Assembly: GCA_947625815.1 (NCBI GenBank)
Contig: CANQPU010000017.1
Span: 1-37,415 of the forward strand
Origin: an uncultured Oscillospiraceae bacterium
Lineage (GTDB): Bacteria > Bacillota > Clostridia > Oscillospirales > Oscillospiraceae
Length of the DNA stretch: 37,415 nt
Reading direction: 5' to 3'
The translations under genes were made by a program, and so were the position numbers. Shown piece after piece: positions 1-37,415 of the stretch. The notes beneath the pieces were generated by a model. That model was not told the origin of the DNA. It ran no database searches and worked only from the letters and a program-made list of their open reading frames with translations. Each line of letters begins with the position of its first letter. Position 1 is the first letter of the stretch.

Positions 1-108
1 GCAAGGCCGCGTAATCCTTCAATATTCTACGATAGGTGGTTTATTTTCGTGTCTGTTGGGACGGGTGCGGTCCAGAGAGGGACAGATCTTTTTTATCTTC
101 AGAGGGAC

Positions 109-1440
109 TTATTTCTTCTCGCTGCCTTTTTTGCCGGAGAGGAGAAGGTTTGCCAGGATCCCCAGGATCAGGGCGCAGGCGACCTCGGTGATGGTGACCT
201 TACCAAAGGAGACGGTCATACCGCCCACGCCGGCGATGAGGATGACGGACACCACGAAGAGGTTGTGGTTGTCATTGAGATCCACGTTCTGGATCATCTT
301 GAGGCCGGAGACGGCGATGAAGCCGTAGAGCGCCACGCAGACGCCGCCCATGACGCAGCTGGGGATGGTGGCGAGGAAGGTGGCGAAGGGGCCGAAGAAG
401 CTGATGACCATGGCGAGGATGGCGGTATAGAGGATGGTGATGACGGAGGCGTTGCCGGAGATGGCCACGCACCCCACGCTCTCACCGTAGGTGGTGTTGG
501 GGCAGCCGCCGAAGATGGCGCCGGCGATGGAGCCCACGCCGTCGCCCAGGAGGGTGTTGGCAAGGCCAGGGTCCTTGAGAAGGTCGGTGCCGATGATGGA
601 GGAGAGGTTCTTGTGGTCGGCGATGTGCTCGGCGAAGACCACAAAGGCCACGGGCGCGTAGGCCACGGCCAGGGTGGCGATGTAGGAGCCGGTGATGCCG
701 GAGAGGCCCTTGGCGGCCTTGAGGAAGGTGAAGTCGGGGATCCAGGTCATGGAGTCGAATTTGCTGAAGTCGATGATGATGAGGGCCGCGTTGTCGGTGG
801 CCCTGCCGATGAGGGTGAAGCACAGAGCCACCAGGTATCCGGCCAGGATGCCGATGATGAAGGGGATCATCTTCACCATCTTCTTGCCGTAGACGGAGGA
901 GACCATGGTGACGGCCAGGGTCACAAGGCCGCAGAGGAGGCAGACATAGGTGGAGGCGCCGTTCTGCACGGCCCCGGTGGAGCCCAGAAGGTCGCCCACG
1001 GCGTTCCCGGCCAGGCTCAGTCCGATGATGGCCACGGTGGGCCCGATGATGACAGGGGGCATGAGCTTGTCAATCCAACGGACGCCCACGGCCTTGATGA
1101 TGAGGGCGATGACCACGTACACAAGGCCGGCGATCAGGGCGCCCACCACAAGACCGGCGTAGCCGATCTCAACGGAGACGGCCCCGGCGAAGGCGGCGTT
1201 CATGGATCCGATGAAGGCGAAGGAGCTCCCCAGGAACACGGGGCTCTTGAACTTGGTGAAGCAGAGGTAAACGAGGGTCCCCACGCCCGCGCCGAAGAGG
1301 GCGGCGGTCTGGCTCATGCCGTTGCCGATGATGCCGGGCACCGCGATGGTGGCGGCCATGATCGCCAGCAGCTGCTGGAGAGCAAAGACCAGGGTCTTGG
1401 CAAAGCCGGGCTTGTCCTTGATGTTGTAAGTGAGATTCAT
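109..1440 (-). CDS. uraA: NCS2 family uracil/xanthine permease
   Basis: Inner-membrane nucleobase:cation symporter of the NCS2 family, 443 aa and almost entirely hydrophobic, consistent with the 14-helix UraA fold. Two acidic residues match the substrate-binding pair of E. coli UraA: Glu271 in AEHIADHK and Glu320 in CPNTTYGESVG. They are 49 residues apart, as are Glu241 and Glu290 in UraA. Uracil is the likelier substrate, but xanthine transporters share these motifs and sequence alone does not settle it. ATG start, with a GGGGGA ribosome binding site somewhat far upstream. The gene has its own promoter and a leader of about 150 nt containing an intrinsic terminator, so expression is probably controlled by attenuation. 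A nucleoside salvage operon that would yield free uracil lies 11 kb away. Confidence 0.9.
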   Translation of the reverse strand: MNLTYNIKDKPGFAKTLVFALQQLLAIMAATIAVPGIIGNGMSQTAALFGAGVGTLVYLCFTKFKSPVFLGSSFAFIGSMNAAFAGAVSVEIGYAGLVVGALIAGLVYVVIALIIKAVGVRWIDKLMPPVIIGPTVAIIGLSLAGNAVGDLLGSTGAVQNGASTYVCLLCGLVTLAVTMVSSVYGKKMVKMIPFIIGILAGYLVALCFTLIGRATDNAALIIIDFSKFDSMTWIPDFTFLKAAKGLSGITGSYIATLAVAYAPVAFVVFAEHIADHKNLSSIIGTDLLKDPGLANTLLGDGVGSIAGAIFGGCPNTTYGESVGCVAISGNASVITILYTAILAMVISFFGPFATFLATIPSCVMGGVCVALYGFIAVSGLKMIQNVDLNDNHNLFVVSVILIAGVGGMTVSFGKVTITEVACALILGILANLLLSGKKGSEKK

Positions 1441-1500
1441 ACTTTTTCAGTTCCCCCTGATTATAAATTTCTCAAAAGGCACGAGGCCCTAAAAGACCCA

Positions 1501-1564
1501 CAAAAAAAGCACCTTGCCCACGGCCGGGCACGGTGCAGCGCAGTATCCTTATCGACACCTTGCC
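1501..1564 (-). promoter_or_regulatory. Leader attenuator: intrinsic terminator with competing antiterminator arm
   Basis: On the minus strand the leader holds a GC-rich hairpin (1509-1536; arms GCACCGTGCCC and GGGCAAGGTGC with one internal G-A mismatch) followed by a T-run (1508-1502), a textbook intrinsic terminator upstream of the ATG. The 9 bases GGCAAGGTG of its 3' arm also occur upstream (1556-1564), so this copy can pair with the 5' arm exactly as the 3' arm does and would prevent terminator formation. Just before it, CGAC/GTCG and CCA/TGG could form a small hairpin that hides the antiterminator arm. I do not recognise the PyrR-binding consensus or a known purine, xanthine, guanidine or PRPP aptamer. 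Confidence 0.7.
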
Positions 1565-1599
1565 AGACTGGAATCGTCGCCTTTAACGAATCTGTGAAA

Positions 1600-1629
1600 A
1601 ATATACAACAATTTGTAGGACCGTGTCAA
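1600..1629 (-). promoter_or_regulatory. Promoter of the permease gene
   Basis: On the minus strand, a perfect TTGACA (1624-1629) and TATATT (1600-1605) are separated by 18 bp. Transcription would start near 1592, leaving a leader of about 150 nt before the permease ATG. Confidence 0.75.
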
Positions 1630-1782
1630 GGAAAAAGACGCAGGATATTGATTTTTGTCAAAAAAGATAAAAAACGCGGGACCGGCGGCGTCAATTAGGT
1701 GTATTTTATTTTTGCTGAAACGGTTGCATTTGATGGATAGATGGTTTAAAATATGTATATTTCACTTTGGAGGGGCAATTCG

Positions 1783-3021
1783 ATGAAGCAGACATTCGCT
1801 GACAGGGAAAAATTCGAGGAGATCGCCGCCCGGTACGGCACGCCCATACATGTCTACGACGAGAAGGGAATCCGTGAGAACGCCAGGAGGCTCAACAGGG
1901 CGTTTTCCTGGAATCCGGGCTTTAAGGAATACTTTGCCGTGAAGGCCACGCCGACTCCCGGGATCCTGAAGATCCTGAAGGAGGAGGGCTGCGGCGTTGA
2001 CTGCTCCAGCCTTACGGAGCTGATGCTCTCTGAAAAATGCGGCTTTTCCGGGCATGACATCATGTTTTCCTCCAATGAGACCCCCGTCGCGGATATGAAA
2101 AAGGCCCGGGAGCTGGGGGCGTACATTAACCTGGACGATTATACGCACGTCAAATTTCTGAACGAGATCTGCGGGATCCCCGAGAGCATCTGCTGCCGCT
2201 TCAATCCGGGCGGTGTTTTCTCCGTGGCCAATCAGATCATGGATAACCCCAGGGACGCCAAGTACGGCATGACCAGGGGGCAGATGAAGAGCGCCTATCG
2301 GGATCTTCTGGCCCTCGGCGCCAAGAACTTCGGCATCCACGCCTTCCTCGTCTCCAACGCTACCTTCAACGAATATTACCCCATGATGGCCCGCCAGCTC
2401 TTTACCCTGGCGGTGGAGCTCCATCAGGCCACCGGGGCCCACATCGAATTCGTGAACCTGTCCGGCGGCATCGGGATCCCGTATTACCCCGACCAGATCG
2501 CCCCCAATATCGAGATCATCGCCAACGGTGTGCGGGAGGCGTACAACGAGGTGCTGGTCCCCGCGGGGATGGGGGATGTGAAGATCTTCACCGAGCTTGG
2601 CCGGTATATGCTGGGGCCTTACGGATGCCTGCTGACCCGCGCCATCCACGAAAAGCACATCTACAAGGAGTACATAGGCGTGGACGCCTGCGCCTGCAAC
2701 CTGATGCGTCCGGCCATGTATGGCGCCTATCACCACATCACCGTCCTGGGCAAGGAGGACGCCCCCCACGACCACCTCTACGACGTGGTGGGGTCACTGT
2801 GCGAGAACAACGACAAATTTGCCATCGACCGGGAGCTTCCCGAGATCGACGTGGGGGATCTGCTGGTCATCCATGACACCGGCGCCCACGGCCACGCCAT
2901 GGGCTATAACTACAACGGCAAGCTCCGTTCCGCCGAGGTGCTTCTGAAGGAGGACGGCTCCACGACGCTTCTCCGCCGCGCCGAGACCCCGGAGGATTAT
3001 TTTGCCACGATGGTCTTCTGA
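1783..3021 (+). CDS. lysA: Diaminopimelate decarboxylase-like PLP enzyme
   Basis: Fold-type III PLP decarboxylase of the DapDC/ornithine decarboxylase group, 412 aa, probably making L-lysine from meso-diaminopimelate in the cytoplasm. Visible residues are the PLP lysine Lys54 in YFAVKATPTP, the glycine-rich phosphate loop LSGGIGIPY (227-235), ELGR (271-274, where EPGR is usual) and the active-site Cys340 in GSLCENND. An ATG 30 bases upstream is in frame, but the ribosome binding site GGAGGGG lies just before 1783, so I start there. The gene is monocistronic and followed by a strong terminator. The altered EPGR and 'GSLCENND' motifs suggest a divergent subfamily, so a related substrate such as carboxynorspermidine cannot be excluded. 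Confidence 0.8.
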   Translation: MKQTFADREKFEEIAARYGTPIHVYDEKGIRENARRLNRAFSWNPGFKEYFAVKATPTPGILKILKEEGCGVDCSSLTELMLSEKCGFSGHDIMFSSNETPVADMKKARELGAYINLDDYTHVKFLNEICGIPESICCRFNPGGVFSVANQIMDNPRDAKYGMTRGQMKSAYRDLLALGAKNFGIHAFLVSNATFNEYYPMMARQLFTLAVELHQATGAHIEFVNLSGGIGIPYYPDQIAPNIEIIANGVREAYNEVLVPAGMGDVKIFTELGRYMLGPYGCLLTRAIHEKHIYKEYIGVDACACNLMRPAMYGAYHHITVLGKEDAPHDHLYDVVGSLCENNDKFAIDRELPEIDVGDLLVIHDTGAHGHAMGYNYNGKLRSAEVLLKEDGSTTLLRRAETPEDYFATMVF

Positions 3022-3073
3022 TTTTCGCCGCGCACGCCGCAGGAAGAGCTATTCAAGCGCTTTGACGTAAGAA

Positions 3074-3107
3074 CGCCCCCGATCATCAGATCGGGGGCGC
3101 GGTTTTT
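3074..3107 (+). terminator. Intrinsic terminator after the decarboxylase gene
   Basis: Perfect 11-bp stem CGCCCCCGATC / GATCGGGGGCG with an ATCA loop, followed by a TTTTT run. Confidence 0.85.
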
Positions 3108-3146
3108 ATGGTCTGAAACGCAAATCAGGCTTCGGCAAGGGTGATC

Positions 3147-4004
3147 TCAGAGGGACACCGGCAGGAGGTCAAAGAGGATCCCCAAAAGAACGGAGGAGAA
3201 GAGGACATAGAGAAGGATCTTCATGTTGTCCTTCATGGCGCGGCGGTTCACGCGAAAGAGGACGAGAAGGCCCAGACCGGAGCTGGTGAGAAGACCGGCC
3301 AGCATACTTCCGTCGGTCATGGCGCCCTCCAGAAAGAGCTTTGTGATGAGGATGCTGGCCGCGCAGTTGGGGATGAGGCCCACAAGGCCGGAGAGAACGG
3401 GGCCGACGACGGGCTTATTGAGGATGAGGGAGCTTAAATTGTCCTCCCCGATAAAGTGGAGGATCAGTCCGAGGACCAGATTGATGAGAAGGACGAAGAC
3501 CGCGATCTGGAGAGTGTGCAGGAGGGCGGAGAGGAAGATGCCGTGCTTTTCACAGCCGCAGTTCTCCTCCTCGCAGAGCTCATGGAGGTCGATCTTTTCC
3601 CCCTCGTGGCGGCAGAGCCGGAAAAGCTTGTCAGCGGCGATGCCCGCGGCAAGACCGCAGAGGAGCTTGAGAGCCAGGATCTTCCCGATGATCACGGGGC
3701 TGACGGCGTTGGAGATCATGATGGGGAGCATCTCGTCCGAGGTGGAGAGGAAGACGGCGATGAGAGTCCCGGCCGAAATGAGCCGCTGGGCGAAGAGATT
3801 GGAGGCCGAGGCGGAGAAGCCGCACTGGGGGATGATGCCCAATGCCGAGCCGGCAAGCGGGCCCCACACGCCGGACTGGCGCACAAGCTTCAAAGAACCG
3901 GCTTCGGCCTTCTCCTCGATAAACTCCAAGATAAGGTAGGTCAGATAGAGAAACGGCAGGAGCTTCAGGGTGTCCAGCGCCGCGTCAAGAATGATATCCA
4001 GCAT
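3147..4004 (-). CDS. Putative heavy-metal/arsenic efflux permease (ArsP_2-like)
   Basis: Polytopic membrane protein of 285 aa resembling the clostridial 'arsenic efflux / putative manganese transporter' family (ArsP_2, PF11449 in my recollection). It has two related halves: GIIPQCGFSAS (57-67) with STSDE in the first, and GLIPNCAAS (209-217) with TSSG in the second, the PxC motifs probably facing the transport path. Between them is a soluble loop rich in metal ligands (Cys131, His133, His141, Cys144, Cys149, Cys151, His154). The substrate is not determinable from sequence; arsenite, Mn and other divalent metals are all possible. The ATG has a GGAGGAG ribosome binding site. The leader is short and holds no Mn riboswitch. 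Confidence 0.72.
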   Translation of the reverse strand: MLDIILDAALDTLKLLPFLYLTYLILEFIEEKAEAGSLKLVRQSGVWGPLAGSALGIIPQCGFSASASNLFAQRLISAGTLIAVFLSTSDEMLPIMISNAVSPVIIGKILALKLLCGLAAGIAADKLFRLCRHEGEKIDLHELCEEENCGCEKHGIFLSALLHTLQIAVFVLLINLVLGLILHFIGEDNLSSLILNKPVVGPVLSGLVGLIPNCAASILITKLFLEGAMTDGSMLAGLLTSSGLGLLVLFRVNRRAMKDNMKILLYVLFSSVLLGILFDLLPVSL

Positions 4005-4035
4005 GATCTCCTCCGAAAACGTGTTTCAAAAAATT

Positions 4036-4064
4036 ATAATAGCATTTTGAGGCTGTTTTCGCAA
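4036..4064 (-). promoter_or_regulatory. Promoter of the efflux permease gene
   Basis: Minus-strand TTGCGA (4059-4064) and TATTAT (4036-4041) with a 17-bp spacer, about 30 bp upstream of the start codon. Confidence 0.6.
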
Positions 4065-4116
4065 GTGCTTTTTCCTTTGATCTGAAGGTCCGGCCGCCCC
4101 TTTCTTTTTCTTGTTC

Positions 4117-4145
4117 TTCCAATTCGGCGCCAGATGTGATATAAT
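4117..4145 (+). promoter_or_regulatory. Candidate distal recG promoter
   Basis: TTCCAA (4117-4122), 17 bp, then TATAAT (4140-4145) with an upstream TG (extended -10). A transcript from here would carry about 130 nt of leader, including a GTCCC...GGGAC hairpin with an inner CCGCCC/GGGCGG stem (4181-4215) that has no T-run behind it. Confidence 0.45.
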
Positions 4146-4228
4146 ATCTGCCAAGCAAATATTATATTTGATTTTAAGCTGTCCCGCTCCCGCCCTGCGG
4201 GCGGAACTGTGGGACATGGCGAATATAC

Positions 4229-4256
4229 CACAAAATCTTAGATTTTGTGATACAAT
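4229..4256 (+). promoter_or_regulatory. Proximal recG promoter with overlapping palindrome
   Basis: TACAAT (4251-4256) is preceded by TG (4248-4249), an extended -10. The -10 is directly abutted by a perfect inverted repeat, CACAAAATC-TTA-GATTTTGTG (4229-4249), which covers the spacer and -35 position. This geometry is typical of a repressor operator, though the same sequence could fold as an RNA hairpin in transcripts from the distal promoter. Confidence 0.55.
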
Positions 4257-4282
4257 AGACGGAGAGAAAGGAGGGAGACGGC

Positions 4283-6340
4283 ATGGCGAACCTGGATATG
4301 GAGGTCCAGTACATCAAGGGCGTGGGGGAGCAGCGGGCCAAAGCCTTTGCGAAGCTGGGCGTGTTCAGCCTACGGGATCTGGTGATGGACTTTCCCAGGG
4401 CCTACGATGACCGGCGGGAGGTCCGGGACATCTCCGGACTCATTTTCGGCGAGATGTGCTGCGTCAGCGCCACCGTCGCCGCCCCGGCGCGCCTCTCCCG
4501 TATCCGCAAGGGACTGGATATCACCAGAACGGTCGTTGTGGACGGCGCGGGGCGGATGACCGTCACCTTTTTCAACCAGAGCTATGTGAAAAACGCCCTC
4601 ATCCCCGGGGAGAGCTATATTTTCTACGGCCGTGTGGGCGGACGCATCGGCGCGCCGGAGATGACGAACCCGGTCTTTGAGCGTGAATCCGCCGAGCCGG
4701 CGGTCACGAGGCGGATCGTGCCGATCTATCGGATGACGGCGGGGCTGAGCCAGAGGATGATCCGATCCGCCGTCCGACAGGGGCTGGACAAGTGCGGCGA
4801 GGAATTCCCGGAGCAGCTGCCGCTGGCGGTCCGGGAAAAGTATAAGCTTGCCCAGACCAGATTCGCTTACGAGAATATCCATTTCCCCAAGGATATGGAG
4901 AGCCTTGAGATCGCCCGGCGCAGGCTGATCTTTGAGGAGCTGTTCGTCCTCTCCTGCACCCTGAGCTTCATGCGCACCCGCCAGCTCCGGAAAAGCGCCT
5001 GCCGGATCGTTCCGGACGGGATGGAGACCTTTTATGACGCGCTGCCCTTTGCCCTCACCGGGGCGCAAAGACGGGCGATCGACCAGATCCTCCGGGATAT
5101 GGCCGGGGAACGGCCCATGAGCCGCCTTCTTCAGGGCGACGTGGGCTCGGGCAAGACGGCCGTGGCCGCGGCGGCGGCGTATGCCGTGACGAGATCGGGC
5201 TACCAGGCGGCGTTCATGGCCCCCACGGAGATCCTGGCGGAGCAGCATTATAAGTCCCTCTCCGCGCTGTTAACCCCCCTGGGCGTGCGGGTGGATATCC
5301 TCACGGGGGGGCTGGGCGCGAAGGCCAAAAGGGAGGCTCAGGAGCGGCTGAAAAACGGGGAAACCGACCTCGTCATCGGCACCCACGCGCTTTTGTCCGA
5401 CAAGGTGGAGTTTTCCCGTCTCGCTCTGATCATTGCCGACGAGCAGCATCGCTTCGGCGTCCAGCAGCGGGCGGCCCTTTCGGACAAGGGCGACACGCCC
5501 CATGTGCTGGTCATGTCCGCGACGCCCATCCCGCGGACGCTGGCGCTCATCGTTTACGGCGATCTGGAGGTCTCCGTGATGGACGAGCTGCCCCCCGGGC
5601 GGCAGACCATCGACACCTTCCTCGTCGGGGAAAACCTGCGCCAGAGGGTTTACGCCTTTATCAGAAAGCAGGTGGCGGAGGGAAGGCAGGTCTTCATCGT
5701 CTGCCCCGCGGTGGAGGAGACGGAGGAGCCCGCCGACGGCCTCAAGTCCGTGAAGGAGTACGCCCGGGAGCTTCAGGAAAAGGTGTTCCCGGATCTCAGG
5801 ATCGCGCTCGTACACGGAAAGCTCAAAGCCAAGGAGAAGAACGACGCCATGGAGTCGTTTGCCGCGGGGAACACGGACATCCTGGTGGCCACCACGGTCA
5901 TCGAGGTGGGGGTGGACGTGCCCAATGCCTCGCTGATGGTGGTGGAGAACGCCGACCGGTTCGGGCTCTCCCAGCTCCACCAGCTCCGGGGACGCGTGGG
6001 CAGGGGAGCGCATAAGTCCTATTGCGTCCTCTTTCAGGGAGCCGGGGGAGAGACGGCCATGGAGCGCCTTCGGGCCTTTACCAGGACGAACGACGGCTTT
6101 AAGATCGCGGAGGAGGATCTGGCTCTGCGCGGTCCGGGGGACTTCTTCGGCTCCCGGCAGAGCGGACTGCCCGACATGCACATAGCCAGCTTTGCCTCGG
6201 ATATGGAGATGCTGAAGACCGCCCAGTCCGCCGCCAAAGAGCTGCTGGAGAGGGACCCGGAGCTTAAAAACGCCGAAAACGCCGTCCTTCGGGAGAGCGT
6301 GGAAAGACTGTTGGAGAAAAACAGGGGGACGTTCAACTGA
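4283..6340 (+). CDS. recG: ATP-dependent DNA helicase RecG
   Basis: Branched-DNA helicase of superfamily 2 that reverses stalled forks and processes Holliday junctions. At 685 aa it is full length. The N-terminal part has the helix-hairpin-helix-like start (IKGVGEQRAKAF, 11-22) and the OB-fold wedge (about 60-150). The motor follows, with Walker A GDVGSGKT (285-292), the RecG-type DEQH box (386-389), SATPIPRTL and the C-terminal motif TTVIEVGVDVP with QLRGRVGRG. AGGAGGGAGAC ribosome binding site; ATG start. The stop is followed by a CCCCGGA/TCCGGGG hairpin (6344-6362) without an adjacent T-run, so read-through into the next gene is possible. Confidence 0.97.
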   Translation: MANLDMEVQYIKGVGEQRAKAFAKLGVFSLRDLVMDFPRAYDDRREVRDISGLIFGEMCCVSATVAAPARLSRIRKGLDITRTVVVDGAGRMTVTFFNQSYVKNALIPGESYIFYGRVGGRIGAPEMTNPVFERESAEPAVTRRIVPIYRMTAGLSQRMIRSAVRQGLDKCGEEFPEQLPLAVREKYKLAQTRFAYENIHFPKDMESLEIARRRLIFEELFVLSCTLSFMRTRQLRKSACRIVPDGMETFYDALPFALTGAQRRAIDQILRDMAGERPMSRLLQGDVGSGKTAVAAAAAYAVTRSGYQAAFMAPTEILAEQHYKSLSALLTPLGVRVDILTGGLGAKAKREAQERLKNGETDLVIGTHALLSDKVEFSRLALIIADEQHRFGVQQRAALSDKGDTPHVLVMSATPIPRTLALIVYGDLEVSVMDELPPGRQTIDTFLVGENLRQRVYAFIRKQVAEGRQVFIVCPAVEETEEPADGLKSVKEYARELQEKVFPDLRIALVHGKLKAKEKNDAMESFAAGNTDILVATTVIEVGVDVPNASLMVVENADRFGLSQLHQLRGRVGRGAHKSYCVLFQGAGGETAMERLRAFTRTNDGFKIAEEDLALRGPGDFFGSRQSGLPDMHIASFASDMEMLKTAQSAAKELLERDPELKNAENAVLRESVERLLEKNRGTFN

Positions 6341-6448
6341 CGCCCCCGGAAAGGATCCGGGGACTCGTCCCGCGGGAGCCGACGCCGCTTTTTTCTCATG
6401 CCGACATGTAAGGCCGCATATACTTGACCGGGAAAGTCGGGTGAGGAT

Positions 6449-7774
6449 ATGAAGGCGCGAAGGCTCGCGGTGAATACGGCGATCAGCACGCTGGCCGCCA
6501 TCTTTACGCAGGCGCTGGGACTGTGGTTCCAGTCTGTAATGGCAAAGCGGGTCGGCGCGGCGGGGATCGGGCTCATGGGGCTCATCTCTTCCGTGGGCTC
6601 GCTGGCCGCGACCTTCGCCATATCGGGGATACGCTTCGCCACCACAAGGCTGGTGGCGGAGGAGATGGGCCTTTCGCGGGAGGAGAGGATCCCGGGGCTT
6701 CTCCGCAGGTGCCTGCTCTACGCGATCGTGTGCGGGAGCGCCGCGGGGGCGGTGCTCCACCTGTCCGCCAATGTGGTGGCCTCGCGGCTGCTGACCGATG
6801 TGAGAGCGGCGACGGCGCTGCGGGTCCTGGCCGTCGGGATGCCCTTTCTGTCTGCCGGCGCGGTGCTGGGAGGCTATTTCACCGGCACCTGTCGGGCCGG
6901 GATGGCCCTGGGAGGCTCCGTTACGGAAGAGGTGGGCCGGGTGGGCGTCACCTTCTGGCTGCTCACGTGCCTGGATACCACGGATCCGCGGATCACCTGT
7001 GCCGCCGCGGCGGCAGGCAGCGCCGCGGGAGAGGTGCTGTCGTTCGCGGTCCTGCTCCTGCTCTACGCGCTCGACAAAAAGCGGCCTCGAAAAAAAGCCC
7101 CGCCTGCCCCGGGACAGCTCCGGCGGATCGTGGGGGTGGCCGTGCCTCTGGCCTTCACCGCCTACGCCAGAGTGGCCCTGAAAACGCTCCAGCAGCTTTT
7201 GATCCCCATCGGGCTCACCCGGTCCGGCGCCTCCGCGGAGCGGGCGCTGGCCGGTTACGGCACCGTGCGGGGGATGGCCATGCCGGTCATCACCTTCCCC
7301 ATGGTGTTCTTCGCCTCCGTCTCCGAGCTGATCGTCCCGGAGCTGACGGAGGAGCAGGTGCGCGGCAACCGGGGCGTGATCGACCGCTCGGCCAAGGCGC
7401 TTCTGAGCTTCACGCTGATTCTGTCCGCCGCGGCGGCGTGCTTTGCGCTGCTGTTCTCGGAAAAGCTGGGGATCGTGCTCTTTTCCAGCCGTGAGGCGGG
7501 CAGGTTCATTGCCCTGCTTGCGCCGCTGATGCCCATCATGTACCTGGACAACGTGACCGACGGGATGCTCCGGGGCCTGGGGGAGCATATGTACACCATG
7601 GGCCTCAATCTGGCCGACTCCCTTTTGTCCACCGCCGCCATGTGGCTCGTCCTGCCCAGGTTTGCCCTGGACGGGTATATCGGGATCCTGTATGTCTCGG
7701 AGATATTGAATTTTGCCCTCAGCCTCCGGCGGCTCTCCGGCGTGACGGACGGGCGGATCGTAAAAAATATGTAG
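6449..7774 (+). CDS. SpoVB-like MATE/MOP-superfamily flippase
   Basis: Polytopic membrane protein of 441 aa from the oligosaccharide flippase part of the MOP superfamily (SpoVB/MurJ/Wzx-like), expected to move lipid-linked glycan precursors across the membrane. The start (NTAISTLAAIFTQALGLWFQ) and later the segment GLGEHMYTMGLNLADS resemble B. subtilis SpoVB, needed for cortex synthesis. About 12-13 hydrophobic segments are visible, with a basic loop (KKRPRKKAPP) in the middle. Start ATG follows a GTGAGGAT ribosome binding site. It lies 108 bp after recG. Assignment as the sporulation protein rather than another glycan flippase is an inference; spoVB-like paralogues are common in Clostridia. 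Confidence 0.8.
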   Translation: MKARRLAVNTAISTLAAIFTQALGLWFQSVMAKRVGAAGIGLMGLISSVGSLAATFAISGIRFATTRLVAEEMGLSREERIPGLLRRCLLYAIVCGSAAGAVLHLSANVVASRLLTDVRAATALRVLAVGMPFLSAGAVLGGYFTGTCRAGMALGGSVTEEVGRVGVTFWLLTCLDTTDPRITCAAAAAGSAAGEVLSFAVLLLLYALDKKRPRKKAPPAPGQLRRIVGVAVPLAFTAYARVALKTLQQLLIPIGLTRSGASAERALAGYGTVRGMAMPVITFPMVFFASVSELIVPELTEEQVRGNRGVIDRSAKALLSFTLILSAAAACFALLFSEKLGIVLFSSREAGRFIALLAPLMPIMYLDNVTDGMLRGLGEHMYTMGLNLADSLLSTAAMWLVLPRFALDGYIGILYVSEILNFALSLRRLSGVTDGRIVKNM

Positions 7775-7794
7775 GCGGAGGGGATCCCTCCGCC
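7774..7794. terminator. Hairpin between convergent flippase and DUF378 genes
   Basis: Perfect stem GGCGGAGGG / CCCTCCGCC with a GAT loop, overlapping the flippase stop region. Weak T-rich tails follow on both strands, so it may end both transcripts. Confidence 0.6.
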
Positions 7795-7799
7795 CTTTG

Positions 7800-8012
7800 T
7801 TATGAATTATCCTTCGATTCCACTCTGTCCCTGAAGAGAAGAGAAATGCACCACAGGGCAGAGAGAGCCACGAGGGTATAGACCACGCGGCTGATGGAGG
7901 CGGTCTGTCCGCCGAAGAGGTAGGCAACCAGATCAAACTTGAATACGCCCACCAGGCCCCAGTTTATACCGCCGATGATCAAAAGGATAAGGGCAATCCT
8001 GTCCATGATCAT
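7800..8012 (-). CDS. DUF378 family small membrane protein
   Basis: 70-aa protein with two hydrophobic segments (about 4-26 and 42-60). The first carries the family-typical ALILLIIGGINWGLVG and is followed by VAYLFGG, matching DUF378 (YuzA-like) proteins. Function unknown. An AGGAGGG ribosome binding site lies 8 bases before the chosen ATG; a third-codon ATG is also possible. A minimal ORF (ATG CTA TGA) overlaps the start, probably without meaning. Confidence 0.8.
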   Translation of the reverse strand: MIMDRIALILLIIGGINWGLVGVFKFDLVAYLFGGQTASISRVVYTLVALSALWCISLLFRDRVESKDNS

Positions 8013-8089
8013 AGCATGATCCCTCCTTTTTCGGTTGCGAGCTTAATATAACCGGAGGAAGGGCGTTTTATTCTTTTTGGCATCCGATG

Positions 8090-8118
8090 TTGAAAATAAC
8101 GCGGAAATACGGTATACT
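8090..8118 (+). promoter_or_regulatory. Promoter of the dipeptidase gene
   Basis: TTGAAA (8090-8095), a 17-bp spacer and TATACT (8113-8118), about 36 bp before the start codon. Confidence 0.75.
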
Positions 8119-8154
8119 ATCTGCCAAACAGTCACAAAAAACGGAGGGACTTTT

Positions 8155-9129
8155 ATGAAGATCGTGGATCTCCACTGCGACACCATTATGCGGTTTTACA
8201 AAGGCGAACATCTCAACGGACTTGAAAAATCCCATATCAATATGGAGAAGCTGGTCCGGGGCGGGACGCTGGCCCAGTGCTTTGCCATTTTCGTCCCGAC
8301 CTGGGGCGCGGCGGAGGAGGACGGCATAACCGACGGACCGGAGGAGTATTTCGACAAGGCCTATCGGGCCTATCTCCGGGAGCTGGAGCTGAACCGGGAC
8401 CGCCTCGCGCCGGCGTACAGCGTGGCGGACATTGAGAAAAACGCGGCCGCGGGGCGCGTCAGCGCCGTCCTCACGGTGGAGGACGGCGTGACGCTGAACG
8501 GCCGGATCGAGCATGTGGACGAGTATTACCGAAAGGGCGTGCGCATGGTGGCCCTGACCTGGAATTACGAAAATTCCCTGGGGTATCCTCAAAGCAAGGA
8601 CCCCGAAAAGCACGCTCTGGGCCTGAAGCCCTTTGGCATGGACTGCGTGCGCAGGATGAACGAGCTGGGCATCGCCGTGGACGTATCGCACCTGTCCGAG
8701 GGCGGCTTTTGGGACGTGGCCAGGATCTCCCAAAAGCCCTTCATCGCGTCCCACTCCTGTTGCCGCGCCCTTTGTGACGTGGGGCGGAACCTGACGGACG
8801 ATCAGATCCGCGCCGTGGCGGACTCCGGCGGCGTCATCGGCCTCAATTACTGCAACTATTTTCTGCATCCCGTCTCGAAGCAGTTCAGGGACGACCGCAC
8901 CGCCGTCTCCGAGCTTATCCGGCACCTGCGCCACATGGTTGCCGTCGGCGGGGAGGACGTGGCCGCCCTGGGCTCCGATTACGACGGCATCGATTCGTGC
9001 CTGGAGTGGGGCGACTGCGGCGGTCAGCAGACGGTGGCGGAGGCCATTGCCAGGGAGTTTGGGGCCGACACGGCCATGAAGATCACCCACAAAAACGCCT
9101 TGCGGGCCCTGAGGGACATCATAGGTTAA
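8155..9129 (+). CDS. Membrane dipeptidase, peptidase family M19
   Basis: Zinc dipeptidase of the renal-dipeptidase (amidohydrolase-fold) family, 324 aa. Metal and catalytic residues are visible: His7 and Asp9 in DLHCDT, Glu109 in LTVEDG, His179 in DVSHL, His200 in IASHS followed by RNLTDDQ, and SDYDGID near the C-terminus. There is no signal peptide, so it should act in the cytoplasm on imported or turnover dipeptides. The start is at 8155, just behind a GGAGGGA site and MKIVDLHCD; the open frame extends 78 bases further upstream but includes the promoter. The gene ends in the same TTAA that holds the stop codon of the convergent SLH gene. Confidence 0.93.
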   Translation: MKIVDLHCDTIMRFYKGEHLNGLEKSHINMEKLVRGGTLAQCFAIFVPTWGAAEEDGITDGPEEYFDKAYRAYLRELELNRDRLAPAYSVADIEKNAAAGRVSAVLTVEDGVTLNGRIEHVDEYYRKGVRMVALTWNYENSLGYPQSKDPEKHALGLKPFGMDCVRRMNELGIAVDVSHLSEGGFWDVARISQKPFIASHSCCRALCDVGRNLTDDQIRAVADSGGVIGLNYCNYFLHPVSKQFRDDRTAVSELIRHLRHMVAVGGEDVAALGSDYDGIDSCLEWGDCGGQQTVAEAIAREFGADTAMKITHKNALRALRDIIG

Positions 9130-10400
9130 CCTGCCCGCAGGGACTTGTCCGCCATGCGGCCCAAAAAGGCCGCCGCTTCGGCGCGGGTGAGGGTCCCGTC
9201 GGGCCAGAAATATCCGCCCGCGCCCGTCACCACGCCGCACCGGGCCAGACCGTTCACGGCGGAGGCGTACTTGGCCGGCACGTCCGGGAAGGTCACCTGA
9301 CGGTCTCCGCCTCGGGCCTCCTCCGGGAGCGCCCTGGCCATGAGGACCGCGAAATCCCCGCGGGTAACGGGCTCGTCGGGCGAGGCAAATGACGTGTCAA
9401 TGCCCCATTTCCTCAGATAGGCGTAATAGCCTGAATACCAGGTGCCCGCGGAGGAGAAGTCCGTCCCGTCGGCATAGTAGAGGGAGAGGAACCGGGCGCA
9501 CAGCGTCACGGCCTCCGCCGCGGTCATTTTCCCGTCGGGGGAGAAGGTGACCCGGTCCCGCCCGTCCATGAAGCCCAGCTCATAGGCCGCGGCGACCTCG
9601 TCGGCGAACCACTCAAGCGGGCCCACGTCCCGGAAGCGCCAGTCGTAGCTTTTTACGCGGGCCAGATATCCCACAAGCTCTCCCGGCTCCCATTCTCCGG
9701 AGCCGTTGGTGAGAGAGCTTATGTACGCCGGCGTCGGCTGGACGATGAAGCTGATCCTGTACCCCCGTCCCGAGACGGAGACGGAATTGAAGGTGTCCCA
9801 GCTGCGGTTTGTGACCCGGATGATCCCGTTGCCGTCGCCGTTGCCCTCCAGATAGGTTATGCCGTCCCTGTCGTATTTCAAAATGATGATGGAGTGGCCG
9901 GAATTCCCGTTATAGGAGCCGTCGGCATTGGAGGTCGTGCGAAGCAGCGCGCCGAAGCCGATGCCGAAACGCGAGAACTCCTCATAAGACCCCTTGCTCA
10001 GGTTCCTCGCCGCGGTGTAAGAGTGCCGCCAGCTCACATCCTCCCCGTGATAGGGTATGTCGCCGAAGAGCGTGGCATACACGGCGTTGGCGTATATGTA
10101 ACAGGAGGTGCCGGAGTAGACCGAGCCTGTGGGGCTCTTGACGTAATAGGTCCTTCCGGGCGGCACGTTCCTGGAACCGATCGGCGCCGCGGCGGCCGTG
10201 GTACAGCGCATATCGGAATACATGTCCGGCGAGCCGGCAAAGACCCGGTCCAGCGCCGCCGCCAGCGCCGGGACGGAGGTGTAATCCCGGCCGTGGAGAG
10301 AGACGGAGTCCGTGGTGTAGCGGCTTGAGGCAAACACCGGCACGGCGAGGGAGATCAGCAGCAGGGCAGCAAGCAGCGCGGAAAAAAACTTCTTTTTCAT
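9126..10400 (-). CDS. Secreted SLH-domain protein with N-terminal Cys-His (papain/CHAP-like) domain
   Basis: 424-aa exported protein. Residues 1-24 form a Sec signal peptide ending PVFA. Three S-layer homology repeats occupy the C-terminus (about 259-305, 309-358 and 370-418; PDGKMTAAEAV, PDEPVTRGDFAV, PDGTLTRAEAAAF), so the protein should sit on secondary cell-wall polymer. The N-terminal region has YSGTSCYIYANAVY (Cys100), NSGHSIIIL (His159) and ITYLEGNGDG (Glu175/Asn177). This Cys-His-acid order is like that of NlpC/CHAP amidases and papain-fold peptidases, which hints at a cell-wall hydrolase; that is inference, not a family match I can prove. The stop codon overlaps the convergent dipeptidase gene by 3 bases. 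Confidence 0.82.
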   Translation of the reverse strand: MKKKFFSALLAALLLISLAVPVFASSRYTTDSVSLHGRDYTSVPALAAALDRVFAGSPDMYSDMRCTTAAAAPIGSRNVPPGRTYYVKSPTGSVYSGTSCYIYANAVYATLFGDIPYHGEDVSWRHSYTAARNLSKGSYEEFSRFGIGFGALLRTTSNADGSYNGNSGHSIIILKYDRDGITYLEGNGDGNGIIRVTNRSWDTFNSVSVSGRGYRISFIVQPTPAYISSLTNGSGEWEPGELVGYLARVKSYDWRFRDVGPLEWFADEVAAAYELGFMDGRDRVTFSPDGKMTAAEAVTLCARFLSLYYADGTDFSSAGTWYSGYYAYLRKWGIDTSFASPDEPVTRGDFAVLMARALPEEARGGDRQVTFPDVPAKYASAVNGLARCGVVTGAGGYFWPDGTLTRAEAAAFLGRMADKSLRAG

Positions 10401-10520
10401 GAAATCACCTCAAATGGGAATTGGTTGACATAATTCATAATGCCGAGAATAGGATAACGCAATTTCCTCCTGAAATCAAGGTTACGATTGAATATTACAC
10501 AATTTACATAATCGATCGAA

Positions 10521-10549
10521 ATTATAGTGGAATTTGTAATTGTTTGTAA
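10521..10549 (-). promoter_or_regulatory. Candidate promoter of the SLH protein gene
   Basis: Minus-strand TTACAA (10544-10549), 17 bp, TATAAT (10521-10526). It would leave a leader of about 115 nt. Its -35 box is one base from the -35 box of the opposite promoter. Confidence 0.5.
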
Positions 10550-10550
10550 T

Positions 10551-10579
10551 TTGATTTTTGGAGAAGATTTTGATATACT
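10551..10579 (+). promoter_or_regulatory. Promoter of the chromate transporter genes
   Basis: TTGATT (10551-10556), a 17-bp spacer and TATACT (10574-10579) with an extended-10 TG. Transcription would start near 10586. This rules out the in-frame ATG at 10558 and supports the start at 10639. Confidence 0.65.
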
Positions 10580-10638
10580 GTTATAAAGTTAACAATGCGG
10601 CCCCGGATATTGCGCGCGCGGCCGCCTCGGAGGCCGCA

Positions 10639-11238
10639 ATGGAGCTCTTGAAAATGTTTTTTACCTTCGCCAAAATCGGTGTCATGACCTTTGGCGGAGG
10701 TTATGCTATGCTCCCCATCCTGCAGCGGGAGATCGTGGAAAAGAACGGCTGGGCCACGGACGCTGAGCTCACCGACTATTTCGCCATCGGCCAGTGTACC
10801 CCGGGAGTCATCGCGGTGAATACCGCCACCTTTATCGGATACAAAAAGAAGGGGGTCTTCGGGGGGATCGTCACGACCCTGGGCTTGGTGTTCCCGTCGC
10901 TGGTGATCATCTCCCTCATCGCCGCCTTCCTCACGAATTTCGCGGACATTCCCGCCGTCCAGAACGCCCTGGCGGGAGTCAACGCCTGCGTCGTGGCGCT
11001 TATCGCCTCAAGCGTTGTGAAGCTGGGCAAAAACACCTTGAAAAACTCGCCGAGCGTCGTGATCTTCTCCGTTGTCGCGGTCCTTGCCTGTGTCGGCAGC
11101 TTTGTCACCTTCCCGGCCGTCTGGTGGGGGAGGGTCCTTGACGCGGTCTGCTCGCCTTCCGCTCTCATTGTCCTTGCCGGGGTCACCGGTGTGATCCTCT
11201 GGTTTCCTGAGGGGAAGAGGGGAGGGAAGGACCAATGA
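10639..11238 (+). CDS. Chromate transporter, N-terminal-type half (short-chain CHR)
   Basis: 199-aa membrane protein with one CHR domain (MTFGGGYAMLPILQRE, then IGQCTPGVIAVNTATFIGY). In bacteria with short CHR proteins, two such genes together replace the single double-domain ChrA that expels chromate (or takes up sulfate-like anions in some lineages). The start is at 10639 because GGAGG lies 5 bases upstream and the promoter overlaps the longer frame. Four bases overlap the next gene (ATGA), so the two halves are translationally coupled. Whether the physiological substrate is chromate is unknown. Confidence 0.85.
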   Translation: MELLKMFFTFAKIGVMTFGGGYAMLPILQREIVEKNGWATDAELTDYFAIGQCTPGVIAVNTATFIGYKKKGVFGGIVTTLGLVFPSLVIISLIAAFLTNFADIPAVQNALAGVNACVVALIASSVVKLGKNTLKNSPSVVIFSVVAVLACVGSFVTFPAVWWGRVLDAVCSPSALIVLAGVTGVILWFPEGKRGGKDQ

Positions 11239-11831
11239 TCTTTTTGCGGCTTTTCTTTGAGTTTTTCAGGACAGGCCTTCTGGCCGTGGGGGGCGGACTG
11301 GCCACCATTCCGTTTTTGCGGGATATTGGCGCGTCCACCGGCTGGTTCACGGACGCGGATTTGACCACCATGATCGCGGTGAGCGAATCGACCCCCGGCC
11401 CCATCGGCGTCAACATGGCCACCTACGTCGGCTTCCACATCGGCAGCGGCCAGGGGGGGCTCATGGGCGTATTCGGTGCCGTTGTGACTACCCTGGGGCT
11501 GATCACGCCCTCCATTATCGTCATTCTCATCGTCGCCGGGGTCCTGGAGCGGTTTCGGACCTCCAGGCTTGTGGATTCCGTTTTCCGGGGTCTGCGTCCG
11601 GCCTCCACGGCGCTCATCGCCGCCGCCGGTCTCGGCGTGGCAAAAAATGTCCTCCTTCTGGACCTGAGCTCCGGGTTCAGCCTGACCGGCTCTGTTCGCT
11701 GGCCGGCGCTCCTGCTGGCGCTGGCGGTCTTTGTCTGCACCAGGCTGAAGATCACGGGAAAGATCCACCCCATCTGCTTTATCGCCATCTCCGCCGCTGT
11801 CGGGATCCTTTTTAAATTCGCGGGCGCCTGA
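11235..11831 (+). CDS. Chromate transporter, C-terminal-type half (short-chain CHR)
   Basis: 198-aa CHR-domain membrane protein, partner of the preceding gene. Corresponding motifs are LLAVGGGLATIPFLRD and SESTPGPIGVNMATYVGF, the second domain's version of the first half's IGQCTPGVIAVN. About six hydrophobic segments follow. It is coupled to the first half by a 4-base ATGA overlap. The two subunits presumably form a heterodimer of opposite membrane orientation, as known for paired short-chain CHR proteins. A hairpin with a short T-rich tail follows. Confidence 0.85.
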   Translation: MIFLRLFFEFFRTGLLAVGGGLATIPFLRDIGASTGWFTDADLTTMIAVSESTPGPIGVNMATYVGFHIGSGQGGLMGVFGAVVTTLGLITPSIIVILIVAGVLERFRTSRLVDSVFRGLRPASTALIAAAGLGVAKNVLLLDLSSGFSLTGSVRWPALLLALAVFVCTRLKITGKIHPICFIAISAAVGILFKFAGA

Positions 11832-11858
11832 CCGTCCGCACTGACTCAATTTTGGCGT

Positions 11859-11884
11859 AAAGCCCTGCTTGCGAAGGGCTTTAT
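11859..11884 (+). terminator. Candidate terminator after the chromate transporter pair
   Basis: Stem AAAGCCCT / AGGGCTTT with an 8-base loop and only a short AT-rich tail. It lies between the transporter pair and the MarR gene, so separation may be incomplete. Confidence 0.5.
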
Positions 11885-11913
11885 ATAGATACAATTACGC
11901 AGGGAGGAACAAT

Positions 11914-12354
11914 ATGGAAGAGAAGAAGTACGAGGAGCTGAAGCTGTCGAACCAGATCTGCTTTCCGCTGTACGCGTGCTCAAGGGAGATCATCAAGATG
12001 TACAAGCCGTACCTTGACAGACTGGATCTGACCTACACCCAGTACATAGCCATGATCGTGCTGTGGGAGAGGCGTCAGGTCAATGTCAAGGAATTGGGGG
12101 AGTGCCTGTACCTTGATTCGGGGACGCTTACACCGCTTCTGAAGAAGATGGAGCAGAAGGGTCTGGTGACTCGCGCCCGCTCCGAGAAGGACGAGCGGAA
12201 CCTGATCGTCCGCGTCACCGCGAAGGGACTGAAGATGAGAGACGAGGCCGTCAGCATCCCGGAGCAGATCGCCTCCTGCGCGCCGCTGGACAAGGGCGAC
12301 GCCGCTACCCTTTACAGGCTGCTGTATAAGATCCTGGAGACTACGAAAGAGTGA
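11914..12354 (+). CDS. MarR family regulator, OhrR-like
   Basis: 146-aa winged-helix dimeric repressor. The N-terminus LKLSNQICFPLYACSREI and the following YKPYLDRLDLTYTQYIAM match the OhrR subgroup, which senses organic hydroperoxides through a single cysteine. Cys16 corresponds to Cys15 of B. subtilis OhrR, and Tyr30 and Tyr41 to the tyrosines that bind its sulfenate; Cys22 is extra. The wing (SEKDERNLIVRVTAKG) follows around residues 100-115. ATG with a GGGAGG site. No ohr peroxiredoxin gene is visible nearby, so the target may be elsewhere, itself, or the chromate transporter pair 80 bp upstream; the latter link is inference. Confidence 0.85.
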   Translation: MEEKKYEELKLSNQICFPLYACSREIIKMYKPYLDRLDLTYTQYIAMIVLWERRQVNVKELGECLYLDSGTLTPLLKKMEQKGLVTRARSEKDERNLIVRVTAKGLKMRDEAVSIPEQIASCAPLDKGDAATLYRLLYKILETTKE

Positions 12355-12367
12355 ATTTACTGTTTAA

Positions 12368-12406
12368 CCGGCGGAGGATGTTTTGGTCATGAATATCCTC
12401 CGCCGG
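12368..12406. terminator. Long hairpin after the MarR gene
   Basis: Perfect 12-bp stem CCGGCGGAGGAT / ATCCTCCGCCGG with a 15-base loop. There is no proper T-run, so termination is likely but not certain. Confidence 0.5.
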
Positions 12407-12460
12407 CCTGTATCTGTTCGCGGGATCCGCTGAACACGGAGGCCAAGTACAGAAAAGGTC

Positions 12461-12489
12461 TTTACAGGCAGGGGAATATGTAATATAGT
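12461..12489 (+). promoter_or_regulatory. Promoter of the nucleoside salvage operon
   Basis: TTTACA (12461-12466), 17 bp, TATAGT (12484-12489), about 36 bp before deoC. Confidence 0.6.
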
Positions 12490-12525
12490 TACAAAAACGG
12501 GCATGAAGAAATGGGGGGAGATAAA

Positions 12526-13197
12526 ATGGAGCTTCACCAGATCCTTTCAAGGGTGGATCACACGCTCCTGGCCCAGGGGGCCACATGGGAGCAGATCCGG
12601 GAGATCTGTGACGAGGGGATGAAGTACCGGACCGCGTCGGTCTGCATCCCGGCAAGCTATGTGCGCGCGGCGAAGGAGTACGTGGGCGACAGACTGGCGG
12701 TTTGCACCGTCATAGGCTTTCCCAACGGCTACTCCACCACCGCGGTAAAGGTGTATGAGGCGGAGGATGCCGTGGCAAACGGCGCCAATGAGATCGACAT
12801 GGTCATCAACATCGGCTGGGTCAAGGACAGACGCTGGGACGACCTCCTCGCCGAGATCCGGGCCGTCAAGGCCGCGTGCGGGGAGAGGATCCTGAAGGTC
12901 ATCATTGAGACGTGCCTTCTTACGGACGAGGAGAAGGTCAGGATGTGCCGGATCGTTTCCGACTCCGGGGCGGATTACATCAAGACCTCCACGGGCTTTG
13001 CCGGTGGAGGCGCGACGAGGGAGGATGTGGCGCTTTTCGCCGCCCACGTGGCGCCCCATGTCAAGATCAAGGCGGCCGGCGGCATCGGGTCCCTTGCGGA
13101 CGCGGAGGACTTCATAAAGCTGGGCGCGTCCCGGCTGGGCACCAGCCGCGTCGTCAGGATCGTCAAGAACGCCGACACGGGCAGGAACGACAGCTGA
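12526..13197 (+). CDS. deoC: Deoxyribose-phosphate aldolase
   Basis: Class I aldolase splitting 2-deoxyribose 5-phosphate into glyceraldehyde 3-phosphate and acetaldehyde, the last step in deoxynucleoside breakdown. 223 aa, typical of the short bacterial form. Catalytic residues are visible: Schiff-base Lys153 in YIKTSTGF, Lys182 in IKAAGGI and Asp91 in EIDMVIN. The GGGGGGAG ribosome binding site selects the ATG at 12526 rather than the one 15 bases upstream. First gene of a three-gene operon with uridine phosphorylase and cytidine deaminase. Phosphopentomutase, which would connect it to the phosphorylase product, is not in the window. Confidence 0.96.
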
Positions 13198-13232
13198 CAA
13201 GTGACCATCAAAAATATCAGGAGGGTGATACG

Positions 13233-14000
13233 ATGATACCGTCCGAAAAGCAATATCACATCCAGTGCAGGGCCGGAGACGTGGGCCGGTATGTGCTCCT
13301 TCCCGGCGATCCCGGCAGGTGCGAGTCCATCGCGGAGCTTTTTGATCAGCCTCGCTTTGTGGGCCAGAACCGGGAGTTTCGGATCTACACCGGCACGCTG
13401 CTGGGGGAGAAGGTCTCCGTCTGCTCCACGGGCATCGGCGGCCCCTCCGCGTCCATTGCCATGGAGGAGCTGACGGCCATCGGCGCGGATACCTTTGTGC
13501 GGGTGGGGACCTGCGGCGGCATCGACCTGGACGTGCAGTCCGGCGATATCGTCGTCGCCACCGGCGCCATCCGCTTTGAGCACACCAGCATGGAATACGC
13601 GCCCATCGAGTTTCCCGCCGTGCCCGATTTCGACGTGGCGGCGGCGCTCCGCGACGCGTCAAACGCGCTGGGCTATCGCACCCATCTGGGGGTGGTCCAG
13701 TGCAAGGACAGCTTTTACGGCCAGCACTCGCCGGCCCGGATGCCCGTGAGCTATGAGCTCCTGGAGAAGTGGGAGGCGTGGAAGCGCCTGGGCGTCAAGG
13801 CCAGCGAGATGGAGTCCGCGGCCCTCTTTGTGGTGGCGGCGGCGCTGAAGGTCCGCTGCGGGAGCTGCTTCCATGTGGTGTGGAATCAGGAGCGCGAGGC
13901 CGCGGGCCTGGATCAGGCCGAGAGCCACGACACCTCCGCCGCCGTGAAGGTGGGCGTGGAGGCGGTGAAGCGGCTCATTGAGCAGGACAGGGTGAGGTAA
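13233..14000 (+). CDS. udp: Uridine phosphorylase
   Basis: Nucleoside phosphorylase-I family enzyme, 255 aa, converting uridine (or deoxyuridine) and phosphate to uracil and (deoxy)ribose 1-phosphate. Family motifs are [13 protein letters not shown] (phosphate loop), [43 protein letters not shown] and the ribose-binding MESAALF. The start is at 13233 behind AGGAGGGTG; the longer frame is an overlap with deoC. It lies 35 bases after deoC and 61 before cdd. Substrate preference for uridine over purine nucleosides is supported by the Udp-like FYGQHSP region and by the cytidine deaminase neighbour. Confidence 0.93.
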
Positions 14001-14061
14001 TGGAGCGAAACATACGACCGGAGCCTTGCTTTTGACGCTTTAGAAATGAGGGAGGAGCGAA

Positions 14062-14454
14062 ATGACAACGGAAGAGCTGTGCCGAAAGGCTGTGGACATG
14101 ATCAAAATGGCTTACGCCCCCTATTCCCACTTCCGGGTCGGAGCGGCGCTGGAGTGCGACGACGGGACCGTATACACCGGCTGCAACATCGAGAACGCCG
14201 CCTTCACACCGACGAATTGCGCCGAGCGGACCGCCGTTTTCAAGGCCGTCAGTGAGGGCCGCCGCAGCTTTCGGCGCATCGCCGTGGCGGCCGAGACCGA
14301 CGGCTTCACCTCGCCGTGCGGCGTTTGCAGACAGGTGCTGGTCGAGTTTTCGCCGGATATGGACATCATTATGATCAACCGGGCGGGAGAAACGAGGACC
14401 GTCCCCCTCCGCCAGCTCCTGCCCTTCGGGTTTGACGGCTCAAGCCTCCAGTGA
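14062..14454 (+). CDS. cdd: Cytidine deaminase
   Basis: Zinc enzyme deaminating cytidine and deoxycytidine to uridine and deoxyuridine, feeding the phosphorylase encoded just upstream. 130 aa, the size of homotetrameric Cdd. The HAE/CAE motif is present as Cys53-Ala-Glu55, and PCGVCRQ supplies Cys86 and Cys89, giving the three-cysteine zinc site of Gram-positive Cdd. Also YSHFRVGAAL and GCNIENAAF. GGGAGGAG ribosome binding site. Last gene of the operon; a strong hairpin follows. Confidence 0.96.
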   Translation: MTTEELCRKAVDMIKMAYAPYSHFRVGAALECDDGTVYTGCNIENAAFTPTNCAERTAVFKAVSEGRRSFRRIAVAAETDGFTSPCGVCRQVLVEFSPDMDIIMINRAGETRTVPLRQLLPFGFDGSSLQ

Positions 14455-14539
14455 CCTTCCGCAGAGGCTTTTGAGGCCGGACCGGGGAAGGCGCGCTGTC
14501 GATCCCGCGTGAATATCGTAGCAATGACAACAGCACAAA

Positions 14540-14568
14540 GGCAGCAGGTCTTTTCAAGACCTGCTGCC
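14540..14568. terminator. Strong bidirectional terminator between cdd and the esterase gene
   Basis: Perfect 13-bp stem GGCAGCAGGTCTT / AAGACCTGCTGCC with a TTC loop and TGTTTGTTT behind it on the plus strand; the minus-strand tail (TTTGTG) is weaker. Confidence 0.75.
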
Positions 14569-14615
14569 TGTTTGTTTCTGCGGCGTCGGAACGCTTTCGG
14601 CTGCTCCCGCGCCGG

Positions 14616-15449
14616 TCAGATAAATTTACGGAAGAAGGCGCACTCGTCGTCGTTGCATCTCCGTGCGTCCGGCAGACGGGTATCGCAGTGAAAGACGTGG
14701 CCGAGCCTATTGTCCTTTGACCCATAATAGTGAAGCTCAAAGGGGACCAGCTTCTCCGCGAGCGCCTTCGCCATCTTGAGCGCGTCATTTATCAGGAAGT
14801 CGCCGGTGCTCGTCATGAGAAAGGCCGGCGGGAAACGGTCTGTCACGTTCCCTGTGGCGTCCAGAAGCTGTTTTTCGGCGGCTTTGGCGCGCTTGTAGCG
14901 GTATGCCCCGCAGTTGAGGGCTACGGCCGTGGGCGCGAAGCCCTCCGGCGGCTTAAAGTCGAAGAGCGCCCGATAGTCGGGATCGGCGCACATCTCGCAG
15001 AAGAGCGCCAGAATATGGCCCCCGGCGGAATCGCCCAGGGCAAAGACATGCTCCCTGTCAAAGCCGTACTCCCCGGCGTTGTCCAGGACCCACCCGAACA
15101 CGGAGCAGGTGTCCTCAAGGCAGGCGGGGAAGGGGTCCTCCGGGGCGAGCCGATAGGTGAAATTCACCACCGCGAACCCGCGCCTGGCCAGGTCCATGCA
15201 GTAAAACTGGTACGTCTCCTTTGTGCCGTAGATCCAGCCGCCGCCGTGGACGCTCACAATGACCGGCAGGGGTGTTTTCCCACTTCCGGCGGGCCGGTAC
15301 ACATCCAGGACCTGAAACCGCCTGTCCGGGCCGTAGGCGATGTCATCGAATCTCTCCACGTCCGCGGGATACCGCTCAAGGCCCGCGTCCCGCTTGTCGT
15401 CATTCGCCTTGATCTCGCGGCGTATCTTTTCGGCTTTGGTTGTAGTCAT
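14616..15449 (-). CDS. Alpha/beta hydrolase, HSL-type esterase
   Basis: 277-aa serine esterase of the hormone-sensitive-lipase family. It has the oxyanion-hole motif HGGGW, the nucleophile in GDSAGG, and near the C-terminus an aspartate in STGDFLINDA and a histidine in GHVFHCD, completing a Ser-Asp-His triad. No signal peptide, so cytoplasmic. The natural substrate is unknown; small acyl or acetyl esters are typical. An AGGAGGT site touches a first ATG (15455) directly, so the second ATG at 15449, 6 bases further on, is the better start. A terminator of the upstream ftsH gene ends 2 bases before this ribosome binding site, leaving no room for a separate promoter. Confidence 0.85.
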   Translation of the reverse strand: MTTTKAEKIRREIKANDDKRDAGLERYPADVERFDDIAYGPDRRFQVLDVYRPAGSGKTPLPVIVSVHGGGWIYGTKETYQFYCMDLARRGFAVVNFTYRLAPEDPFPACLEDTCSVFGWVLDNAGEYGFDREHVFALGDSAGGHILALFCEMCADPDYRALFDFKPPEGFAPTAVALNCGAYRYKRAKAAEKQLLDATGNVTDRFPPAFLMTSTGDFLINDALKMAKALAEKLVPFELHYYGSKDNRLGHVFHCDTRLPDARRCNDDECAFFRKFI

Positions 15450-15463
15450 GGCCATACCTCCTG

Positions 15464-15496
15464 AAAAAGCGGGCAGACGCAATACGTCTGCCCGCT
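15464..15496 (-). terminator. Terminator after ftsH, abutting the esterase ribosome binding site
   Basis: Minus-strand stem GCGGGCAGACG / CGTCTGCCCGC (15469-15479 and 15485-15495) with an A-T pair added at the base, followed by TTTTT (15468-15464). The esterase AGGAGGT begins at 15462. Confidence 0.85.
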
Positions 15497-15501
15497 GTCT
15501 C

Positions 15502-17538
15502 CTACCGGTCAAAAGGGTCGGAGCCCTCCTGATCCCTGAGCTTTTGCTGCTTCTCCTGAAGCTCGGTCCGGCGGGCGTCCTCCAGGGCCTGCGCCCGAAG
15601 CTCCTCCATAAGAGGATCCGGCTCCTCGTGGCCGGAGGGCTCCTCAGGCGTTTGCTGGGGGGCATCCGAGGCGGATGGGGGAGGGAGCTTCCCGTCGTGG
15701 TCACACATATATTTGAATTCCTCGCCGGTCATGGACTCATGGACGAGCAAATATTCCGCCACAGCGATGAGCAGGTCCTTATGCTCGGTGAGAATCTGCT
15801 CGCACTTTTTCGCGGCCTCGTCAAAAATGCGCTTGACCTCCTCGTCGATGGCGGCGGCGGTCTCCTCGGAGTAGGACTTGGTGGTGCCGAAGTCCCGGCC
15901 GATAAAGATGGAGTGGTCGGAGCTGTCATAGCTGATGGGCCCCAGCCGGTCGCTCATGCCGTAGCGGGTGACCATGGAGCGGGCGGTGTTGGTGGCGGAC
16001 TGGATGTCCCCGGAGGCGCCGGTGGAGATGTCGTCCAGGAAGAGATTTTCGGCGGTCCGGCCGCCCAGACTTATGACGATGTCCTCAAACATCTCCGAGC
16101 GCGATTTGTAGTTCTCCAGATCCTCCTCGGGGCGGAAAAGTGTGTAGCCGCCGGCCTGACCGCGGGGGATGATGGTGATATAGTGGACGGGGTCGGTGTG
16201 CTTGAGGAAGTAGCCGGTGACAGCGTGACCGGATTCGTGGTAAGCGGTGAGCTTCCGCGCCTTGTCGGACATTTTCCGGGACTTCTTTTCCGGACCCATC
16301 TGGACCTTCAGGATCGCCTCGTCCACATCCTCCATGGTGATGAATTTCCGGTTGTTCCTGGCCGCCAGAAGGGCGGACTCGTTCATCAGGTTCTCCAGAT
16401 CCGCGCCGGAGAAGCCGGGCGTTCCGCGGGCGATGCTGTCAAGGTCCACGTCCTCCGCCAGGGACTTGCCCCGGGAGTGGATGCGCAGGATAGCCTCCCG
16501 GCCCCGCACGTCGGGCATGCCCACAAAGACCTGCCTGTCAAAGCGCCCCGAGCGCAGGAGGGCGGAGTCCAGGATATCGGCCCGGTTAGTGGCCGCCATG
16601 ACGATGACGCCGTCGTTGGTATTGAAGCCGTCCATCTCCACTAAGAGCTGGTTCAGCGTCTGCTCACGCTCGTCGTGGCCGCCGCCCAGGCCTGAGCCGC
16701 GCTGACGTCCCACGGCGTCGATCTCGTCAATGAAGATGATGGCGGGGGCCAGCTTTTTGGCCTGCTCGAAGAGGTCACGGACACGGGAGGCGCCCACGCC
16801 CACATACAGCTCCACGAAATCAGAGCCGGAGATGGACAGGAACTGGACGTTGGCCTCGCCGGCGACGGCCTTGGCCAGCAGGGTCTTACCGGTTCCCGGA
16901 GGGCCGACCAGCAGCACGCCCTTGGGGATACGCGCACCCAGCGCGGTGTACTTCTGCGGGTCCTTGAGAAAATCGACGATCTCCTCAAGCTCGGCCTTTT
17001 CCTCGTCGGCCCCGGCCACATCGTTGAACGTGACCTTCTTCTTTTCCTCGGAGGCGAGGCGCGTGCGCGCGTGCCCGAAACGGCCCGCGGCGTTTCCGCC
17101 GCTGCCGCCGCCCATGCGGTTCATCATCACGTACCAGATGACCACCATGACGATCATGATGATGACGTAGGGGATGATGGTCACCCACCAGGGCGTCTCA
17201 TACGCGGGAGGAAGATCGACCTGCAGGATGCCGCGGTTCTGCTGATCCGAGATGATGTCCTTCAGGTCGTCCCAGAAGACGCTGAAGCTCAGAAGCTCGT
17301 GGTACACACTGGTGCCGGAGTATTCATCAATGGGCTCGCGCAGCTCCATGTAGAGGGTGTTGTCCTCCACCTTGAAGTAACTGACGTTCTCATCGATGAA
17401 CTGCTGGCGCATTTCGGTGTAATCAAGCCCCGTGGCCGGAGTCTCCGAATCACTCAGCAGATAGATGGCCGCGATAAGGATAAGGAGGATGAATAAATAA
17501 AAACCGATATCAGGCCTTCTTGTGGGCTTTTTATTCAA
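15502..17538 (-). CDS. ftsH: ATP-dependent zinc metalloprotease FtsH
   Basis: Membrane-anchored AAA+ protease that degrades misfolded and regulatory membrane proteins. 678 aa with the full architecture: a transmembrane segment (about 11-28), an extracytoplasmic domain, a second transmembrane segment (about 117-139), Walker A GPPGTGKT (212-219), Walker B IIFIDEID (267-274), the second region of homology with GRFDR (331-335), and the zinc site HESGH (434-438). The low-complexity C-terminus (about 630-678; Pro, Glu and Gln rich) is extra. The only plausible start is TTG, with a weak, distant ribosome binding site. Last gene of the gdpP-rplI-dnaB-tilS-hpt-ftsH run, 33 bases after hpt. Confidence 0.97.
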
Positions 17539-17571
17539 GGAATGATCACTTCTTTCCTGCGGGAATTGGGT

Positions 17572-18111
17572 TCAGGCGTAGATCTCGCTTTTGAGAACGC
17601 CTATGTAGGGGAGGTTGCGGTAGCGCTCGGCGTAATCGAGGCCGTAGCCGACAATAAAGGCGTCCGGGCACTCAAAGCCCACATAGTCGGCGCTGATGTC
17701 GGCTTTTCTGCGGGCCGGTTTGTCAAGAAGCGTACAGATGCGGATGGACGCGGGCTTTCTCGCCTCAATGTACTTCTTGAGGTAGGAGAGGGTCACGCCG
17801 GAGTCCAGGATGTCCTCGATCAGGATGATATGACGTCCCTCCACGTTGTAGGTCAGGTCCTTATTGATCTTCACAGCGCCCGTGGTGGTGGTGCCGGAGC
17901 CATAGGAGGACACGGCCATGAAGTCGATGTCGCAGTAAAGATCCACCGCGCGCATAAGATCGGCCATGAAGACGAACGACCCCTTCAGGACCCCTACGAA
18001 CAGGGGATCCTTCCCCTCGTAGTCCTTTGTGATGCGCGCGCCCAGCTCCCGGACCCTGTCCTGAAGCTCTTCAGCAGAGAAAAATACCCGGTCTATGTCC
18101 TTTTCCAGCAT
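17572..18111 (-). CDS. hpt: Hypoxanthine phosphoribosyltransferase
   Basis: Purine salvage enzyme making IMP (and GMP) from hypoxanthine or guanine and PRPP. 179 aa. The PRPP-binding loop is [14 protein letters not shown], and the flexible loop with [11 protein letters not shown] and C-terminal [20 protein letters not shown] are typical of bacterial Hpt. Two ATGs are available. The first (18117) would overlap tilS by 4 bases, but its GGAG is only 2 bases away; the second (18111) has an 8-base spacing and is chosen. It lies between tilS and ftsH, a conserved order in Bacillota. Confidence 0.95.
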
Positions 18112-18113
18112 GC

Positions 18114-19439
18114 TCATTTCTCCTCTATTTTTATGATGATGGCCTGAGCTCCCGCTTCCGGAAGATAGCCGACGCTCATTCCCAGACCGTAAACGGCGAT
18201 GGGGCCGGTTTCGTCGGCGATGACCGGAAGAGAATACCTCAGATGCCGGGGGATCTTTTTGTCGATGAGAAGCTTTTTTACACGGCGGGAACCGGAGGGG
18301 AGCTCCAGCGTGTCGCCGCTCCTGCGGGGCCGGATCATAAGCTTACCCACAATTTTATCCCATCTGACGGGAAAAGTAGTTAAGGAATTGTAAATCCCGC
18401 CGTCAAATACGGCCTTTTCCGCGGAGATCACAAAACCCGTCTCATCTATTATAACAGGGCTGTCAAGAGTGAGCTCCCGGTCCGTGAAGGAGATCTCCGG
18501 CGCCTGCCCCGACAGGATCCGGCCATATTCCCGCCGGAGCGTAAGGCCGGGGAGGGAGAGGGTTGCCGAAGGGTCGGGGGAGGAGGCCAGCCGGAGAACG
18601 GCGCGGACATGGGTTTCCGACAGTCCGGCTCCGTAAAGCTCCCGCACGACGCGGGAGGCCACGGGAAAGGGCAGTGAGGCGAGGGCGTCCGCGTCCAGCC
18701 CGTCGCCCTGTCGGCCGTCGAGAAACGCCCTGGCCAGCCCGGTGAGATACTCCTCATCCTGTCGGAGAAGCTCCGTAAGGCCGGTGACATTGAGGCCGGG
18801 GTTGAGGGCGCGCAGGACAGGCACCGCCTTGTGCCGCAAGAGATTGCGCGCACAGTCGTCGGAGGCGTTGGTGGAATCCTCCCGATGGGGTACGCCGTTT
18901 TGGAGATTATAGGCGTCGATCTGCTCCCTCGTCAGAAAAAGCAGCGGCCGGATCAGCTTTCCGCGGACCGGAGGGATACCGCAAAGGCCCCGCAGACCCG
19001 TGCCGCGGACGATGCGCATCAGTACCGTCTCCAGATTGTCGTCAGCGGTGTGGGCGGTGGCCACGCGGTCGATGCGGGCCTCCCCGGCAATCCTGAAAAA
19101 GAAGCCGTAGCGCAGATTTCGGGCCGTTTCCTCAATGCCCCGCCCCGTCCTCTCCGCTTCGGCGGAGACGTCGCCGGACCCGACATAGAGGGGGACCCCC
19201 AGCTTTTCGCAGGCCTCCCGCACGAAGGCCTCGTCCCCGTCGGACTCGGCGCCCCGGAGGTTGTGGTTATAGTGGGCGGCGCAAAGGGCAAAGCCCATCT
19301 CCCCGGAGAGCGTATGGAGCACATCCAGCAGGCACATGGAGTCCGCCCCGCCGGAGACACAGGCCATGACGGAGCCGCCGGGGGGGAGCATACCGTATTG
19401 TTGACAGTATTCACTTATTTCATGAAGCATACTGATCAT
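18114..19439 (-). CDS. tilS: tRNA(Ile)-lysidine synthetase
   Basis: ATP-dependent enzyme that converts C34 of the tRNA(Ile) CAU anticodon to lysidine, allowing AUA decoding. About 441 aa. The N-terminal ATP-pyrophosphatase loop SGGADSM is clear, followed by [10 protein letters not shown] and the C-terminal TilS domain ([24 protein letters not shown]). The start is uncertain: an ATG at 19439 overlaps the end of dnaB by 20 bases with a weak AGG site; a TTG 15 bases upstream and an ATG 9 bases downstream are alternatives. Overlap with dnaB suggests translational coupling. Confidence 0.93.
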
Positions 19440-20775
19440 CGTGCCTGTGGTCAATGGAGGAGAAGGAGGCGTACTCCGGCATCCAGCGGAGCTCCACGGT
19501 CCCCGTCTCTCCCCGGCGGTTTTTCAGGATGATGCACTCCGCCACATTGGGCCGTTCCGATTCCTTGTTGTAATAGTCGTCCCTGTACAGGGCCAGGACG
19601 ATGTCCGCGTCCTGCTCGATAGCGCCGGATTCCCGAAGATCCGAAAGCATGGGGCGCTTGTCGGATCTGGACTCGTTGGCGCGGGAGAGCTGTGAGGCGC
19701 ATATGACGGGGACATTCAGCTCCTTGGCCATGATCTTCATCATGCGGCTGATATCCGAGACGATCTGGGTGCGGTTCTCGCCGTAGGTTTTGGTGTTCCC
19801 GCCGGAGGACTGCATGAGCTGGAGGTAGTCGATGACCACAAGGCCCAGATTCTTGACCCGGCGGCAGGCGGCGTTGATATCCGCCACCGTCAGCATGGGG
19901 TTGTCGTCAAGCCGGATGTCCATGCCGCCGACGGATACGGACGCGTCGGCGATCCTGCGCCAGTCGTCCTCGGAAAGCGCGCCGGACTGGAGCTTCTTCC
20001 GATCCACCTGGCTTTCACAGGAGAGGAGCGACACGCAAAGCTGCTCCCGGCTCATCTCAAGGGAAAAGACCGCCACGGTCTTGCCGGAGGTCCTGGCCAC
20101 GTTGAGGGCAATATTGAGGGCGATCGTCGTCTTGCCCATGCCGGGACGGGCGGCCACCAGGATCAGGTCGGACTTGTTCAGGCCCATGATGGCGTTGTCC
20201 AGATCGTAGAAGCCCGTGGAAAGTCCGGGGATGCGGCTACCGCTTTTCGCGGCCTCCTGCAGCTGATTGTAGACGTCCACCAGTATTTTGGAGACGCTCT
20301 CCAGCCCGCCTGTGGCCCGTCCCTGACGGATGGCGTAGATCTTCTGCTCAGCAAGCTCCAGGATATCGTCGGCCGAACCCTGGGAGTCCATGGCCAGCTC
20401 GTTGATCTCCCCGCCGGCGTCGGCGACACGGCGCAGAAGCGCCTTGTCCCGGACGATGGCGGCGTAATCCATCACGTTCCTGGCCGTGGGGGTGATCTCC
20501 ATGAGCTTGAGGATGTAGTCCTTGGCCCCCTCGCTGTACGTGCCGTTTTTCCGAAGCTGGTCAATGACCGTAACAGGGTCGATGGTCAGGGAGAAGTTGA
20601 ACATGGAGTAGATGGCCTCAAAGATGCTCCTGTTCACGTCGGAATAGAAGTCGTCGGCCTTCAGAAAGCCGATCACATCCGCCACGCACCGGGAATCGAT
20701 GAGCATGGAGCCCAGAACAGACTGCTCCGCCTCCACGCTGTTGGGCATCTGACGCGGATTGAGGATATCTGGCAT
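19420..20775 (-). CDS. dnaB: Replicative DNA helicase DnaB
   Basis: Hexameric fork helicase (called DnaC in B. subtilis), 451 aa. The N-terminal domain opens with PNSVEAEQSVLGSMLID; the RecA-like motor has GRP-type Walker A ARPGMGKTTIALN, FSLEMSREQL, LVVIDYLQLM (Walker B) and DLRESGAIEQDADIV. No intein. It lies 16 bases after rplI with an AGGGGGGG site. The rplI-dnaB neighbourhood is conserved in Bacillota. Confidence 0.97.
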   Translation of the reverse strand: MPDILNPRQMPNSVEAEQSVLGSMLIDSRCVADVIGFLKADDFYSDVNRSIFEAIYSMFNFSLTIDPVTVIDQLRKNGTYSEGAKDYILKLMEITPTARNVMDYAAIVRDKALLRRVADAGGEINELAMDSQGSADDILELAEQKIYAIRQGRATGGLESVSKILVDVYNQLQEAAKSGSRIPGLSTGFYDLDNAIMGLNKSDLILVAARPGMGKTTIALNIALNVARTSGKTVAVFSLEMSREQLCVSLLSCESQVDRKKLQSGALSEDDWRRIADASVSVGGMDIRLDDNPMLTVADINAACRRVKNLGLVVIDYLQLMQSSGGNTKTYGENRTQIVSDISRMMKIMAKELNVPVICASQLSRANESRSDKRPMLSDLRESGAIEQDADIVLALYRDDYYNKESERPNVAECIILKNRRGETGTVELRWMPEYASFSSIDHRHDDQYAS

Positions 20776-20791
20776 GGATAGTCCCCCCCTG

Positions 20792-21241
20792 TTACTTTTC
20801 TTCGGTTATCAAAAGATGGATCGTTCCGGAGATCTCGTAGCCAAATTTGCATTTGACCTCATAGGGACCGTAGGATTTGATGGGTTCCGCGATGACGATA
20901 CGGCTTTTTTCGACGGCGATGCCATACTGCCCGGCAAGGGCGTCGGCTATGTCCTTGTTGGTCACAGCGCCAAAGAGCTTGCCGTTCTCGCCGGCCCGCG
21001 CGGGGATCCTTACCACCACGGACTCGAGCTTCTTCACGTTTTCCATGGCCAGGGCCTTCTCCTCCTCGATCTGGCGAAGGCGGGCCTTTTCCTTGAGCTT
21101 CATGGTGTTGACGGCATCCGCCGTGGCGGGGACGGCCAGCTTCCGGGGGAAAAGATAGTTGCGGGCGTAGCCGTCGGAGACCTCCACCATCTGTCCCTTT
21201 TTTCCGTGATCGCGGACATCCTGCTGAAGTATGACTTTCAT
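20792..21241 (-). CDS. rplI: 50S ribosomal protein L9
   Basis: 149-aa ribosomal protein binding 23S rRNA near the L1 stalk. The N-terminal signature VILQQDVRDHGKKG...GYARNYLFPRKLA, the long central helix (about 45-75) and the C-terminal domain with GKLFGAVTNKDIADAL are complete. It lies 23 bases after gdpP. Confidence 0.97.
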   Translation of the reverse strand: MKVILQQDVRDHGKKGQMVEVSDGYARNYLFPRKLAVPATADAVNTMKLKEKARLRQIEEEKALAMENVKKLESVVVRIPARAGENGKLFGAVTNKDIADALAGQYGIAVEKSRIVIAEPIKSYGPYEVKCKFGYEISGTIHLLITEEK

Positions 21242-21264
21242 AAGTATTAGATCCTTTCTGATTC

Positions 21265-23235
21265 TTAGTTTTCCTCGTTGATGGAGAAGTCCTCCAGGTA
21301 CTTGTCGATGACCTTCAGGAGCTCCTCTACCACCTCGCGCTGGGCTTTGCCGGAGATCTGGGCGCCCGCGGTCGATTTGTTCCCGCCGCCGCCCATCCGC
21401 TCGAGGATGACCTGCACATTGATGTCCCCAAGGCTCCGGGCGGATATGTTGATCTGCCCGTCAAAGGGGAAGACGACGAAGGACGCCTGGATGCCGGAGA
21501 TGTTGAGCAGCTCGTCGGCGGCCTGGGCGGCAATGACCTTGTTGTCCGCCGTTTCCGGGGCCGCGATGGCGATCCCCGCCTTGTAGACCCTGGCCTTCTG
21601 GACCATGGAGTATTTGGCGAGCGCGGATTTGAGGTCGGACTGGAGGAGGTGCTTGACGTCCGAGGTGTCCGCCCCGGCCCGGCGCAGAAACGCCGCCGCG
21701 TCAAAGGTCCGCCCGCCGGTCCTGAGCGTGAAGTTTTTGGTGTCCAGCACGATGCCGGCCAGAAGCGCCTCGGCCTCGATGCGCAGGATGTCCGACTGCT
21801 CCACCATGTACTGCAAAAGCTCCGTTACAAGCTCCGAGGCGGAGGACGCGTAGGGCTCGTGGAAGGAGAGGGCCACGTTCTGGATGTAATCGGCGGCCCG
21901 CCGGTGGTGGTCGATGACCGCCACGCGGTTGCAGGATTCAAGAAGCGACTTGCTCTCCACCTGGTCCGGCCGGTTGGTGTCCACGATGATCAGGAGGGTG
22001 GAGCCGTCCATGGCCAGGAGCGCCGACTGGGGATCGATGAAGACCTCCTTGTACTCCGGGAGGGTCAGCACCCGGTCGATGAGCTGCTGGCTCACCTGTG
22101 TCTCCATATCGATGATGATCTTCGCGCTCTTGCCCAGGGCCCTCGCCGCACAGCACAGGCCCACCGCGGAGCCGACCGAATCCATGTCCGCGAACTTGTG
22201 GCCCATGATGAAGATCTCGGAGGCCGAGCGCATCAGCTCGGACAGGGAGCTGGCCATCACGCGGGATTTGACCTTGGTGCGCTTTTCGGCCTGACTGGTA
22301 CGTCCGCCGTAGAATTCAAAGTTATAGCGGTTCTTGATGACCGCCTGATCGCCGCCGCGGGACAGGCTCATCTCCAGCGCCAGCGAGGCAAACTGATACG
22401 TCTCCTCCAGGTTCTTCCCGTCAAGGCCCACGCCGATGCTTATGGTGGGGTGCATCCCCTTTGGAGTCGTCAGCTCCCGGACGGAATCGAGAATGGAGAA
22501 CTTGGAATCCACATAGCCCTGAAGATACTGCTCCTCAAAGATGAAGATATACCGGTCTCGGTCCGCGCGGGTGATGTAGCCGCCCCGGTCCCGGGCCCAG
22601 CCGGTCAGCTTGTCGTCCACCGCGGAGACCAGGAGCGATTTGTCCTTCTCGCTCATGCCCGAGGTCAGCTCGTCGTAGTTATCCAGGGCGATGATGGAAA
22701 AGACCGGCCTTGTTGACATGAATTCGTCCCGGATCTTGGCGTATTCGGACTCATCCACCCAGTAGGTGGTGGCCACGTAATTCCGGACGCCCGGGGCATC
22801 CGTACCGCGGATGAGGTTCCCAAAGACCCGGAACCGCCGCTCACCCACCGTCACGAGATCGGGGTATTCGTTCTTGCCCTCCATGAGCCAGCGGGCGGAA
22901 AAGCCCGGGACGATGGAGGAGATGTTGATGGCGAACAGCCGCTCCCGCTCGCCGGTGATGGCCAGGAACTGCTCATTGGCATAGATAATCTCGTTCTCGT
23001 CCAGCGTGAAGGTCGCCATGGGGAAGGGGAAGGACTGAAGCGTGTTCTTTGTGGCGTTGTCGATATTGCTGGTGACGGATTCGATGTACCGAAGCATGTC
23101 CCGGCTCCTGCGCCGGCTTGTGAAACGGGTATAGATGAGGAGGAGAAATATGACCGCCAACTCCGCCAGCGTCAGCTCCATCCGGTATTCCCCAAAAAAC
23201 AGAGTGGCGACGGCAAAGAGGATGAGCGCGGCCAC
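21265..23235 (-). CDS. gdpP: Cyclic-di-AMP phosphodiesterase GdpP (DHH/DHHA1)
   Basis: Membrane-bound hydrolase of c-di-AMP, the second messenger for potassium and cell-wall homeostasis. Two transmembrane segments (about 2-14 and 21-36), a PAS-like region, a degenerate GGDEF domain (about 160-305, with RGGDQAV) and the DHH domain with GHKFADMDSVGSA (345-357) and IDHHRR (431-436) are visible. The C-terminal DHHA1 loop reads GGGGNKSTAG, where GdpP usually has GGGGH. The only in-frame start codon is the GTG at 23235, which has no ribosome binding site. Just upstream, a good GAGAGGGG site is followed by in-frame codons encoding NRKLKRLLSSNIHLY, a credible natural N-terminus without a start codon (see findings). 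First gene of a six-gene run. Confidence 0.92.
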   Translation of the reverse strand: MAALILFAVATLFFGEYRMELTLAELAVIFLLLIYTRFTSRRRSRDMLRYIESVTSNIDNATKNTLQSFPFPMATFTLDENEIIYANEQFLAITGERERLFAINISSIVPGFSARWLMEGKNEYPDLVTVGERRFRVFGNLIRGTDAPGVRNYVATTYWVDESEYAKIRDEFMSTRPVFSIIALDNYDELTSGMSEKDKSLLVSAVDDKLTGWARDRGGYITRADRDRYIFIFEEQYLQGYVDSKFSILDSVRELTTPKGMHPTISIGVGLDGKNLEETYQFASLALEMSLSRGGDQAVIKNRYNFEFYGGRTSQAEKRTKVKSRVMASSLSELMRSASEIFIMGHKFADMDSVGSAVGLCCAARALGKSAKIIIDMETQVSQQLIDRVLTLPEYKEVFIDPQSALLAMDGSTLLIIVDTNRPDQVESKSLLESCNRVAVIDHHRRAADYIQNVALSFHEPYASSASELVTELLQYMVEQSDILRIEAEALLAGIVLDTKNFTLRTGGRTFDAAAFLRRAGADTSDVKHLLQSDLKSALAKYSMVQKARVYKAGIAIAAPETADNKVIAAQAADELLNISGIQASFVVFPFDGQINISARSLGDINVQVILERMGGGGNKSTAGAQISGKAQREVVEELLKVIDKYLEDFSINEEN

Positions 23236-23324
23236 ATAGAGATGTATGTTCGAGCTTAAAAGTCGTTTGAGCTTTCGGTTCGTATGGACACACCCCTCTC
23301 GGCAATTTTTGTATATACGTTTCT

Positions 23325-23353
23325 ATTATACCAAAACATTCCGACACAAACAA
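23325..23353 (-). promoter_or_regulatory. Promoter of the gdpP-rplI-dnaB-tilS-hpt-ftsH run
   Basis: Minus-strand TTGTTT (23348-23353), 17 bp, TATAAT (23325-23330) with an extended-10 TG. Transcription would start near 23318, about 30 bases before the GAGAGGGG ribosome binding site. Confidence 0.7.
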
Positions 23354-23445
23354 TAGATAATCCGTAAAATATTTTATTCCCGCGAGGAAAAGCTATCAGT
23401 GAACAGAAAGGGAGGCGAAGACCTCCTTAAAACGGGAGAAAAGAT

Positions 23446-25716
23446 ATGAAAGCTATTGTGATGGCCGGCGGAGAGGGGACAAGACTGCGCCCCCTGACCT
23501 GCGGACGGCCCAAGCCCATGGTGGAGATGTTTGGCAGGAGCGTTTTGGAGCGTGCCCTGGAGAGGCTCAGGCGCCTCGGGATCGTGGACATCCGCCTGAC
23601 CCTGCGTTACCTTCCTGAGAAGATCATGGACGAGCTGGGCGACGGAGAGCGCCTCGGCGTCCGCGTTTCCTATCTGGTGGAGGACAAATCCCTCGGAACG
23701 GCCGGGAGCGTCCGCGCGTGCAAGGATTTCATCGGCGAGGAGGACGTGCTCATCGTCTCCGGCGACGCCGTCTGGGACTTTGAGCTGGAGGGGATCCTGA
23801 AGTTCCACAAGGAACAGGGCGCGGACGCCACGCTCGTTCTATATAATCACCCGGATCCCACGTCCTTCGGCCTGGTGCTCACCGACCCGGACGGGCGGAT
23901 CAGGGCCTTTTCGGAGAAGCCTTCCTGGGAGCGGGTTGTGACGGACCGGGTCAATACAGGGCTTTATGTCCTGTCGCCCCGGGCGGTGGATGCCATCCCC
24001 GAGGATGAAGAATATGACTTCGGAAAGGACCTGTTTCCAAGACTTCTGCGGGAGGGATACGCCCTTTATGGGGCGGACGGCCGCGGCTACTGGTGCGATA
24101 TAGGCAGCGCGGCAAGCTACCGGCAGTGCTGCATGGACATCCTCGCGGGCAGGGTGGATATGGATATTGGGGGATCCGACACGCAGGAGGCGCGGAGGGC
24201 CGGCGTGGAGATTTTAGAGCCGGTGTATATCTCGCCGGAGAGCCGCCTGATGCCCGGGTGCCGTCTGGGTCCCAACGCCGTCATCGGCCCCGGGACAATC
24301 GTGGAGAGTGGGGCCCGGGTGACGGAGAGCGTGGTGAACGGGGCGCGTCTGGGAGAAAACTGCGATATACAGGGGGCCATCCTGGGCCGCGGGGCGTGGA
24401 TCGGCGCTTCCGCGCGCGTCTCCTCCGGAGCGGTCATCGGCGACGGCGCGCGTATCGGCCCGTCCGCCGCCGTTCTGGAAAATGTCAGCGTCTGGCCGGA
24501 CCGGACCGTCAAGTCCGGCGCCGTCCTCACCGAAAACCTCACCGACGGGACGCAGGAATGCCCCCCGGCCTTCGTCTCCGAAAAGCAGATGACCGGCACC
24601 GCGGAGGCACTGCTGGAGGCTGCGGTGGGTATAGGCGCCCATCTGGGCCGGACAGGTATGGTGGGCATCGCCCATACGGGCGGCGACCGGGCGCGGCTCA
24701 TCGCCGACGCCATCCTTTGCGGCGTCACCGCCGCCGGGGGAGAGGGGACCCGCGCCGACTGTGCCTTTGAGGCGGAGCTTGCGTCTCTGGCGGCCGTGTT
24801 TTCCTTCCGGCGGTGCGTCTTTGTCCGGGCGGAGGAGGAGATCACGGTGACGGTCCTGGGGCCGGCGGGCGTCCCGCTGGAGCCCGGGGAGCGCAAGGCG
24901 CTGAATTCCGCCGTGCGCAACTGCGTCCCTGCGCGGGTAAACGACGTGGGGCCTGTCGTCAACATCACGGGTATGCCGCGGGCGTATATCTCCGCCCTGT
25001 GCGCCGATGTCCGGGAGCTTTATGGCGTGCCCCGGCCGGTGTGCGTGACCGTCTCCGGCGACGATGAGGAAAACGAGACGCTCCGGCGTGTGCTGGAGGC
25101 CCTGGGACACCGGGTCCTGCCCGCGCAGAAGGGCAGAGCCTCCGTGTCGGTCTCCCGTGGCGGCTTCGGATTCACGGCAACGGACGAGCGCGGCCGCCCC
25201 GCCGACGAGGCGCGCTGCGCCCTGCTTGCCGCCGAAGCGGCCATGCGGCTGGGCGCCGGTAAGCTGGCGGTGCCGGCGGACTTCCCGGAGGCCGCAAGAA
25301 GGCTGGGGGCCAAGTACGGCTGCGCGGTCCTGGACGGCGGGACGGCGGACGGCCGGGAGCTATTCCGCCGACAGCGCTTTTTGCGGGACGGCGTTCTGGC
25401 GGCCGCGGTGACTGTTGCCGCCATGGGACGGGACAATATGGAGATGGCGGGGCTTCTGGACAGCCTTCCCGACTTTGCGGTGGCGCGGGGGAAGATCGAC
25501 ATCTCCCGCTCCCGGGCTGAGGCCATGCGGATCCTGGCGGAGACGAACGCCGAGCTGTCCGCGGATCTGGTGAGCGGTCTGGTGGCGGCTACGCCTCACG
25601 GCGGCGTCCGGATCAGACCGGACGGCGACAGCCCGGCCCTCATCGTCAGGGCGGAAGCGGACAGCATGGAGGCGGCGCAGGAGCTTCTGGGAAAATATAC
25701 GAGCCAACAAATCTGA
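23446..25716 (+). CDS. NDP-sugar pyrophosphorylase fused to a degenerate phosphomutase domain
   Basis: 756-aa fusion. Residues 1-235 form a sugar-1-phosphate nucleotidyltransferase (GGEGTRLRP 8-16, RPKPM 21-25, VSGDAVWDF 104-112, GYWCDIG 214-220), the ManC/glucose-1-phosphate type. Residues 250-355 are hexapeptide repeats of a left-handed beta helix. Residues about 380-756 align in layout with alpha-D-phosphohexomutases, but I find none of their catalytic loops: the TASHNP phosphoserine loop is replaced around RAEEEITVTVLGPAG (461-475), the DGDADR metal loop by SRGGFGF, and the RPSGTEP phosphate loop by RPDGDSP. The mutase part is therefore probably a non-catalytic, perhaps regulatory, domain. 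The nucleotide-sugar product is unknown. GGGAG ribosome binding site. Confidence 0.85.
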   Translation: MKAIVMAGGEGTRLRPLTCGRPKPMVEMFGRSVLERALERLRRLGIVDIRLTLRYLPEKIMDELGDGERLGVRVSYLVEDKSLGTAGSVRACKDFIGEEDVLIVSGDAVWDFELEGILKFHKEQGADATLVLYNHPDPTSFGLVLTDPDGRIRAFSEKPSWERVVTDRVNTGLYVLSPRAVDAIPEDEEYDFGKDLFPRLLREGYALYGADGRGYWCDIGSAASYRQCCMDILAGRVDMDIGGSDTQEARRAGVEILEPVYISPESRLMPGCRLGPNAVIGPGTIVESGARVTESVVNGARLGENCDIQGAILGRGAWIGASARVSSGAVIGDGARIGPSAAVLENVSVWPDRTVKSGAVLTENLTDGTQECPPAFVSEKQMTGTAEALLEAAVGIGAHLGRTGMVGIAHTGGDRARLIADAILCGVTAAGGEGTRADCAFEAELASLAAVFSFRRCVFVRAEEEITVTVLGPAGVPLEPGERKALNSAVRNCVPARVNDVGPVVNITGMPRAYISALCADVRELYGVPRPVCVTVSGDDEENETLRRVLEALGHRVLPAQKGRASVSVSRGGFGFTATDERGRPADEARCALLAAEAAMRLGAGKLAVPADFPEAARRLGAKYGCAVLDGGTADGRELFRRQRFLRDGVLAAAVTVAAMGRDNMEMAGLLDSLPDFAVARGKIDISRSRAEAMRILAETNAELSADLVSGLVAATPHGGVRIRPDGDSPALIVRAEADSMEAAQELLGKYTSQQI

Positions 25717-25785
25717 TAAGCCGGGAAAACCCGGCTTATACATAGGTTTGTACTGTCCGCCTCCCGCCCGGCGGGCAGATTTTTT
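25716..25785 (+). terminator. Tandem hairpins ending the pyrophosphorylase transcript
   Basis: First hairpin ATAAGCCGGG / CCCGGCTTAT with an AAAA loop (25716-25739) lacks T-runs. The second, CTGTCCGCC / GGCGGGCAG (25753-25778), is followed by ATTTTTT and is a good intrinsic terminator. Confidence 0.8.
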
Positions 25786-25795
25786 AAAAAAGATG

Positions 25796-25824
25796 TTGCG
25801 AATCGGCGGGAAATATAATAAAAT
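25796..25824 (+). promoter_or_regulatory. Candidate promoter of the binding-protein gene
   Basis: TTGCGA (25796-25801), 17 bp, TAAAAT (25819-25824). A TATAAT lies at 25814-25819 but has no -35 at the right distance. Confidence 0.45.
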
Positions 25825-25881
25825 AACATATTAGCCGTTTTAGCCGTAAAATCAGGACATGAGCATTTTGGGATACATAGT

Positions 25882-26634
25882 ATGAAAAAGGTATTTTCCG
25901 CGGCGCTGGCCGCTCTTATCATGATCTCCCTCGCCGCCTGCTCCCGCGGCGGGGACAGCCGGATCCGGGACCTTGACGACCTGGCGGGGAAAACCGTCGG
26001 CGTACTGCGCGGCACCTCCTCGGAGGGGTATCTCCGCCACTTTGAGTATGATGTGGAGGTCCGGGAGTATGATGATACGGACGCCCTGAAAAAAGCCCTC
26101 AGGAACGGACAGGTGGACTGTGCCGTCGCGGAGGAGGAAAAGGCCGGGGAGATGACCGGCTTTCTCTCGGGGCTGGAGACGCTGGAGGAGCCCTTCACGG
26201 ACTCCGATTACGTCATAGCCGTCTCCGCGGAGAACCGGATCATGGTGGAGAACCTGAACATCGCCCTGAGCGGGATCGACCGCTCCGGCGAGCTTGACCG
26301 GCTGACGAGCGGGACGGGGGGCGTGATCACCCCCGCGGAGGACACGGGGACCGCCGTCACCGTGGCGGTTGACGCCACCTTTTACCCCTACGCCTACTAT
26401 GACGGGGAGGGCGACCTGGCGGGCGTCGAGATCGACCTTGTGAGGGCAATTTGCAAGTATCTGGGCCTTTCCCCTGAATTTTTGCCGGTGGAAACGGACA
26501 TGCTTCTCTACATGGCGGAGAGCGGCAAATGCTCCTTCGCCGTTGGCAGGATCACAGCGGACCCCGCCGACGAGGGCCTTGCTTTCACATCGCCGTATCT
26601 GCATTCAACACAGCTTATAGTTGTGAGAAAATAA
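25882..26634 (+). CDS. Lipoprotein, SBP_bac_3-type binding protein with swapped (circularly permuted) lobes
   Basis: 250-aa exported lipoprotein: signal peptide with lipobox LAAC (Cys20). The rest resembles amino-acid-type ABC solute-binding proteins (SBP_bac_3), but in reversed lobe order. Residues 29-144 read as the second lobe and C-terminus of such a protein ([21 protein letters not shown], then [19 protein letters not shown] and a [16 protein letters not shown] tail). Residues 158-250 read as the first lobe ([53 protein letters not shown]) and stop exactly where the hinge would continue. A 17-residue linker joins them. The ligand is unknown and no ABC permease genes are near. Weak GGGAT ribosome binding site; asnS begins 12 bases later. 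Confidence 0.8.
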
Positions 26635-26645
26635 GAGGTAATCAT

Positions 26646-28067
26646 ATGGAAATCACTGCAAAACCTTATCCCCAGGAAAAGCTCAGGATCGCCGCCGTCT
26701 ACGCCGACGCCGAGAGCCTGGATGGGCGCACGGTGTCCGTCAGCGGCTGGGCCAGGACCATCCGGGACATGAAGAATTTCGGCTTCATCGAATTGAACGA
26801 CGGCAGCTGCTTCAGGAATCTTCAGGTGGTCATGGAGCGGGAGAGCCTTGCAAATTACGCTGAGATCGCCGGCCAGAACGTGGGGGCGGCTTTGACCGTG
26901 GTGGGGACGATAGCCCTGACGCCCGGGGCCAGACAGCCCCTTGAGTTGAAGGCTCTGGAGATCCGGGTGGAGGGGGCCTCCACCCCCGATTATCCCCTCC
27001 AGAAAAAGCGCCACTCCGTTGAGTACCTGCGGACGATCCAGCACCTTCGCCCCCGCACGAACCTCTTTTCCGCCGTCTTCCGCGTCCGCTCCGTGGCCGC
27101 CTATGCGGTCCACACCTTCTTCCAGGAGCGGGGCTTTGTCTACATCCACACGCCCATCATCACCGGCTCCGACTGTGAGGGAGCGGGGGAGATGTTCCAG
27201 GTGACCACCCTGGATGTGCAGGATCCGCCCCGCCTTCCCGACGGATCCGTGGACTGGAGCCGGGATTTCTTCGGCAAGCGTGCCAATCTCACGGTGTCTG
27301 GCCAGCTGAACGCCGAGAACTTCGCCATGGCCTTCGGCAATGTCTATACCTTCGGGCCCACCTTCCGCGCGGAAAACTCCAACACCCAGCGTCATGCCGC
27401 GGAATTCTGGATGATCGAGCCGGAGATGGCCTTCTGCGATCTGGACGGGGATCTTGAGGTCATGGAGGCGATGGTGAAATTCATCATCAATACCGTCCTG
27501 GAGAAATGCCCGGATGAGATGGCCTTCTTCAATTCCTTTGTGGATACGGGCCTTCTTGACAGGCTCCGCAACGTGGCCGGCAGCGACTTTGCCCGCGTCA
27601 CATACACCGAGGCCGTGGAGATCCTGAAAAAGAACAACGACCACTTCGATTATAAGGTCGATTGGGGCACCGATCTGCAGACCGAGCACGAGAGATACCT
27701 TACCGAGCAGGTGTTCGGCCGCCCGGTGTTCGTCACCGACTACCCCAAGGAGATCAAGGCCTTCTACATGCGTCTGAACGACGACGGCAGGACCGTGGCG
27801 GCGGCGGACTGCCTGGCTCCCGGCATCGGGGAGATCATCGGCGGCAGTCAGCGCGAGGAGCGCCTTGACGTGCTCAGGGAGCGCATGGCGGAGCTTGGCC
27901 TCAGGGAGGAGGACTACTGGTGGTATCTGGACCTTCGCCGTTACGGCGGGTGCCGCCACTCCGGCTTTGGCCTGGGCTTTGAGCGTATGGTCATGTACCT
28001 CACGGGGGTCTCCAACATCCGCGATGTGGAGCTCCATCCGCGTACCGTGGGCAACGCGGACTTTTAA
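26646..28067 (+). CDS. asnS: Asparagine-tRNA ligase
   Basis: Class IIb aminoacyl-tRNA synthetase, 473 aa, charging tRNA(Asn). The N-terminal OB-fold anticodon-binding domain contains [25 protein letters not shown] in outline (29-53). Class II motif 2 is [21 protein letters not shown]-like, and motif 3 is [15 protein letters not shown], ending in [17 protein letters not shown] (usually FPRT). The start is at the ATG behind AAGAGGTAATCAT, 12 bases after the lipoprotein gene; the longer open frame would run inside that gene. No T-box leader is visible; transcription may come from the lipoprotein promoter. Confidence 0.95.
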
Positions 28068-28127
28068 CGCTCCTCCGTATGGCCGGGGGACTCTCCCGGT
28101 CCATCCATCAGAAATGAGGTGTCAGCC

Positions 28128-29258
28128 ATGGCGGAAAAGAAAAAGGAGCCCAAGATCTACGGCACGAATATCGATTTCAACGCCTACAACCTGCGTCCGG
28201 CATCGTCCTATCTGGACGACATTAAGCGGCTTCGGGACGAGCTGTCCGTGACGCTTACGGGGCCCGGCGGCAGCGTGACCACCGGCGGAAGGAAAAGCCC
28301 CGGCCCGGATGAGCTCCAGACCTCCATGGATGAGGCCAAAAAGGCCGCGGATGAGCTGCTGCGGGAAATGGAGTCCGGGGAGGGGGCCATCGGCCCGGGA
28401 GCGCCCAGGACCGAGGCGGAGAAAAGCCCTGAAAAACCGGACCTTGACAAGCTCCTGGGCGAGCTGGACGGGCTTGTGGGGCTGGAGGAGATCAAGAAGA
28501 ACGTCCGCAGCCTCATCAACCTGGCCAAGGTCCGGAAGCTGCGTGAGGAGCATGACCTTCCCACGCCGGCCATGAGTTTGCACCTCGTATTCATGGGCAA
28601 CCCGGGGACCGGCAAGACAACGGTGGCGCGGCTCATTGCCCAGCTTTACTACGCCATCGGCGTCCTCTCAAAGGGCCAGCTCGTTGAGGTGGACCGCTCG
28701 GGCCTGGTGGCCGGTTTCGTGGGCCAGACGGCCATCAAGACAGGCGAGGCCGTCAAAAAGGCCATCGGCGGCGTGCTCTTTATCGATGAGGCTTACTCCC
28801 TCGCGGCCAACACGGGGGAGAACGACTTCGGCCGGGAGGCCATAGAGACGATCCTGAAGGCCATGGAGGACAACCGCGACGACCTCGTGGTCATCGTGGC
28901 GGGCTATGAGGAGCTTATGGAGCGGTTCATCGCCTCCAATCCCGGGCTCCAGTCCCGCTTCAACCGGTACTTCCTTTTTGAGGACTATGATCAGGAGGAG
29001 CTGTACAAGATCTTCCTGTCCATGTGCGAAAAGAACCGATATACTCTGACCGTGGAGGCCCAGGAGTACGCCAGGGAGCTTTTTGGCCGGCTCTACCGGG
29101 ATCGGGGCGAAAATTTTGGCAACGCCCGGGATGTGCGCAATATTTTTGAAAACGTCATCGGCGTCCACGCCGACCGCGTCGCGTCGGACAGCGACATCGA
29201 CGAGCTGGATCTGACCCTTGTCATCCGCGAGGACATCGAAAAGGCGGAGAAGCTGTAA
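28128..29258 (+). CDS. AAA+ ATPase, SpoVK/CbbX-like
   Basis: 376-aa cytoplasmic AAA+ protein of the CbbX/SpoVK clade. A variable, charged N-terminal region (1-105) precedes ELDGLVGLEEIKKNVRSL (112-129). Walker A is GNPGTGKT (157-164) and Walker B is VLFIDEAYSLA (206-216), followed by REAIETILKAMEDNRDDLVVI and the sensor/arginine-finger part FASNPGLQSRFNRY-like. The C-terminal lid is NARDVRNIFENVI. Relatives remodel Rubisco or act in sporulation or secretion; the substrate here is unknown. The ATG at 28128 with GAGGTG 6 bases upstream is preferred to a GTG 9 bases earlier. It lies 60 bases after asnS and 51 before the exonuclease. Confidence 0.85.
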   Translation: MAEKKKEPKIYGTNIDFNAYNLRPASSYLDDIKRLRDELSVTLTGPGGSVTTGGRKSPGPDELQTSMDEAKKAADELLREMESGEGAIGPGAPRTEAEKSPEKPDLDKLLGELDGLVGLEEIKKNVRSLINLAKVRKLREEHDLPTPAMSLHLVFMGNPGTGKTTVARLIAQLYYAIGVLSKGQLVEVDRSGLVAGFVGQTAIKTGEAVKKAIGGVLFIDEAYSLAANTGENDFGREAIETILKAMEDNRDDLVVIVAGYEELMERFIASNPGLQSRFNRYFLFEDYDQEELYKIFLSMCEKNRYTLTVEAQEYARELFGRLYRDRGENFGNARDVRNIFENVIGVHADRVASDSDIDELDLTLVIREDIEKAEKL

Positions 29259-29309
29259 GGCGGGCCCGTCCCTGCCCGGCGCGTTTACCAACGAAGGCGG
29301 TGAGATATA

Positions 29310-30218
29310 GTGATAGTCCTTGACCTTGAATTCAACAGCGGCATGTACGGCGTCCGGCTTGAGGAGATCCTGCAGATCGGCGCTGTCCGGTGCGACAGGC
29401 TTGGCGGGCCTGTCACGGATACCTTCAACGTCTACATAAGGCCCAAGGTCCATAAGCGTCTTTCTCCGGGGGCGCGGGTGCTTCCGGAGCTGGACGAGAG
29501 CATGAACAGCGACGTGAGCTTCCCCGAGGCTTTGGAGATGTTCCTGGACTGGAGCGCCGGAGAGACGCGCTTTGCCGAGTGGGGGAGAGATGATTTCAAG
29601 ATCCTGGGCCGCAACGCGGTCTACTGGGGCATTGACATCAAGCTCCCGGATACATACCTGGACGTTCAGGCCGCCTTTGCCAGGACCCTGGGCCAGACGA
29701 ATGGACTTCCGCTCTACAACGCGGCGGAATACTGCCGTGTGCCGGACTCCTTTGTCTTCCACAACGCCCTCAACGACGCGTTTTACACCTGCCTTGTGGC
29801 CGGATTCGTCACCGAGAGCGCGGCCCGGGAATCCATGTGCGAGATCACCTACAAGGACCTTCACCCGGACATAAAGCCCCGGCCCGCGAAAAGATCCCAG
29901 ACCCGCATGGGCCCCTTTGAGACAAGGGAACAGGCCCTCAACAACCTGGGCTCCCGCCGGGCCGTGTGCCCGGTGTGCAGGAATGTGGCGCGGGTGAGCG
30001 AGTGGTACAGCGCCGGCGGTGACATCTATTTTGGCGCCGCCCGGTGCGACGCCCACGGTCAGGTCCTCCGCAAGCTCCGGCTCGTGCGGCAGCCGGACGG
30101 CGCCTTCTGGACGTATAACGATTCCATCCCGCCCACACCGTCCAACCTCGGACGCCTCAAAAATGCCCAGAACGGCGAGATCTTCCGGTGCCGCAGAAAG
30201 AGAAGGAAGCGCAAATAA
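29310..30218 (+). CDS. DEDDh 3'-5' exonuclease with C-terminal zinc-ribbon-like tail
   Basis: 302-aa exonuclease-domain protein. The DEDDh residues of the DnaQ/RNase T superfamily are visible: Asp5 and Glu7 in VLDLEF, Asp94/Asp95 in WGRDDFKIL, and His151 and Asp156 in FHNALNDAFYT. The fold ends near 175. A second part contains CPVC (Cys220, Cys223) and CDAH (Cys246, His249), a probable zinc ribbon, and a very basic C-terminus (RRKRRKRK) suggesting nucleic-acid binding. GTG start, with an AAGGCGGTGAG site. DNA or RNA substrate cannot be told from sequence. Neighbours suggest an operon with the AAA ATPase and the SLOG protein. Confidence 0.82.
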   Translation: MIVLDLEFNSGMYGVRLEEILQIGAVRCDRLGGPVTDTFNVYIRPKVHKRLSPGARVLPELDESMNSDVSFPEALEMFLDWSAGETRFAEWGRDDFKILGRNAVYWGIDIKLPDTYLDVQAAFARTLGQTNGLPLYNAAEYCRVPDSFVFHNALNDAFYTCLVAGFVTESAARESMCEITYKDLHPDIKPRPAKRSQTRMGPFETREQALNNLGSRRAVCPVCRNVARVSEWYSAGGDIYFGAARCDAHGQVLRKLRLVRQPDGAFWTYNDSIPPTPSNLGRLKNAQNGEIFRCRRKRRKRK

Positions 30219-30252
30219 GATCCCGATTCGAAAGCAGGGGAGGAATGATGCC

Positions 30253-30789
30253 GTGAAGCTGCGCTTGGGCTCCGTCTGCGCCTTTACGGGGCACAGGCCG
30301 GAGAAGCTGCCCTGGCGATATGACGAGCGGGATGATCGGTGCGTCGCCCTCAAGGGGCGCATCGAGGACGCGGTGCGCACGGTTTATGAGGCCGGCGCGC
30401 GGCACTTCATCTGCGGCATGGCCAAGGGGTGCGATCTCTACTTTGCCGAGACGGTCCTGTCTCTCCGGGACGATTTCCCCGACATCACCCTGGAGGCCGC
30501 GATCCCCTGTCAGACCCAGGCCGACGGCTGGCCGGAGGAGCTGAGACGGCGCTATCTCTACATCCTCCACCAGTGCGACCGCCAGACTGTCGTCTCCCGG
30601 GAGTATACCCCCGAATGTATGTTCCGCCGCAACCGATATATGGTGGATTCCGCCCAGGTCCTCATTGCCGTTTATGACGGAAGGCCCGGCGGCACCATGC
30701 AGACCGTCCGTTACGCCCGGGCCTTGGGCAGGGAGATCGTCAGTATCGTCCTTGAGGAGGAGTCCTGCGGCGAGGATGCCGTCATATGA
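30253..30789 (+). CDS. SLOG superfamily protein, DUF1273/YpsA-like
   Basis: 178-aa protein with a Rossmann-like SLOG fold. CAFTGHRPEKL (9-19) is the hallmark of the DUF1273/YpsA group, followed by FICGMAKGCDLYFAETVL, a nucleotide-binding loop, and VDSAQVLIAVYDGRPGGTMQTVRYA. SLOG proteins bind or process nucleotide-derived ligands; YpsA affects cell division and stress in B. subtilis. GTG start 9 bases after GGGGAGG; two ATGs between them run into a stop at once. Last gene of the asnS-AAA-exonuclease-SLOG run (34 bases after the exonuclease), closed by a strong terminator. Confidence 0.82.
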   Translation: MKLRLGSVCAFTGHRPEKLPWRYDERDDRCVALKGRIEDAVRTVYEAGARHFICGMAKGCDLYFAETVLSLRDDFPDITLEAAIPCQTQADGWPEELRRRYLYILHQCDRQTVVSREYTPECMFRRNRYMVDSAQVLIAVYDGRPGGTMQTVRYARALGREIVSIVLEEESCGEDAVI

Positions 30790-30790
30790 A

Positions 30791-30831
30791 ACGCCGTCTG
30801 CCCGCGAAAACGCGGGCAGACGGCGTTTTTT
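30791..30831. terminator. Terminator shared by the SLOG and ROK genes
   Basis: Perfect 16-bp stem ACGCCGTCTGCCCGCG / CGCGGGCAGACGGCGT with an AAAA loop and TTTTTT on the plus strand. The ROK stop codon lies in the T-run; on the minus strand the tail is only GTTTCAT. Confidence 0.9.
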
Positions 30832-31765
30832 ATGCGTTCAGGAGCGTCGCCATGGCGCCGTACATACCGGCGTCGTTGCCAAGAGAGGCCAGGACGATGG
30901 GGGTGCCCCGGCAGGCGGGGAAGGCGACGCGGGCGTACTGCTCACGGACGCGGGTGAGAAGAGGCTCGCCGGCGCGGGAGACGCCTCCGCCGAGGACGAT
31001 GATATCGGGATCCACCGTACAGGCCACGACGGCAAGCCCGCGGGCCAGATAGCCGCAAAATCTGTCGGCGATCCTCATCGCCGTCGCGTCCCCGGCCTTG
31101 ACGGCGTCCCATACGGCCCTGGCGTCCACCTTTCGGACGGAGCGGAGGGTGGAGGGCTCGCTGTCGGCGGAGAGCATGTCCATGGCGATGCGCGCGCAGC
31201 CGGTGGCGGAGGCGTACTGCTCCAGGCACCCGTGCCCTCCGCAGCCGCAGACCAGCGTTTCACCGGGCTCTACGGGGATATGGCCGATCTCGCCGCCGGC
31301 CCGATGGGCACCCTGAAGGCACCGGCCGTTCAGGATGATGCCGCCCCCCACGCCGGTGCCCAGCGTCACGAGCACGAGGCTGGCAAACCCCTTGCCGACA
31401 CCCTGCCAGTATTCGCCCATGGCCGCCATGTTCGCGTCGTTATCGCCCACCGTTTTAAGTCCGGTAGCGCTCTCCAGACTGGAGATGAGCGGGAGGTGGT
31501 CCCATCCCAGATTTATGGCGTTGGCCGTGCCGTCGGGCCAGAGCTGACCGGGGATGCCGATGCCGATCCCCAGATAGTCCTCCTTCAAAAAGCTGTGCTT
31601 TTTCATGTCGGCCAAAACCGAGTGCCCGATGTCCGCGGGGATATTCACCCCGCCGGCGGAGATATCCGTATCGATCTCCCACTTGTCAAGAAGCCGGCCG
31701 TCCTCCTGAAAGAGCCCCATTTTGACGGTCGTACCCCCGAGATCCACGCCGTAGCCGTATTTCAT
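30830..31765 (-). CDS. ROK family sugar kinase (glucokinase-type)
   Basis: 311-aa cytoplasmic kinase of the ROK family, most like clostridial and bacillar glucokinases. VDLGGTTVKMG (7-17) is the ATP phosphate loop; DNDAN (108-112) holds the catalytic aspartate; the sugar-binding GGEIGH (157-162) and the zinc motif CGCGGHGC (Cys173, Cys175, Cys180) are intact. No helix-turn-helix, so a kinase rather than a repressor. Good AGGAGGGACAG site. The ATG overlaps the upstream pentein-fold gene by 4 bases. Glucose is the likely substrate; other hexoses or N-acetyl sugars remain possible. Confidence 0.88.
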   Translation of the reverse strand: MKYGYGVDLGGTTVKMGLFQEDGRLLDKWEIDTDISAGGVNIPADIGHSVLADMKKHSFLKEDYLGIGIGIPGQLWPDGTANAINLGWDHLPLISSLESATGLKTVGDNDANMAAMGEYWQGVGKGFASLVLVTLGTGVGGGIILNGRCLQGAHRAGGEIGHIPVEPGETLVCGCGGHGCLEQYASATGCARIAMDMLSADSEPSTLRSVRKVDARAVWDAVKAGDATAMRIADRFCGYLARGLAVVACTVDPDIIVLGGGVSRAGEPLLTRVREQYARVAFPACRGTPIVLASLGNDAGMYGAMATLLNA

Positions 31766-32415
31766 ACGCTGTCCCTCCTGATTTCAATGATCGAGCCTAT
31801 ATCCGTAAGCTCATAGTCCGGAAAAAATTGAACCCTCAGACCGCGGGAGACGATGAAATCACATATGCTCCCGAAGTCAGGATGAGACGTGAGGTCCCCG
31901 TTGAAGACCACCTCGTCCCCGACCCGCCCCGAAGCGCCGCCGATAAAACCGGTGTCGAAGCCGGGTAGACGCACAGCCCTCTCCCGGATCTTCAGGACCC
32001 GCAGCTCCGGCACCTTTGAAAGGACGGCGTAGATGCCCGGATCGGAGGTGATCAGGCTCCTTCCGTCCACCAGGACGCAGGAGCATTTTGTATACCCCTG
32101 CCGGACATGGAGCTCCCGAAGCCCCAGCTCCCGGCACCTTTCGCGAAGACCCGGCGCCGTGATGTCCAGCCGGTGGATGAGGAAGCCGTCCAGTACGACG
32201 GCGCAGAACGCGGCGTTTTCCGGGTAACGGGGCAGGGGTTCCCCCTCAAAAAAGACCGCCTTGCCGTCCACGGCGCAAAGGCGCAGATCGGCATGGGACT
32301 CCAGGCCCTTGCCGAAGCGCCCGTCGTCCTCCACGAGACGCGGCGTGTGCCCGCGGGCGATCAGATGCTCCAGCAGAGGCGCCCCGGCTCTGCGCGAGAG
32401 GAAGACCTCACTCAT
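31762..32415 (-). CDS. Uncharacterised GME/pentein-fold protein (DUF6873-like)
   Basis: 217-aa cytoplasmic protein matching, from memory, a Bacillota family described as DUF6873 with the guanidino-group-modifying (pentein) fold. Repeated short beta-alpha units with glycine turns are visible: QGYTKCSCVLVDGRSLITSDPG (split as QGYTKCSC and VDGRSLITSDPG), PGFDTGFIGGASGRV and VVFNGDLTSHPDF. A clear pentein Cys-His catalytic pair cannot be assigned with confidence, so enzymatic activity is open. It overlaps both neighbours by 4 bases (ATGA), which ties it to the membrane protease-like protein upstream and the kinase downstream. Confidence 0.62.
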   Translation of the reverse strand: MSEVFLSRRAGAPLLEHLIARGHTPRLVEDDGRFGKGLESHADLRLCAVDGKAVFFEGEPLPRYPENAAFCAVVLDGFLIHRLDITAPGLRERCRELGLRELHVRQGYTKCSCVLVDGRSLITSDPGIYAVLSKVPELRVLKIRERAVRLPGFDTGFIGGASGRVGDEVVFNGDLTSHPDFGSICDFIVSRGLRVQFFPDYELTDIGSIIEIRRDSV

Positions 32416-33518
32416 CTGGCGACCTCGTCCTTAAAATAGGCCACCAGAAGATCCACGCAGGCCCCGTAGGAACGGATCCCCAGCTCCTGCCCCTGCGCCT
32501 TGAGATACCCGTCATAGACCTTGGAGCTGACCTCCTCCACCTTGCCCTTGAACTGATCCCAGTATTCGCTGTTGTCCAGCCAATCGGTGAGCATGGGGCC
32601 GGTAATGAGGGCCGACAGCTCCCTCCAGGCGGCGGGATCGGCGGAATAGAGGGCGTTGGAGAGGTTCATGGCCCCGGAAAGATACCCCGAGTACTCGTAA
32701 ACCGGGTCGCCGGAGGAGAGGCAGGCGGCGATCCCCAGGAAGTTGGCCTCCTGCTCGGAGGTGATGCCCCGCTGGTGCGCCAGCTCATGGGCGATGGTCT
32801 CCGGGATGAGACAGCCCGGGGCGTCGATGTTGATATTGGATTCCCCGGAAAAGGGGAAATAGACGCCGGTAAACCCCATCCAGGAGGACAGACGGGAAAA
32901 AAGATACATCTTTTTCGGCGCTCTTGTGCGCATGGCAAGAAAGGGGAATTCCTTTGCCAGGGAGTCATATATATGCGTGGATCCCTCTATGTAGCCGTCC
33001 ATGTCCGCCGCCCAGTGGCCGCCGCTGTCCCGGGGGACGCCGCCTGCCCTTTGGCTGGCGTTCGTGAGGAAGTATGCCGTCACGGCGTAAAGCTCATCCC
33101 GGCTGACGCTGCCAACGGCAAGGCCGCTCCTCTCCGTGAAGGACGCGGAGCGGTAATCGATGGCGAAGATCCACAGAAAAACAGTGAACAGGTACAGGAT
33201 GATGAGAATAAAGATGAGCGTCCGCCGCAGGAGAACGCTCCAGCCGCGCTCCGCCCTGAATGAGAGTACGGCTGTCCTGATCCAGTACCAGACGGCCAGG
33301 ACCGCCGCGGCCGCATATTCCAGCTCCATCACCGAGAAGGGGAAAACGGAAAAGACCGTCCCCAACGCGTCCTTTACGGGACGGGAAAAATACAGCGTTA
33401 TGGCATCCGCCGCCGCGCGGATGGGGGAGACGATAAAGAAAACCGCCGTCAAGAGGACCGGGACGCCCACGAGCAGGGCGGGCTTTATGTATTTCCTTCT
33501 TTCTGTCGTGGCGTTCAT
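32412..33518 (-). CDS. DUF3810 family membrane protein with HExxH motif
   Basis: 368-aa membrane protein. Hydrophobic segments at about 12-31, 52-80 and 98-121 anchor it; the remainder is predicted extracytoplasmic. It carries a gluzincin-like site, TIAHELAHQRG (His244, Glu245, His248), followed by TSEQEANF, where Glu257 could be the third zinc ligand. DUF3810 proteins are uncharacterised putative zinc peptidases. Start ATG with AGGTGGG 8 bases upstream. First gene of a three-gene unit with 4-base overlaps throughout. Confidence 0.82.
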   Translation of the reverse strand: MNATTERRKYIKPALLVGVPVLLTAVFFIVSPIRAAADAITLYFSRPVKDALGTVFSVFPFSVMELEYAAAAVLAVWYWIRTAVLSFRAERGWSVLLRRTLIFILIILYLFTVFLWIFAIDYRSASFTERSGLAVGSVSRDELYAVTAYFLTNASQRAGGVPRDSGGHWAADMDGYIEGSTHIYDSLAKEFPFLAMRTRAPKKMYLFSRLSSWMGFTGVYFPFSGESNINIDAPGCLIPETIAHELAHQRGITSEQEANFLGIAACLSSGDPVYEYSGYLSGAMNLSNALYSADPAAWRELSALITGPMLTDWLDNSEYWDQFKGKVEEVSSKVYDGYLKAQGQELGIRSYGACVDLLVAYFKDEVAR

Positions 33519-33551
33519 GGGCTCCCACCTTTTTCGCGAGATGATAAGAAC

Positions 33552-33557
33552 ATTATA
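33552..33557 (-). promoter_or_regulatory. -10 box of the DUF3810 operon
   Basis: Minus-strand extended -10 TGATATAAT; the -35 region is T-rich without a good match. About 30 bp before the start codon. Confidence 0.5.
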
Positions 33558-33662
33558 TCATATCTCCCAAAAAAAGAAACGAAAATTTTTACCAACGGAC
33601 AGGAACCAAAATTTTTGAAAATTTTATCTTTTTGGGGGCTTTATTATTTCCGGCGCCTATGA

Positions 33663-33668
33663 TATAAT
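33663..33668 (+). promoter_or_regulatory. -10 box of the MBOAT/SGNH operon
   Basis: Extended -10 TGATATAAT with TTTATT 17 bp upstream as a weak -35. The sequence mirrors the opposite promoter of the divergent DUF3810 operon, 105 bp away. Confidence 0.55.
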
Positions 33669-33713
33669 CCCCTTATACGATTTTTCGACAAGCTTCCCGC
33701 TTTATCATATATA

Positions 33714-33735
33714 GCGGAAACGCCCGAGTTTCCGC
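33714..33735 (+). promoter_or_regulatory. Hairpin in the MBOAT leader close to the start codon
   Basis: Stem GCGGAAAC / GTTTCCGC with a GCCCGA loop, ending 14 bases before the ATG. The only purine-rich stretch that could act as a ribosome binding site (GGAATGG) begins at the foot of this stem, so the hairpin may tune translation. Confidence 0.4.
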
Positions 33736-33749
33736 GGAATGGCGTTGAC

Positions 33750-35078
33750 ATGCAATTTAATTCTGTTGAATTTATCTTTTACTTTCTCCCCGCCTTTCTG
33801 GCGGTTTACCATCTGTGCAGGGGAACGGCCCAATCGGTCGTCCTGGCTGTCGGGAGCTTTCTATTTTACGGCTTCGCCGTGGAGTGGAACGCCCTGGCCA
33901 TTGGCCTCCTTGCGGGCTGTATGCTCCTGGGCTATCTGGGGGGCCTGACCGTTGGCAGATGGAGAAAGCTCCTAATTCTGCTCCCAATGTGCCTGCTCTA
34001 TGGGGGCGCGCTTGTGTTTTTCAAGCTCTACGTGGGCGGCGGGCTCCTGCCTGTGGGCATGAGCTTCTATGTTTTTCAGCTCATCGCGTACCTTGCCGAC
34101 ATTTACCGCGGGAAGATTTCGGCGGAGAAAAACCCCGTCCGTTTCCTGGCCCAGATGACCATGTTCCCGCGGCTCCTCTCCGGACCGATCGCGGACACCA
34201 GGGAGCTTGCGAGGGACAACCGGCGCCCTCACAAAAAGCTCTTCACCTTCCACCTGGGCCTTCAGGAGTTCATCCTTGGCCTGGGGCTGAAGGTCATCCT
34301 GGCCAATCGCCTTGGCGGCCTCTGGGCGCAGGGGACCATCGTGGGCTTTGAAACGGTCTCCACGCCTTACATGTGGCTGGCGCTTGTGACCTTCTGTATG
34401 CGGCTTTACTTTGATTTTTACGGATATTCCCTTATGGCCGTGGGCCTGGGGCACATGCTGGGCTACAATCTTCCCATGAATTTTCTGGAGCCTTACAGCT
34501 CCAAAAGCGTCTCGGAATTTTACCGCCGCTGGCACGCCACGCTGGGCCGCTGGTTCCGGGATTATATCTACATCCCCATGGGCGGCAGCCGTGCGGGGAC
34601 GGCCCGCACGCTCCTCAATCTGGCCGTGGTCTGGGCCGTTACCGGCTTCTGGCACGGCGTAGGCGGGGGATATATGCTCTGGGCCGGGTTCCTGCTGTTC
34701 TTTATTATCCTTGAACGGCTCTGGCTGAAAAAATATCTGGACAAGTCAAGATTCGCCAGCCATTTATATCTCATATCTGTTATCATTCTGAGTTGGGTCC
34801 CCTTTGCGGCCAGCGGGATAGGGGAGAGCCTGGTCGTCTACCGCCGGCTCTTCGGCATCGGCGGCATCGGCCCGACGGAGGATTTCGCCTATTGGGCGCC
34901 GATCTACGCGCGTCTTGTGGGACTTGGCCTCTTTTTCGCCACGCCCATTCCGGCCAAGATCTGGCGGCAGATCCAGAAAAAGCCTCTGGCGGACGTGGCG
35001 CTCTTTATCCTCTTCTGGGTGTGCCTCTATTTCATTGCCACCTCGGCGCAGGATCCCTTCATCTATTTTGATTTCTGA
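33750..35078 (+). CDS. MBOAT family O-acyltransferase (AlgI/DltB-like)
   Basis: 442-aa polytopic membrane acyltransferase. The layout is that of AlgI/PatA-type MBOATs: about 11 hydrophobic segments, FDFYGYSLMAVGLGHMLGY (211-229), FYRRWHATLGRWFRDYIYIPMGG (His262 region; written here in outline) and the invariant catalytic histidine in VTGFWHG (His302). Such proteins pass an acetyl or other acyl group from a cytoplasmic donor across the membrane for transfer to an exported polymer, normally with an SGNH partner, which follows here after 17 bases. The acceptor (exopolysaccharide, peptidoglycan or teichoic acid) is unknown. Weak ribosome binding site. Confidence 0.92.
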   Translation: MQFNSVEFIFYFLPAFLAVYHLCRGTAQSVVLAVGSFLFYGFAVEWNALAIGLLAGCMLLGYLGGLTVGRWRKLLILLPMCLLYGGALVFFKLYVGGGLLPVGMSFYVFQLIAYLADIYRGKISAEKNPVRFLAQMTMFPRLLSGPIADTRELARDNRRPHKKLFTFHLGLQEFILGLGLKVILANRLGGLWAQGTIVGFETVSTPYMWLALVTFCMRLYFDFYGYSLMAVGLGHMLGYNLPMNFLEPYSSKSVSEFYRRWHATLGRWFRDYIYIPMGGSRAGTARTLLNLAVVWAVTGFWHGVGGGYMLWAGFLLFFIILERLWLKKYLDKSRFASHLYLISVIILSWVPFAASGIGESLVVYRRLFGIGGIGPTEDFAYWAPIYARLVGLGLFFATPIPAKIWRQIQKKPLADVALFILFWVCLYFIATSAQDPFIYFDF

Positions 35079-35095
35079 TTTCAGGCGGTGCTTCC

Positions 35096-36433
35096 ATGAA
35101 ACTCCATTATACGGCGCTGGGCGCCTCCATAGTTTTGAGCCTGGCGGCCATTGCGGCCGTGGGAATATATCAGAAGGACAGTGTCCTCCGTCCCCTTGAG
35201 CTTGACGAGGGGATCGACGCCGTCAAGGTGCCCTTCCTGCTGGCCGCGGACGACGAGCTGAAGCTTCAGGTGAAGATCGCCCGCGAGATCCGTGCGGAGG
35301 AGCTTCTGGAAAAGGACGAGACGGACAGCATGGTGACCGTCAAACCGCCGCTTTCATCGGGCCATGAGCACACGGAGTTCATTCCGAATACGACGCCCCC
35401 GGACAGCGCCACCCCCCCGGACACGACGCCCCCCGAAACGACACCCCCGGACGACGCTACCCCCCCGGATACGACGCCGCCGGAGACCATAGAGCCGCCC
35501 GAGACGACGGACCCGCCGGAGGATCTTCCCGCCCAGCCTCCCGTTTCCCCGCCGGTGGTCAACAGCAGCGGGAAGACCGTCACCGCCGGCGCCGGCGGCA
35601 ATTTTGAGCCGGGAGAGATGGTGGATGAGAGCTGGTTCGATGACGCCTTGTTTATCGGCGATTCCCGGACCGACGGCCTCCGTCTCTACTCCCGCATCGG
35701 CAAGGCGGACTATTTTTGCTCCACCGGCCTTTCGGTCTTCACCGTCCTTACAAAGGAGCTTTCCGACAAAAACTTCTCCGAGCAGAAGCTGGAGACGCTC
35801 CTTGAGAGCCGGACCTACGGAAAGATCCTCATCGGTCTGGGCATCAACGAGTGCGGCTCCAGCCTGAAGGCTTTCACAAAGTCCTATTCGACCCTCATCG
35901 AAACGGTCAGGGCCAAACAGCCGGACGCCTTGATCATCCTTCAGTCCATTATGACCTGCAGCCCCAAGAAGGAGGCCCAGGGCTCCAATTTCGGCCCGGC
36001 GAATCTCTATACCCGCAACGAGGCCATTCGCGGCCTTGCTGACGGCGTCCATGTGTTTTACATAGACGTGAACACGGTCTTCGCCGACGAGAACGGCTAC
36101 CTGCCCTCCGGCTTTTCCAGCGACGGCTGTCATCTTTACGCCAAATACTATCCCCTCTGGGTCGAGTGGATCCGTTCGGCCGTTTATGACATCCTGAACC
36201 CCCGATCCGTTTCGGACACGCCGGAGCCGCTTCCGCCGGAGGAGGGGACGGAGACATCCGATGATCAAACGCAGACCGAGGACGGGACCCCGCCCTCTGA
36301 GGAAACGTCGCAGCCCCCTCAGCCGGATGACGGCGCCGCCTCCGGCGGGGGCGGCACTGAGCCCGTCCAGCCGGAGATCGGCGACTCAGGGCTCAATCAG
36401 CCCGGCGCCGACCGGGAGCAGAACGGCACGTAA
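35096..36433 (+). CDS. SGNH/GDSL hydrolase-like membrane-anchored protein with proline-rich linker
   Basis: 445-aa protein. An uncleaved N-terminal helix (about 8-24) and a conserved juxtamembrane module (VLRPLELDEGIDAVKVPF, 30-47) precede a TPP-rich linker (about 98-152). Then comes the SGNH domain, with ALFIGDSRTDG (Ser190), IGLGINECG (Asn241) and SSDGCHLYAKYY (Asp333, His336). The C-terminus (about 367-445) is a low-complexity Pro/Glu/Gly tail. Paired with an MBOAT protein, it likely completes O-acyl transfer to, or removal from, an extracellular polymer, as AlgX/AlgJ, PatB or DltD do. The glycine of block II is not obvious. Start ATG with AGGCGGTG. A terminator follows. Confidence 0.87.
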   Translation: MKLHYTALGASIVLSLAAIAAVGIYQKDSVLRPLELDEGIDAVKVPFLLAADDELKLQVKIAREIRAEELLEKDETDSMVTVKPPLSSGHEHTEFIPNTTPPDSATPPDTTPPETTPPDDATPPDTTPPETIEPPETTDPPEDLPAQPPVSPPVVNSSGKTVTAGAGGNFEPGEMVDESWFDDALFIGDSRTDGLRLYSRIGKADYFCSTGLSVFTVLTKELSDKNFSEQKLETLLESRTYGKILIGLGINECGSSLKAFTKSYSTLIETVRAKQPDALIILQSIMTCSPKKEAQGSNFGPANLYTRNEAIRGLADGVHVFYIDVNTVFADENGYLPSGFSSDGCHLYAKYYPLWVEWIRSAVYDILNPRSVSDTPEPLPPEEGTETSDDQTQTEDGTPPSEETSQPPQPDDGAASGGGGTEPVQPEIGDSGLNQPGADREQNGT

Positions 36434-36441
36434 AAAAATCG

Positions 36442-36470
36442 ATCCCTCGACAACAGTCGGGGGATTTTTT
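36442..36470 (+). terminator. Terminator after the SGNH gene
   Basis: Stem ATCCCTCGAC / GTCGGGGGAT (one G-T pair), AACA loop, then TTTTT. Confidence 0.85.
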
Positions 36471-36506
36471 ATGCCCGATGTGGGACAATCCGTAGGGAGA
36501 AGCATC

Positions 36507-36768
36507 ATACTAATATCTAATTAAAACAAGCCATTTGCGACGGCCTTTTTTCGTCCTCGCGCGAGCCGCTTAACCTCACCTCCGCGCAAGCGCGAAGGTT
36601 CAGGCGCGGGCTCGGCTCGTCCTCTCCCCGGCGGGCTTGCCCGCCGGGGACCCCGGATGCTGCGTCAGCCGCCTTGGGAATACAATACAGTATTCCCTGC
36701 GGCGTCTTCCTTGCCTGACACGAAAAATCCTCGCCGCTCGGTGTCTTCTTTTAAATAGATATTAGTAT
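36507..36768. repeat. 262-bp near-palindromic element with 20-bp terminal inverted repeats (MITE-like)
   Basis: The 20-bp ends (36507-36526 and 36749-36768) are inverted repeats with one mismatch, beginning ATACTAATATCTA. Weaker inverted similarity continues inward for about 30 more bases, including facing TTTTTTCG (36546-36553) and CGAAAAA (36721-36727). The exact centre of the element is the centre of a perfect hairpin, CCCCGGCGGG-CTTG-CCCGCCGGGG (36626-36649). A further hairpin, GGGAATAC / GTATTCCC, lies in the right half. There is no ORF. It occupies nearly all of the spacer between the SGNH gene's terminator and the next small gene. A clear target duplication is not visible. Confidence 0.75.
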
Positions 36769-36786
36769 CACTGCGGAGGGATGGGC

Positions 36787-37002
36787 ATGAAAAAAAGCAG
36801 ATATCTTTCGCTGATCGTCGCCATTGCGCTGACCATGGCCCTTGTGCTGGCGTTGGGCCTTTATTTGCGCGAGGCCGTCCTGCGCCCGGCGGGGCTCCAG
36901 GAGGGGACCGACCCGGTCAGCCTGCCGCTGAGACTCCTGTGCGACAGCAAGCTTCGGGAGACGGTCCGCCTTGCCGCCGAGTCTCTGTGGGAGGGGGAGT
37001 GA
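36787..37002 (+). CDS. Small membrane protein, paralogue of the SGNH protein's N-terminal module
   Basis: 71-aa protein with one N-terminal transmembrane helix (about 7-26) and a short extracytoplasmic part. It aligns over its whole length with residues 1-72 of the SGNH protein two features upstream: LGLYLREAVLRPAGLQEGTD against VGIYQKDSVLRPLELDEGID, then a shared V-x-x-P, D, L and A-x-E pattern. It ends where the proline-rich linker would begin. GGAGGG touches an in-frame ATG at 36781, so the second ATG at 36787, 6 bases on, is the better start. Either a functional free-standing module or the remnant of a duplicated SGNH gene; no SGNH-like sequence follows the stop. Confidence 0.7.
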   Translation: MKKSRYLSLIVAIALTMALVLALGLYLREAVLRPAGLQEGTDPVSLPLRLLCDSKLRETVRLAAESLWEGE

Positions 37003-37052
37003 GACCCTGCCTGACCGTCCGTCAAAACGCGAAATTTGGCCCCCTTACGGAC

Positions 37053-37095
37053 AAAAAATTCCCCGGCCCATTGGAGATCCAATGTGCCGGGGAAT
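37053..37095 (-). terminator. Terminator of the GGGtGRT gene
   Basis: Minus-strand stem ATTCCCCGGC / GCCGGGGAAT with an inner CATTGG / CCAATG extension, then TTTTTT. Confidence 0.88.
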
Positions 37096-37112
37096 CGGAT
37101 TTTACGGGGAGA

Positions 37113-37415
37113 TCACTTGTTGAGAGCCTGGTCAACGGCCACGGCCACGGCCACGGTGGCGCCCACCATGGGGTTGTTGCCCATGCCCAGGAAGCCCATC
37201 ATCTCAACGTGGGCGGGGACGGAGGAGGAGCCGGCGAACTGGGCGTCAGAGTGCATACGGCCCATGGTGTCGGTCATGCCGTAGCTGGCCGGGCCGGCGG
37301 CCATGTTGTCCGGATGCAGGGTGCGGCCGGTGCCGCCGCCGGAGGCCACGGAGAAGTACTTCTTGCCCTGCTCGATGCACTCCTTCTTGTAGGTGCCGGC
37401 CACAGGGTGCTGGAA
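37113..37415 (-). CDS. GGGtGRT family protein (3' part, runs off the window)
   Basis: The last 100 codons of a gene whose 5' end lies beyond the right edge; the reading frame is open to the final base (FQHPVAGTYKKE at the edge). The motif that names the family is present as SGGGTGRTLHPDN, followed by SYGMTDTMGRMHSDAQFAGSS and GFLGMGNNPMVGATVAVAVAV. Members are conserved in Clostridia and some other anaerobes and have no established function that I know of. The full protein is expected to be about 330 aa. A strong terminator follows. Confidence 0.85.
   Translation of the reverse strand, partial: FQHPVAGTYKKECIEQGKKYFSVASGGGTGRTLHPDNMAAGPASYGMTDTMGRMHSDAQFAGSSSVPAHVEMMGFLGMGNNPMVGATVAVAVAVDQALNK

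Follow-up and report, generated by a model that had tools for sequence, protein, structure and literature searches.

The window, that is, the whole stretch of 37,415 nt that was analysed, carries on its forward strand a gene for a lipoprotein in which the parts of a family-3 (type II) solute-binding protein (SBP) follow one another in the order lobe 2, tail, linker and lobe 1 (Table 1). The source organism is a gut bacterium and the SBP is a nutrient-binding surface protein. The gene lies between a sugar-nucleotide pyrophosphorylase-like gene and a gene for asparaginyl-tRNA synthetase, for which we keep the name asnS from an earlier note on this DNA. That note had placed asnS next downstream at a distance of 12 bases; the neighbour is as described, and its start codon (ATG at 26646) lies 11 nt past the SBP stop. 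Because two hairpins, one of them terminator-like, stand upstream of the SBP gene, the SBP and asnS are probably transcribed together. As for an RNA leader, Rfam at gathering scores gave zero matches in the window, and in ten sources it returned only a tmRNA (L058) and a T-box (L066), the latter about 5 kb from the SBP. Elsewhere in the window (33750-36433), an MBOAT acyltransferase gene is followed by a GDSL lipase/acylhydrolase gene (Pfam), a combination that we take to resemble O-acetylation pairs.

Table 1. Features of the SBP-asnS region, in window coordinates
Feature	Position	Strand	Basis and remarks
NTP_transferase/hexapeptide gene (sugar-nucleotide pyrophosphorylase-like)	23446..25716	+	Pfam; upstream of SBP; synteny marker
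Pair of hairpins with a T-run after the second one (terminator-like)	25716..25786	+	Fold and sequence; separate the SBP-asnS unit from the gene upstream
Circularly permuted SBP lipoprotein gene (CP-A order)	25882..26634	+	250 aa; Pfam, TIGR01096, own profiles
Signal peptide and lipobox LAAC	25882..25941	+	Sequence; Cys is residue 20
Lobe 2 and C-terminal tail (residues 24-142; canonically the second half)	25951..26307	+	TIGR01096 119-246; L2a and L2b profiles
Linker from ancestral C terminus to ancestral N terminus (about residues 143-158)	26308..26355	+	Gap between profile matches; approximate borders
Lobe 1 (residues 159-250; canonically the first half), stopping at the inter-lobe hinge LIVVRK	26356..26631	+	SBP_bac_3 1-92; L1 profile
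asnS (asparaginyl-tRNA synthetase)	26646..28067	+	11 nt 3′ of SBP

Domain order of the window protein

The earlier note had read this protein as a circular permutation, and its landmarks lie where it had put them: the lipobox LAAC, an 11-residue start, an 11-residue tail, a 15-residue segment and LIVVRK directly before the stop. The signal peptide matches LPAM_1 (Pfam) with 10.6 bits, under the family cut-off, and the N termini of relatives also show lipobox-like sequence ahead of a Cys. In a separate run, the C-terminal half (residues 150-250) aligned with lobe 1 in TIGR01096 (NCBIfam; model positions 17-118). Lobe 1 was likewise matched by Pfam SBP_bac_3 (positions 1-92 on residues 159-250, E = 1.7e-20) and by our own lobe 1 profile (E = 2e-11). 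The N-terminal half was assigned to lobe 2 on the strength of TIGR01096 (positions 119-246 on residues 24-142) and its sister models, PDB chains and our own profiles; the earlier note had named a placement in the first lobe as refuting its reading, and TIGR01096 and our profiles do not give one. Its lone alignment with Pfam SBP_bac_3 (12.3 bits, E = 0.15, positions 37-125 of the 132-position model) is weak and decides nothing, and other weak matches of this half, Phosphonate-bd (4e-4) and NMT1 (2e-3), are below cut-off. That is, TIGR01096 and our profiles recognise both lobes, and with Pfam SBP_bac_3 lobe 1 alone reaches significance. For the whole protein, the SBP_bac_3 score lies above its cut-off (73.6 versus 26.4) and the TIGR01096 score below it (85.8 versus 256.35). 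The Pfam and NCBIfam matches listed for the protein include no type I SBP family.

In the PDB, residues 12-104 of AncQR (4zv1) correspond to residues 159-250 of the window protein, and residues 104-226 to residues 22-141. PDB sequence searches covered the best 60 each of 86, 75 and 70 distinct sequences for the window protein, a CP-A query (P0002) and a CP-B query (P0003), respectively; among the matches listed, 6h30 alone spans the rotated joint with its best stretch, and 6h30 is a tandem of two canonical units. The order in which lobe 1 precedes lobe 2 in the SBP_bac_3/TIGR01096 family is thus reversed here, and sequence comparison confirms the window protein as a circularly permuted family-3 SBP. 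In the topology that follows from this order, the break would fall within the first of the hinge strands between the lobes, and the lipid anchor would be attached to lobe 2 at its hinge side.

Three profiles, for lobe 1 (L1), the first half of lobe 2 (L2a) and its second half with the tail (L2b), were built from the canonical loci L048-L050. They distinguish three rotations among relatives in the order: canonical (L1-L2a-L2b), CP-A (L2a-L2b-L1), to which the window protein belongs, and CP-B (L2b-L1-L2a).

Conservation in the genus and linkage to asnS

Sixty genomes were compared, including that of the window (G000), and 34 of them belong to the same genus. A homologue covering most of the protein is encoded by 31 of these 34, and in all 31 it is adjoined by a co-directional asnS homologue. 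In 26 distinct rows, the aligned part of asnS begins -1 to 68 nt past the last SBP codon. The open frames measure 254-301 aa, with one exception that is extended upstream (L037, 436 aa), and all 31 contain each lobe once, with lobe 2 in front (26 scored by three profiles, 5 by two). Four of the genus relatives are MAGs deposited as uncultured Oscillospiraceae with isolate names beginning with 'Lapin', a word that suggests a rabbit host. Searches of viral contigs and plasmids found no relatives. Nei-Gojobori dN/dS ratios for 11 pairs, calculated on frames that run from stop to stop and include some upstream codons, were 0.11-0.29 in ten pairs and 0.54 in one, which indicates that the SBP gene is maintained under purifying selection in the genus.

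These relatives also bear on whether the rotated order could be an artefact, produced either by truncation of a tandem SBP or by misassembly. Tandem SBPs able to mimic the match do occur among the relatives (L092, L093). Against this stand the short frames with one copy of each lobe, lobe 2 first, throughout the 31 genomes, and the presence of both CP-A and CP-B in one single-contig genome of 2.19 Mb (G276). For the window gene, the truncated copy that the earlier note had named as a possible refutation is therefore ruled out by the relatives, as is misassembly, and an artefact appears extremely improbable.

The ligand pocket

For the alpha-amino-acid site we assume the numbering of GlnH, in which Arg75 holds the carboxylate and Asp157 the amino group; the two columns were located by motif. 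The window protein has Asp in the Arg column and Glu in the Asp column, in place of the residues of an alpha-amino-acid binder. The ligand Arg is absent from all 26 scored genus rows and the Asp is retained in 16. In addition, all 26 rows share an invariant Gly-Arg ('GR') where canonical rows read Ala-Gly. In the stretch after it, which is hard to align, some other Arg is found in 7 of the 26 rows and none in 19; the window protein is one of the 19, with no other Arg between GR and a conserved Tyr. Five genus loci stand outside the 26-row set as one profile did not score (L015, L016, L018, L036, L037); four of them read 'GR', and L037 reads 'GG'. A stand-alone lobe-2-first protein (L059 in G038, 6238-7134, minus strand) reads 'GRL' at the changed pocket site, and its 11.8-kb locus contains no permease or ATPase match.

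Divergence of the window protein is faster in lobe 2 (nearest identity 0.48) than in lobe 1 (0.73). Together with the missing ligand Arg and the lack of an adjacent permease or ATPase, this could be taken to mean that the gene is decaying after the loss of its importer and has no present function. The intact frames of the relatives, the low dN/dS ratios in ten of the 11 pairs and the presence of GR in every scored row argue against such decay, which we regard as improbable.

Three rotations in the order

To survey the order, 295 evenly sampled genomes were searched with P0002 (E <= 1e-32; up to 8 candidates scored per genome), and 94 contained a match. A rotated match over both lobes was obtained in 36 genomes, which resolved into 31 with single-unit CP-A, three with lobe-2-first tandems and two with canonical tandems. 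In a further category, 19 genomes gave a match confined to the second half of lobe 2 and the lobe 1 that follows it, and all 19 proved to be CP-B. With the two canonical tandems removed, and G276 carrying both rotations, a rotated form is present in at least 52 of the 295 genomes. In a survey of 398 genomes of the phylum (up to 6 candidates scored per genome), CP-A was found in three at E <= 1e-40 and CP-B in none at E <= 1e-44. Two genomes initially classed as CP-A (G217, G322) were dropped, their loci L092 and L093 being canonical tandems in 772- and 761-aa ORFs; they had looked permuted because a query that crosses the tandem junction mimics CP-A. Canonical tandems are thus a trap for surveys of rotated SBPs.

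Scanning the loci with the lobe profiles gave single-unit rows of 25 canonical (the profile sources L048-L050 being themselves among the rows counted), 95 CP-A (63 distinct) and 30 CP-B (23 distinct) proteins; 10 rows matched just two of the three profiles. The earlier note had proposed to collect homologues and look for conservation of the swapped order; in these scans the order is conserved. Single-unit CP-A proteins keep one lobe 2 and one lobe 1, joined by a linker of about 7-28 residues. Besides the two canonical tandems there are seven lobe-2-first tandems (L039-L041, L045, L051, L115, L122; the first L2a of L045 did not score), which carry permease matches in the same frames, and some of these fusions include the ATPase too. 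The L045 frame (G038) is a 1224-aa ORF in which four lobe-2-first SBP units in tandem are combined with a permease match. Because canonical tandems and permease-fused lobe-2-first tandems both exist, the duplication-then-trimming origin proposed in the earlier note is plausible.

Rotated proteins at importer operons

Two findings go beyond what the earlier note had described: CP-A proteins are commonly encoded at importer operons elsewhere, and there is a second rotation, CP-B. Among the 63 distinct CP-A proteins, 33 have a PAAT permease directly downstream or fused, 29 do not, and one (L043) is cut by the contig end. All 33 with a permease keep both the ligand Arg and the ligand Asp, one residue in each lobe, and none of the 29 without a permease has Arg at the ligand column (the contig-cut row being left out). 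Both ligand residues are likewise kept in all 23 distinct CP-B rows, where the permease is downstream, overlapping or fused, and in all 25 canonical rows, which also have a permease. Judging by their gene content, CP-A and CP-B operons would import amino acids.

Two loci are of interest for their arrangement. In L118 (G298, 2888-4670, minus strand), a CP-B and a CP-A SBP gene lie side by side upstream of a shared permease and ATPase, the CP-A gene standing between the CP-B gene and the permease. In L142 (G244), a CP-A SBP, permease and ATPase are followed by a co-directional asnS homologue, possibly hinting at an asparagine importer. It is a hint only, because asnS lies downstream of the CP-A operon in one of 20 widened CP-A loci (L138-L157).

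The operon-linked proteins also inform on whether the two lobes pair within one chain. The lobes might instead pair between chains, in a domain-swapped dimer, or as half-domains with other proteins; tandem arrangements are present in the order, and AlphaFold, run on the window protein and four relatives (five sequences only), gave a model that was not confident (mean pLDDT 49.8, pTM 0.39). Nevertheless, single-unit CP-A proteins keep a single copy of each lobe and a linker of about 7-28 residues, and those at importer operons retain both ligand residues, one per lobe. Pairing outside the chain therefore seems an improbable arrangement, slightly more so than decay, and we expect the two lobes of a rotated chain to fold onto each other.

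How often rotation happened

A careful tree of 94 rows, from which 17 of 111 were left out (13 from the genus and 4 that were long or doubtful), implies four changes for CP-A and six for CP-B, of which starred branches force at least three and at least five, respectively. A quick tree of all 111 rows implies six changes for each, with only two and three forced. The AU test rejects a single clade for CP-A (p = 7.8e-7) and for CP-B (p = 3.2e-10). CP-A as one clade is still rejected (p = 0.004) after removal of L094, L096 and L116-L119, in which the break lies, by eye, about 20 residues further in; for CP-B group 1, a set with similar-looking linkers, the one-clade test is borderline (p = 0.042). 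The rejections thus suggest that rotation recurred, that is, that it arose more than once in nutrient importers. Since linkers are common to some groups, the claim is limited to the rejection of one clade per rotation.

Rotation may also be reversible. Tree and linker comparison show canonical genes nested among CP-B genes that have one common linker (the borderline one-clade test above), and one CP-A group resembles one CP-B group at the lobe 2-lobe 1 joint. The cleanest pair consists of CP-B L055 (G034) and canonical L126 (G256), which are 79% identical in lobe 1 and 80% in lobe 2, are sisters in the tree (support 100/97) and are each followed by a permease and an ATPase.

History of the window gene

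Several loci share parts of the window's neighbourhood. The locus in G035 (L056) is syntenic with the window and has, in sequence, an NTP_transferase homologue, a CP-A SBP, a permease and an ATPase. In G276 (L091) the NTP_transferase homologue is likewise immediately 5′ of a CP-A SBP, with no permease within 1.5 kb downstream, and in G034 (L066) the gene after a CP-A SBP is homologous to the AAA gene found beyond asnS in the window. By eye, an N-terminal 'PxNxVFSxxDL' signature is common to the window protein and the operon-linked CP-A proteins L068, L069, L071 and L074. The orphan clade sits on a long branch and the tree itself does not join it to the operon group; one clade of orphans and operon group I is not rejected by the AU test (p = 0.25).

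The earlier note had found no ABC permease nearby. This holds and can be widened: no TIGR01726 match, the signature of PAAT permeases, was obtained at E <= 1e-3 anywhere in the window's genome, a 96% complete MAG, in a search that found a match in 11 of 14 known genomes used as control. Across the 31 gene-bearing genus genomes, TIGR01726 has no match in 10 (the window's included), a sub-cut-off match in two (G001, G006) and an above-cut-off match in 19. The protein might therefore still serve transport, handing its ligand to a permease, PAAT or other, whose gene lies elsewhere. Its SBP architecture and lipobox would suit that role, and some of the permeases in those 19 genomes belong to giant SBP-permease-ATPase fusions. 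Against it stand the genomes with no match, the window's and nine others, and the distribution of the ligand Arg, which is present in CP-A proteins with an adjacent permease and missing in those without. We consider continued transport unlikely, if the strongest of the alternatives.

The reading that we favour, at a probability of roughly 0.6, is that a rotated SBP of a PAAT importer lost its permease and ATPase, was kept by selection beside asnS, and now closes on a non-standard ligand as a sensor or scavenger. The ancestor would have been a rotated SBP serving a polar-amino-acid (PAAT) ABC importer, its old C and N termini joined by a linker, the hinge strand cut and the lipid anchor moved from lobe 1 to lobe 2. 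In the genus lineage, permease and ATPase would have been lost from the locus, a direction of change that we infer, and the SBP retained next to asnS. The pocket has changed as well: there is no Arg left in the carboxylate-binding column, and the invariant Gly-Arg is new nearby. Most likely the protein still closes on a small ligand, though no longer on one of the standard alpha-amino acids bound in the usual manner, and acts at the membrane surface by relaying this binding to some system that is not a PAAT importer. Sensing or scavenging is probable because the window's genome has no PAAT permease match; the suggestion of a sensor or scavenger instead of a transport component, already made in the earlier note, fits this as well as the lost ligand Arg. 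The window protein is a derived orphan, and it most likely binds its ligand outside a PAAT importer.

Relation to known systems

The window protein shares both lobes, the tail and the lipoprotein anchor with family-3 polar amino-acid SBPs (SBP_bac_3, TIGR01096; GlnH, HisJ, AncQR 4zv1), from which it differs in being rotated, in having no Arg at the ligand column and in coming from a genome with no PAAT permease match. 6h30, a two-SBD chain of a glutamine ABC transporter permease/SBP protein, has tandem lobes as do the permease-fused relatives described here, but its units are in canonical order, whereas the tandems L039-L041, L051, L115 and L122 start with lobe 2.

The sole natural permuted SBP found in the literature searched, which took in few subscription journals and was partly accessible, is TpMglB-2 (Tp0684) of Treponema pallidum, a type I SBP that binds D-glucose (PMC4990184). 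According to that paper, it is permuted inside the N lobe, which gives a fourth crossover, and was proposed as 'Type Ic / Cluster Bc'; its reported relatives come chiefly from treponemes and from Gram-positive bacteria and include many gut commensals (PMC4990184). The likeness is that of a natural circular permutation in a lipid-anchored SBP; unlike that type I protein with its N-lobe cut, the proteins described here are of type II, are cut at the hinge in the window protein's case, and occur in three rotations among close homologues. No natural permuted type II SBP was found in the accessible parts of the literature searched (including PMC4990184, PMC2912341, PMC10601554 and PMC9815098, and few subscription journals). 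A segment rearrangement earlier in SBP history, the 'domain dislocation' from type I to type II (Fukami-Kobayashi 1999, as described in PMC9815098), was proposed as an ancient swap that created a fold, whereas the rotation described here separates present-day type II genes, one pair of which is 80% identical.

Considering the family as a whole, the type II SBP chain in this bacterial order may behave like a ring with several possible cutting points, with three importer rotations, several events and perhaps reversibility, and with the window SBP having left transport to become an asnS-linked receptor or scavenger; we would give this broader picture an even chance. Most often, natural circular permutations have been inferred by comparing distant proteins. 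In the present family, rotated and canonical genes, once as much as 80% identical, share the same SBP-permease-ATPase setting, and therefore the effect of rotation on hinge motion, permease docking and lipid anchoring, as well as its origin, becomes testable. The family is in this sense a natural experiment in re-cutting protein chains, and it shows that profile annotation can conceal rotated proteins behind partial matches. Within it, the window gene is an orphan that has retained the rotated order without an adjacent transporter.
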